Positions 1 to 64,000 of a stretch of 64,000 nucleotides of DNA are shown piece after piece. The translations under genes and the position numbers were made by a program. The stretch comes from Clitopilus passeckerianus (lineage: Eukaryota > Basidiomycota > Agaricomycetes > Agaricales > Entolomataceae). The DNA is taken from positions 372,001-436,000 of the forward strand of contig CALYLX010000101.1 in assembly GCA_944990035.1 (NCBI GenBank), given 5' to 3'. The first letter of the stretch is position 1. Every line of letters starts with the position of its first letter. The notes beneath the pieces were generated by a model. That model saw only the letters and a program-made list of their open reading frames with translations. It did not search any database and was not told the DNA's origin.

Positions 1-514
1 GTGCCGTCCCAACTTTGAATACGTCAATCATTATGACCGCGCGAGAGCCAGTATTGCGTTCTTCAGGTGATATGAGGGAGGCGTACTCCCGAGAACCGAA
101 CTCATATACCGTCCTTCCATGTATAGTTAGAGTAGTTTCTAGCTCAAGGATGACCGAGAGGCCCACCTTTCCCAAAGAGCCTGAGAATTCTCGGAGGACC
201 TTCAAATGCGTTGAATAAAATTGTGATTCTCGCATTCTCGCGTATACGAGCCGCAGTAGAGACACCTATGGTTTACCAGCCATTTAGCAACCGTAGAAAT
301 GATGCCGCCGAGAAGTTGGGGACACACCACTGCCCGTGAGGTCTTCATATCAGACCTTATTGGCATCAATGATATGGAAGGTTCCATCGACACCTGTCGG
401 AGAGACATTCACAATCCCTTCCTCCGCCAGAGGAGCAGTAGCAACCCAGAAAACCTTTTGCTCGTTTATCCATGATACAAGACTTTTGGGAATTTCGTCG
501 TAGAATTTGCCCAT
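1..514 (-). pseudogene. Pyridoxamine 5'-phosphate oxidase-like flavoprotein, broken and cut by window edge
   Basis: Read on the minus strand from an ATG at 514 (MGKFYDEIP...). The N-terminal part resembles the PNPOx-like FMN-binding split-barrel family: a segment ending FHIIDANKV, then YEDLTGSG, then after an intron (near 284-327) RENARITILFNAFEGPPRI and RLFGKG, then TVYEFGSREY. The family normally reads NKVWYEDLTGSG; here the Trp codon is TGA (350-352), an in-frame stop. The next splice, between GKG and TVYEFG (about 130-180), has no GT-AG pair that keeps frame, a second sign of decay. The gene runs off the left edge, so the C-terminus is unseen. Family members are small flavoproteins of mostly unknown substrate. 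A real pseudogene is most likely; a sequencing error at 350-352 would not explain the second defect. Confidence 0.75.
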
Positions 515-1553
515 GTTTGCAAGCGCTCGTGAAGCTGTGAAGAGCCTATCGAAAGAGGGGGTAGAAAAAGTGTGTTTTATGACAGTGCCCAACCTGCTTG
601 GCCCATCTTCATACAAGACTTTGAATTACAACCCTTGTTTTGCCTAGGCAAGCACGGGCTCGCAGAGTGATACGATTTGACAATGTGCGGGCTTCGCAAG
701 TGATACAGATTGACTAATGAATTGAATCTTATCTGATACGTGTGAACATGGGAAAATGGGGAGCCGAGGGGGGGGGGGGGGTATTGACTCAAGGATAAAA
801 GAGAGAGGCTCAGGTCATGAAATCTGTAGAATTCCTCACTATCATAGTTATCAGCCGTTATCAGATAAGATGAAGAGCAAGGGAAATAATTCGTTCACCA
901 TTATTTTCTTCATACAGGGATGACGGTCGCCATGCACTTGCGACTTGTATGACCACAAATACCTGGGTCCTCGCCTCGCATCTAGTGCCACCGAATCCAC
1001 AATGAATGCCGCGTGCTGTCCACGTGGATCTCAAATGTATTGGTTCATAGCCTGTGTGCGCAGCGCAGCTAGCAAACGGCATAAGTCACAGGGGTTCCGT
1101 AATTCAGGATACAGCAACACCTTGAGGCCAGTGATATCGCCACCCCATGTTGGGGTACCGATCTCTTCATATTGAGCCAAGAATACTTGGTAAAATCTTT
1201 TGTGGAATTCCACCACAATATGATACAACGACACTGGGAATAAGTAGCGGTCATTTTCAGAATCCCGACATATGAGTAGAGGATGCATAAGGAATCATTA
1301 TCCAATAGGGTACCATAACTCGACTTGGTTTTGCCTGGGATAATCAGTGGGTGCGGTCAAAGGTAGCCAAAGGTCGTGACGAGGGAGCAGGTAAACTTGC
1401 GTGGAGTCACATCATGTGATCTGGATCTCACTCAGGCTGGCCCAAACGCTCAGGTGGGCATGGTGCAGAGAAAGAGGTCTGGAACCAAGGGAGTGCAGAC
1501 CTAAAGTGAAGGTGTAAGGTTGAGTAGGAAGGGCTCAGGTCGTAGAAGCTTAC
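515..1553. other. Intergenic stretch without a supported gene
   Basis: I see no recognisable gene. A run of 14 G lies at 768-781. On the minus strand one frame stays open from about 1288 down to the 850s except for one TGA near 1030. It matches no family I know, and may be a decayed gene or chance. Confidence 0.5.
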
Positions 1554-4500
1554 TCAGAACCGGGAGGGTGTTTGCAGAAGCTTTGGCCTGCCATCATCAA
1601 CGTCATTGGAGCCTCCCTCCTTCATCTCGATGAATTTTAGGTTGCTTTTGCACCTAGTTTCAATCTTCGCCAGTGCGTATCCAGACCCCCTACTGCACTG
1701 CTCCAAAGCACCCTCATAGGCTAGTCTCGCGGCCAACCAGTCCTCCTTGTGAATGTAAACCTCGGCAAACTCCTCCAAAGCCTGCGCCACGTTCATCGGA
1801 GAACCATACTCCTGTGAATGCTCCAAGGCAGCCTTGAGAGCATCCGACAGCTCTTGACCCCATATCCCACATCCCTTCAGATAGCGAACTTTTGAGATGC
1901 GGAAGATCCCGGAGGGAAACCCGATACGTTCGAACATGTCTGCAGCTTCGTTATAAGCCGCCAGTGCTTTCGGATAGTTCCCCATCTTGCCGAAGCACTT
2001 GGAAGCTGATTGAAGACAGATAGCGGCTTCCTGAGTTTTCCCGAGGCTCGTGAAGCTCTGTTGTGCTTCTTGGAAGAGTTCCAGGGCCTCGTCGTTACTG
2101 ACGCCGCCTTGGATCCGAGATGTGTTGGCCTTGATGAGAGCCAGCCAGGCTGGAATCTCTTTCCCGTATTTTGGGTCCTCCCAACGTGAAGAAGCGCCTT
2201 TGAGATGTTGGTCAAGGTCGGGGAACTTTATTCCGGCGCTCTGTAGGCATTTGATTTCACCGAGCTCGGATCGACATGCGAGGACATGGTTGTCAAGGGA
2301 CAAGAACAACTTCGCGGCCTGCTGGAAGGCTGTACGCGAATCCTCGAAAAGTTGGACCTTGTAAAGGGTCTGGGCGAGGCAGAAGAGTGCTTCCGCCTCA
2401 CGTCTCGGTTCTTTGACTCTCCGAGCTAGCTCTACCACACGCTGTGGGAATTCTGCATGCGGACGCCTGAAATGCTGATACCAGCTGAAGATGATAAGGG
2501 CATCGAGCTGATAAGGTAGCGATAGGGGATCAATTATGTGTCTTGCTACAGATTCCTGGATGAAGTCGGTGGCCAGGGCTTGGATGTTGGATTCTTGGAG
2601 GGTCAACTGTGCGACATTGGCCTTGAAGTTCGGGCTGTTGGGGCCCTCAAACGAGACCGGATGATCGCAAAGGTGGTTGAAGCAAAGACGATAGACCTCT
2701 TTCCGGACGCGATTTGGAATATTCCCATGGCCCATATACGTCTGCACCACCGGAAGGACAATCATATGCACCTTCCTCTCGCCATTCACCTCGACGTTCC
2801 TTCTTACTAGCAGAGCCGTATCGCAAAGGATATCAACGGTGTCGGAGGAAAATGGCGACGCCCAAAGCTGAAGGTCGGAGCCATAAACACCGGCAGGAAG
2901 GAGGGAAAGAACTTGCAGAAGTTCCAATGTGCCGGGAGTTTGTTGGAAGAACGGATCCTCAATCGACATCTGGATCGACCGGTCCATCCCTTCCTGTCGG
3001 TTCGAAAGCATAGCCGTGCCTCTTCTGTTCCATTCCTCCAGAAGGCGACCTGGTTCGAACATGGATCTCTTGCCCCGGGTCGCCATGAGGGTCACAGCGT
3101 AGGGTAAGTAGCCAAGAGCTTTGAGAAGCGTGTCCAGCTCCGGATGGTCCTGGGCATTTGGATCTATCGCAGTGTATATCCGGCGTGAATCCTCAAGGGA
3201 TACTTCCAAGAGAGGCTCGGAAGTCCAGCTATCGAGGGGCGGGAACCCGGACCGCATTGTAACAAGAATCGCGACGTGGGGTAGGGCATTCAATGAACGG
3301 AGGATCTTCCGTACGTCCTCTTGGCTGCCCTCCGTAGGATGCCACGTAGTTTCGAAGTTGTCCAGTAGTATGATTCTGGGCTCGTCAGATTCCTGAAGTG
3401 AATCTAGAATGGCTCGGAGGGGATGATCCTGTTGTCCAGTAACGCGGAGTTGTTCTGCCAGGTGGGCCAGGAAAGCGCCCGGAGAATTGGCACTGAGGCA
3501 TGGGACCCAAAATCGGTGTTGCTCGGCGTACATCTCCTTCACTTTCGGGTGTTGCATCACTGCAACAGCAGTGGATGTCTTTCCCATCCCTCCTGGGCCG
3601 AGGATGCACACTCGTGTCCGAGACTTGTCTCCGCTGGTGATGTTTTCGGCAATCCTTGTAATGACGGCATCGCGTCCGAAAAAGTAGTTGGGAACTTCAG
3701 GCATGGCCGCTTCAACCACGATAGAATGCCTATGTGCCTTTGATCTCATCATAGCTCTCAGCTCCTCCACCGAGGTTTCTACCCTTCCGACAGCCGACTT
3801 GACGCCCTGAACCTCGCCTTTGATAGCTCGTACTTCCTGGTCTACCTCTTTCGTCAGGCCGTACAGCTTCTCCAGCTGGGTTTGGATCCTGGTAAGATCT
3901 TGAGAATCGTGTATACTGCGCAAAGTCTAAATGCAACAGGTTTATTAGTTTGTGATTCAGACTTCGCTCGGGCTTCACACACCTGAAATCGATCAATACC
4001 ATGCTGGAATTCATCAACACACTGGTCGATGATCTTGTGATTGGGCTGAGGAAGGAAGGCCAGGAGGATGCTGTTTTGCTGATTAATCCTGTCCAGACGG
4101 TCGGTAATCGTGGTCAAGCAACTGCAGATCAACTTGTTAAGAAATCGTATGAATCATGAACAAGATTGACATACTCTTTGAGGCCCCTGAGCTCTTCCAT
4201 GAGAATGGGAAATTTTGATTCATCTTTTGCTGAGTCGGTGCCTATTTTGGCAATAACGAGCAGAAATTCTGCGATTCGATTCTTGAGTTCTTGAACTCGT
4301 TCTTGGACCTCATTCAGAGCCTTGAAATTCCATAAGCATAAGATCACGAGGAATGCAGCATCTACTAACCTCGCAAGTTGAAATAATGGAAACACCTATG
4401 TTCAGGACTTCCCTCATAAGGGGAATTGGGACGAGGCCAGCAGCACCCTTGAGGATATCAATTGTTCTTTTCGTCGCCTCCAACACATATTCACTATTTG

Positions 4501-4829
4501 CAGGAACGCCTTCAGAAATGGCTTCTACTTGCGCGATAGCTTGCATGGCAATCGCAATTGCAACGGCACTTGATGAGCCCACCGCTTCTCCGACCACGGT
4601 TGCGGCATCGCTGTCGTTGTGCGAGGTGCGAGTTCGTTCTGAAGATATAGAAGCTGTATCGAACGATCGCACAGACTCTATAGCAGAATGGGATCGTTGA
4701 TGTTGGTGCTTTCCCTGCTGGTAAGTCTGCGTCAGCAACTGGGCACCTGCTGATGGTTGATTTGCGTCGCACCTTCTTGCTCTTACGCGAAAACTTTGCA
4801 GAAAGCCAGTGTAGAGGCGAGTCAGACAT
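1554..4829 (-). CDS. NLR-like protein 1: MLKL/HeLo-like N-terminus, P-loop NTPase, TPR
   Basis: A STAND-type immune or cell-death receptor of about 1,025 residues. The start ATG at 4829 (MSDSPLHW) is joined through a 40-nt phase-1 intron (about 4751-4790) to a Ser-rich linker. A helical region follows (YVLEATKRTIDILKGAAGL..., then ELRGLK|DCLTTITDRLDRI... and FQHGIDRFQ), split by introns near 4330-4375, 4135-4180 and 3935-3985. It resembles the four-helix MLKL/HeLo-type membrane-acting domain. The large last exon (3926-1554) has a coiled coil, FFGRD, the P-loop GPGGMGKTS, Walker B-like IILLDNFE, a TMRSGFPP sensor-like motif, and C-terminal TPR-like helices (EAEALFCLAQTLYK, EAAICLQSASKCFGKMGNYPKALAAY). 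Paralogue of the gene at 11840-15037. It is transcribed divergently from the HET gene across about 560 bp. The N-terminal domain call rests on resemblance only; the NTPase and TPR parts are secure. Confidence 0.88.
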
Positions 4830-5386
4830 AGGATCCGAGGAGACTACAGTCGTAAACGAAGCTGGGTGCCTCTAGGGTACCTCGAGGGAAAGCTCAAGCC
4901 TCAAGTCCCGTTTGAACCTCGTTTCTTGATTCGGCGCTAAACGCCATCGAAACCCAATTGAGGCGCTATCTCCACCATAAGCGCCCGGTACTCCGGTTCC
5001 AGAATATGCATGTGAATTGAATCTAGGTATGGCTCTCAACAGAGCTTTTAAAACCCTGTTTATCGTGAAGTAATGTGGACGACAGGCTGGGGATTGCTGC
5101 CATTGTTCAAATTTCCAAAATTCGACAACGCCGACATGCCGGCCACGCTCGGCGCTGATCGATATCTCTGATCAATTCCAAGCACGACCAAACAAATGCA
5201 ACACTGCAATGCCATTGAATGCCCTGAGCGCTCAAGACTCGTTGCTATCGTTGTCACACTTTCCTAACCTTAACAGCTTTGATTCTCGAGGAAGAGGAAG
5301 CGATCTGAACTCTGTGGGCTTTTCTCTAGCTCCTATGCTAAAACTGCCTAAATCCTGAACTCTGGACGTTCTGAAGGCACCCAGAA
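4830..5386. promoter_or_regulatory. Shared divergent promoter region of NLR 1 and the HET gene
   Basis: These 557 bp separate the start codons of two divergent genes and must hold both promoters and 5' leaders. TGA at 5372-5374 is in frame upstream of the HET ATG, which supports that ATG as the first usable one in its exon. I could not assign a TATA box or operator with confidence. Confidence 0.55.
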
Positions 5387-8300
5387 ATGGTAATCACCAA
5401 GCCTTTCACCCTGCGCGTTTATCTGAAGTCAACCTGACGCGTTGCATGTATACAGGCCGACCATGTAAGTCGCGAACTTAACGGAGATGTGATACTATAC
5501 GAACTACATATTCCAGATTGGAGATCTTGTAAGTTATCGAGTCGATGAGACTGGGAACTCCAACTCAACCCAAATCTGCAGGCTGTAGACTTCGTAAGCG
5601 CCTGGCCTTTGATGTCTTGATTCGGCCTACTGATGCACCATCGGTTTGCCTTTGCAGTGGGTACGTATCTTGAAAGATGAGAGGCTGCAATGATATGCTT
5701 GTCTGACTTGCTACCCTCTTGTAGCATACCCATTTCCAGGTATTGTGGACCTCTGAACTTCGGCTCTCAGGCACTTCATTTCTTAACCCTCTGTCGATCT
5801 TCTAGACCGTGAGCACCCTCCATACTCTCCTGTTACTTCTCATCTCAAACCTACCCGTATTCATAGCTCGTAAGTACCATGCCCCGTGTGATCTAGCATT
5901 TTCCGAATTCATCAACCTTTTGTAGTCGGTAAGTACCTATATTCCGTGTGGAACGGTTCAAGCAGAGCTTAACCCTATATAGCCCGTGAGTAACCAGTAC
6001 AATCGTCATTCACAGGTTCTAACAACATTTTAGGAGGTAAGAACCATCGTAAGGTTGTATTTAGCTAGAATCCTCACGGCCCCTACAGGATGAGGTACTA
6101 TTCTTGACCGTCTTCCGAGAATGCCGTCTAAATACTTGCACCTGTGCCTTTCTCTCACAGACCGTGAGTTCTTCATACGTTCTTATTGTCTGAGATCACC
6201 CTCACCTAATTTTCTGCAACAGAAGGTAACCAAGACTCTTAACGAATGAGGAGAAACTCAACAGACGCCGCATACTCGCAGGAAAAAGTACGCCCTTCAG
6301 TTATTACCGGTGGTGATTTGCTAACCATCTGGACCTCTTCAGGCTGTGAGAGCATTTCCCGGATCGTCCTGCTACTGACTCTGATTTCCCTGTTTCATGT
6401 CCAGAGAGTAAGTATTCCCATACTACAAGCTAAAGCAAGTACTGATTTTATTGCTGAAAATAGTTTGTGAGTCTCGTCAACTTGCTTACATCGGACCTGA
6501 GCTTATCGGGAACGTAGATGCGAAGGGTTCTAGAGGTAAATTTAGGAGGAATTGAGTCTAATTCTCCGCTCATTCATGTTGATTTTACGATAGACTCTGG
6601 TAAGTACCTTAGCGCACCTCGTACTCGCGAACTAGACCCCTTATCAACTTCTGTAGTCTCAAGGTTTCGTAAGCACCAGTGCCGTTTTCACCGAATTGAG
6701 TCAAAACAAACGACATATTTATAGACGAAGAAGGTGATTCATCATCCCATTACTTCATTTAGCAATGATTCTGACACTTTCCAGAGCGTAAGTGTGCCTC
6801 AAGGACCTTCTTATACAAGTTTTGATTTTGAACCCGGGCCTATTATCGGCTTTAGTTTGTATGTTTGAATTTCTGTTTCGTCGATTTACCTTCTGAGTCA
6901 ACCATATAATAGGATGTACGTGGCCAGAACATTGTCAACGTACAGGAGCTAATAGCGTTCCTGACTTTGTAGACGGTCAGTTGGTTACACCATATGACAA
7001 GCTTCTACATCTAATGCCTTATCTCATAGATGGTGAGCCTCATGTGCATAAAACCTCGATGACTTTCTGAGAAGCCATGACGTCTGGCAATAGTTGGTAA
7101 GTTCTCCGTGCTCCTAAGTCTTCCGCCCGCGATAGCTGAGCAAATACAGAGCGTAAGCCTGATTCCAACACACTCAAGAGTCACTATTCATATTTACACC
7201 CTCTTTCATCCTATCTCAGGAGGTGCGTTATTTGCAAAATGTCAACCGAATATAGACACGTAACGAGTACTTTTCTCAACCAGGAGGTACGTTATGAAGA
7301 ACACGCTTAGTAGCAGGAGGGTGATTTCTTCCTTTGTGACCGCTTAGTTCGTGAGTATTTTCCAATACACTAGCAAACCAACTGCCTTTTGGCTCATTGG
7401 CCCGGTTATAGAATGTAAGTTCCCAGCCGTGCTCGTCTTCATGTGACTCAGGACATGACTATGATCCCTTCTTGACAGGATGTAGGTCCTTCCTAATATC
7501 TTTTGCACCTCTCTCACCTTAATGCCTCAATACAGGACGTATGTTCCTCCATTCATGGTACAGATGGTTGACCCATCATTCACACTGGAATCTCTAGTTC
7601 GTGAGTAGACTATCCCTCCGTTTTTTTTTTTCCTATCCATAGACTACTCACAATATGATTACTCCGTCTTCAGAAGGTACGCAATAGCTGCCCTATCCTA
7701 CCGCTCTCGGCCTTCTTACCGCTAATCCACAGACTGTAAGCGCTGTTCTGAAGTTTGGCTTGAGGAATTGGGGAACTGAACTCTATTTAGACCGTGCGTG
7801 CTTCCTTCCGAAACTGTGCCCATTGTGACATACCTTGAAATCCAGATGGTGAGTTAAGCAATAGACTTTGATGAGTTTACGTTCATAAGTCGGCATTTAA
7901 GCTTGTACGTAGGTTCGAATTGCCATGTCTACGTTTGATCTAAGACGCCCCGTGAAAACTAGAAAGTGAGTATCCGATGTTGTTCTCTTCGTCGAAAGCT
8001 AAAGCTAATGGAACTAGTTCGTACGTGAACCACCACCTTTTGAGCCATGCAGGACTCTAACGGGGATTTGATTAGCTTCGTCAACGCCCGGTATGCCCTT
8101 CTGCGTGTCATATTTCTTTCGTTTACTCACCCATCTATGACAGGAGGTCAGTTTTTCCTAGAATTAACTCTTCCGGCCCCTTTCTGATAGGCAAATCTTT
8201 TTGGGAATTAGAAAGTAAGTCATCTGATAAAATCGGCAGGATCAAGTACTTACCCCATCCGATCAGCTGGTATGCAGTAACTGTACATTCAAGTCAAAGA

Positions 8301-9977
8301 ATTGACGATTGACGCTTGTGAATTTCCGGCAGAAAGTAAGAGGACCCCTCCTGAAAACCCGACGTTCATTGTCTGACTAAAATCACGCAGCATGTTGGTT
8401 CCGTCATCTTCCTCTCCGACCTGAAGTTTGAGTACAAATATTTTACTACAGATTGTGAGTCCCGCCTTCTTGATTGTTAACTGAAACTGATGAAAAAATT
8501 CGACTTCTAGCCTGAAAACGTGAGTAGTTGATCTTTGCCGTCCGTCACGACACTATATGGCGTCCGCGCAGATTGTGAGTAAAGGTGTTTCGACTCAGGC
8601 GGTTCCTACGACTCAACAATACGTTCTCAGCCGAATGTAAGCTTTTGTAGGAGATTTATGAAGGAACAGATAACAAAAGCTTCGCCCTTGCGCCGTTAGG
8701 AAACTGTTCGTGTTTCACAATTGTTTCTTATGAGCACTTGTGACTCCTTCGTAGGGAGTGAGCCTTCCTATTCAACGTGAAATATCCTCGGAAATTGACG
8801 ATGGGGATGTATTGCCGTTTCTCAGCAAGTAAGCACCTTCTGCGCCTGTTTACCTTCAGTTCTAACCCTAGAATATAGAGGGTATGCATATAAATTCTTT
8901 CGGTCTCATTGCTCTCTGAATCAGCCTTGCCAAGCGTATGCAATTGGTACGTCGTCATCTTTGGGTGATGTTGAAGATAGGTCTCACATCGTAATTAGAT
9001 TGTGAGTTGCTGTTTTCTGCTCTCCAAAGGATAATAATCAACGTATCCTATTTGTAGCAAGTACGTAATTCTTTGGCTCGTCCTAAGACAAGGCTACACG
9101 CTGATTTGCGTAGAACGTGTGTTTGGTCCTCTACCCATAGAATTCTTATGCTAACCACCTATCAGTTTGTGCGTTCTGGATGCAGTGTCGTGTTGACCAC
9201 CACATAAAACTGATGTGAGGATACGTCGCATCGCCTAGGTGGTAAGGCACTTTCACGGAAATTCAAACCCATTATTCTGATCGTTGTCCCGTCTATCGCA
9301 GGAAGTACGTCCTGGGTTATCGTAACACGCCAGTTGCTAACCAAGACCAATTCCCGTTTGCCTCTCTAGGATGTACGTTTCCGTTGAACCAGACGAAAAT
9401 GACTATAATATCTGACGAACTCATGCTTGCCAGTATGTGCGTGATTGCTTCTGATCCCAAGTCGAGACTAGGCGGCCTGACCGGCTTCTTCAGTTCGTGA
9501 GTGTTCCCACCAAATCCACGCATGTGTAGATAACTGACGGCGACGTAGCGGGTATGTGGCTCCACCAACTTTCGACCAAGATGTCTCCAAATAATTTACA
9601 TGAATTGATGGCCGACAGAGTGTGAGTGCCGTTTTAACTATGTCCTCCTGACCTCTCTGACACGTACTACAGGAGGTGTGTTCTTGTCATCCCGTCAACT
9701 TTATACCACTTTTGTCGACACTTCCCTGTATCTAGATGGTATGTTCGTTCTATCACGACTCTTTGCAGAGTACTCACAACCCTTTAGCAAGTAAGCCAGC
9801 TTTTCCAACGTTATAAATCCATTTTTTTTAACGTTTGGTTGCAGACAAATGAACGCGAGCTGTGAGTACCATCCACGCTTCCACGTGGATCCTGGTTACT
9901 GACCTGTTCCTGCAGGTTCCGCGGCGGTGCGTTCTTCACAACATAGGAATTCCTGCATGTTATCAATATGTTCCCAG
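5387..9977 (+). other. Micro-exon array: 74 exons and 74 introns, 56 exons of one codon each
   Basis: Every unit reads AG|exon|GT. One-codon exons start at 5658, 5806, 5867, 5926, 5983, 6034, 6161, 6223, 6343, 6405, 6464, 6785, 6856, 6913, 6973, 7030, 7094, 7150, 7220, 7284, 7348, 7412, 7479, 7536, 7598, 7674, 7733, 7791, 7846, 7902, 7963, 8018, 8144, 8212, 8267, 8333, 8391, 8452, 8572, 8755, 8826, 8879, 8999, 9058, 9114, 9166, 9239, 9302, 9370, 9434, 9494, 9549, 9619, 9673, 9736, 9788. Longer exons: 5387-5389 (ATG), 5456-5464, 5517-5528, 5582-5593, 5725-5739, 6089-6094, 6282-6287, 6518-6535, 6594-6599, 6657-6668, 6725-6733, 8076-8090, 8511-8519, 8631-8636, 8700-8705, 8935-8946, 9845-9861, 9916-9926. 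All introns are 48-73 nt (mean about 57), with donors such as GTAAGT, GTGAGT, GTACGT, GTGCGT, usually YAG acceptors (AAG at 7901 and 8934) and often a CTNAY branch-like motif. All but the last two introns are phase 0. The joined 352 nt has no stop in frame; the +1 and +2 frames stop within about 25 codons. Least certain: the exons at 8700, 8935 and 6725. Confidence 0.88.
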
Positions 9978-11566
9978 ATATCAGTCAAATGATCAATAAG
10001 AATCTACGACTCCGACTTCCCCTACATGTCCTCCATCTCCCTGACCTGAAGTTGACAGACATGTATGGTATCATGAACCATCTCGACACAGAAATCCACA
10101 ACAAATTCCTCAACAATTTCCAGAAATATACGGGCAAGATGGACGAAATTGAGAACTGGGTAGAGGAGAAGACTGGATTTGCCATTCTTTCTCACCGATG
10201 GTCCGACGATGAACTGACGTTGCAGGATGTCGAGAAGCTGGCGAGCTTCACCGCCGAGGGAATCAGCAGGTACATCAATGAAGTCAAAACCAAAGCATGG
10301 CAGCGAAGTTATTCTGTCATAGAGGCTATACACAAGTATAGCGCCGAAACGAAGCCAGCGGAGGGAGAGAACCGTTTGGAGGAGTTGAAGAAGTTACGGC
10401 CATATATCAAGAATTGCGTGGGCCTGATTAAATTGATCAACTTCTGCGAGCTCTCCCTTCGACAGGGATGCGAGCTCGCTTGGTTGGATACCGGATGCAT
10501 CGACAAAACCAGTAGCGCAGAGCTCGAAGAGTCCGTACGATCTATGTTTCGCTGGTACCGGACTTCCAAGGTCTGCATTGTACACCTCAGCCGAACCACA
10601 TACGTATCCGACCTTCACCGCGATCCTTGGTTCTCACGAGGATGGACACTCCAAGAGTTGCTTGCACCGAAAGCGCTCAAATTCTACAATTCACAATGGA
10701 AAGCGGTGTCCGATCAACAGAACGACAAGACAGTTACTCAGGAGCGGACCCCTCTCATGCAAACCGTTTCTCGCATTACTGGTGTCTCCGTGGCAGAGTT
10801 GATCAGCTTTGTCCCAGGCATGCGGAACATTCGCGAGAGGCTTAGCTGGGCGTCCAAGAGAAGCACCACGCGTATTGAGGACATGGCCTACTGCCTTATC
10901 GGTATTTTTGATATCAGTCTTCCCATCGCATACGGAGAAGGCAAAATCGCTTTCTTCCGATTCCAGGAAGAAATGATCAAACGGACAGGAGATCAAGGCC
11001 TATTCCTATGGAATGGCATGGCCTCGCCATATAACAGTGTCCTGGCCGCATCTCCGGACAATTTCGCCATCCTCGAGTACGACCTCAGGCGATATAATAC
11101 CAAGGGCCGATCCCCATCCTTTTTGACCAACTTCGGGTTGCGAATCTCCTTGCCCATTCACGACATCCTCCCCACAGTTCAGCCTCGTAGAGATGGCAAA
11201 GTGTCATTTGTATTTGACATCGGAACCAGGAAAGAACCCATGCGTTCGGCATCCAAAGACGAGTACAATATTGCGAAGGCCGCAATAAATGTAGCAGTTC
11301 GCGGCGACGAACCAGCTACCCAAGCACGTAGGACGGGAAAGTGGACATACGTCGCCGACCCAAGTGATCTTGGAGGCGACAAGAGTCTGGAGGGACAGGC
11401 TGTGACTTTCAAGGTTGCTGTCCTGGCCAGCTCGCAGACGGCAGCTCTCGCGGTCTTGCTAATCAGATACGAGAATGACGAGTCGCGCTATCGCAGAGTG
11501 CCTGGTTCCCCTGTCTTCCTGGGAGAATGGTCCTCAGACGTCTTGACGGAAATCATTATTGCATAA
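5387..11566 (+). CDS. HET-domain protein whose N-terminus is encoded by a 74-exon micro-exon array
   Basis: Predicted at about 646 residues from 75 exons. Exon 1 ends right after its ATG (5387-5389). Micro-exons up to 9926 supply residues 2 to about 117; the last exon is 9978-11566. The joined frame begins MADHIGDLAVDFWHTHFQ, reads as an ordinary charged, probably helical segment, and continues without a break into the long ORF. The last exon carries a HET domain: GFAILSHRW, then WLDTGCIDKTSSAELEESV, MFRWYRTSKVCIVHL, and WFSRGWTLQELLAPKALKFY. In fungi, HET-domain proteins act in heterokaryon incompatibility and cell death. The N-terminal array-encoded domain matches nothing I recognise, and about 230 residues after the HET domain are also unassigned. 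An ATG at 9968, inside the last intron, would give a 532-residue form without the array domain. Neighbours are two NLR paralogues. Confidence 0.9.
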
Positions 11567-11839
11567 AGAACCTGGTGAGGTCCCCACTTGTCTCCTAACT
11601 TAAAGAGGCTTATCATCGCCCGAGGTAGTTCCTTAAGGCGTCTTAAGTAGTAAATAAAGTGACTCCGATTTTGTGGCTGATGAACCGATGTATTATGTAC
11701 TTGTATCGACGGGTGAAAGATGAGCGTGTTGTAATCGATAAATATATATGAGATAGTTGCAGGATGATTGATAAATCGATAATGTCCAGAACTACTAAAG
11801 ATGGATGCAATGTATATCTGAGTTGTACATGAAAAGAAA
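11567..11839. other. Convergent 3' intergenic region
   Basis: This AT-rich 273-bp gap lies between the ends of the HET gene and NLR 2 and presumably holds both polyadenylation regions. No further feature is seen. Confidence 0.5.
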
Positions 11840-14800
11840 TCAGAATCGTGACGGCGTCATAAGCGTGATCTCGTCCTTTGTGTCATTGGTCTTGGATCCC
11901 TTCTTGGAGTCAATGAACTTGAGATTGTTAACGCAACGTCGTTCAATCTTCGCGAGTGTGTACCCCGTTCCCCGCTTACACTGGACAAGAGCCCCTTCGT
12001 ACGCAACTCGAGCTGCAGCCCAATCCTGGGCACGGACATACACTTCGGCGAACTCGTCCAATGCCTGCGCGACGTTCATGGGAGATCCAAACACCTGGGA
12101 ATGCTCCAAAGCAGCCTTGAGGGCTTCTGTCAACTCCTCGCCCCATTGTCCAGACGCTTTGAGGTAGCGCACTTTGGAAATGCGGAAGATTCCCGAAGGT
12201 AATCCGATCTCCTCGAATATACGTGCTGCGGCGTCCCATTCCTTGATTGCCTCGACATAATTTCCCTCGTGGGCAAGGCACTTCGATACAGACTGTTGAC
12301 ATACAGCTGCCTCTCTACGGCAACCAAGCTCGGAGAAGGCGTTCTGCGCATTGCGGTAAAGTTTCAGGGCTTCAGCATTGTCCAGACCGCCCTTGATGCG
12401 TGAAGTGTTGGCCTTGACAAGATCCAACCATGCATGTGCTTCCTGTCCGTACTGATCGCCACCATAGCGTTGGTATGCCTCGTTGATTAGCTTCTCCAGC
12501 TCTGGGAAGCTGCCACCAAGGCTCTGCATGCACTGTACCACAGAGATCTCTGATCGACATGCAAGGAGATGATTATCGAGGGAGCGATAGAGCTTAGCGA
12601 CCTCCGCGTAGGCTCGACGTGCGTCTTCAAACCGCTGGATTTTGTAGAGGGTGTGCGCCAGGCAGAACAAAGCTTCCGCCTCCCTGCTCGTGTCTCTGGT
12701 CTTGCGAGCGAAGTTGACGACAAGCTCTCCTATGTCCGGTTGAGGGCGAGTCCAAGCCTGGTACCACGCGAACGCTATGAGACCATCTAACTGCGAGGAA
12801 AGCAGTGTTGGGTCGACGAAATGCGTATCACCCGCATGTTGTGCGAAGTGGGTGACCAGTGCATGAATGTTGGTCTCTTGTGCTGTGATTGCGGGAACAT
12901 TGTCTTTGAAGTCGGGGTCGTTTGGGCCTGCACCGAGGACCTTATGCTTGGATAGAAAAGCGAAACAGGCTCGATAGACCTCCTGGCGAACGGGTTCCTC
13001 AATGCGTCCGTGACGCATGTACGACTGAACAACCGGTAACACGAAGATATGCAACTTTTTTTCTCCCCGCACTTCCACGGGTCTGGTTGCCACAAGGGCG
13101 GTGTCACGCAGAATGTCGATGGCATCGGAGTCGAATGAGGCCGCCCAAAGGGAGAGGTCACTGCTGTACAATCCCGCAGGTAAGAGCGAAAGTACTTGAA
13201 GGAGCTTCTTCGCATCTGGTGTTTGTTGCAGCATGGGGTCCTCGATTGAGAGCTCGATGGAATGGTCCATGCCATCCAAGCCCCTGGACAGCACTGCTGG
13301 TCCACGTCGCTCCCATTCATCCAACAGACGTTTTGGGTCGAAGCAGGAACGCTTCCCTCTGGTGGCCATCAATGTGACAGCATAGGGAAGATGACCTAGG
13401 GTGTCAAGGAGCTTTCCAAGGTCGGGGTGACCTTCTGCACTTGGATCAATGGCTGTGTATATCCTACGGGAATCCTCAGAGGCGACCTCTAGCAGATTCT
13501 CTGAGGTCCAGGACTCGATTGGAGGGAAGGATGATCTCATAGTCATGAGGATGGCAAGGTGGGGGAGGGAGTTGAGGGAACGGAGAATCTTCTTGACCTC
13601 TTCTTGCGAGCCTTCTCCAGGGCGCCATACTGTCTCGAAGTTGTCGAGAAGTATGACTCGTGGCTCATGGGACTCCTGAAGTGTGGAGAGGATGGCGCTG
13701 AGGGGATTATCCGGCTGACCTGTCGCCCGAAGCTGCTCGGCGAGATGAAGCAGGAAAGCACCGGGTGAATTGGTGCCAATGCAAGGCATCCAATATCGGT
13801 GATGTTCTGCAAACCGAGCTGTCACCGCGGGGTGGTTCATGATGGTAATTGCTGTTGATGTCTTCCCTGCACCTCCTGGCCCAAGGATACAGACTCTCGT
13901 CTTTTTGTGGTCTTCACTTGCGAGCTGGCTAGCGATCTTGGTGACGATCTCGTCACGGCCGAAGAAGAATTCGGGAGGATCTGGCATAGTAGCCTCGATT
14001 ATCACCGAATGAGTTGGTGCTTTGAACATCATCATCGACTTCAACTCCGCCACCGAGTCCTCCACCCTCCCAACGATTTCTTTGACGTCCCGCACCTCAC
14101 CAGTCAGCTCCTGAACACCCTTGTTAGCGATGCCATATATGGCCGCAATCTGGGCTTGAATGTTGGTCAAATCCTGTGCAGCGTGGATGCCTCTGAGGAC
14201 CTGTGGGACCTGATTAGCCTCGTGGTAGATTAACGGACCTGAGCGCTAATTACCTGGAAACGTTGGATGCTGTCCTGGAATTCTGTAGCACATTGATCGA
14301 TCAACTTCTGGCTCGGTTGAGGAAATAGTGCCAGGAGGAACTTGTTCTGCTTGCTAATCTTTTCCAATCGGTGGGTGATTGACACCAAACAACTGCGCAG
14401 AACTGCGGTGTTAGAAGCCGTTTGAGAGTGCTATCGAAGAGATACTCACGTTTTCATGCCGTTGAGTTCGTCTGTAAGGTTGTTTATCACCTTTTCCCCG
14501 TCGCTGGCTGCTTTTGCTATCACTAACAGGAACTCTGTAATCCGGGCTTGTAGTTCTTGCACCTTTCCTTGAACCTCTCCTACCGCCTGAAGTAGTAGTG
14601 GAAATCAGCACGGGATGGGAAGTGTAGAACAAGCAGCTTACCTCACAAACGCCAATGAGGGTGATACCAAGTCCGATCACCTCCTGGACCAACGGGAATG
14701 GTACTAAGCCTGCCACACCCTGCAGGATGTCCAGTGTCCTCTTCGTTGCTTCCAACGCGTACTCTCCTTTAGAAGGCGTTGTCGCTTCGTCATGTTCGTA

Positions 14801-15037
14801 GAAAGATGAGCTGCCAGAGTTCCTGGAATCTATTGAGAATCCTGAGAAATCCGATCTGCCTGAAGCGTACGATGGCTTCTTTGCATTATGGCGGAGGCCC
14901 AGGCGGGTGGGCTAGAGGGTGTATCAGATCCGACGTTTGTGGGCAATTAGACAAGCAATTCAGCCTACAGTTCCGGGGCGCTGTGGGTCCTTAGACTCAC
15001 TGCCTTTCCGCTTCCAAGGATGAGTCCAGTCAGGCAT
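11840..15037 (-). CDS. NLR-like protein 2: MLKL/HeLo-like N-terminus, P-loop NTPase, TPR
   Basis: Paralogue of the gene at 1554-4829, about 960 residues. My start is the ATG at 15037 (MPDWTHPWKRKG), joined by a 141-nt intron to RSDFSGFSIDS. This first exon is the least sure part. The helical domain follows (YALEATKRTLDILQGVAGL, AVGEVQGKVQELQARITEFL, CLVSITHRLEKI, LIDQCATEFQDSIQRFQ). Its introns sit at the same places and phases as in NLR 1. Before VLRGIHAAQD two acceptors 9 nt apart (exon start 14209 or 14200) both keep frame. The large exon has a coiled coil, FFGRDEIV, P-loop GPGGAGKTS, VILLDNFE, TMRSSFPP and TPR-like repeats ending VAYEGALVQCKRG. Such proteins are thought to oligomerise on ligand sensing and release the N-terminal death domain. 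It converges on the HET gene. The ligand is unknown. Confidence 0.87.
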
Positions 15038-15320
15038 ACCAATGACAGACGTTAGAAAGCAGCCCGGTGGGTGAGAGAAACCTTGTATAGGGCTGGTTCT
15101 TCAGTGCTTTTGAACAACATGCGGCTACCGGGGCTAGCCGCCTTTATGTGCCCTTGTAACCATGAATGATTGGGCATTAGGCGCTGGCTGATGGTGGACT
15201 AAGGGGACCCGCCGAAACAAGCGACCAGCACAGCTTCAAATTCCAAAACAAGGCCAACCTCTATCAGCGCCGAGTGGCAGGGACGGTATAGCCCCCACAG
15301 CTGCAGCGTAAGCGACACCC

Positions 15321-16650
15321 ATGACTTCGACTGAGCCTCAGAGATCTCAGAAACTGCCTTTGAACCCTCTTACCCTATTACAAGCATTACCTCAGTATCT
15401 TGGCTGGCCAAAGTCGCGATACACAGACATGGCTCGAGAATACGCCGTACTGTTTTCCCTTCTATCAAGAAAGGTCCCTGGCTAATAACAACCGTCACAT
15501 CAGCTAGTTCCAGATATCTTTATTCAGTCTTCTGGAGACAAACAAACCAATTTTGACGCAGTAAACAGCCTTTTCGTGACCCCTTCATGTCTCAATACTT
15601 ACCAGTCTTTTAGATCCCTGAACGTTTTGGGTTGCTGGACGCTTCAAAGGACAGATGGACGAAGTTGTTCAAGCGGATCAAGGCAATGAACGATGCCGAT
15701 CCGAATGCATCTTACAAGGTCATCTTCTTTGGCAGACACGGCGAGGGCTATCGTACGGGATCGTCTTTATTCGAAGCTCATGACCCAAACTAATGGATTC
15801 CTTCTTCGACAGACAACGCCGCCCTTGACAAGTACGGCTTGGACGAATGGAATAGGTACTCTCCGCTCCTTTCTGGTAGAACCCTGGCAAACCTGATACC
15901 AGCTTAGACATTGGGCCAAGCAGGCGGGGGATGGGGAGACTATCTGGGGTCGTGAGTCCACTGTTCATGCAGGCAAACACGAGGCTGAGCGCTGATGTCC
16001 ACCCAAGCTGATGCAGAGTTGACTGAAACAGGGAAGAAGCAGGCCAAACAGGCACACGACGTGTGGGAGAATGAAATCGCCTGCGGGCTTTCACTGCCAG
16101 ACAAGCTTTATTGTAGCCCAATGACAAGGGCCTTGCAGACGTACGAGATCACATTCAGTGGGATTCTGCCTGCAAGATATCCCAAAGTGATCGTTCTGGA
16201 GGTGACTGGCTCCTTGAAACATATCGGAGACCGGACTGACCTTTCACATCTGACAGAACCTTCGTGAAGAACACGGGCTCAGGCTATGTGACAAACGACG
16301 ATCGCGGACGTACATCCAGAACAAGTTCCCAAAGGTCGCGATCGAGAAGGACATGACGGAAGAAGATATTATCTGGGATGCAGAGAAACGAGAAGGCAAA
16401 GAACACGCCGCCCTTCGATTTAAAGCAGCCTTGGACACTATCTTCGAGACCAGAAAGACATTCATCTCCATAACAGGGCATGTTGGAATTCTGAGCGGCT
16501 TTCTGGTCTCGCTTGGAAAGGAAGCTTATTACCTGAATCCAGGAGGTAGGAACTACGTTTTATACAGTAAACCCCGTTTGATTCACCTGTCTTTCGCTCC
16601 CAGGGGTCTATGCAATGGTCGTCAAATCGACAGCTACAACGAATTCCTGA
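15321..16650 (+). CDS. Histidine phosphatase superfamily (phosphoglycerate mutase-like) protein
   Basis: Spliced from about eight exons. The start is ATG 15321 (MTSTEPQRS). The RHG signature is present as VIFFGRHGEGYHN, after an intron that splits the Tyr-His codon pair. Other family features are DAELTETGKKQAKQAH, KLYCSPMTRALQTYEITF (second catalytic arginine region), LREEHGLRLCDKRRSRTYI, and the late histidine in ISITGHVGILSGFL. The C-terminus VYAMVVKSTATTNS lies in a separate small exon ending with TGA 16648-16650. The fold supports phosphoryl transfer or hydrolysis on a phosphohistidine; the substrate is unknown. These fungal members are usually called phosphoglycerate mutase-like but are not the glycolytic enzyme. 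All splices keep frame, so the gene looks intact. Confidence 0.9.
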
Positions 16651-16894
16651 CGTGTTGGAGGCTACTATCCACCTCATCTATGCCCTTTACCTTCCATAAA
16701 TGTTTCGTTCTCATTTTTCGTCCTTCTGCATTCACAACATATCCGAAAGGTCAATCATCATCGGCGCGGGCGCTGGGATGTTGACTCTGTTATTCATTGT
16801 TCAGTTGTTTCTCGGGATGCTTCTAAGGTCTGATTATTGGATTGAAAGTATGTATAGGAGGTCCATAATGTACAGTAACCGTAGCAGGGAAAAT

Positions 16895-17842
16895 CTAATC
16901 ATAGAACACCAGAGCCCGAAGCTCAATGGACTCGCGTGGCAAAGCATCAGGAGGTGTGTTGGGATCCTCAAATGCGGTGTGAGGTGTAAACACCGAGACG
17001 CTTCCGTCTTGTACAGAATCAAAGCTGTGAGTGGCCTCAGCAAAAGCTCAATTGAAATCCAAATCGCAGAAACGTACCACTTGATGAGAACGAACTCTTC
17101 AGGGGTCATCCCGTAGTAGTACTTGAACTTCAAGTTCGGGCTGTACCTCACTCCCATGGTCTCACCCTCGCGGTCGGGGTAGACCAGAGACACTGGGAAC
17201 GTGTCCTCAGACGAATTGACGCTACGATAATCGCCAAGAGTTAGTGGCCAGTCGTACGCAGGGTGACTGATGGGTCGCCAAAGGTTGATAATCTGGAATC
17301 GCTTCTTAACCAACTCTGGGGCGTCGGATGCGGGGAGATGTCGATGAACGCGAGCAGTTGAGGATGCCGTGGTCTGGTCTACATGGACAAGAGAGACTGG
17401 TTGACGTTTCTGGGGTGAATCGTCAATCTCGCCGGGGCGGCGGCGGCGGATAGCTGCAGTCTATGTTAGACAGGCACATTAATGATCAGAGAGTTTGAGA
17501 CTTACTGTGGTCGAAAATGACCACCCTGCTGGCCCCTGTGATCTCCTTAATGTATTCGACACTCTCAGGGTAGTACTCCTCTTCAATCTCCTTGTCGTCG
17601 TTGAAGGCAGTGTGCTTGGTCCGACGGTTGAACAATTCGAAACCGTTTACGTCCAACTTGCCTCCACCAGTGACTCTTGCGTTTTCAATAGTGACCTCGT
17701 AGTCGGCGTCGCCTACATTAGTCCTCCTGATACCAGTAGTGGAGTCGGCATTGATATTTCTGAATGCCTTGGTGCCGTCGGTTGGAGGGGTTGAAAAGCG
17801 CAAAGTTGTGGTGGCAGACTGGGGTACCTTCGAGATGGCCAT
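16895..17842 (-). CDS. AsaB/CmcJ-like hydroxylase/desaturase family protein, copy 1
   Basis: Three exons: MAISKVPQS... from 17842 to an intron at about 17468-17505; a middle exon to about 17077; and a last exon beginning CFDSVQDGSV and ending RALVFYD at TAG 16895-16897. Hallmarks of the family (GA4-desaturase, 7-alpha-cephem-methoxylase CmcJ and AsaB-type proteins) are EYYPESVEYIKEITGASRVVIFDH, VHVDQT, FQIINLWRPI, DWPLTLGDYRSV, VYPDREGETMGVRY, MTPEEFVLIKW, and the C-terminal TPHTAFEDPNTPPDALPRES. These are thought to be oxidoreductases in fungal secondary metabolism; the substrate cannot be told. A close paralogue lies at 23008-23952 with the same exon layout. Confidence 0.85.
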
Positions 17843-20524
17843 TGCTGAGATGAATGTAGAAACTGTTGAGTGACTTGAGCCTGGGAGTCAGCGGATTGGG
17901 TGTTGTTGGTTCTCAGGATAAGAAACCCGGAGACTTTATACGCAGAGAACAGCTGGCCATCTCGACGTTGTTCATAAGCTAGATGGAGCTCTAGTCAGCT
18001 CGGACTGGACGCTTGTAAGCCATTCATCATTCTTGCGTGCTCTGCTGACAAACTAGCTTTGTCCCGCCGCCAGATTGCTCAGTGCTTGTGTTGAAAAGGT
18101 AGACTTCGGCGATTACAAGGATGGTTGCTCGACCTAAGAGAAGCCTCCAGCAAATATTTCACAGTCATTTCGTGAATGCTGAAGGGGATACAACGACGAG
18201 AGCCATCATGGTCAAGGAGAAAGATGTTGATGGGCTGGCAGCGCCACTTTCGGAGTGCCTATGCGCCGCATCATGCATCACTCAAGCATCACCAGCACTT
18301 TCCAAAAGGTTGACATCTGTTAGGACTCCCAACACGGCCATCTTGCTCTTGCAGGCTCCTGGAAGTCCCAGTACTGTATCAAGGTAGCCAGGCCCGGATC
18401 ACCCTTGGTCGTGTTGTCTTCTCCCGTTTAAACATTTTGCAATGACCTGCATATCCCGACTAGCAGGTGAACATCCTCCTCCGCAGAGGAGGGTCAATCG
18501 CTACGCAATATGTCAACGGTTGGAACTGTCCAGAGTGCGGTGCCTCTGCTAAGAGCGTGCTCGTGAAAGCACGGGGAGTTTCGGTAGGAGAAGATGGTCA
18601 TAACTGCCTTATCTCGTGGCTACCATACTTGGCAGTAGATAGTCTCGAACCTCTCCATTTCCCATATGGGCGAGGGAGCCACGGCATGGTCATAATCTCA
18701 TTAAGGTCAGGATCGGACTGAAGGTACCTGGAGATCATCGTAAGCCGCACGGGACGCGAATTGGTACGAGATTAGGCGAGCCTCAGAGTCTCCCCAACCT
18801 TTGACTGACCACTTCTCACAATCTCCCAGCCGGTCATGAGAAAGGGTCAGGCAAAGGCCGCGGAAATTCCGAGACTGGATGTCATGGGCAGATATCTGAC
18901 TCTCATTAAGGGATTCTTGCGTGGTTACGAGTCTGAAGTGTCAACGAGGATTCGTTCTTTACCCATGGGTTTCGGTCTCCACTTTAACCCGTCTTTTTCA
19001 TGGTTATGTAATTGTCAAGTCTATTTTCTCATTCTTTAATTGGTTCTGATGAGTTATTTTTTGTATTTTTCACACTTCGTTGCCAAACTCTTGCACTTCT
19101 CATAGCTCGATCGTGATCGCACTCGCAGTCCTCCGAGCCAGATTGCTTCGAGGGAATTGAGTTAAAACTATGCTAAAACGGTGCCAAAGCCTATATTCAC
19201 GTTCACTGGGTGACGAACCTATCGCGGCCTCCTTCCCAAGTTGAGCACTGTAGTCGAGGAACTTGAACTCGTTGACTCATGCACAGGACATTCGTGAGCA
19301 TCTTGGTGGGGACAGCATCGGGCAGTAAAATGTTTTCTGACTCTCTTACCAGAAAATTCTCAGCACACTGAAGTAGGCTACCACGCCCTTGCCATTGTCA
19401 AAGCACTTGCGATGTTTGTCTCTCGCCCAAGTGCCGCGATATGAGGCCGTTCTTGGGGAATTGCGGAGGTTAAGGTCTGGATCATTCGTAGTTGTGACCA
19501 TCTATGTGAACATAATGGACTTCATGCGCTGATCATGGCCCTACTATGAGGAGAGGATAATTGCCACCAACAAGCATGAGATTCACGGATTCACGGAATG
19601 AGTTGATTGTTGAGGATTAAGAACCGCTTTGGACAGGCTTGGGGTCCGTAGAGTGTACTATAGTCTGTCATTAACAAAATTTTGGTGTCTACATGCCTCA
19701 AAGGGGCCGTCCCACTGAAGACTCGTAGATGCCAGCCGGCTCGGCCGGAATGGCCCGCCACCACAGGTTTTTATTTCTTGCTCGGGCAAGGAGAATGGCT
19801 GGCAAAGGAAGAAAGATCTAATCTGATCGGGTGAACTATCCGATCTCCGACGATCAAACTCGATCGCAGTTCATGACCCGCAGATGTAAGCAAAAGACCA
19901 CGATCATCTAGAATGGTTCTCTTCAGAAGTATCTTCCTGCGTATCTGGTGTTATTTCTTCCATGATTGACAAGTCGAATTTACCGCAGGCAAGGTGGCTT
20001 GTCATGTCAATTCCTGTTGCAATCTGGCACTGCACGCCCTCGCTACCTTCTCACTTGAAAGGGCTTCAGAGGGCCTGTGGTGCGAGAATTTCCGCCTTCC
20101 GAGGCAGATAAAAGCAGCAGGATGAGGCAACCATAGAACGTCTCTCCTACTACTGGATCTCCGTTCGTTGTGAGATCTTCCCCATTAGCTCATTTAGGAC
20201 AGCCCCGACTGTTGACAATATGCATAGCCGTTAACCACAAGCTATAGAATGGGCCCCGTGGCACGCTTGGGAAGACCGAGATATGTATGTCATTGCAAAA
20301 TAGTTGGGCGGGAAGAGGCAACATGATCTCGAGGTGCCTCGACCATGGGGCCAGCGCGCATCGGGGCCCTGTGCTTGTTCAAGTACCTCGCAAAAAAAGC
20401 TCGTGTTCGTTCATATTCAGTGTTTTTTTCTCCCCTCCGGATATGAGGTAACGGTGTGTTATTTCTGTACGTAAATAAATTACAATGAGTTCAAATGAGT
20501 TAGATTTCTATACGTCCAATAATA
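17843..20524. other. 2.7-kb region without a supported gene
   Basis: I read both strands and found only short unconnected frames and no recognisable domain. The stretch 18,120-19,040 has three plus-strand open frames without similarity to each other or to any family I know. It may hold a decayed gene or only regulatory sequence. Confidence 0.45.
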
Positions 20525-22302
20525 TTATTCGTCGCCCTCCTGAGGAAAGTCCCGATTGAAGAGAAACTTGACAAACCCGGTAAATGATAAAGCAGTACAT
20601 GTAGCCAAAACCTCGCCAGCGATCCAAGCATGCCTCATAAGAGAAATATCCCGCTCGTCTATAACAATGACATCAAACGCCTTCGCTAGTCCCAGTCCGA
20701 GCACATTGCAAGGTTGCAATAGCAGTTGTTGAACACCAAGCTGAATTGGAAGATGGATAACGAAACCAGTGCAAGGGCATTAATGGCTGCCAATATCTTT
20801 CCTGTGCGGAGAAGATAGAGAGATAGCGTCGCCGTCATGCAAGAGAAACGACTGGGCAATGTAGCAAACGTATAATGGGATAAGATGCTGGATGAGAGGC
20901 ATAAAAGCCAAACCAGGGTAGAAATGCACCCATAGAGCAGAAAACCAGCTGTTCGACAACCTAAACCTACAGGTCAGAGGCGCTTTTTTAGCCGAGGCAA
21001 ATGTTTGGCTGGTGTTGAAATATACGTACCTCTGGTAGGTGTAAACCATACGACGATTACAGCACCGATAGTCGTCCCCCATTGGAGGAACAAGCCCATG
21101 CAGGCAGAAATGACGATTCGCTTCCATACCCCGGGGGCCCAATGTGATTTCTCCATAAGAACAGCCTCTTCTCGATCTGGGGAAGACGGAGAATTCGAAG
21201 GGTCTAAATGTCCGTTTACTTCTTTCGACTCCTTGGTGAGTGCAGAGGCAGCGAGTCCTGACGGAGATAAGGTATCTATATGCCTGTCGAGAGTGACGGC
21301 AACGACTTCCACAGCTTGAGACCAGGCAAATACACGGGAGTAATTGAAGATTGGGGTCGAGCGACATTCATCCCGCTGCCAAGGTATATGGCAAGACATG
21401 AGGCGGATTGGTGGTTCTGGGGTATCTCCTTCAGCACCGGTGAAGGAAAGCGCGTTTGCACAGTCGAGTGCACGATGCAGTTGTCGAGAGCCACTCTTCG
21501 GGACAACCCGCAGCCAACCCACAACTAGTGGTAGTAGCCATAACCAGATGATCCCGACAGCTTGCCCCTTGAATGCCGAGTGAATTTCTCCGAAGAAAGA
21601 GATGACCACGGTAAAAATGTAGGCCGTGATGACCCAGACGATCGACGCGACTGCAGCGATAGACCAAGAATGAGTGGGTCTCAGCGAGGTCAGGACCTTG
21701 TCCCACCATCTACGATTCTCCGGATTTCCCACTAAGGGCATGAGGAGATGCGAGTTAACGTCAACGTAGAGCGGTGCTTGTTGAAGGGTATTAAGCACCC
21801 GAACGATTTTGGAGGTATTCGGATGTCCTTCGCAAGGGAGGAAGCGGTGTTTGGTCCATCGGGCATTGAGGATTGTCAATGCAAGCGAGTATGCGGCAAG
21901 CACTGGTGAGCCTACACTGAGTAGCATAGACTCTAGGTTGGTGAGGTGGTCGTCAGCTCCAAAAGGTAGTTGGGGGAGTAGCGCAAGCCAAGGGAGTAGC
22001 CAGGATCCAACCTGCTGCGAGAATGTGATCCAGTCAAATGAAGTCGGCATCTCCCCACAGGCTGAGAGACAAAGCCCATATGTGATAGCAGTCGCGTTTT
22101 TTAAATCCTTCACTTGGCGTCCAGCGCTATCGAGCGCTCCTACTAACCCATATTTTCCGGTCCTGATTTCTGCTAGACACGCGTGAAAGTCGATTGCTTC
22201 GGCTACGCGGATTAGCATAGCCAGTGTTAATGCCCGAGTATTCCAGTGAGTGGCTGTGAATAATTGGTTAGAGATGCGACTTGTCTCTATCGGCGCCGGC
22301 AA
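20525..22302 (-). pseudogene. Multi-pass membrane protein family member A, frameshifted near its end
   Basis: Member of an unnamed basidiomycete-type family with paralogues at 24571-25470, 27684-29574 and 30287-32170. It has a hydrophobic N-terminus, a Cys-containing outer segment (ATAITYGLCLSACGE), then FSQQVGSWLLPWLALLPQLPFGADD, VGSPVLAAYSLALTILNARW, and several membrane spans (IWLWLLPLVVGWL, LFLQWGTTIGAVIVVWFTPT). One intron lies near 20969-21030. After FNNCYCN the frame ends at TAG 20686-20688, while the paralogues' continuation (NVLGLGLAKAFDVIV...MRHAWIAG...) resumes one base out of frame at about 20715 and runs to 20525. This is a single-base frameshift removing about 60 residues. The first in-frame ATG is 22218; a short upstream exon is likely but not found. 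No function is known. Confidence 0.7.
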
Positions 22303-23007
22303 ATAAGCATCTCACAGGACGGCATTATCTTCCGAGGTTCAGGCTAGTGTGAGGGGGAAAGCCGTGCCAGTGAAAGGCATTCCTTCAAGGCACGCCTAGA
22401 TAAATAGCTGCGGAAAGTTGTGCTGTGTAAGATTTAAGCCGGGGTCAACTATAGTCTATCATGTTGTGGACAGCAGAACGAGCGCTAAAATATACGTACC
22501 TGAGATACATGAAGGCCGAGTAATTTCAGGTAGCAAAAATGGCCAGCCGTCGGATATTAAGGGGTAAAACACTTCGGATGGGCAATGCGGGGACCCAGAG
22601 TTCCTCGGAGATGATGAATGAACGGCTCCAAGTGTTCGAATCCAGACGAAAGATGGATTCCCGTCATTCATCATCGGGAGGGCGTTTAATATTGAACATA
22701 CTGATGCGGTTTAGTACTCGTGTGTATTGAATACAGCCACGCGAGTGTGTATGTTTGATGTAACCATCATAAACGTTAAAGACGTTGGTGAAGGAGCCAG
22801 AGAACGAAACGAAGAGGGAAGAAGCCTTGAGGGCAAATTCTAAACCGTAAACGCGACGCGTCCGTCCGAAGTCACGCGCACACTCAGCCTCGAGGGTTCT
22901 CACGACCACTGCCGAGCCGATGCGATCGTTACAAAATAATAAATTATTTCAATAGATGAAAACATGTGTTACAGATTTTCAAACTGAATTAGGCGCGGGG
23001 AATTCAT
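22303..23007. other. Intergenic region
   Basis: This should contain the promoter and any first exon of membrane protein A and the 3' end of the AsaB-like copy 2. No other feature was found. Confidence 0.4.
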
Positions 23008-23952
23008 TCAGTCGTAGAAAACGAGAGCCCGAACCTCAATGGATTGGCGGGGCAATGCATCGGGAGGCGTGTTGGGATCCTCAAACGCAGTGTGAGGCGT
23101 AAAGACCGAGACACTCCCATCTTGTACGGAATCGAAGCTATGAAAGACCATCAGCAATGTATTCCGCTCAATATCGCGAGGAACGCACCATTTAATAAGA
23201 ACGAATTCCTCAGGGGTCATACCGGGGAAGTACTTGAACTTCAAATTCGGACCGTACCTCACTCCCATAGTTTCACCCTCCCGGTCAGGGTAGACCAGCG
23301 AGATGGGGAATGTGTCCTCAGCTACATTGACACTGCGATAATCACCTAGCGTCAGAGGCCAGTCGTGCGCAGGACGGCCAATGGGCCGCCAGAGATTGAT
23401 GAGTTGGAAGCGCTTCTTCAACAACTCCGGGACCTCCGAAGCCGGGAGATGTCGATGGACACGAGCGATTGAAGATGCTGTAGTTTGATCTACGTGAACG
23501 AGTGGGACTGGTTGGCGTTTCTGTGGCGTATCATCGGCCTCGCCTGGACGGCGGCGGCGAATAGCTATGAGGAAATTTGAGTAATTGCTTTATCGTCTGA
23601 GAGGTAGGAGCTTACTATGGTCAAAGATGATGACTCTACTGGCACCTGTGATCTCCTTGAGGTACTCGATACTTTCGGGGTAGTATTCCTCTTGGATGTC
23701 CTTGTCGTTGTTGAATGCGGTGTGCTTGCTTGGACGATAGAAGAGTTCGAAACCGTTCTCGTTCAGCCTGGCCCCGCCGGTTACCCGTGCATTTTCGATG
23801 ATCACCTGGTGATCAACTTCCCCGGTGTTGGTCTTTCTGATACCAGTCTCGGCGTCAGTATAAATGTTTCTGAAAGCCTTGGAGCCGTCGGTCGGAGGAA
23901 CAGAGAAGTGTAAGGTAGCAGTGGTAGATTGGGGTGCTGACAAGGTGGCCAT
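23008..23952 (-). CDS. AsaB/CmcJ-like hydroxylase/desaturase family protein, copy 2
   Basis: Paralogue of 16895-17842 with the same three exons. The start ATG 23952 begins MATLSAPQSTTATL. Motifs are EYYPESIEYLKEITGASRVIIFDH, the RRRRPGEADDTPQKR basic stretch, VHVDQTT, FQLINLWRPIGRPAHDWPLTLGDYRSV, VYPDREGETMGVRYGPN, MTPEEFVLIKW and FTPHTAFEDPNTPPDALPRQS, ending ALVFYD. The second intron (donor right after the Lys-Trp codons, ending just before the FDSVQDG codons) is 51 nt, a multiple of three, and has no stop. Retaining it would add 17 residues (VPRDIERNTLLMVFHS region) without breaking the frame; copy 1 keeps the same site. Function is as in copy 1: a likely secondary-metabolism oxidoreductase of unknown substrate. 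The two copies are 5 kb apart with membrane gene A between them. Confidence 0.85.
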
Positions 23953-24570
23953 TGGGGAGAAGAAATGAGCAGGTTTAAGCAAGTTGTGCAGCTGGTCGAT
24001 CGGTTGCAAGTTGTTGGATCGAAGCACACAGACTGCAGAGGGCTTTAATAGCAGCCATCTCAAAGGCAGTTTGCAGCCTTTCGGGTGCGTTCGAATGCAT
24101 TCGTCAGCCCGAGGTCGGCCATTGTAACCCTCCTCATTGACCATCCAATTCCTCGAGGTTTTGCTGACAAACTCGAACCAGAGGCACTGTTGTCAGAGCC
24201 GGGAAGGCTGCGTGATCTTTCATTTGGGGGGCTTGCCCTGATCACAAGACCAAAAAACAGCATGAATCCGTGGCCAGTATCCCATGGGCATCGAGAGTCT
24301 AGCAAACTTAGCCGCAATGACCGTCATGGTTTGAGAAAGAGATCAATAGGCCCGATAACTCCGACGACGTACGAGGTTGCACCGCCACCGGTGTGGTGGT
24401 GAGAGTGACAACAGTACGTTGTCGGCTTGGTCTTTCAAGTTGAAAGCTTGGTTGAAAGCTAGTCTCAGATACAATAGGCATGTGAAAACAAAGTATTTTT
24501 GATAAATATGTATATTATGGTAAGGTCGAATATTTACTGTAAGTTGCTGGTACTTCACAGCATATCGATA
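23953..24570. other. Intergenic region
   Basis: This is the upstream region of AsaB-like copy 2 and the 3' flank of the damaged membrane gene B. No gene is supported. Confidence 0.4.
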
Positions 24571-25470
24571 TCACTCCTCGCCTTCTTGACGAGGAAAGAC
24601 AGGATTAATGAAAAGATTGACGAAAAGAACAAATACGAATGCGGCGCTTGCTGCCAGGATCTTGCTGCCAATCCACGCCCCCCTCATGTGTCTGATGCGG
24701 CCTCATCCTGGAGAACAATGACGTTATAGGCGCTACTTGGACCGCACCAGAATACAACGCCGTTGCAATAACAGTTGTCGAAAACGCTGCTAAACTGGAA
24801 GACAGATATTGCCACCAGGCCTAGAGCATTCAATGCCGCGATTACCTTCCCCACCCGACGGAGGAAGATTGACAAATACATCGCGACAGAAGCCCTACGA
24901 CGATGCCTTGACCGTGAGGTGAATGTATACCGTGATAGTATACTCGACAAGAGGCACATCAGCCAGATTAAGGTGGAGAGTGCACCATATGCCAGGTACG
25001 CAGCTGAACGGCAGCCTAAACCTGCAGTAAGTCTGGCATAGTCATTCCCGTATTTCTAAATTGGTTACTATCATACCAGTTGTGGGCGTCAGCCAGAGGA
25101 CGACGACAGTAGCAGTTGTTGTGCCCCACTGCAGGTATAACGCAAAGCCGGCGGATATAAGTACGCGGCGCCATACGCCAGAACCCCAGCTACCGGGCTT
25201 TGGACGCCAGCGCTCTCGACATCTAAACATTGGCCTGATAAATGTGGAGGAGTTTCTTCAGGCGCGGTGCTCCGTCGTATTCGGTAGTTCAGGTTGTTCA
25301 CCAACAGTCGAAGGAGGGGCTGCCTCTGCGGATGACGCAGGTGAGGTCCTGGTGGGCAAGCTGTTCAAACAATCAGCAATCGTTCTAACGATTTCGGTCC
25401 AGGAGAAGAGGTGTGAATAGAGCGGGGCTTGCCGGAGGCTACTGAGCACCTAGACGATATTTCTCGTCCA
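24571..25470 (-). pseudogene. Membrane protein family member B, internally deleted remnant
   Basis: A remnant of the family at 27684-29574 and 30287-32170. On the minus strand it reads VLSSLRQAPLY (an N-terminal-half motif, RVLSSLQQAPL in relatives), then directly SHLFSWTEIVRTIADCLNS (equivalent to YSRVFAWSQAVEVV, normally about 150-200 residues later). It continues with WGSGVWRRVLISAGFALYLQWGTTTATVVVLWLTPT and, after an intron, SSILSRYTF...LRRVGKVIAALNALGLVAISVFQFSSVFDNCYCN. An in-frame TAG precedes VLSSL (about 25450). A one-base shift near 24690 separates LQDEAASDT from MRGAWIGSKILAASAAFVF...NPVFPRQEGEE. The N-terminal third is missing. Clearly a pseudogene. Confidence 0.8.
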
Positions 25471-25690
25471 CTCGCCACAGCATACTGATACCTGGAAATT
25501 TTCGTGAAACTTCAGGGAAAAGTAGCGGAATTTGCCTTGGTTGTTGCTCGATATTCTCAAGGTCACGAATATCAGAAATTTCAACTTTATCTTTGAGAAC
25601 TGGTGCAATACATATTAGTGGTGTCGTAGATATTGTGTCGAGAACTTGAATAACGATGGAGAAACCAACGAGAAATAGGAGGGGATGTTT

Positions 25691-27112
25691 TCACTGAGCC
25701 AAAGCTCCAGAGAGAACTCTCTCGGCCGTCTCATTCTTTCCAACCTTCACGCTTTCCTTGACCCTCTCTGCATAGTCAATTCCATACGCCTCTCCCACGC
25801 CTTTCCCCATACCCATCACGCTTTGATCCCCGAAGAAGTACGTCGAATTCCCCTTCCCACCTGCGATGGCCTTCAACTGCTCCAACCTCCTCAGCTCCAC
25901 AATTGTCGAGAGTGCCTTCTGTCTGTCTTCCGGCGAAGGATTGGCTTTGTCCGCAGCCAAAGAAGTAGCAATTGCATCGATCTGACTGGCAAGAGCAGAT
26001 GCCTCCAGGAGAACCTGCTGTTTTCGAGCCTCGGCTTCCCGGACGACGGTCTTGAAGGCAGCGTCGGCATCGTTGGATCTGGCTTCCAGGAGACCCTCAC
26101 TTTCGAGGATGACTCGTTGCTTGTGGCCTTCGGCGACGTTGATCTGGGCTTGGGTGTCCAAGAGTTGTTTTCGGCGATTGCGTTCGGCTTCCATTTGTAG
26201 CTCAAGTTGTCTCTGGGTTGAGGAGAGGATGATGTGAGATTGGCTTCGAAAGCTGGAGAACCCAAAGACATACCTCGACTTCTCGGTTGGCTGGCTGGAA
26301 TGTCTGAATTTCAAAGCGGGTGCAATCTACGCCCCAATTCTGAAAAGAAGGGGTAAGGCTCCAAACAATGATACAAATAGTCGACGGCCACGCACTGTGA
26401 TTGAATTTCCGATGATTTTGTTGAGCTGTATGTTGAGCTCGTTTCGATTGTTGATTATCTGACGTAACGTGAGCTTTGACAGCGGAAAGGTAGGTCGGAG
26501 AACATACCTGATCGTAGGTGAAGGAACCGATTACTGATCGAACGGCAGACATTCCCGTGTTCTTGACATTCAGATGTACGTCGCTAACATGGAAGCAGGC
26601 CTGAACATTGTTGAGAATATGGTTGAGGCAGAGACACGAAAAAGATAGCCAAACGTACCTTGTAACCATCGAAAATTTTATAGAAAAGGGAGCCAGATAT
26701 TTTGACTGGGACATTGTCCGAGGTATAGCCAGACAACTGGGGCATGTTAGCAAAACCCCAACGAAACTCTGCGGGCAAACATACGTCTGGTATTTGTATC
26801 GACCCTTCCCTCATATCAATATTCGTGACGGTGTGAAGAATTGGAATAGCCAAGTTCAGGCCGGGTTCAAGCTTTACTGGGTCGCGTCCAAATCTATAAG
26901 GTCGGTGGTTAGCAGATGCATAATTTCCATGCCAATGAAACGACGTACGTCAATCGCCAGCCTTGGTGACCTTGTTCAATAATAGTAATGAAGGTCCTCG
27001 ACTGTGAAGCCGCTGGTCTTGGGAGACCTCGATATCCAGCAATTACCGAGCGATTCCGCATGCCATTTGACAGTGGCCTGATGACGGCGTTCGAAGTACT
27101 GAGCCTTTGCAT
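25691..27112 (-). CDS. SPFH/Band 7 protein, stomatin-like (SLP2 type)
   Basis: Multi-exon gene from ATG 27112 to TGA 25691. The N-terminus is Arg/Ser-rich without acidic residues (MQRLSTSNAVIRPLSNGMRN...), as in a mitochondrial presequence, and leads into TFITIIEQGHQGWRL. Band 7 motifs follow in order: NLAIPILHTVTNIDMREGSI, QLSGYTSDNVPVKISGSLFY, HVNVKNTG-like LNVKNTGMSAVRSVIGSF, NWGVDCTRFEIQTFQPANRE, then a long Ala/Glu/Gln helix (QLELQMEAERNRRKQLL, AEARKQQVLLEASALASQ). It ends TYFFGDQSVMGMGKG and a short tail. Stomatin-like protein 2 scaffolds cardiolipin-rich inner-membrane domains with prohibitins and proteases; that role is taken from the family. The neighbouring membrane family seems unrelated. 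All exons keep frame. Confidence 0.9.
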
Positions 27113-27683
27113 CTAGAGTTACGAGAGATAGAGATGCAGAGAATTGTGGTAGAGGCTGTAGACGTGAAGCTACATCTGCCTCCTAACGCCGATTCATATG
27201 CAAAAGTCGATCTGTGGGCGCAAAGGCCATGCCGATGGCGAACGTCACTAGCCTCGGGACGAGTCATGGTGGCCCACATCGCACATTTCTTCGCCATTTT
27301 CGCGATTTTCTCGTTCTGTTCGATTTTAAACCGCACAGGTAAAGCTGCGCATGTTCTCTTTGCTTCTGTTGTGTTGATTAGGCCCAATACTGTAGAGCTA
27401 TTGGCGTGTTGGACGTTGACCGAAAGCTGCAAGCCAGATTCCGGATTCCGAAGCCGAGCTTGCGTGGCTTCAAGTCACGGTCGCGCACTTGGCCATACGT
27501 TTGAACGATGCCGAGGCTTGAGCAGTCATGACGCCTCACTCATTTAAATCTAGCTTCAGATCAGTACAATACAAGTAGCTATCATATTATCATGCGGGCT
27601 CGGGCTAGTGGTACTAGTACAAAATGGGGGTATCTCGTAAATAAAAGGTGAATACTATAGGTAAAAGTATAGACCTCAGTGAG
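27113..27683. other. Intergenic region between SPFH gene and membrane protein C
   Basis: Open frames here overlap on both strands and lack any family resemblance. It presumably holds the SPFH promoter and the 3' flank of membrane gene C. Confidence 0.45.
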
Positions 27684-29574
27684 TCAGTGTTCCTCGTCTG
27701 CTCTAGGGAAACTGGGGTTGATATGAAGGTTAACAAACAAGAAGAATAGGAATGCAGAGCCTGCTGCCAAGACCACTCCTCCAATCCAAGCATTCCGCAT
27801 GGCCACGATATCCTCCGGCATGAATTTGATAACGTCGTAGGCCTTTTTGCCCCAATGCAGAACACTACTGTTGCAGTAGCAGCGGTTGAAGTAGTTGGAA
27901 AACTGGAAAAGGCATGTGATGACGAGACCGATGGCGTTGCATGCAGCACCGAATTTCCCTAACCGTCTGAGAAACACCGCGAATAGCTCGGTGACCTGAG
28001 TTGAAAAAACCCGTGGGGATGAGGCGGTGGCGGCATAATGGGCCAGGATGCTAGAGAGCAGCATAGCCATCCAGACCAGCGTTGAGACGATTCCGTACAG
28101 AATGTAGGCTCCAGATCTACAGCCAAGACCTATTCTTTCATCAGCACAGGGTATCTCAAAGATGGGAATTGGAGCAAAACTCACCAGTTGTAGGCGTGTA
28201 CCAAACCACAACGACGCCAGCCCCAGTAGTGCCCCACTGCAGGAAAAGAGCGAGACAGCCAGAGATGAAGATCCTCTTCCACGTCCCACGGCCCCAACGA
28301 CTTCGCCTCACAGGAATGTGTTCATCAACAGGAACCGTGACAGTGGCCACCGAAGAGCTAGATTCTTTGCTTGACTCCTTGTTATGCCGGCGTTGGAGCG
28401 GAACTGCGAGCAGTCCATTCACCGTCTCGTACGCTACCTCAGGCTGAGGCTCTAAAACAGAGGACGCTGAACTGGGGCTGGGGCTGAAGCTGAAGCTGGG
28501 TTTTGGAGACTTCAAGTTTAACGAATACCGGAAAATGTCCGCAACGTCCTCGGCGGCTTGGACCCAAGTGAAGAGGCGAGCGTAGTTGAATATTGGGGGA
28601 GAGCGATATTCGTCGGCTCGCACAATTGAAGGCTCCGAGGATAGGAAGATGGCATGCTCTGTGTCCTTCTCAGCACGCCGACATCCAGCATTGGTGGGAA
28701 TCACGGCGTTGGCATTTGCCCTGTCAAGGGCATTATAGAGATGCTTGGAGTCGCATTTGGGCGATATCTGCAACCAGCCTACAACGATTGGCAGTAGCCA
28801 CAACCAGATGGAGCCAACACCTTGTCCATTGGCGTTGACCGAGGTAGTGACGCCTCCTGTAAAGGAGTCGATAACGGTGAATACATATGCGATGAGGACC
28901 CAGGAAATGGAGGTGGCTGCGGAAATTGACCACGTATGAGTCATGTCCAACCAGACCATCAGCTCACGCCACCATTCCCTGTTTTCTGGCAAGGTGACGA
29001 GGGCTTCCAGAAGGTGGTGGTTGTCGCTGATGCGGAGGGGGCCTTGTTGGAGGCTGCTTAGAACTCGTACAGCCCTGTAAGCGTTAGGGTGTCGCTTGAA
29101 AGGGAAGAAGTATCTCATGATCCAGCGACCGTTGAGGGTCGTCAGGACTAGCGAGTACGCAGCAAGGACAGGAGAGCCGACGCTGAGCAACATAGAATCA
29201 AGGTTATCGATCTTGTCGTTTGCGCCGAAAGGTAGCTGGGAGATGAGCGCGAGCCATGGGAGCAGCCAGGCGCTGAACTGTTGGGAGAAAACAGACCAGG
29301 AAAAGGGTTCGGGTGCTGGCCCGCAACGGTTAACACACATCTCGTATGTAATAGCAGTCGCGTGCGTGATATTCATGGGTCGACCTTTGTTATCCGTGCC
29401 TCCATCTGGTCCCCAGTTACCATTATTAATGTCCTTTATACATTGGTCGAAGTCGGTTGCAACTACTACGGAGGTGAGTATTGCAAGGACCCAGATTCGG
29501 AGTATTTTGTGGCCTGATAGGGCATAGATGAGCGGAGAACCCTCGAGAGACGTTTGAAGGCGTACCAGAAGCAA
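27684..29574 (-). CDS. Multi-pass membrane protein family member C
   Basis: About 630 residues. One clear intron at 28130-28184 joins YTPTTG to LGCRSGAYILYGIVSTLVWMA. Order: hydrophobic leader (IWVLAILTSVVVATDF), an outward segment with Cys (DQCIKDINNG, ATAITYEMCVNRCGPAP), FSQQFSAWLLPWLALISQLPFGANDKI, VGSPVLAAYSLVLTTLNGRW, TAT-like spans (ISAATSISWVLIAYVFTVI; SIWLWLLPIVVGWLQ), a Ser-rich loop, then C-terminal spans with FNRCYCNSS and MRNAWIGGVVLAAGSAFLFF, ending NPSFPRADEEH. The open frame starts near 29574 without an in-frame ATG before the leader, so a short first exon upstream, with an acceptor near 29520, is likely. This is the intact form of the damaged copies A and B. Function is unknown. 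Confidence 0.75.
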
Positions 29575-30286
29575 GAAACATGGTCACATTGAAAGAGAGA
29601 AGCTGGTTTTGCAGAACGATCCTCTTTGCTTAAGACGGAAGCATTCCTCCCACGTACGGAGCATCGCCTCTTGTTAATTACGCCCTCATAATTACGTAGC
29701 AAGGCTGTGTCCTGGGGAATCACCAGACACAAGGCAGCATGAATGAGAAATGAGAACTGACATTCCCCCCAGATCGCAAGTGCAACGTGGAAACTCAAGT
29801 TGCCGTTATCATGAGGCACTGTTAGGAACTTGATTGATCAAATGAGGGATATCTAGGGCTTCGACGAGCAGTATAATAGGTTCGAAGTGGACGTATACCA
29901 CCGAGTCTGGCAACAGCTCCAATCAACGAAGTACTTTCTGGGGGCACATTTCCAGATGTAGTAAGGCTTGTCCTTCAAGGTGGTTCCTCTTATTGTTGCG
30001 GCCTATCTGCGGGAAGGTCCAGAAGTGCTGTGAAGCAGCGGAGATACAAGGTCTGCCAGCACCACTTATATTTGTTTGCATCAGCTTTCGGGCGAAATGC
30101 TGTGAAGATTTGATGCTCCTCCCTAACCTCGCCCACCTTGGGCTCGATTCTCGGCGCTCAGTGGCTGGAGTTGCACAGGTTACATTCTCGGCCGACGGAT
30201 GTACCTGTTGATGGCGATAAACCAATGTGATAAATAATAAATAATGATTTGGGTATCTCGACGATAAATAACTTGTTTCCGTAGTT
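29575..30286. other. Intergenic region
   Basis: Nothing is supported except that the unplaced first exon and promoter of membrane gene C should lie at its left end. Confidence 0.4.
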
Positions 30287-32170
30287 CTACTCTTCATGAT
30301 CCAGGGGGGGATAAGACGGGTTAACCAAGAGATTAATGAATAGACAGAAAGATATCGTTGCTATTGCGGCCAAAAATACGCCCAGTATCCAGAGACTTCT
30401 CAGCTTGGCCAGCTCGGGTTCTGGAAACATGGCAACTAGGTATGCACCCGGACCCAAACCCATAACACTACTATTGCACCAGCAATTGTCGAAGAAATTG
30501 GCGAACTGAAAGAGACATATGAGGATCAGGCCGAGGGCATTGATTAGGGCAAGGATCTTCCCAAATCGTCGGAGAACGATTGATAGCATCGCAGCGAAGC
30601 GGGTGGAGGTCGATAAATGCCCATCAGATACCCCCGTCGATATCATCGCGTAGTGTGACAGGATGCTTGAGAGGAGAAGCGCTATGAATATCACGGTAGA
30701 TAATACTCCGTACAGGATATACCCCATAGACCGGCAACCCAGGCCTGTTTCAACGAGTTCGAGTAAGACGGTCACGTCCATCCAGAGAATATTAAAGTGC
30801 TTACCTGATGCTGGTGTAAACCATACAACAAAGACGGCGGAGCCTGTGCAGCCCCACTGGACAGCCAGTGCCGTGCACGAAGAAAGGAAGATCCTTTTCC
30901 ATATACCAGATCCCCAGGCACTCCTCCGCGTAGGATGTAGCAACGAGGTCGTGACTGCTGACGAGGAAGTGGCTGCGCTATACTGCCGTGCATGAAGGTG
31001 AATTCCGGGTTCGTCAGTGTCGTATACAGATTCTGCGTTAAATCCGGATGATTGGGGGGCGAATATGGGGGGATTCCGAGGCTGCTCGGTACTCCGAAAA
31101 ATACCAGCAACTTCTTCCACTGTTTGGACCCAGGAGAACACACGAGAATAGTTGTAAATGGGAGGGAAACTACTCTCGTCGTGACGCAGAGAGGAGCGAT
31201 TCGACTCCAGATAAATTCCATACTCCGAGTCATCTTCTGTGGTTCTTACCCCAGCTGTGGTTGGGATCCAAGCTATCATGTTTGCCCGTTCGAGGGCATC
31301 GTAAACATGTTTAGAATCGCACTTTGGCGAGAGTTGCAACCACCCGAACACGACAGGCACGAGCCACAACCAGATAGCGCCAACGGCCTCTCCATTAGAG
31401 TTGACAGCTGCGGTGATGCCAGAATCCGTGAGGGAATCTGCCACTGTGAAGATATATGCAATGATGACCCACGAAATGGAAGCTGCCGCGGAGATGGTCC
31501 AGGTATGAGTTATGTTGAGCCATGAATGAAGCTCCCGCCACCAGCTTCGATTCTCGGGAAGGGTAAACAGTGCTTCCACCAAACTGCGGTCAGTGGAGGT
31601 ACGCAGGGGTGCTTGTTGTAGGCTGCTCAAGACGCGAACAACACGATGTGCAATCCTTCGCCGGTGGAACGGATAGAGATGGTTTGCTATCCAGCGACCA
31701 TTCAAAGCAGTCAGGGTTAAAGAATACACAGCGAGGGTTGGCGAACCGACCGCGAGAATTACGGCGACAAGATTGTCGATTTTATCGTTTGCACCGAAGG
31801 GTAGCTGGGAGAGGAGTGCAAGCCAGGGAAGCAGCCAGGATGTAAATTGCTGCGAAAATGTCGACCAGTCAAAGTTCCCATTTCCTGGGTGACATTTTTC
31901 ACAACATAGTGGGAATGTGATTGCAGTTGCAGTCATGTTTCCAGAGACTTGCCTGCCAGCGCTATCCAGGCAACCTTGATGGCGAGGGGGACAGTTTCCC
32001 TCAGGATTTGAATGATCGTCCGTACAATTTGTAGAATTCGGTGGGTTGCACAAGTCATTGACGCACATGGCGTAGTTCCGGTGGTCAGCGGCTACCAGTA
32101 CGGCCGTGAGGGCGAGGGCGAGGAGAACGCCTTTCCAGCGCACTAGCCATTCGAAGCCTATCAGTTCCAC
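30287..32170 (-). CDS. Multi-pass membrane protein family member D
   Basis: Begins at ATG 32170 with a signal-like leader (MELIGFEWLVRWKGVLLALA). A Cys-rich outer segment follows (YAMCVNDLCNPPNSTNCTDD, with several Asn-X-Ser/Thr sites) and is longer than in member C. Then come FSQQFTSWLLPWLALLSQLPF, VGSPTLAVYSLTLTALNGRW, spans as in C, a variable loop, and the C-terminal block ending VNPSYPPLDHEE. The conserved intron (30745-30804, 60 nt) is a multiple of three with no stop, so the whole gene reads as one 627-residue frame. Homology with C says the 20 residues KHFNILWMDV...VETG are intronic. It lies head-to-tail with C. Both seem intact; no function is known. Confidence 0.8.
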   Translation of the reverse strand: MELIGFEWLVRWKGVLLALALTAVLVAADHRNYAMCVNDLCNPPNSTNCTDDHSNPEGNCPPRHQGCLDSAGRQVSGNMTATAITFPLCCEKCHPGNGNFDWSTFSQQFTSWLLPWLALLSQLPFGANDKIDNLVAVILAVGSPTLAVYSLTLTALNGRWIANHLYPFHRRRIAHRVVRVLSSLQQAPLRTSTDRSLVEALFTLPENRSWWRELHSWLNITHTWTISAAASISWVIIAYIFTVADSLTDSGITAAVNSNGEAVGAIWLWLVPVVFGWLQLSPKCDSKHVYDALERANMIAWIPTTAGVRTTEDDSEYGIYLESNRSSLRHDESSFPPIYNYSRVFSWVQTVEEVAGIFRSTEQPRNPPIFAPQSSGFNAESVYDTDEPGIHLHARQYSAATSSSAVTTSLLHPTRRSAWGSGIWKRIFLSSCTALAVQWGCTGSAVFVVWFTPASGKHFNILWMDVTVLLELVETGLGCRSMGYILYGVLSTVIFIALLLSSILSHYAMISTGVSDGHLSTSTRFAAMLSIVLRRFGKILALINALGLILICLFQFANFFDNCWCNSSVMGLGPGAYLVAMFPEPELAKLRSLWILGVFLAAIATISFCLFINLLVNPSYPPLDHEE

Positions 32171-32591
32171 TTGAGACCACGAGATGGTTCATTGGTACAT
32201 ACCTTCAACCATAGTCTTCACTTGGAATAAGAGGAACGAAATACTCGCATCCTATTTATGAGAGACAATGCATAGCCATCCCGATATCCTCTCTCTTCCT
32301 CGGGATATACATTTGCAAACATCTCCACGACAAATGGTCCAAATTCATATATTGCGCTGATCATTACAGTGAAGCTGTGCAACGGATTGTATTGTTAGTA
32401 CGCCTGGAGTTCTCGAACAACAACATCAGATTCGGGAGTGTCAGACAGGGTTAGGCGCTGGGACCCGGTTGCAGGACGGATGTCAATGATTGCAACGAAG
32501 TGCATGCCCCACAACAGTTGTGGGGACCGAAGAGCTCAATTTGGAGTCAATTACAGCGAGCCTGGGCAGGCTGGTGCGACCTGGGAGTAAA
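32171..32591. other. Intergenic region
   Basis: Short gap with the promoter of membrane gene D and the 3' flank of UTP7. No gene is seen. Confidence 0.4.
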
Positions 32592-34831
32592 TTACAACGT
32601 GCCCTTGAAGCGATCCAACGCAGATGGTTTTCTTGGTTCGGCTTCACCATTTTTGGCTGCCAACCTCGCCTTATGTCTCTCCGCTCTCTGCTTCTCAAGC
32701 TTGGCTCGAATGGCAACCTATGCACGAAAATGAGTCAACGATAAGGCGTATCTGTTACGCCACATACCGCTCGGGGATCGATCACATTCTTCCTTTGCTT
32801 GCGAAGATATCTATTGCGCAGTCGAGCATCAGTGTCAAGGTTGATAGTGACTGATTTCACATCGAAAATTACCTTTTCAGACTCTTGCCCCTCCCTCGCT
32901 GTTTATGCTGCTCCTTTTCATCTTTCTCCCCCCGCTTCTTCCCAGGCGAAGCCTGATTCTCATCTCCGTCATCGCCGAGTTCTTCAGCCACCTCAGTCTC
33001 GTCTATCTTTCCAGATACTTTGAGACGCTCTAGACGAGGTAGACGCGCATAGGGTATTTCCACGGACGGCTTCCCATCAAATGTCGTCTCAGTCGTCAGC
33101 TTGCTAGGAGGAGCGAGCGACCCGACAAATTCGGGGTCAAGTGCGATCATATCAGGTTGGATCTGACCACAACAAGCCAAAAAAAAACGCAGATCAGTTC
33201 ATTGTCGAATGAGGGAGCAAGCAAGCCCGATCATCCGCACCTTGTCAAGCAGTGCCTTAACCTCTTTCTCCCTTCTCGCTTTCTTATTTTCGAAAGGATC
33301 GGCCTCCGAGCTGTCGAAGTTGGCCTCACCAGAGCCAGGAACGAGGATGCTGGATAGCCCTGCGGCGTGTCCGATTGTCAAGACATCTTGGAATGGTGTA
33401 AATCGGACAGATGTCAATGGACGTGAGGGGATTGGGTGCGTCAAGTACAGCGGCGGTGGGGATTTCCCCAGCATTGGGGTGTGGATGGTTGGCCGCGTGT
33501 AAACCTTCAAGCAAAGGAGAGTCATTAAACGTCAATCTTGAAAGGGAGTGATAGACGCGCATACGTTGACACTGCCGCCATTCGCCACTGCTAAGGCACC
33601 CTTGGCGCTCCACTCCAGCTCGACGTCTCCCGCACTGCGGACATTCCATTCCCTCACGGTGCCCTTCCAATTCCTGCAATCCCACACTTTGACCGTGCCG
33701 TCTTTGCCAGCGGTAGCCATGTATCTTCCTCCTTGACTCGGATCGACGCTGACGCTGACAACCGGGCCTAGATGTGAAAGCACCTGAACCGCCGGATGCG
33801 GCAGGTTGGGCGTCCAGAGAGTTACACATCCGTTTTGGTGGCCGAGGTATATGACTGCGTTGTGTATATTCTGAGCCATGGTGTTACATGAACCGAGCTT
33901 CGTCCTGTGTTCGCACAGAAGCTGGCCGGTTGATGTGTCCTGGTATTTGAGATATCCTGCATTTCCCTGTACGAAGGTTGTCAGAATGAGAAGCATCGAG
34001 AATGGGCGGGTACGCACTATACTTGCAAGCAACCAGTGGTAGGGTAAAAATTCCAGCCGTGTAGGCTCTATATGCGATTTTAGGCAATGAAGCTCAACAC
34101 CATCTCGGTCGTAGATGAAGGTATATTTCTTCTGAGCAACAGCATAATGCGAGTGATCATGAAGGAATCTAAAAGTTAAGTCGTGAGCCTCGAGTAAAGG
34201 GTATCAATGAGACTATATGCGCACGTTATATCTCGAACTGTTTCCTGCAACTGCAGCTCAGAATGCAGAGTTCCAGTCATCCAGTCAAACGTAGCAACAT
34301 GCCCCGTTCTCCCCGCTATTGCTAGATGTCTGGACCTCGTTCAGCGTGGTTCCAAACAGACGAATGCAATCGCACAAACCTTCCATTCCTAGTATACCGT
34401 ACCTTATACGGCCCACCCTCCAACTTCCACTCCCTCCTCCCCTTCGCAGCCTCCTGCCCAGCACTCTGCACAATCTCCTCCTGTCCAACCCTCCATGTCC
34501 TCTCCATCTCCCCTTCCGCCTCAAGCTTCCCACTTTCACCAAGCAGCAGCATATCCGCATCCTCCAGCAACGTCTTCGCTCGACTCGTCTGAGCAGTATG
34601 CCGGTTGATCTCAGCACGAAGCTTCTTGTTCGCTATATGCCTGTAGGTTTCTGGTGCATCGGGGAGTTTGCTGAAAGACCCTGGGACGGAGGTGTGTTTT
34701 GCGACAGATTGGAATGTTCGGTCGGCGTTGGTTGTGTCTTTTGGTTTTTTGGAAGATTTTAAGGACCGGTGTGTTTTTCTCCGCTTTCCTAGAGGCCTGA
34801 CGGCGTCTGCTTTTGCGATTAAGGCGTCCAT
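32592..34831 (-). CDS. UTP7: U3 snoRNP-associated WD40 protein UTP7 (BING4/WDR46)
   Basis: Essential nucleolar protein of the small-subunit processome, acting in 18S rRNA maturation. Start ATG 34831 (MDALIAKADAVRPLGKRRK). The N-terminal helical part shows PETYRHIANKKLRAEINRHTAQTSRAKTLLEDADMLL, then EGGPYKVRYTRNGR. WD40 repeats follow in several exons: HVATFDWMTGTLHSE, YDRDGVELHCL, GYLKYQDTSTGQLL, VIYLGHQNGCVTLWTPNL, RYMATAGKDGTVKVWDCR, LAVANGGSVN. The BING4 C-terminal domain includes IPSRPLTSVRFTPFQDVLTIGH, SSILVPGSGEANFDSSEADPFEN, LLDKIQPDMIALDPEFVG, and the basic tail with NVIDPRAV and RAKLEKQRAERHKARLAAKN, ending ALDRFKGTL at TAA 32592. Introns are short and all joins keep frame. Conserved housekeeping gene. 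Confidence 0.93.
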
Positions 34832-36337
34832 GTTTGATGGTGGTAGCCAAGATTTTAGTCCAGCAAGGCGCCAGAAGAGTGAACGTTCAAATCAGCGGGT
34901 TTGGAGAGTCCTTTTGATGGTAAAACGAGTCGGACAAAGGGATTAACCAGCACCCAGGATGCTCTCGATCGTTCAAAGAGGTGTGTAGGAGGTCTTGGTC
35001 GTCGAGCAGATTCAGCAGAACAAAAAAATCGGAGTCACGTGCTCGCAAATGGATTTCCGAACGTCCCGGGCCGAGTTTCCAGAGAGCTTCTGGTTCTTGA
35101 CTGTCATCTGCATCTTCCAAATGCTTCTTTCTTCCAAATCCGTGGATGAGAATTGAGTACTTAGGCCGTGGCTATTGTCGTAATGATGAATTTAGATTCC
35201 CTCGGCATGCAGGGCAGTTCGCCCCCTCACAAGTGCTTCGACGATTCTGGCCAAACGCCAACATTCTGCTTGCATTTTGCGTTCACGGAGAATAATCACC
35301 TACTTGATCATCTACTCAAGCCTGTGTGACATACTCGCATTCCAGGATGGGGTTTCCAATCTTCCGACGGTAATGACAAGCCGCTGTACCCAATTCAATG
35401 AGGCTTCTCTTACACGAGACTACCGTGCATACTTCACCATGCTTCATTAGCGCGATTTGTGGGCTGCTGACAACTAACGTGTGAGTGCATTCGGCAGAGG
35501 GTCCGTTACAGAGTAACCTCCTTGAAGGACGGAGGAAAACCTACTCTGCCGGATTGTTGACCCTCCGAGCCATTCCATAGTACATCCCAGGCCTGCCAGG
35601 GTAGATTGTATGGAATGTGAAGTTGTTCGAGTTCGTTTCGGATGAAGAAGGGGAGAAACCGTCGAGATTCTGCATACGATATAGTAAGCCGAACACCTTT
35701 GTGCAGCCTCTTCCAGTCATGCAGCACCGTTTAATTGAATTATGTTCGTGATCAATGGAATAAAGAGATTTAATGCGTATCACCCGGACCGGCAGTCTCC
35801 ACGTTTCGACGAACAGGCAAACAGAGGCCGTTCTGTTGTTGGAGTGTTTTGCGTAGAATAAAGCCTGGATGACCAGCTAGACCAGGATGTGCTCAGCGGC
35901 GACCTCTGGGCCAGCCCGAATAAGTTCCAAATTTTAGTCTGTCTTTCGGCATGATCCCTGGCAAGCATCAGGTTCGGCATCCTGGGTTCACAGGGCTGCC
36001 GTCAGCTCATATACACAAATTGTACCACTTCCATGCCATTTCTCGGGGGGATTGTCGTACAACTTCCTCATTCTCGACCAGTCCAGGAAATCATAGAACC
36101 TGGATATAAAGAGGATCCTCAGCACGAGGCAAAGGCGTTCAAAGCCTCGGCCTGATTAGACCGGAAATACGCCTTTGATACCGCAAGGAACATGGCTGTG
36201 CCTGAGCCACAAACAGAATAACCCATCATGAGGGCGATTTGGTAACCCGAGTGTATTTGACAAGAGGCTCAGCGTTGTCACTTAGATTTGTTGTCTTCCT
36301 TCCTTTTGCCTCCTCGTAGCGCTTGCAGCCCAGCTAG
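34832..36337. other. 1.5-kb intergenic region
   Basis: No coding region is supported. It contains the divergent upstream regions of UTP7 and the first copper radical oxidase. Confidence 0.5.
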
Positions 36338-38808
36338 ATGCCAAGGATGCTGCACATGCGCTCGGTACTCGCACTATGGCTCGCCTCGGCCTCATCGTTT
36401 GCTTTTGCCCAGAAGGCTGGTTCTTTTGCAGATGGCGGTAACACGCAGGTTAGCGCTATGATGGTGCGTGCTCTCAATCAGGGATTTACAGTGGAGCAAG
36501 GCTGATATGCCTCGAAATTCCATTAGATGTTCTTGGGGAATGAGGAAAAGGTCTATATAATGGATAAAGCTGAAGGGAATGCAGCCACCGTGGCGGGACA
36601 TCCAGCATGGGGAGCAGTATGGTATGTGTTTACAAAAAATTTTTGAGACGTGAATTGACAGAAAGAATAGGGATATTTCAACGCACCAAACCACTGTTAT
36701 GGATATCAAGACCAACGTTTTCTGCGCTTCAGGCATGCACTTCCCTAACGGTTCATATATGGCCTTTGGTGGAAATGGTGCTGTCGGGCGAGGAGGAGGT
36801 AAAGGTTCGACCGGCACATGGGATGCAGAATACCAAGATTTCGACGGAGGACAATCTATTCGTGTCCTAAACCCATGCACAGATTCGGACAACTTCAACG
36901 ATCCAAGTTGTCAGTGGTTCGATGACCCCAGTGTGCTTGCCATGCAGAAGAGGCGATGGTACTCGACCGCAGAACCTCTGGCAGACGGGACCGTCGTCCT
37001 AATTGGTGGATTCGTGAATGGTGGCTACATCAACCGCAACTACCCAAACAACGATCCCCAGTTCGGTTCAGGAAACCCCCAATATCCTGCTTCCGAGACT
37101 ACCTACGAGTTCTTCCCCGCTAACGGCAAACCCGCTACGACCCTCCCGTTCTTGATCCAGACCTCTGGCCTTAACACCTACGTCCATGCTTTCCTCCTCA
37201 ACTCCGGCAAGATGCTTCTTCAGGCCAACTACTCGACGAGTAAGTTACGCGGCTCTCTTTCTAGCGGCCTTTACTGACGAAGTCGCAGCTATATGGGATT
37301 ACAACGCCAATACCGAGACTCCTTTGCCTGATATGCCAGGCCAGGTTATCCGCGTCTACCCCGCCTCTGGTGCAGTCGCCATGCTCCCTCTTACCCCTGC
37401 CAACAACTGGAACCCGACTATCCTTTTCTGTGGTGGATCCGACATGCCCGACGCAGCTTGGGGCGACTATGCCAATCCCGCCATTAACACCTGGGATTAT
37501 CCTGCTTCAACCGATTGCCAACGCTTGACCCCAGAACCCGCAGACGGCAGTGCCCCCGCATACGAGAAAGATGACGATATGTTTGAAGGAAGGACTATGG
37601 GCCAGTTCATCATCCTCCCAGACGGCAAGATGCTCGTCGTCAATGGCGGCCTTAACGGCACAGCAGGATACGCAGAGAAGACAGGACAGACAGTCCTCTA
37701 CGCTGACATGCCTTTCGGTATGTCGCTCGCCTCTGGACCTGTTGGAAAGCCCGCAATCTACGATCCTAACGCACCTGCTGGCTCCCGCTGGTCAAACGCT
37801 GGTTTTGACACCTCCAACATCGCACGTCTGTACCATTCGTCAGCTATGCTCCTCCCGGATGGCTCCGTCCTTATCGCCGGCTCTAATCCCAATGTTGATG
37901 TCAATACGACTACCATCTTCCCTACGGAGTACCGCGCTGAGATCTTCTACCCTCCCTACTTCTCCGCCAAGACCCGTCCTGCACCTCAGGGTGTCCCCAA
38001 GACCATCTCGTACGGAGGTAACTCATTCGACTTGACTATCCCTGCATCGTCATACTCTGGCTCTGGCAATGCGGCTGCAGGCAACACCACTGTTGCCCTC
38101 GTCCGTGGTGGGTTCACCACCCACGCGATGAACATGGGCCAGCGCTACGTCCAGCTCAACAATACATTCACTGTGAACAAGGACGGCTCATACGTCCTCC
38201 ACGTTGCACAAGCACCCAACCCCCAAATTCTCCAGCCCGGCCCTGCACTCCTCTTTGTCGTCATCAACGGCATCCCGTCCAAAGGCACCATGGTCATCGT
38301 CGGAAGTGGCAAGATCGAGAAACAGCCCACCCAGCCACCCAGCGAGCTCCCAGCCAACGTTCTCGCGGACGAAGCTAAAGGCGGCAGTGGTTCGGACAAC
38401 GACAGCGCGCACGACGACAGCGGGTCGTCCTCCTCACTCTCAAAGGGTGCTCTCATTGGCATTATAATCGCAGCAGTCGGCGCAGTCGGCCTCCTGGGTG
38501 CCCTCGCCCTCATCTTCATCCGCCGCCGCCGCAACTCTGGCGCACCCACGTACGAGATGGCCTCCAACGGTATGACTCGCGGAGCCGCCGCCCCTCCTGG
38601 GATACTAGGCGGTGCGAATAGAGGCTCAGACTCGAGTGCGTTCGTGCCCCTGCACCAGCAGAATGAGAGCCAGACGTGGAGCTCGAGTATGTATAGCTTT
38701 AGTCCATATAAGGATGATGCTGCTGCTCAGAGTATGGGCTCTTATGACCCGTATAATCCTCCTGCGCATGGTAGCGGGGGATTGCAGCCGCCACCGATGA
38801 GGAGGTGA
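36338..38808 (+). CDS. Glyoxal-oxidase-like copper radical oxidase, membrane-anchored, copy 1
   Basis: 769 residues from four exons: 36338-36463, 36527-36621, 36671-37239, 37289-38808. A signal peptide (VLALWLASASSFAFA) is followed by AGSFADGGNTQVSAMM. Copper radical oxidase features are the radical-cofactor Cys in TNVFCASGMHFPNGS and the Tyr in RRWYSTAEPLADGTVVLIGG (together the Cys-Tyr cross-link), RLYHSSAMLLPDGSVLIAGS (Tyr-His copper ligands), and the late His in RGGFTTHAMNMGQRYV, within a DUF1929-type C-terminal domain. A Ser-rich linker and one membrane span (LIGIIIAAVGAVGLLGALAL, then an Arg-rich stop-transfer) follow, with a short cytosolic tail. It should oxidise small aldehydes or alcohols with release of H2O2, at the cell surface. 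Tandem paralogue at 41178-44094. Confidence 0.93.
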
Positions 38809-41177
38809 TTGATCCCACAGAGTCGATTCCTGGATGATGGATATCGGATTTAAAATGATATACTAGAAGATATGATATCCTCGTATGCTGTCTATTGGCG
38901 ATGGACTAGATGTCTGATGATTGGATCTCGGCTTATTTACTGATACAAGTGGACATTTTCTTGATTACTGATTATGACCGTTCGTTTTTACCACTGATGT
39001 GGACCGTCGCTCGTTTGTTATATAGTCGTGTGTATACCCTATCGCGCTTCGGTATCAATACCATAATGTAATTACTGTATGAATGAATTTGCACACGGAA
39101 AAAGATGTTGGGTGCTGTAAAGAAGAAGGATGCACTTGCTCTTGGCTTGATTGTTAAAGACATACAGTTGCAGATACAGTAGTTGTGTGCTATCATTGTA
39201 TTGACGAAGCAACATCTCATCATCCAGCTGCTCATCTTGATTGGCATTCAAACAACCACCTCAACAACGATCATTCCCCTGTAGGAACATCGTCAAGTAA
39301 CTCTCTTTCTTCCCTTTTCTCCTTACCCTTTCAATACATTTGAATACGCGTATTTCCCCTCACTTCCCACTTCCTTTGTTTTTTCAAGTATGCCAAGTGC
39401 ATCCTAAATTCCCAAATAATACTTTCTCCAGCCGTATAGAGACACTCCCATCAATGACTGATATCATCCTTACTGTCGTCAGAGTTTCCGCAGCGTCAGA
39501 TCTCTGCGAGGGACCCTGCCAGCTGCTAGCTGATCAGATTTGAGGTATACGAGTTTTCGATACACGTGGGAGATGCGGATACTTGGTTTCGCCGATTATA
39601 TGGGGGGTTGTCGACATCGGCAGTGGGCGCTTTGTATGTACAGTAGGATGGATAGGTGGCCACAGCGGCGTGTTCTGCTGGGCTCAGTAGCCATGATCTA
39701 AGATTCTGAGTTCTTTTACCCATACCTACCAAACTGAAATTCACTCTTGGAAAGCCGGGTATTATACCAAGGGAAACCCTGACTGGCTTTTACACAAAAG
39801 TTGTTGACATTCAAACAGCTGAAAGCACGCCTGCTGCCGAGTGTGCTCTTTTTATAAACCACTTGATAACGGTCTTCAAGCCGTTGATGCCGTGGCCGAC
39901 GTTCGGAAGAGGGATAAAGCTGAATATTTTATCTTTGACTTGGAAATGCTTTGAGATCTTGGCCGACCCACTGTTATTGAGTTGTCAGGATTCACTTGCT
40001 CGTTGTATGAAGAGTCCTGGGAGGTTGAAAACTGGAGGTCCAGGAATATATGGCTCTCTGGAACGGACAAGAGTCTGAGAGATAGAAACTTGACCCGGCT
40101 CGTTATTTTTAGAAGATGTCAAGAAAATGTCTGCACTCTGAGAGGTATAAAAATAATTATTCACGAGGGATTGAGGCTGGGCGTGAGTGAACACGTCCAC
40201 GCCGCGTCTTGGCCACAAGAGTTTGACAAGAAAACCCAGGCTTCCGCGTTGATTGCGATGATCAAGGAATATTATAGAGAGAAAAGATTAACATGAGAAT
40301 ACCGCACGCAACTCAGCCAAATATTCTGGTTACCAACAACGAGAAAGTGACGGGCGTGAACGAGTGTGAATACATACGACACGAAAAGCGCCGATGATCC
40401 AGGAAGAAATAGGCCAGATGGCTGCAAACGCCGCGTAAATACCGAGTCTTTGTATGACATCGATTAGGGTTCAACCTGTGCAAGGGGGTTCATGACCGTG
40501 CCTTAGGCCCTTAGTGCATCCCGTAAAGGTAACACAGCAGGGTTGAATGAGTCAACAAGGTAGGTTTGATATCTTTAGGCTGGTATTTAAGTACATCGTA
40601 CGATGCTTGGGAGACGAGACCTCGAGAATGCAGAGGCTCCGTTGTTATTTGACAAAGTCGAGCCTGCTCCCGACCCAGCGAAAAAAATGATTTAGCTTGA
40701 CACAGATTCGGCAAAGTGACAAGCCGAGGGTCGGGTTGATGCCGGGACTTGAAATGATGCTGAAGCCCGTCAGGCACAGATGCTCGTACCCTCCTGGGCT
40801 GGCAAAACGGATTCAAAATGGTGTTTGTAGTAGAGAAATGCAGCATTTGGGTTGTACTGAGCCTTAGATATCCGACCGTTAAGACCCTGGAAAGGAGGAA
40901 CGACTTAAATATAACTATAGCTAAAAGTAGAGTGCCGAGCCGGCAGGGTCGATTTAGGCAGTCTCCGGGGTCTTGCTTACTTAAAAGGATCATTGTACCC
41001 ATAAGGGCGCCAACTGTGAATATTCGGCAAAAGTCAAAGGCTATACGACCAACACCACATTCCTTTAACCTTTACCACCACGGTCGTCGCCACTATATTC
41101 CCTTTATAATCCTCAGTTCTCTCTTTTCTCTGCTACGAACAACGTTGGACTCGATATAAGCGGTGCTATTGCCAGGG
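38809..41177. other. 2.4-kb region between the two copper radical oxidases
   Basis: I found no gene. The longest frame (minus, 40511-41002) has no recognisable domain, no intron partner and low-complexity-free but random-looking composition. It probably holds the promoter of the second oxidase and spacer. Confidence 0.5.
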
Positions 41178-44094
41178 ATGCTGCCGCTTTCGCTACTGGC
41201 CCTTGGGCTCGCTTCCGTCTCTTCTCCAGTGCTCAGTGCAGCGACCGCTGGTTCGTTCGCTGATGGAGGAAACACTTTGGTTAGCGCTATGATGGTGAGT
41301 GGGAAATTCCATCTTGTGCGAGGTTCTGGAGGGTTTGCACTGGTCATGTTGTGCGTCGTGGACTGACGATCCCATGTGGTAGTGGGACACGAGTTGGAGT
41401 CTAGCAGGAACTGCTGATCGATTCAATTTTCCGTGGATTTGTGCTGATCTTTATGTTTAGATGTTCCTGGGAAATGAGGAGAAGGTCTACATCCTTGACA
41501 AGGCAGAGGGAAACGCTGCCACGGTTGCAGGCCACGCCGCATGGGGCGCAGTTTAGTGAGTATCATCTCCAAGCCTATATTCTTCAACTTTTCTACCGCC
41601 ATATTGTTCGCTACGATGAGCACTTTCATTGTCGCCTTCGCTCCCCTCTACCCTCCTCGCCTTGCTCCGTTGTTCATTGACTATTCTTCTGCGCCACCGA
41701 CGTACTCGACCCACCTATGCCTGTTACATTCTTGGTCTTCATTTTGCCATCCATTCTACTGCCTTCATTACTGTGGTGTAATACCGTCGCGACGCTCTTT
41801 TTCGATCACTGTCTCAATATCTCTTGTAATGCTTCGTTGCTGACATAACCTTCGTTTACCAGTGACATTGCTTCGCGCCAAGCAACAGTAATGGACATAA
41901 GAACAAATTCGTTCTGTGCTTCAGGGATGCACCTACCAAACGGTTCTTACGCAACCTTTGGCGGCAATGGTGCTATCGGCCCTGGTGGAAACATCGGTTC
42001 TCAGAAGAATCAGTATGGCAACGGCCAATGGGACGCAACATATCAGGATTTCGACGGAACAAAATCCATCAGGATATTGAATCCCTGTACAAGCTCGGAC
42101 AACTTCAACGATCCCAACTGCCAGTGGTTCGACGAGCCTGATGTCTTGGCGATGCAGAAGCAAAGGTGGTATTCTACCGCTGAGCCTCTTGCGGATGGTT
42201 CCATGGTCTTGATCGGTGGTTTCGTAAATGGTGGTTACATCAACCGAAATTACCCCAATGTCGACCCCCAATTCGAAGGTGGTGCGGCTGAGAACACTTT
42301 CGAGTTCTACCCTGCCAATGGCCGAGGCGTTACCCCGTTGAACTTCTTGATCAAGACTTCCGGTCTGAATGCTTATCCTCATGCGTTCTTGCTCAACTCC
42401 GGCAAGATCCTTCTCCAGGCCAATTACTCTACCAGTAAGCTCTCTCTCGTATCAGTTTCATGGCCGGCTGATTAAAATTTTTGTCAGCCATCTGGGATCC
42501 CAACACAAACCAGGAAACCGATCTCCCTGACATGCCTGGCCACGTTGTTCGTGTTTACCCAGCCTCTGGCGCCGTTGCCATGCTCCCGCTTACCCCCGCC
42601 AACAACTACAACCCGACCATTCTTTTCTGTGGTGGTTCCGACATGCCGGATGCTGCTTGGGGCAATTACGCCCACCCCGCTATCGACACCTGGAAGTACC
42701 CCGCTTCCCGCGATTGCCAGAGGCTGACACCAGAGCCCACCGACGGTTCTGCTGCACAGTACATTGCGGACGATCAGATGTTGGAAGGCAGGACCATGGG
42801 TCAATTCATCATTCTTCCCGATGGCAAATTCCTCGTTATCAACGGTGGCCTGAACGGTACCGCCGGTTACGCAGAGGCAACGGGAGAGACAGCTTTGTAT
42901 GGTGACATGCCTTTCGGAATGTCCCTGGCTTCAGGACCTGTCGGCACACCTGCCATTTATGATCCAAACGCACCCGCTGGTAAACGTTGGTCGAATGCTG
43001 GCTTGGGAACTTCCAATATTGCCCGCCTGTATCATTCCTCTGCCATGCTCTTGCCGGACGGATCCGTCCTCGTTGCTGGTTCAAATCCCAATGTTGACGT
43101 CAACACCACCACCATTTTCCCCACCGAGTATCGTGCTGAGATCTTCTACCCTCCCTACTTCGCGTCCAAGATTCGCCCTGAACCATCTGGCGTGCCGAAG
43201 ACCATCTCCTATGGTGGTAATGCGTTCGATATCACGATCCCCGCATCATCCTATGCTGGCTCGGCCAATGACGCAGCTCAGAACACCACTGTTGCTCTCG
43301 TTCGTGGTGGCTTCACCACTCACGCAATGAACATGGGTCAACGTTACGTCCAACTCCAGAACACCTTCACCGTTAACAAGGATGGCTCCTACACTCTTCA
43401 TGTCGGTCAAGCACCCAACCCCAACGTCCTTCAACCTGGACCTGCCCTCCTCTTTGTCATTATCGATGGTATCCCGTCCAAGGGTACACTCGTCACTGTT
43501 GGCAATGGACAAATGGGGCCTCAACCAACTGCTCCCCAGCCTTCGCTCCCGGCTAGCGTTCTCCTCGACGGCGCGAAGGGCTCTGCAGATGGGTCATCCG
43601 CTCCCGGCTCCTCGAATGACAGCACAACCAGCAGTGGCTCGAGTTCTCACACTGCTCTCATTGCTGGCATCGCAGGTGCAGCAGCAGCTCTCCTTATCGT
43701 TGGCGCCCTCATCTTCTTCCTTATGCGCCGTCGACGTGCATCTGCCGCAGCTGCAGCTACCAGTGGTCACCGCCAAGTTCCTTCGTCGGCATCATCCTAC
43801 GGGATGTCTACAGCTGGTGTAGGAGCAGGGGCCGGTGTCGGAGCAGGTGCTGCCTTGATGGGTGGGGCTCATATGCATAGGGACTCTGATTCCAGTGCTT
43901 TCGTTCCCCTCCGACAGGAGAACTACAGCCAGGCTTGGAACGGAAGCACATACTCCCTCAATTCTGCCCCGTACAAGGACGATGCTGCGCATTATAACTC
44001 TTCGGCGACCGGTTCACCGAGAGGCGCGAGCATTGATTACGACCCGTATGGTGCTGGGAGGTCGACACCACGACCTGTACCTGGTCGGTACTGA
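41178..44094 (+). CDS. Glyoxal-oxidase-like copper radical oxidase, membrane-anchored, copy 2
   Basis: 796 residues; exons 41178-41294, 41461-41555, 41863-42434, 42488-44094. The second exon is 95 nt in both copies and the splice positions match copy 1, so this is a tandem duplicate. Signal peptide MLPLSLLALGLASVSSPVLS. The Cys (TNSFCASGMHLPNGS), Tyr (QRWYSTAEPLADGSMVLIGG), Tyr-His (RLYHSSAMLLPDGSVLVAGS) and late His (RGGFTTHAMNMGQRYV) are all present, so it should be active. The C-terminal span (ALIAGIAGAAAALLIVGALI) precedes RRRR and a longer Gly/Ala tail than in copy 1. The third intron (about 307 nt) is unusually long for this window. Confidence 0.93.
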
Positions 44095-44505
44095 TCGGTT
44101 GGGTTGGATTTGATTTTGTGGAATACGGTTGTTGAATATCAAAAACCTTGTACTTATTTTTTCTCTAAACACCTTCGTCTGTTCCTTGACTTGATTTTGT
44201 CTCTGGATATGGCGGTTTTCTCGTGGACTCTTCCTTCTACTTACATTTTTATACACACCTCTGCTACATTCCCTCCCTTCGAGTCGCTATCACCGCCTCA
44301 ACTTTCCATGTTACATATATTTTTGCATCGATGCATGGACTGGACTGGACATTCTCTTACACACATCACGATTACATTACTAAAGACCTGGGGATATCGG
44401 CAGAGGGCATAATGGACTCCCGGACAGTAGTAGACAGCATTATCCAGTAGTAACACGACACAGTCTTTAACGATCATAACCTCCTCGCTGGATGAGCTTG
44501 ACGCT
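44095..44505. other. Intergenic region with a hairpin at the duplication edge
   Basis: This is the 3' flank of the oxidase. A perfect 8-bp stem with 5-nt loop (44490-44510) covers the left edge of the segmental duplication. No gene is seen. Confidence 0.4.
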
Positions 44506-45071
44506 CATCCTGCAAAGTTTCAAATCGGTGCCGAACGGCCAATGTATCTCGAAGATCCTCTGTAGCCACACGACTCGGATGCAGAGGCGGTCAGGGACGC
44601 AGCATATTCAAACGTCAGAGGGCGCCTGAGACGGCGAACTGTTGGTGGCCGAAACTGGATGGTCGAGGACCTACATATTTCAATGATATTTGTTCCTGCT
44701 CGGTGCCTTTCCATATGTTGCCTCAGTGGGAATGGTTAGTCCGATAACTGTGGGTGCAATTCCGCTGATTTAGGCTTTGCTTGAGCCACTAGACCGCTTC
44801 AATCCCGCGTAGATCATCCTATCTTTCCTCCGTTGGCAAGGTGGCGAAGCAATACATTTCCTCCTGCTACATTCTTTTCGGGTGGGCTATTTGTGCGCTT
44901 GGGCCGCTCGATCGACGTAGAAATTTAGGGTCGTTTGCCGGGATGACCACCTCATAAGATGCCCAGAGCCCAGTCGCTGGTCAAATTTAACGTAGCACCT
45001 CAATCCCAGCAACGACTGGGTTCTGCCTTGGGCAGACGAAGCGGGCGGCCTAGAAACCCCTGGGGAACAGG

Positions 45072-46471
45072 ATGGGCGACATAGCAAGAGCAGTGGTGGA
45101 TATTGCAAATATTCGATTGGTGAAGGGTTGATATGTACGTCCCATCCAGTTTCTCTCTCTGCGACTCCCGTTCTGACCCCCCGCTTCTTCTCCCCTGCAT
45201 TGTGCAGATGCTTCTAGCGCACTCAGCGTTGGCGAATGGATTTATAACTTGGGCTTCGAGGTATCCTCAATCTGGCCGTGAGTTTTCTCCAGCCTGTCCA
45301 TGAAATTGGACTCTGTGTACTCAGCCGTACTTGTTAGGAAACGTAGCTGCATGGCGAAGTGGCAGTATATTGGTGGCAGATATTTGAACCTTCTTGGGCA
45401 TACGTGAGTTTATCTCTCGTTAGTATATGTTTTGAATGTCTGATGTTCAGGTGTGGGATAGGATCGCAGTCGTAGTGTGTAACGTCTTATACACATCGTC
45501 GACTCCCATACCGTGGCGCATCTGTTATACTTGGCATCTCTTCACGATCACCTCGGCGTTGATCATGTTCGTAATGTTGGAACTAGTGTCTGCAATACAA
45601 GGTATGTATCTCCTCATTGTTCCGTGATACCCCTTCGCTGACCTTTTATGATAGTGAGAGTGCTGTGGGGATTAGGTTCCAAAATCTCAGCCTTCTTGGT
45701 CAGCCTCGTCGCTTTTATTTTCATCACGAACGCGATTTTGGGCGCTTGGGTATTCAGCCAAGTCCATTACTCGGATTCTTGTGAAATCAGATATTTCCCT
45801 ATCTGGATGGTTTTAATCCCGTGGGTCGATTGCGTTCTTTCATTCCATACCACCCGAGCTCATCATGTGCATTTGATTCATTACTAGTGCTTCCGGAGCC
45901 ATTTCTCAGACGATTCTGTGGACTCTCATCGTTGTCAAGTGCGTAAAATGGAAGGCGCCTTTATTGTCTACTGTCGTCCGCGATACTTCGTGGGCATCGT
46001 CGTTTCTGATGAGTACGTCTGCAAGATTCTTAATAGTGTGGAGATGTGTTCTAACCCAGTCGTGTTCAGTTATGCTCTGTGGAACGGTCGCTCACCTGGT
46101 AGTGGCGGGTTACCATAACTTACTAGCACAGAAAGCCTATCTAATCATATACCCGTAAGCGAATGATCTCTTTCCCTTTCCCTTGATACATGAGTCGACT
46201 GACACAAACCCCGTCTTTCCTAGCATCTTCATGGCTACGACTTCTACTATGGTAAGAACAGTCCACGCCTTATTTTTAATCTTTTAGGAAGCTTACATAT
46301 CCCTAGATATGCCGATCTATCCAAAATATGCACTCGCACTCGGCTGGTAGTCAATATCCTTCAATCGACCAAGAGGATGCCTCAAATAAGCTGCTCAGCA
46401 CCATCATATCAGAGTACTGGTCGGATAATTCTTTAGATGAGTCACCGTCGACAAGGCAGCCAGCTGGCTAA
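45072..46471 (+). pseudogene. Small multi-pass membrane protein (DUF6533-like), duplicate 1, probably damaged
   Basis: Multi-exon gene like that at 47998-49376. ATG 45072 (MGDIARAVVDIANIRLVKG); then (C)MAKWQYIGGRYLNLLGHT; WDRIAVVVCNVLYTS...ICYTWHLFTITSALIMFVMLELV; VRVLWGLGSKISAFLVSLVAFIFITNAILGAWVF; SGAISQTILWTLIVVKCVKWK; AYLIIYP; and a tail ending STRQPAG with TAA 46469-46471. At the end of exon 1 this copy reads GGGTTGATAT where duplicate 2 reads GGGTGTGATAT. The missing base puts a TGA in frame, so this copy is probably dead. The hydrophobic CYTWH...LRVxALW pattern resembles basidiomycete DUF6533-type membrane proteins; function is unknown. Confidence 0.6.
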
Positions 46472-46770
46472 GACAATAGCTACTATATCTTCCATGACAG
46501 TTTTCTATAAGGGCATTCTAGTGGTGATATTGCATTTTAATTTATTTCGAACTTTTTCATCCCGCGGGGGAGCCGTTCCAGGAGTAGATGTGATTCTTGT
46601 TGGTGGTAGTGAATACATTAGATTTCATACATATACACGCGTTATCAAAATCTGAGTTTTGCTGCTAAAAGCCTCTTCAATTGCTTATCAATGGCTCAGT
46701 AAACGCCAAGGAAAAAGCACCAGAGACGCGACGCGTCGCGCCGTGACGGGATAAATTGAAATTGGTGGAG

Positions 46771-46785
46771 TGACTCAGTCACGTG
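46771..46785. promoter_or_regulatory. Conserved composite site TGACTCAGTCACGTG (unit 1 copy)
   Basis: A Gcn4/AP-1-type TGACTCA fused to an E-box-like TCACGTG. It is kept in both duplication units despite divergence around it (other copy at 49574-49588), upstream of the start codon region of the zf-4CXXC_R1 gene. Regulatory use is inferred. Confidence 0.4.
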
Positions 46786-46871
46786 GTTTCCCACACACAC
46801 GACACTCAGAGGGCAATCTGTGGCAGAACAAAGGCGAAGAGCTGCAATAGCATACGCTGTCGACTCAAACT

Positions 46872-46905
46872 ATGTCCATCTCTTCGCTGGCGAATTGGGA
46901 TGGCC
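46872..46905 (+). pseudogene. Truncated 5' end of the zf-4CXXC_R1 gene
   Basis: Reads MSISSLANWDG, matching MSSSSLANWDG at 49735, with matching upstream sequence. Similarity stops where duplication unit 2 begins. It is a leftover of the tandem duplication and cannot encode the protein. Confidence 0.75.
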
Positions 46906-47140
46906 GACCATCCTGCAAAGTTTCGAATGGGTGTCCAACGGCCAATACTGTACACCTTGATGATCTGCTGTACCCACACGAGGCAGCAACGGTCAGGGAC
47001 TCAGCAGATTCAAACGTCAGAGCTCAGCGCCGAAACGGTGAACTGTTGGTGCCCAAGACTCGATGGTTGAGGACATACATTTGTCTCTTGCTCGGTGCCT
47101 CTTCCGTATGTTGCCACAGTGAGTACTGCATCAATAAGTA

Positions 47141-47595
47141 CTATCCCTCACAAGTATCCCTCATGGTCAATTCGTCCGGGTTCAGGGTCCTGCTTAGGCA
47201 CCACCATGGTTTCGTCCATTCTCAAAGATTCAGAAGTAGAGAGCCGTAAATGTCTCAAACAAGTTGAAAACTTGTTGTATAGATCTAAAAATGTAACATT
47301 GTTAGATATTTCGCGTTTAAACCATGGTTTAGTGAGAAGTTTCCGCGATTTTGCAAAATTCGTGCTTATCACCCAAATTAGGTAGTCATCCATCAAGTTT
47401 TTTCGATATCCCTCCGGATCCCTCATAAAAACACCCCAGGCCTCGTAAGAATCTATCCTATTGCATCTATAATCAGCCGTTCGTGGTTTGGAGAACATTT
47501 GCGCTTTCTACATTGCATTTTTTTTGAAAGTGGACGAAACGATGGTGGTGACTAAGCAGGACCCTGAACCCGGACGGATTGACCGTGAGGGATAG
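47141..47595. mobile_element. Non-autonomous DNA transposon (MITE-like) with long terminal inverted repeats
   Basis: The 455-bp insert is absent from the matching place in duplication unit 1. Its ends are inverted repeats: the left arm (47141 to about 47220) and right arm (about 47525-47595) share CTATCCCTCAC, GTCCGGGTTCAGGGTCCTGC and TTTCGTCCA with few mismatches over about 70 bp. The left arm has a short internal duplication (CCCTCA...CCCTCA). Both ends are flanked by TA (47139-47140; 47596-47597), as for Tc1/mariner-type insertion. No transposase frame is present. Confidence 0.75.
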
Positions 47596-47997
47596 TATTT
47601 GGTTAGTTCGATGATTATCGGTGCAACTCCGCCAATTTACGCTTTGCTAGAGCCACTAGACCGCTTTAATCCCCTGCAAATCTTGTCCTTCCTCTGTTGG
47701 CAAGGTGGCAAAGCAATACATTTCCCCACTCCTGAATTCTAATCGGGTGGACTATTTGTGCGTCTGAGCGGCTGGATCGACGCACAATTTTAGGGTCGTC
47801 TACCGACATGACCACCTCATAAGAATGCCTCAACCCCAGCTGCTGGCCCACCCAAACCTCTCCTGGTAGCATACCCCCAAGCCTGTGCTGGCCGGTCAGA
47901 TTCTACGTACTAGGACCCCAATCCCAGCGGCAAGTCGCGACTGGCTCCTGCCTTGGGCAGACTAAGCAGACACTCCAGAAAACCTTCGGAGGATAAG

Positions 47998-49376
47998 ATG
48001 GGCGATGTAGCGAGAGTAGTGGTGGATATTGTGAACATTCGGCTGGTCAAGGGTGTGATATGTGCGTCTCATCCTGTTTCTTTCTCCGAGTCTTCCCTCC
48101 GAGCTCCACTTCTTTACCGCCATATTACGCAGATGCTTCTAGCGCACTCAGTGTCGGCGATTGGATTTATAACCTGGGCTTCGAGGTATCTTCGATCTGG
48201 CCGTGAGTGGCGTCCAGCCTTAACTATGAGATTGGACTCTTTGAACTCAGCCCTATTAGGAAACGTAGCTGCATGGCGAAATGGCAGTATATTGGTAGCA
48301 GATATTTGAATCTCCTTGGCCATACGTGAGTTAATCACTCCACAATTTATGTTCTTGATGTCTGACAGTGGAGGTGTGGGATAGGATTGCAGCCCTTGTG
48401 TGCAACCTCTTATACGCATCATCGACTCCCATACCATGGCACATCTGCTATACTTGGCATCTCTTCGCAATCATATCAACATTGATCATGTTCGTAATAT
48501 CGGAACTGGTGTTTGCAATACAAGGTGCGTATCTTCTCCCTGTATTGTGATATCCCTTAGCTGACATTGTATAGTGAGAGCGTTGTGGGGTTTAAGTTCT
48601 AAAATATCAGCCTTTTTGGCCAGCCTTGTCACTTTTGGTTTCATCACGAACACCATCCTGGGTGCTTGGGTACTCAGGAAAGTGCATTACTCGGATTCTT
48701 GTGCAATCAAATACTTTCCTATCTGGATGATTATAATCCCGTGGGTTGATTTCATTCTTTCGTTCCAGGTCATTCGAGCTAATCGTGGACTTGCTCCAAT
48801 AGCGCTTCTGGAGTCATCTCTCAGACAATTCTTTGGGCTCTAATCGCTGTCAAGCGTGCTAGATGGAAGGTGCCTTTGTTGTCTCTTGTAGTTCGCGATA
48901 CTTCGTGGGCGTCGTTGTTCCAGATGAGTACGTCTGCAAGATTCTTACTAGCATGGGGATGTGTTCTTACCCAGCCCTTTTCAGTCATGCTCGTTGGAAC
49001 GGTGGCAAACCTAATAGTCGCGGGTTACCACAACTTACTTGCACAGAAAGCATATCTAATCATATACCCGTAAGTGAACGATTAATTTGCTGTCTGTACA
49101 AGAGTTGATTGACACGAACCTCGTACTTCCTAGCATCTTTATGGCTATGACTTCTACCATGGTAAGAACGGTCCACGCCTTGTTTAAGCTTCTGGGATCC
49201 TCATAGGCGCTTAGATATGTCGATCTATCCAAAACATACACTTGCATTCGGCCAGTAGCCAATATCCTTCGGTTGAGGAGGATGCCTCGAATAAGCTACT
49301 CAGCACCATCATATCTGAGTACTGGTCAGATAATTCTTTGGATGGGTCGCCTTCGACACAGCAACCACATGGTTAG
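47998..49376 (+). CDS. Small multi-pass membrane protein (DUF6533-like), duplicate 2
   Basis: ATG 47998 (MGDVARVVVDIVNIRLVKG), exon 1 ending before GTGCGT at about 48061. Then YASSALSVGDWIYNLGFEVSSIWP, CMAKWQYIGSRYLNLLGHT, WDRIAALVCNLLYASS...HICYTWHLFAIISTLIMFVISELVFAIQ, VRALWGLSSKISAFLASLVTFGFITNTILGAWVL, VIRDTSWAS-like WASLFQMS, AYLIIYP, and a tail ending STQQPHG at TAG 49374-49376. Several predicted spans suggest an integral membrane protein of a basidiomycete family without known function. The join between LLGHT and VWDR does not keep frame with the splice sites I can see, in both duplicates, so that boundary is wrong in my model or the gene was already damaged before duplication. Confidence 0.55.
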
Positions 49377-49573
49377 AACTGTAGCTACTCAGGCTGTATG
49401 TTGTAGGACAATTCTCCTTAAGGGTATTCTGGTGGTGATATTGCATATATACTCACGTTATCAATATCTGAGCTTCCTGCATGGAGAAAGATGCTGCTAA
49501 ACGCCTCTTCAACGCCAAGAAAAAAGCACCAGCAACTCGACGCGTTGAGACGTGACAGGACAAATTGGTGGCG

Positions 49574-49588
49574 TGACTCAGTCACGTG
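49574..49588. promoter_or_regulatory. Conserved composite site TGACTCAGTCACGTG (unit 2 copy)
   Basis: Same 15-bp element as at 46771-46785, here about 150 bp upstream of the start codon of the intact zf-4CXXC_R1 gene. Confidence 0.4.
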
Positions 49589-49734
49589 ATTTCCCGCACA
49601 TATGGGTCAAGTTTCAATCGACGGCTTCAGTATCAGTGAGAGTTCCAACATACGACGTTCAGAGGCTTTTCTCCGGTAACCTGTGGCAGAACAACGGCGA
49701 AGAGCTGCAATATCATACGCTGTCGACTCAAACT

Positions 49735-52700
49735 ATGTCCAGCTCTTCGCTGGCGAATTGGGACGGCAGCCAGACACCAAAGAAACCAATAAAGACCGAG
49801 TTTAATGGCCAAGGGTTCAGGAATACACACACCGCATCTATCGCAGTCGCTATCGCCACCCCAGCCGTGGTGCATGCTGCTGAAAGCTCTCTATGGAACA
49901 CAAACGCGTTGAAATCTCAGTTTGGACGAAATATTGGAGATGCTGCAAATGGAGGAGGGTATATTCATGGCGCTTACAAGGCACGTGTGATGCCAATATC
50001 CTTTTTACTGCGAGCTAAGCCGCTGACGGTCTTTTGGTTTACAGAACAATGTGCAAGCGACAGCAAAACCGGTTGATGGTGCAGCAGTGCGTCGCAGATC
50101 CTTAAGCTTTGCCAGTCACACATTAATATGCTTGTAATAGCCGGATGAAGATGTCGAAATGACAGATCCTATGGCCAAACTCGCGGCGCCGAATTTTGAC
50201 AAACATTCGAGGAAAACATTCTATAATGTACGTTTCAATTCATCCTACAAACATCACTCGCCGACTAACTTGTTACAGGGATACAGTACAAGTGGTGCGC
50301 GGTCCGCCGCAGCCCAGAAGGTAAAGACGGACGTTATTCTGATCCTAGTTTTATCTCATTATTACTTTAATCAGACTACACCCACTGCCGAACATCTATC
50401 CCTGCCTGCGGCGACAAGCTCCAATGCACCACCCCTTAATGAGTCAGGTCGAGTAACGGATATTGCTCGACCATCGACTCCCGTAAAATCGACTCACAAC
50501 TCGCTGCTGAGTCCCCCTATTTTTGTAAGTCCATTGTTTCACTCACAGTTTTATAAGATGAATTCATACCTTTCAATTCTCTAGGCTTCACCTGAGCATC
50601 GGCTCATGATCCCTGGGTCTAGCCGATACAATTCTCCGGGTGCTTCCTCCCATTACGGTAGTCTCTTCACTCCCGGTCCAACCCCAGAGCCTTCTTCGTC
50701 CCCGTGTTCACGTCCAGCTCGCAGAAGGCAGATAATGGCATATGTTGCTATACCCCCTTTTCCTCCGGGATGGTCGAAACTGGATTACAAGTTGATGCCG
50801 CGGAAGAAGAAGCATGTTCCCTACTTCACATCCGAAGACTTGAATATCATAGCAGAGTCCCAGAAAAAGAAAGCCCTCGCTCGGGATGAAGACGAGTTCA
50901 CGTTTACTGGTCACAGTCCTCGGAGAAAATCTGAAATGCAGGCTACGCCAAAGGCTTCGAAGCCTAGGAAGCAACCACCGGCGCACGTACCTGCCCGGGG
51001 AGATATCTCGACTTCCTCAAAGGGCGGTCATAACCTCGACCAGCAGGTACCACCCAAGCAAACGAAGCCAGCGCCCCGGCCCATGAAGCCCCTCGGACCA
51101 AAACCAAAACCACTCCCCGAATACCATGTCCCTATTCTATCAATTGCTCAAAAGAAGACGGTTGATCGTATGCATGCCAATGTTTTCGTTCATGCTAGAT
51201 TCATTCACCAAGAATTTCAATCTCGCATCGAGAACCGGTCTTCGGAGCTGTCTTCTAGCGTAGCGCCCAAACAGCTACCGGATACTAGCCGGACGCCCTG
51301 CTGGGATAGATGGACCGAGGAAAAGCTGGTGACGGGGTGGGGTGATGGGCCTTTGACGATTGGCACTTGGGTAGAGGAGGAGGAGCTAGATGAAGATATC
51401 GTGGTTATAGACGTCGACTCTGGAGACGAGAACAAGAAGCCTGCTATGCCAAACCATTCAACACGCCCTACGCTCCTCAAGCACATCGAGCAGACAACAA
51501 GCGTGTTCCCTGTTGGGTCCCTCGCCAGTCAAGAACAGATGCACCCCTCAGGACCATCGAAAGCCCCACCATTGTCCCCTGCCAAACATCCTCACCCTAC
51601 TCGCCCGTCCCCGGGCAAGACATCGCCAGCTCGTCAGGAATCCACAGCATCCCCAAACACACCAAGCAAGCCTTCCGCGAAGGCTCTTGGAAAACAGAAA
51701 CTTGTCGAAACAAACGACGATAAGACATCGCATACACCCACCTTCTCCCCATCCAACACCCACACTGCTACAACAATAATGCGCTCCCCGCATGAATCTG
51801 AACGAGGTGCTCGCCAATACTTTGTTAACGTTTTTGATTCATCACCGATACGGCCCACGGCCCATGATAGTGCTTTCAAGCACCCCGACTCCTCAGAACT
51901 ACTACTTGCATCTCATTCTCATTCAGGCGAGGATTTTGAATCCGCGGATTCGCCCCCGAATGCTGGCCTCAGCCATTCTCACTCCACGACATTAACATCT
52001 TCCTACGACGACATGCTTTCCGGTTCTGGATTGGACACGCTTGACACCAATCACTGGAACAACCCAATACCTATCGACCAGGTTCCTTTCGGCGATGGCA
52101 CGATTAACCCATCCCTTCTGGGTGGATCTCTCTCGCTGGACGATTTTACCGAACCACCTATGGCGATGAAGTCGCCCTCTCCTAGCAGAGCCCTTGATCG
52201 CTCTTCTCCCTCCCCTTCACCGTCTCGAAGCACGCGAACCTTTTCCCCCTCTCGGAGTCCCTCTCCATCTCGAAGCGTATCTCCTCCTTTACCCCCGTCA
52301 CAGGCCACAGAACCACCTCTCTCGGCTGAACCTTTTTCACCTAGTGTTCGTCCACAACGCGCACACCACCCACCGTCGAGAGTACCTCGTCTTGTCACCC
52401 AGAAGGACCAGGAGTCTGATGACGATGATGACATTCCCCTTTCTCTCCTTGTACCGGCACAAGCTACCCCAGCCCCGCTGCCCAAAAAACAACCTCGCAA
52501 ATCTCCTTCAAAGAAAGACAATCAACCTGACTGGCCGCGGCAACCAAATCCCGACTACTGCCATCAGTGCCGATGTAAAAGCACCGTTTTGAAGATTTTC
52601 TGCTCGAATTCGTGTAACAAGAAGTATTGCCTGAGGTGCTTGACGAAATGGTAATGCCGGGAGCAATTCTCTTGAAAAGCCACTATCTGAATTTCTGTTT

Positions 52701-53383
52701 GCAGGTACGATGAGGAGGCACATGCCGTTCCAGACGATTATGACAACTTCGATTGTCCTGTGTGTAGGGGCATTTGCACTTGTGATATTTGCACAAGGAA
52801 GCGCGGCGAAACGTACACTAGTCGTCGACCAGTCCGGAAGGAGGGAAGGCCTCCCGGTATCAGGCCTAGGGATTTACCAACCCTACGCTCAACAGCCTCG
52901 ACGACTCCGGAAGAGAGAAGCAACAATAGTCCTCCACCACCTATCAACTCTCTCATGCCCATACCTGGTTCTGTCCAATATTTTGGAGTCATGTATGATC
53001 TTAATGGGACTAAAGTCGGGACGACATTCTCAGGTACCGATACGGACTACGTGGTTCTTCGGCCCATAGGAGCTCCCTACAAGCACAGACGTGTTTTCAT
53101 TGGAGAACTGCAGGACTGTTGGGGGTTAGGCAAAGACTGTTTAATGGAAGAGCTGGAACCGGAGCCCCCTGTGGTCAAGAACAACGGTTCCCAACCACGG
53201 ATTTACATTGGTGACAAGCGGATGCTCCACAAGCCAGTCAAGTCCGGAGATTCGGAGACGCCTCTGTATCGACCTTGGGACGTCGACACGATGGGGTCTC
53301 CACTAACAGATCTAGAAGAGTTACCTGAGATCGGCGGTGAAGGTCAGTTACGGCAGCGCTTCTTCCGATGTGCAGGATCCTGA
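49735..53383 (+). CDS. Nuclear protein with C-terminal zf-4CXXC_R1 (CDCA7-type) zinc finger
   Basis: About 1,050 residues. ATG 49735 begins MSSSSLANWDGSQTP. Small exons to about 50580 lead to a long exon ending at 52654. That exon is Ser/Pro-rich and disordered, with basic stretches, an acidic run (EEEELDEDIVVIDVDSGDE) and RS-like Ser-Pro repeats (52,170-52,330). The zinc finger spans the last intron: CHQCRCKSTVLKIFCSNSC, KKYCLRCLTKW | YDEEAHAVPDD, then CPVCRGICTCDICTRKRGE. This is the cysteine spacing of the zf-4CXXC_R1 domain of CDCA7-family chromatin proteins, which bind DNA with HELLS-type remodellers. The fungal relatives have extra C-terminal regions; here it ends LRQRFFRCAGS at TGA 53381-53383. 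A DNA-binding or chromatin role is inferred from the domain. Its promoter and start were caught in the tandem duplication. Confidence 0.85.
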
Positions 53384-53921
53384 CTTTGGCGTAGTTTTAC
53401 AGGAAGATCGTAGAGAAGATGCGGCCCAGGCGCCGTTGACTATTGAATCATGAGGATGCTACCAACGGATTACTTGTTTGGTTTACATTTGACGAACCCG
53501 AGAAGGCATGACATATCGTATTCCTTGATATAATTGTGTTGTTTATTGCTGCCTAATACTTACACTGGAGGATCGACATTGAGATGCGTTGCTGAGTAAG
53601 ACTCGGTGAAGGTCCCCGAGGAAGATCGACGGGTGCAGAACGAGAAGATCAGGCGGCTGTGATCATCGTTTGCATTTACCAAGGAGACTGCTAAGGCAGG
53701 GAGTGGGCGGTCCCAAGCGGCTAGCGAAGAACAACTTCGATGCAGCTGTGTTTGTCAGCCCGAACTCTTGTGATCAGACCATGACCAGGCCATGACCGAA
53801 GGCATCATGCAACGTTGAGCTATAGACTCGTGGTTTCCTAGTATTTAAAGGGCTACTCCTCCAGCAATGGATTCAGCAGAACCAATCATCTCGATCATCT
53901 CTCGCAACTGAAACAACCAGA
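53384..53921. other. Intergenic region
   Basis: No gene is seen. It contains the 3' flank of the zinc-finger gene and the promoter of the HAD gene. Confidence 0.45.
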
Positions 53922-55017
53922 ATGGCACAAGCAACGATGGATAACTTGAACATCGAAGTGTTGATATTTGACGTCTTTGGAACCGTCGTAGACTGGAGGT
54001 CCAGCGTCTTAGCTGAACTGCGCAACCTCAACAAGCGATACAACTTGGGTAAATGGCTTCTCTCGCGAATTATCAGGCTCAAAACTCAGTGCAACATTTC
54101 ACAGAAGCTAAAGACTGGGAAAACGACTTCGCGCAAGAATGGCGTGAAGGCTACTTCGACTATACGTACGTTCTTGACAGGCCTTTCAGCTACTTATGTT
54201 CACAGATACCGTCTGATAGACGCAGGATCTCTCTGGGAGAACCTGGCTCCACCAATGTGGATATAATCCACCGAGAGGTATGTCCCCAAGCTAAGGCACG
54301 AATCCGGATTAATTGACTAATAAATATTAGCTCTTGGACAAGATGCTAGATGCGCCAGGCACTCGCTGGGCCTTCTTGACCCCTCATCTTGGCGACGAGG
54401 AGAGAGCTAAACTGAACACTGTTTGGCACCGCCTTGGTGGTCAGTAGGATATCTAAGCATGCGAGGCTGCACATCTAAAATGAGGTATTTAGGTTGGCCT
54501 GACACTACTGAGGGCTTGTACGCCTTAAAGCAGAAGATCCCCATTGCGGCCCTCTCCAACGGAAATGTTCGACTCCTCGTCGATATGGTAAGTACTATTG
54601 TATGGATTGACTCAATATTGTCTGTGGAACTGAGTATATCCACCCAGGCTAGAGCTGCGGACCTCCCATGGGACGTCGTTTTCTCCTCTGAGCTCTTCGA
54701 CACCTACAAGCCGTATGTCTGCCACAAAGTTACTTGAAAAAAGCCTGTTCCTCACTTGCATTCATAGAAACCCGAAAGCCTACACGAGCGCTGCTTCCCA
54801 TCTTGCTGTTCCACCTGAGCACTGTGCCCTGGTAGCAGCTCACCTGTGGGATCTGCGAGGTGCCGCGAAGGTTGGTATGAAGACTATCTATATCCCCAGG
54901 CCTGACGAGGATAGAGATGCGGATAGAGAAGTTGGGGTGGTCAAGAGCAAGGATCAAGGTGGAGAGGTAGATATGGTTGTGAAGGATTTCATCGCATTAT
55001 CGAAGCTCTTCAAGTGA
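53922..55017 (+). CDS. HAD superfamily, haloacid dehalogenase type II-like protein
   Basis: Start ATG 53922 (MAQATMDNLNIEVLIFD); an ATG at 53937 is also possible. The motif I nucleophile Asp is in LIFDVFGTVVDWRSS. Cap-domain parts follow in short exons (DWENDFAQEWREGYFDYT, LLDKMLDAPGTRWAFLTPHL, LNTVWHRLGG|WPDTTEGL). Motif II is in IPIAALSNGNVRLLVDM, the motif III Lys in VVFSSELFDTYKPNPKAY, and motif IV in HCALVAAHLWDLRGAAKVGM. Such enzymes hydrolyse 2-haloacids through an aspartyl ester; many fungal members have unknown substrates. Introns near 54048, 54170, 54280, 54440, 54590 and 54715 all fit GT-AG. It seems intact. Confidence 0.88.
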
Positions 55018-56203
55018 AGGGCTCCTTATGGTCCCCTGAGGTCCGCTCAACCGGCCAGGCCTGCTGTACTCGAGTCTCAACATTCAATAGCAGTGTAATA
55101 TATATATGTCTTGTCGTCCTGATTTCTATGTATCGCGCGTTTGTGTTACGCAGAGTCACCGTATCTATATTCGACCATGAGTTTGCCAATGAGTCACGCA
55201 TCCGTGTCTCTTCTGCCTCCGCCCATCTCGCCAATTCGAGGGTCTTCTGTAAACTGGCCCGATTGACAAAACCGCAGCCTGCTGCTAGGGTCCAGGTTTG
55301 TATCCGAGATTTCGGTGACCCTAGCAGCGATCTTAGCCTCTTGGCCTCCTTAACAGCACGAATCATTGAAGTCTCCTGCTAGAACAGCGTTAGAATTTGC
55401 AAGCTATCATCGACCTACATCCACGTATGCTTCAAAGTGAATGCCTATGGTCAAAAACCTCATTGGCCTCGCTCGAAAAGTAGACAACGGAGTCCTAAGG
55501 CCGTATTGACAGGTTCGCCTCCTTCAGCCGAGTCATCGCCATGTTCTGAGGATGCCGAGCAGGCGCCCGTCGCCACTTTCTCACTTTCCATTCATTTTCC
55601 AAATTCAGCTAGCATGGAAGTCGACAAAAACTTTTGAAACCCAGAAAGTTCCTCAATTTGCTGTCACATTTACGGCGTTTACGTTGTGCCTATCATCATG
55701 GTTTATCCCTAGACCGTATGAATGTTGCACACTGTTCCACTAGAACTCACTTTTCTGCCTTTTTTGAACACATTCAGAGCGCAAACTGCTTGAAGCTTGG
55801 TCTATGAATTCTTTGCTGGAGCTGGTGGAGCAATATTGACAGAAAATGCCAAAAGGACTCCAACGGAAGACCCTTTCTCGGCGGTGCAACCGAATAAGAA
55901 GAAGCAAGGATCGCTCTTCGGTCAAGAGAGTCAAAATCTAACCCTGCAGAAAGAAGCCACCCCTCGAGGCAACGCTACATTACAGCCGGACCGCCTAGCG
56001 TTTTGCGTGATCGATTCTATAGGTGATCCTCAAGGCCAGCCAGTTCACGAACCAGCTCTTGGATTTCCAACCCTCGCTTGGTCAAACAAAAATAGCTTGT
56101 CTTACGGTATATAAGCCAAGGCGAGCCATGACAAGCCTTTCATCGACTTCTGTCTTCTGTTCTTTGCTACCAACCCCCACCGACTACCGTCATTCTTTAA
56201 ACA
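55018..56203. other. 1.2-kb region without a supported gene
   Basis: Only short unconnected frames. The last ~100 bp are the likely promoter and leader of the secreted protein gene. Confidence 0.5.
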
Positions 56204-57029
56204 ATGCCTTCTTTCCGCTCCATCCTCCTCGTCGCCACCACGGCCTTCGCTGCCTTCACTGCTGCTGCTCCTTCTGTTGCTGCACCTGCTGTCGCTGCAC
56301 CAGCAGCAGTTCTCGATGTTACTGAGACCCATGTTCTCAACAGCCGCTGCGGCTGCAGCACCATGCCCGACCTGTTCACTCACGTTCAGGTAAACATCGA
56401 CACCATCACTAACAAGTGCCGTAAGTGCAGCTTCGTTATTGAGTCTGTTTTTGAACGCTGAAGTCTAATGATTACGCAGACGAAGCAACCGCCGGTGGTG
56501 CCATCGACATTAACGTCGCACTTGACCTCCTCGTCCAGGTCAAAGCTATTGTTTCCGCAGCCATCAACGACGTTAACGCCATTGCCGACCTTCACCTCGA
56601 CCTCAACGCCCTCCTCCTTTCCGGCGGTGTCCTCATTGACGTCAAGGCCTGCGCTTCTCTCGTTGCCAACGTCGTCATTGTAAGTTTGATTCTCAGTTAT
56701 CAACCTGGATATTGTTTGACGACCTTTCCTTAGGCCATCACCGGTGTCCTTGATATCCTCGTCAAAGCCTGTGTCAGCTTGAAGGTCGACATCTCCGTCA
56801 TCCTCTCCATCGTCGCTGAAATTGGGTATGTCCATTTTAAAGTCTTCATCGTTTGTGTCCTATACTAACGCGATTTTCTAGTGTCCTCCTCTGCACTCTC
56901 CTCAAGGGTGTCTTTGCTCTGGTTGCCGGCATTGACGTCATCGTCTGCGGCCTCCTCAAGGTCGTTGCTGGTGTCCTCGCTGGCCTCAAGCTCAACGTTG
57001 TTGTCAACCTCCTCGGCCTCTCCCTCTAA
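56204..57029 (+). CDS. Small secreted Ala/Val/Leu-rich cysteine protein
   Basis: About 215 residues from four exons (56204 to about 56419; about 56480-56680; about 56734-56826; about 56882-57029). The signal peptide is MPSFRSILLVATTAFAAFTA, followed by an Ala/Pro spacer. The mature part starts with SRCGCSTMPDLFTHVQVNID and is a long aliphatic helical stretch with repeated Val/Leu/Asp-Val units (DINVALDLLVQVKAIVSAAI, DILVKACVSLKVDISVILSI, DVIVCGLLKVVAGVLAGLK) and seven cysteines in all. It ends NLLGLSL. Not a hydrophobin by cysteine pattern. Similar secreted proteins are common in mushroom genomes without known function. Codon choice is strongly C-ending, which suggests high expression. Confidence 0.85.
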
Positions 57030-57238
57030 GTGGCTACTAATGGGCGTCGCTCATACTACATACCTCGGCGCATTATCGGAGCAACGAGGTATCACTACTT
57101 CGTAGTTCGTTCTTTATACAAGGGATTTGTATCTTAATTGTCGGATAATGGATAATGCCTTTCGATTCCGTTCCGAGTGCCAAGGGTACTTGAAGGTCTC
57201 TACGTTGTTGCTTCTGAGCTGCCCACTACATGACTGGT

Positions 57239-57785
57239 TTATGAAATCGCTTGTGTAGTGATGTCTCCAACCCACTCCCTTTTGGCGTGATTGAAGACCT
57301 CGTGCGTGGGCGCTGGGATTGTAGGTTCAAATGCATGTAGAAGTACAGACAAAGCAAGGACGTACTCCAGGGAATTGGACCGTTAAAGGTCCCCGAAGGT
57401 GCGCCTGACATACCCTTGTCCGCGCTGTGCACTCTAACTGAGGAGCCGCACTTTGAGCAGAAAGAGAATTGTAGCGGAGTGCCGCTCCCTGTCTCTGTAT
57501 TGGTGTAGATGGTGGTGAGGTTCTCGCCCTCCAGGTACTTATATTGCTGCAGGTGGCAGAAGAGAAGAGAGATAAGTAGATGTCAATGTCACTCCACCCA
57601 AATTAAGATTGTGTGTAACGTACATCAGCTTTGAAGAGGATATTGGACATGAACGCAGATCCACTAAGCTTCTTGCAGTTGCTGCAATGGCAAACGAAAA
57701 ATGCCCATGGATTGCCAGTTACTTCGTACTTGACACGTCCGCACTTGCAGGAGCCCTGATGAGCATCATTGGACATGGTAAACAA
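57239..57785 (-). CDS. GFA/CENP-V-type zinc protein, copy 1
   Basis: About 135 residues in three exons. Start ATG 57785 (MFTMSND). Zinc ligands are in GSCKCGRVKYEV, CHCSNCKKLSG and FCSKCGSSVRVHS, the CxC, CxxC and CxxC pattern of the glutathione-dependent formaldehyde-activating (GFA) fold. Exon 1 ends FKAD; exon 2 begins QYKYLEGENLTTIYT and ends FNGPIPW; exon 3 reads PTHEVFNHAKREWVGDITTQ and ends AIS at TAA 57239-57241. True GFA activity is doubtful for many members; a small glutathione- or thiol-linked zinc protein is the safer reading. Tandem paralogue at 58005-58538. Confidence 0.87.
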
Positions 57786-58004
57786 GGATGAGTTCTACTC
57801 CCGCTCATACAGAAAAACCCTACTTTTTTTATATCGTTCATTGATTCGGGTCCGCTGCGTAAGCTGCTGCGGGTCACGACGTTCTATGACTTGGGAGCCT
57901 GTGTTTTGTCGAGGTCAACATCATTCAAAGATCCCCACATGCTTCAAGTTCTGAACCAAGTTCTGAACGACCTATTGCAGTCATACATGAATGATTGTGG
58001 TGTA

Positions 58005-58538
58005 TTAGATGGCTTTCGTAGTAATGTCCCCAACCCACTCCCTCTTGACATGATTGAAAACCTCTTGTGTGGGGCCTGGGATGCATCGTTAATTATACAG
58101 CGGGAATTTAAGGTAAAATTAGGACATACTCCATGGGATTGGCCCGTCAAATGTGCCGGAAGGAGCGCCTGAAATACCCTTAGCCGCACTGTGGAACCTT
58201 ACTGGGGAGCCACACTTCGAGCAGAAGGAGACTAGCTTCGGGTTACCGCTGGTTGTCTCGGTGTCAGTGTAGATTGTGGTAAGGTCTTCTCCCTCCAGAA
58301 ACTTATATTGCTACGGGCGGTCACAGGGAACAACAGGCAGACGTCAAGGTCTTACAGCCCAAATCAAGAGCGTGTAACGTACATCGGCCTTGAAAAAGAT
58401 GTTGGACATGAACGCGGTTCCACTGAGTTTCTTGCAGTTGATGCAATGGCAAACGAAGAACGCCCATGGATTGCCTGTCACTTCGTACTTGACACTTCCA
58501 CACTTGCAGGAGCCTCGATGAACGGGATCAGTCGACAT
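58005..58538 (-). CDS. GFA/CENP-V-type zinc protein, copy 2
   Basis: Close tandem copy of 57239-57785 with the same three exons. Start ATG 58538 (MSTDPVHRGSCKCG). Ligands: SCKCGSVKYEV, CHCINCKKLSG and FCSKCGSPVRFHS. Exon 2 begins QYKFLEGEDLTTIYTDTET; exon 3 reads TQEVFNHVKREWVGDITTKAI and ends at TAA 58005-58007. The gene appears intact. The upstream part of the next intergenic region (58,560-58,860) has no other gene. Confidence 0.87.
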
Positions 58539-58875
58539 GGCAAACAAGGTGAGTTCTATTGGTGATCGGAAATATCTCACTCTTTTTATAGCCATTTTAG
58601 ATATCAATATCATTGATTTCGGTCTGCTGCAAGGTCACGATGGCCCCTGAAGCATATCTGGGTCCTGCCGTGTCACAAGCCGCAAGCAACCCGTTCAACG
58701 AGCGATGGACACTCTTAGATCCATTCAGTCAATGGATCCTGATATCCCGATCTTCGCGGCGATGCGAGGCAAGGTGTAAGGCGCCATTCGAAACGTTCAA
58801 AGGACTGATATTGTGATTGGCATAGACTAATTTACAGAACGTTTAGATTCGATAAAAGATCGATCGGCGCAAGTC
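58539..58875. other. Intergenic region
   Basis: Promoter of GFA copy 2 and 3' flank of the pyranose oxidase gene. No gene is seen. Confidence 0.4.
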
Positions 58876-61158
58876 GTCAGTTGGATCCGCATTCCTTAAG
58901 ATACTGAACGACAGCGTCGGCTCCTTTCAGAGCATACGCGACCTTGAACCACATGTCAGCCGGCTGTTTATAGTTTCACTTCATGGGCGAGGGGATTACT
59001 TACACTGGTACGGGTTGGATTGCAGGCAGTCGCATCAGGAATGACGCTGTTGCCGCCAACCCAGAGATTCTGGAAATTGTGAACCCTAGACTCCGGGTCG
59101 GCCACAGAAGTCTTGGGATTTGTTCCAATGCGAGTCGTTCCCTGATAGGACGAACAGGTCACTGTTCCGAACTATGGCTTCATATGCCTGCAAGGACTCA
59201 CGGTGATATGCAGGGCAAGTCCGGGTTCCATAAATTGCGGATAGGATCCAGGAAGATACCCACCCAGCATGTTGGCAACGTTAGTCATGTCGTTCATCAT
59301 CCTTTTGTTCAGCAATTTAGGTTAGCGAAGTGCTGAATAAGGAGGCCAGATGAACGCCTACTTCTGATCACGGAGCCCATCTTGCTTGGTTCGTTCAACA
59401 TAGAACTGGAGGTCATTATGAGTGAGTTGAGGAATGCATTTGTTAGTGGAAGTGTTACCGTTGGTTGAGGCATGCCATAGATGTCCGTTATGCCAGCCTC
59501 CCATTCACTGTATGGGGTAGGCTCATCTCCGAATGAGACTCGATTATACTCTTTAATATCCGATTTTCCGAAGAACCTCAAATCCACGACAACACGAGGG
59601 TCTGCCTTGGGTCCGACATCGCCATAAGAGAATGCATCACGATGGACCTGAACATGCCACGGATGTTCGGAGGTATAGGGGATGTTTACTTGAGGCTCGG
59701 GGTCGTTAAATGGGATTGGCAGAGGGTCCCCGGGGTGCTTCTTCTTGTGCTTCTTGACGCGGTCACGGAAGCGCGGATCGTCAGGGATTGAGTCAACAAT
59801 CTCGCGTTTAAGCACGATCTGGGATATCCAAATGAGCAAAAGTGTAAAAACCGAGAGAATTTATGTACACACCTGACAGAATGCCATCGATTGTTCACTG
59901 AGGTAGCGGCCCAGAGCAGGGGGTCGTATATTGCTGTGCCATAACACTTGGGGGTTTCCGATGGCCCCACAGCAAACGATGAAGGCCTGAATTGGCGGGG
60001 TCAGTTACCTCGTCTAAGCATAGAGAAAACACTTGCATACCTTAGCAATGACGAGGACGTCGTCGTTGGTGTTTAAGTCCCGGACCCAGGCAGCACCAAC
60101 TCTTGTAGGGTCATTGGCAAATGATACAAGCCTCGTGACTCGAGTTTCGGTACGAAGCTCAAACCTAGGATTACCAGCAGTCTTGCCAAGTACGGTATTC
60201 GAGCCAGTCCAGGTCACGTATTCGGGGTTGTCTTTACGCCTCTCAACACCTAGCGGAAGGTTTCCGAGACCACGCCCCTTGGGTAGCTTCTCAAGCGCTT
60301 CTTTCACAACGGTGTGGCGAATAGAGTTGTCATACTGATCATCGTGGACGTTGAGAAGTTCACCAGCATGCTTGAGGAGACCGAGAAATTCGGTTCTGGG
60401 AATTGGGTTGTTGACACTTTCTTCCTCGTGCGGGATTGCTGGGTTGTAAGAGTGAGCACACCATTTTTGAAAAGTAAATCTGGGGCTTACGGCAGCAGCA
60501 TGTCCAGTGAGTGGCCATTCCACCGACGGTGCGTGTAATTGCGGATGCCCGGAGATTTAGGCCTGGAACCTGAGAAGGATTATTGCCTTGCATGATGAGG
60601 ACGCCTTCCTTGGGATCCAGTGGTGGCGCCCAGGCATCGACGGCGAGGGTGGTCTGTAGGGTATCTCCCGGGGGAACAGAAACCGGTTGCAGAGCACCTT
60701 TGATGACATTCACTGAGAGAGACGCTACTGTTAGTAAATTTCTTCGGTGGGAAGTATATGTTGGGCTTACCGAAAGAATCAATATCTTTCTGATATCTTG
60801 GTGGTCGTATTAATGTTTAGAAACAACGATGGAAGTAGCGAACGAAAAACTCACTTGACTGAGTTCTTGTGGTGAGCGCCAACGATAGGACTGTCTTGGG
60901 ATCCTATCTCGGCCATGAGGACTTTTGCGGTAGGATGCTTATCAATGATTGTGCGAGCATAGGTGGATCTGTGTACAAGATTATTTAGCCATGAAATAAG
61001 TCGAAGAAAGCAGACAAGGCATACCCAATCGGACCGCTGCCAGCAATGAACACATCGGTGAAGACTACCTTGAATTCTGACGACGCGACAGGCTCAGTAC
61101 CGGCAGAGTGCCGCTGCAAGAGCTCTTTCACTATGTCTGAGTCAAGGCGAATCGGCAT
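58876..61158 (-). CDS. Pyranose 2-oxidase
   Basis: Flavoprotein of the GMC family that oxidises glucose and other aldopyranoses at C2 and gives H2O2. Around ten exons; my start is ATG 61158 ([17 protein letters not shown]). Motifs in order: [13 protein letters not shown] (FAD-binding Rossmann motif), [60 protein letters not shown] (the His in THW is the family's covalent FAD site, near 60515), [22 protein letters not shown] exons, [51 protein letters not shown] (catalytic His), [21 protein letters not shown] (catalytic Asn), and the end [11 protein letters not shown] at TGA 58876-58878. All key residues are present. It has no obvious signal peptide, as usual for this enzyme. With the two copper radical oxidases it points to H2O2 supply for lignocellulose attack. 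Confidence 0.93.
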
Positions 61159-62517
61159 TGCGATAGTAATCTGGGTGGACGGTTTGATGACAATCAAGCA
61201 GTGGGGCTGCACACCTTTTATAGGTAGGCAGTCGGACACTCCTTTCGTGGAGGCAAAAACAGTCGACAACTCACTTGGGAAAGTACCGTCGCCACCGGCG
61301 TATGAACGAGGTTTTGGGGTGGTCAACAAGGATGACTGAAGCGATCAAAGGATTTCCATTGTTCGTGCCGCGATCATACTGTAGCCAAGTTGATCTTGTA
61401 CAATCATCCTTAGAAAGCTGGTCCGATTGCTAACTGGAGAAGGATTAGGTACGACTTACAACAAACAATCAAGGTTCTAACTCACCGATTCCTCTAACCC
61501 GGTCACGATGAACACGCCAGTGTGTCGCATAATCATGATAGAGGCAAGTTTTCCCTCCCGTACCTCCTCCCAAGGAGCTCATCATCCTCATTCCGGTTCC
61601 TGTACAGGTCGACCTGTGGCGCTCGAAGGAACCTCTTCAGCAGGAAACGATATTAGGTGCCTTGTCCTTGAGAATCGCCAGCCAGCGTTGTAGCCTGCGA
61701 CGTGGGTCAATTTGTTAGCTATTTTCTGAGCATATGGCGGATAATCCCGTAAGCCCCGTCAAGGTCGTAGTTGGAGCTCTGAACTGCGGTTTGGAGCGAG
61801 CTAAACCAAGAACAGTCGGGCTTCTGAGGATGTAGATCGGTGCCAGTCTGCGCCGCCGGACAGGAGGCATGTTCAAAGTAGCATCGGACGTTCTGCCCCA
61901 CCGAGCTTTACAGAACCAGCATCAGCGTTTATCGGCTTGCACCAAGTCATGAGATCTCCAGGAGAGTTTGGGGTGCTGTTCGGGTGTTGATAATGCGCAA
62001 GGTACGGATGCACGAAACAAGCCATAATAACAGCTCAGCTGGCTGTAATAATAAGGTCACAGCGTTCCCAAACGCAGTTGTGAGAAAGAGAAAACCTTGG
62101 CTGAATTCCTTTGGATGCGGTTTGTGAAAAACCACTGGCAACCTGGACTCTCTGCGTTGTAACTGCCAGCCCTAAACATGATGACTCAGCAATTGAAGCC
62201 CTCTTGCTTTCGACCGCCGCCATCGTCGAAGGAATTTCACTTTTTGGTCGGTATACTGAGCTACAGACGTTTCTGGGATGCAAAAGTCTAGTATTCAGAT
62301 AGCACATTGATCTCGGGTATATTAAATAGAACAGGAGTCAGATTACATGCCGCGAATATGAATATACAGAGAATACGAAAATTATACAAATGTCTACCTA
62401 CTGAGGTAGCTTTACTTCACCCTTATTTACATCCAGAAGGAATGATGACCCGTATTATACATAGCCCATCGTTAATATATATCTAATATGTGCATCGTTA
62501 CCCATGTCATAGAACGT
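61159..62517. other. 1.4-kb region without a supported gene
   Basis: I find no gene on either strand. It includes the upstream region of the pyranose oxidase gene and the 3' flank of the Gln-rich regulator. Confidence 0.5.
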
Positions 62518-64000
62518 TCAACCGCTGGTGCTTTGATACTGCCAGGCGTGGTTTTGCGCTGGAGGCTGAGGCTGGTACCTTGGGTCATGACCCATGTTGG
62601 TGCCGGTCATGTCGGATAGGTATTGACCCCATTCATCAATCCTAAAGGTGAGTTAGCCTTGAAGGTGCAGCACGGAAAATGCAGCGAAACTTACCGGAAA
62701 CCTGACGGAGCCGCAGACCACATCGCGTACATGTTCTGGAGGGGCTGAGGCCGTACCTGCTGCTGTTGCTGTGGCCTAGCGAGCGTAGGATTGCTGCTAT
62801 TCTGGTGGTTGTAAACCATTTGCTCGCTTGGGAGGTATTGGGAGGTCCCGTCAGCGGCATAGTGTTGCTGTTGGGGTTGATACTGCTGTTGCTGTCGCTG
62901 AGGAAGCGGTGGCTGCTGTTTAGCAGGCTGCTGAGCACCGCCATAGTACGACGTCTGTTGGGCAGGGATATTGCTAGGGAATCCCGAGGTTGCCGGAGCT
63001 GGAGCTACCATCCCTTGCGCTTGGATGGGACGGGTGCGTTCGCGTACTGGTGCCGTAGGATAAGAGCTGGCACCGTACCTAGGTGGCGTATGCGTCCCCG
63101 TAGTACTGGACACAGGTGCAGGCCCATAGCTAGGATGATTGTTGGACATCATGCTCATAGAAGCCTGGTTACTACCAGAACGACCGTGACCATATCCTTC
63201 GCTGCTGCTTGATCCTCCGGAAGAGTAGTTGTATCCATCCTGGGATTGAGTCGGATAGCTCCGAGGCTGAGCGGGAGGAGCTTGGGGGTACCCGTTCTCG
63301 AGAGGAACAGGAGCAGGGCGTTGAACCACATTCGCCGGCTGCGCATAACCACCAGTGGAATTGGTGGCATATCCTTCCTGACGAGTCGAGTCAGGAGGGA
63401 AGTAATCACTGTGGTGGTTTGAAGGGTTGTTTGAAGGGGGAGGTGTAGGATATTGGTTGTAACCCTGCGCCTGGGCTGCGGGTTCGTTGAAACTTGGTCG
63501 ACCACCTGAGACTGCATAATTATTCGCAGGTCCCTGCTGCCGCTGCAGCGGTTGTTGTTGAGGAACCTGCTGGGCAACCTGAGGCGGCTGAGGTGGTACG
63601 AAGCCCCGTGACGCGGAAGGAACATATTGACCAGATCCTTCTCTCGAGTGAACAGCGTTCTCGGGCATGGTGGGATGAGACTGCGCGTATTGACTGGCGT
63701 CGTTGCTGTAGGCAGGCGTAGGATAGGGATTCGACTTCTGAGAAGTATGCTGAGGGGTATATCCATGCACGCCATTCGCCCGAGGGTCAACCTGTCTTGC
63801 TTCACCCGTTAGCTGGGGCTGGATATAGGGCTGTTGCTGTTGCTGCTGTTGATACTCATTCACAGTCCCTTGAGGTTCAATATACGACATCGGCGAGTCT
63901 CCCGTCTGAGTTGGGGGCGCCTGTGGACTTGCGCTTTGGCTGTTGTTGTACGGCTGAGCAGTATCGTACCAGAAGTTCGTGCTCCCCTGGAACTGCATAG
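62518..64000 (-). CDS. Gln/Pro-rich protein, probable C-terminal part of a fungal transcription factor (cut by window edge)
   Basis: Visible part: an exon from the window end down to about 62692, a short intron (about 62643-62694), and a last exon ending WQYQSTSG at TGA 62518-62520. The sequence is low complexity, with many Gln, Pro, Ser and Tyr, including Gln runs. The C-terminus NMYAMWSAAPSGFR|IDEWGQYLSDM resembles the YAMWSxAPxGFxxDDWGxYL ending that I associate with basidiomycete Zn(II)2Cys6 (fungal-specific) transcription factors. An ATG at 63998 is in frame but is probably internal, since a DNA-binding domain would lie upstream, outside the window. Confidence 0.7.

What the first reader, a model, noticed from the sequence alone, without database searches (positions are those of the whole stretch)
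5387..9977. Tandem micro-exon array: 56 one-codon exons in a row-like arrangement build the N-terminus of a HET-domain protein
About 4.6 kb upstream of the HET ORF resolves into 74 micro-exons split by 74 introns of 48-73 nt. Fifty-six exons are exactly 3 nt; the rest are 3-18 nt. All but the last two introns are phase 0, so introns sit at almost every codon boundary: about one per 4.8 coding nt. The joined 352 nt is open in the expected frame, begins with ATG and enters the HET ORF in frame, while the other two frames stop within 25 codons. Chance cannot easily give 74 evenly spaced AG-exon-GT units with this outcome. Micro-exon genes exist in schistosomes and plants, but I know of no array of single-codon exons like this. 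Standard gene finders would start the gene at 9968 and miss it.
Basis: seen in the sequence. Interest (0 to 1): 0.98.

Follow-up and report, generated by a model that had tools for sequence, protein, structure and literature searches.

The report
One-codon exon arrays before HET domains
In this fungus, likely a gilled mushroom, 21 of 24 gene copies found of a family linked to cell death (HET) carry, ahead of the main exon, a row of up to about 90 single codons each bounded by splice-site sequences, which is predicted to be spliced codon by codon into the protein's front end; the codons are conserved at some loci and rewritten at another between what are likely its two parental copies.

Summary
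In 5387-9977 the motif AG-NNN-GTRNG occurs 52 times (200 shuffles: mean 1.7, maximum 6), and 3 nt is the only exon length that stands out. My parse: 73 introns, 57 exons of 3 nt, 346 joined nt, open from ATG 5387 into the HET ORF. Between the two copies of the locus, exons differ at 2 of 346 sites (both synonymous), intron bodies at 7.0%.

The window is not unique: 21 of 24 HET loci found have arrays. In the 19 besides the window pair, 686 of 695 internal exons are 3 nt and none of the 686 is a stop. In several the unit [codon + 50 or 66 nt intron] is tandemly repeated. At one locus two copies have 40 and 50 codons in unrelated order inside flanks 92-94% identical.

Best reading: a likely spliced, coding, rearrangeable N-terminal segment before a HET domain. 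This is a new variant: other division, other gene family, N-terminal, tandem codon-intron unit. No RNA evidence was available.

The parts
5387..5389 (+). Start codon, the whole coding part of exon 1; intron 1 begins directly behind it (ATG|GTAATC). Paralogues g10, g17, g29 and g29b also have ATG directly before the first parsed intron
5390..9977 (+). Array: 73 introns (74 if GAAACT is an exon) separating micro-exons; 57 of 73 exons 3 nt long counting the ATG
8700..8705 (+).
9845..9861 (+). 17-nt exon, the first that leaves phase 0
9916..9926 (+). 11-nt exon before the last intron; in the C98 copy the frame also stays open through the last intron
9978..11566 (+). Last, long exon: HET-domain ORF (PF06985, 34.5 bits, cut-off 22.5)
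1557..3923 (-). Neighbouring nSTAND1-TPR (NLR-type) ORF, NACHT also over its cut-off; context only
11843..14170 (-). Neighbouring nSTAND1-TPR (NLR-type) ORF, NACHT just under its cut-off; context only

Best explanation
The stretch is an array of one-codon exons that is likely spliced codon by codon into the N-terminal segment of a HET-domain protein, and in several related genes the repeating unit at DNA level is one codon plus one 50 or 66 nt intron. Shown: splice-site-bounded codons in register with the HET ORF; near-absence of codon change between the two copies of the window locus and of two others; tandem intron-codon repeats in other arrays; and one locus whose two copies (taken as the two haplotypes from their like flanks) differ in unit number and codon order while flanks and introns stay about 90% alike. 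Inferred: each intron is removed by the ordinary spliceosome by intron definition, one after another. Because nearly every unit is phase 0 and 3n, units can be gained, lost or skipped without breaking the frame. Unequal recombination between the like introns would add, remove and reorder codons, so the introns act as spliced-out homology for recombination. The protein segment so made would be the variable, recognition-type front end of a HET cell-death protein. Arrays whose specificity is fixed, such as the window's, would then freeze: codons conserved, introns drifting until the repeat is no longer visible.
For: Chance excluded: 52 strict sites vs maximum 6 in 200 shuffles; k = 3 is far the commonest spacing also in g26 (74), g21 (48), g18 (47), g15 (35) and g10 (22), the next commonest being 0-6. 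Family-wide: at least 24 distinct HET loci are hit in the genome (lower bound). 21 have arrays; C13/C113 have none in about 7 kb upstream; C26 is a fragment not examined. In the 19 array loci other than the window pair, as far as fetched, 686 of 695 internal exons are 3 nt under a smooth exon-length prior; most introns are g26 94, g18 78, g24 71, g17 70. Coding: 0 stops in 686 one-codon exons; with four second copies left out (g16 and g21 both kept, 15 loci) 0 of 562 against 34.4 expected from base counts per position; on the shorter stretches plus the window 0 of 463 against 30.7; loose YAG-NNN-GTR sites outside the array hold 5 stops in 73, inside 0 in 53. Selection: window vs C98 exons 2/346 changed, both synonymous third positions; intron bodies 250/3588, donor hexamers 18/438, acceptor triplets 3/219; all 73 AG and 72 of 73 GT kept (one GT to GC); 10 of 73 introns but 0 of 73 exons changed length. 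g15/g19: 3 of 40 codons changed, all synonymous, intron bodies 10.0%. g27/g28: two CTC/CTT changes in the shared units, synonymous. Repeat unit and turnover: introns within some arrays are near-copies; self-similarity g16 .964, g26 .857, g10 .724, g28 .609, g15 .586, window .566 (shuffled .52-.56). g16/g21: 40 vs 50 codons, common subsequence 20 vs shuffled mean 18.1 and maximum 21 of 200, flanks 92.3% and 93.7% identical, HET ORF dN .026, dS .084. In g16 the 23 unit pairs with most alike flanking introns differ at 3.1% of intron sites and 58% of codon sites.
Against: No RNA: splicing, and which units are included, are untested. The recognition role rests on analogy plus one strongly hypervariable pair of six (g16/g21) and one small one (g29/g29b, 6 of 12 codons); in the window, g15/g19 and g27/g28 the codons are conserved, and g18/g23 differ at 17 of 53 codons, mainly at the 5' end, where g23 is a decaying copy. 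[quoted passage not shown] PMC10197012). That g16/g21 are the two haplotypes is inferred from identity, not from a phased genome. In g16 and g21 codons are not linked to their flanking introns (r .01 and .04), though in g17 and g29 they are (r .26 and .56); simple copying of units does not predict the former without much recombination or selection. Among pairs under 2% intron difference the codon is shared in 1 of 2 (g16), 2 of 2 (g21) and 2 of 3 (g17); repeated codon runs are no longer than in shuffles in five of six arrays. No database protein aligns to the micro-exon peptide of the window (120 relatives) or of g17. Order-dependent amphipathicity is nominally significant for the whole window peptide (P .001; its one-codon exons alone P .13), g26 (.02) and g16 (.03), not in five other arrays (uncorrected). 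A splice model trained only on the paralogues recovered 7 introns of the window (100 shuffles: maximum 2), so the window's parse leans on a model trained partly on itself. Array and ORF do not always decay together: g23 (HET ORF split) and g25 (TAA in the ORF) have a broken unit, but g10, whose HET ORF is also interrupted, has none. The HET-ORF model found no PDB match at E <= 0.001.
Confidence: 0.7

Rival explanations
1. The main purpose is isoform diversity: one-codon exons are included or skipped at random or under control, so one gene makes many N-termini, as reported for the truffle NACHT-ANK genes.
For: Nearly every unit is 3n and phase 0, so skips keep frame (71 of 73 exon ends in the window). 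The precedent is described as alternatively spliced in three papers (passages).
Against: No transcripts. In the window, g15/g19 and g27/g28 the codon string is conserved between copies, and the g16/g21 difference is in the DNA, so splicing is not needed to make variety. The two ideas can both hold.
Confidence: 0.35
2. Introner-like insertion: near-identical introns invaded a once continuous coding exon at every codon boundary, so like introns separate old, unrelated codons.
For: In g16 introns are near-identical while codons are unrelated and unlinked to them.
Against: Two unit searches hit only stretches upstream of HET loci, in array orientation (97 and 103 places; only best candidates are scored), whereas introner-like elements lie in unrelated genes (PMC4457414, passage). 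The two copies g16/g21 differ in unit number inside like flanks; neighbouring units in g26 recur together with mostly the same codons. An exact 3-nt spacing is natural for tandem units, not for insertion.
Confidence: 0.12
3. The introns, not the codons, matter: many short introns delay or boost expression, and codons are only what splicing tolerates.
For: Intron number is large in the arrays; purine-rich codons (GAA, AAA, AGA) are the commonest.
Against: No stops in 686 codons and synonymous-only change in the conserved arrays point to selection on the encoded residues; codon make-up differs strongly between arrays, for example Pro/Gly-rich in g24.
Confidence: 0.08
4. Chance, assembly artefact or a non-coding relic.
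For: None found beyond the lack of RNA.
Against: Shuffle controls, the same design at 21 loci, stop-codon tests.
Confidence: 0.02

Closest known systems
Codon-sized micro-exons of the NACHT-ANK (nank) family of Tuber melanosporum (Iotti et al. 2012; not held; seen only as cited in PMC9815663, PMC4986451 and PMC10197012)
   Same: Dozens of 3-bp exons per gene in an expanded fungal gene family of the nonself-recognition kind
   Different: Ascomycete truffle; NACHT-ANK receptors; the micro-exons are said to diversify the C-terminal recognition domain by alternative splicing. Here: a likely agaric, HET-domain genes, N-terminal, a tandem codon+intron repeat in several arrays, and codon order rewritten in the DNA at one locus. 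Whether the truffle introns are tandem repeats I could not read
HNWD / het-d, het-e WD40 repeat genes of Podospora anserina (PMC12222747, passages)
   Same: DNA repeats kept alike by concerted evolution with a few hypervariable sites, and length polymorphism; HET domain in the same proteins (PMC10197012)
   Different: There the repeat is a protein repeat and stays in the protein; here most of the repeat is intron and would be spliced out, leaving one codon per unit
Schistosome micro-exon genes (PMC10526429, passages)
   Same: Many very short exons, mostly multiples of three, hard for automatic annotation
   Different: Exons of 3 or 6 to 81 nt (mostly 15), introns of 0.1-5 kb, secreted proteins; here mostly 3-nt exons and introns of about 50-70 nt
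Introner-like elements of fungi (PMC4457414, passages)
   Same: Near-identical short spliceosomal introns in many copies
   Different: Introners are dispersed in unrelated genes; these were hit only upstream of HET loci

Membership tests
HET-domain family (PF06985) | Match over the Pfam cut-off | tested here: met
   34.5 bits vs 22.5 for the window ORF
Truffle-type codon-sized micro-exon genes | Dozens of 3-bp exons in one gene | tested here: met
   57 in the window, up to 92 in g26; inferred from sequence, not cDNA
Truffle-type codon-sized micro-exon genes | NACHT-ANK receptor gene, micro-exons in the C-terminal recognition domain | tested here: not met
   The gene codes for a HET domain and the array is N-terminal
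Truffle-type codon-sized micro-exon genes | Alternative splicing of the micro-exons | not testable with these tools
   No transcripts available
HNWD-type concerted repeats | Repeats alike within a gene, with hypervariable positions and allelic length change | tested here: inconclusive
   Seen at g16/g21; not in the window pair, g15/g19 or g27/g28
HNWD-type concerted repeats | Repeats encode WD40 protein repeats | tested here: not met
   No Pfam match above cut-off for the four joined array peptides tested
Introner-like elements | Near-identical introns | tested here: inconclusive
   True in g16 and g21, partly in g26; not in the window
Introner-like elements | Copies dispersed in unrelated genes | tested here: not met
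   97 and 103 places, all upstream of HET loci on C34/C36 and C155/C106; only best candidates are scored
Schistosome micro-exon genes | Long introns (0.1-5 kb) | tested here: not met
   Introns of 48-118 nt
Schistosome micro-exon genes | Secreted protein with signal peptide | not tested
   No signal-peptide prediction was run

The most novel reading that the evidence does not exclude
A codon-shuffling gene: the DNA is a minisatellite of near-identical introns, each carrying one codon; recombination between the introns reorders single codons, and splicing removes the repeat, so a highly repetitive locus encodes a freely rewritable, non-repetitive recognition peptide in front of a cell-death domain.
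Probability: 0.4. Interest if true: 0.95.

Novelty: new variant of a known kind. Interest (0 to 1): 0.87.

Why it matters
If the splicing is confirmed, fungal HET genes may widely be annotated without their N-termini: of 120 database relatives of the joined protein only 1 aligns before residue 111, and 27 begin to align at residues 117-119, right where the window's array ends, 16 of them within the first five residues of the database protein; this fits missed arrays but also fits a simple start of conservation. It would show that the spliceosome can string together about 90 one-codon exons, give a clear case of introns multiplying in tandem with a codon, and offer a candidate for the variable part of HET proteins, whose diversifying forces are called an open question in PMC10197012 (passage seen).

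Tried and rejected
Chance, assembly artefact and non-coding relic: rejected. Introner invasion: disfavoured.

A model trained on paralogue introns, applied to the window, recovered only 7 introns; it is dominated by their repeat introns, so a window-specific model was used. A first frame-aware run anchored on a chance SHRW motif gave a wrong gene end and was redone. In one search the g28/g27 codon table reports two non-synonymous changes; a mis-parsed 5-nt exon had shifted the frame there, and read directly the changes are CTC/CTT. Parse oddities left standing: a zero-length exon in g26, a 5-nt exon in g27 and g28, a 50-nt exon in g23 and a 56-nt exon in g25.

A search for homologues of residues 1-60 of the g17 joined protein scored 95 candidates, none at E <= 10. 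A viral-contig scan gave none; three contigs of a bacterial MAG carry HET-like ORFs but no arrays. PDB sequence and fold searches with the HET ORF were uninformative. The GG-rich start of the g17 peptide recalls an amyloid-signalling motif; recalled and untested; Pfam shows nothing. The ten paper searches were (listings with the start of abstracts). Passages were seen of PMC5639578 (two 3-nt exons in a fungal lipS gene), PMC10526429, PMC12222747, PMC9815663, PMC10197012, PMC4674806, PMC4986451 and PMC4457414; no paper was read whole. The truffle precedent surfaced.

Full report
What is there. The 4.6 kb upstream of the HET ORF is built of units AG-codon-GTRNG spaced mostly 50-75 nt. The strict motif occurs 52 times in 5387-9977 and 23 times in the rest of the + strand. 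200 dinucleotide shuffles of the stretch give a mean of 1.7 and a maximum of 6, and of the exon lengths 0-15 only 3 is enriched, 51 sites against 0-3. A parse blind to frame gives 55 of 70 internal exons at 3 nt; the opposite strand gives a single intron. Donors mostly read GTRNGT, acceptors YAG, and 42 of 73 introns carry CTNAY 8-45 nt from the 3' end against 25 after shuffling the intron bodies. The frame-aware parse runs from ATG 5387 through 73 introns into the HET ORF, 346 nt joined, 71 of 73 exon ends in phase 0. Between parses a few exons flipped between alternatives; the 3-nt core did not. A model trained on the paralogues alone recovered only 7 of the window's introns, against at most 2 in 100 shuffles.

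It codes. The assembly holds a second copy of the locus on contig C98, taken as the other haplotype. Exons differ at 2 of 346 sites, both synonymous; intron bodies at 250 of 3588 (7.0%), donor hexamers at 18 of 438, acceptor triplets at 3 of 219; all 73 acceptor AGs and 72 of 73 donor GTs are kept, the exception being a GT to GC change; ten introns but no exon changed length. The HET ORF shows 39 synonymous and 4 non-synonymous codon changes. None of the window's 57 one-codon exons is a stop.

It is family-wide. Searches of the own genome hit at least 24 distinct HET loci. Of these, 21 carry arrays: 5 each on C155 and C106, 3 on C157, 2 each on C97, C34 and C36, and the window pair. The closest paralogue pair of the window, C13/C113, has none in about 7 kb upstream; a fragment on C26 was not examined. 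In the 19 other array loci, as far as fetched, 686 of 695 internal exons are 3 nt under a length prior that knows nothing of three. The longest arrays have 94, 78, 71 and 70 introns. There is no stop codon among the 686; leaving out four second copies (g16 and g21 both kept), none in 562 where 34.4 are expected from base counts. In g10, g17, g29 and g29b, as in the window, an ATG directly precedes the first parsed intron.

The unit is codon plus intron. In several arrays the introns are near-copies of one another, typically 66 nt in g16, g21, g24, g18 and 50 nt in g26, g17, g14, and the codon differs from unit to unit. Searches with two kinds of unit hit 97 and 103 places, all upstream of HET loci on C34/C36 and C155/C106, so these look like tandem repeats and not dispersed introners, with the caveat that only best candidates are scored. 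Intron self-similarity falls from .964 (g16) through .857 (g26).724 (g10).609 (g28) and .586 (g15) to .566 in the window, against .52-.56 after shuffling, which I read as an age series. In g26 neighbouring units recur 23 or 30 units away with introns up to 98% alike and mostly the same codons; but repeated codon runs are longer than in shuffles only in g17 (6 against a maximum of 5), not in the five other arrays tested.

Two regimes. In the window, g15/g19 and g27/g28 the two copies share the codons apart from synonymous changes. At g16/g21 the flanks are 92.3% and 93.7% identical, the array introns about 90% identical and the HET ORF has dN .026 and dS .084, yet the arrays have 40 and 50 codons whose order is no more alike than chance: common subsequence 20, shuffled mean 18.1, maximum 21. 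Only 8 and 6 codon kinds are used there, where about 22 and 25 would be expected from the pooled arrays. g29/g29b differ at 6 of 12 codons, 4 non-synonymous; g18/g23 differ at 17 of 53, mostly at the 5' end, and g23's HET ORF is split. Hypervariability is thus clear at one pair of six, suggestive at another, confounded by decay at a third, and absent at three. In g16 and g21 codons are not linked to their flanking introns; in g17 and g29 they are.

What it may do. [quoted passage not shown] The window gene lies between two nSTAND-TPR, NLR-type ORFs. The joined window peptide is amphipathic beyond shuffled order (P .001; its one-codon exons alone P .13), as are g26 and g16 (.02.03); five other arrays are not (uncorrected). 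The account I favour is a rewritable N-terminal recognition or oligomerisation segment, built by unequal recombination between like introns and frozen under purifying selection when its partner is fixed. Splicing, recognition and the recombination route are inferred. Skipping of units would nearly always keep the frame, so isoform diversity is an open companion idea.

Against what is known. Three papers state that Tuber melanosporum NACHT-ANK genes use alternative splicing of 3-bp or codon-sized exons, citing Iotti et al. 2012 (PMC9815663, PMC4986451, PMC10197012; passages seen; the original is not held). The kind is therefore known. Different here are the likely basidiomycete host, the HET family, the N-terminal place, the tandem codon-intron unit and the rewritten copies. 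Whether the truffle arrays share the last two I could not check. The host is placed in Agaricales, near Lyophyllaceae, by a glyoxal oxidase ORF of the window, whose first named hits (Tephrocybe, Tricholomella, Lyophyllum, Asterophora, Termitomyces) are 68-84% identical (family of three of them checked). Of 120 database relatives of the joined protein, 27 begin to align at residues 117-119, where the array ends, 1 before residue 111, and 69 after 131; this suggests, but does not show, that N-termini are missed elsewhere too.

Noticed in passing
1557-3923 (-) and 11843-14170 (-): nSTAND1-TPR (NLR-type) ORFs on both sides of the HET gene; NACHT is over its cut-off only in the first
   Followed up: partly
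37186-38805 (+) and 42481-44091 (+): Two glyoxal-oxidase-like ORFs about 5 kb apart; one was used to place the fungus near Lyophyllaceae
   Followed up: partly
9927-9977 and the same place in L009: In the C98 copy the last intron need not be spliced, as the frame is open through it; the window copy has an in-frame TAG there
   Followed up: partly
L046 and L047 (contigs C13, C113): The HET paralogue closest to the window gene (49% identity) has no micro-exon array in about 7 kb upstream, a natural contrast for the origin of the arrays
   Followed up: partly
L017 + L041 (g17): The first about 27 one-codon exons spell a GG/His/Ile-rich stretch that recalls amyloid-signalling motifs of fungal NLRs; recalled, not tested
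   Followed up: no
L016 + L035 and L021 + L036 (g16, g21): Only 8 and 6 codon kinds are used in 40 and 50 units, none starting with A
   Followed up: partly
L024 + L042 (g24): An array of 70 one-codon exons that is Pro/Gly-rich, unlike the charged peptides of other arrays
   Followed up: no
L010 / L012 (g10): The HET ORF is interrupted in this copy although its array looks unbroken
   Followed up: no
L043-L045: Contigs of a bacterial MAG (NYXK01) carry HET-like ORFs, probably eukaryotic contamination or transfer; no arrays
   Followed up: partly
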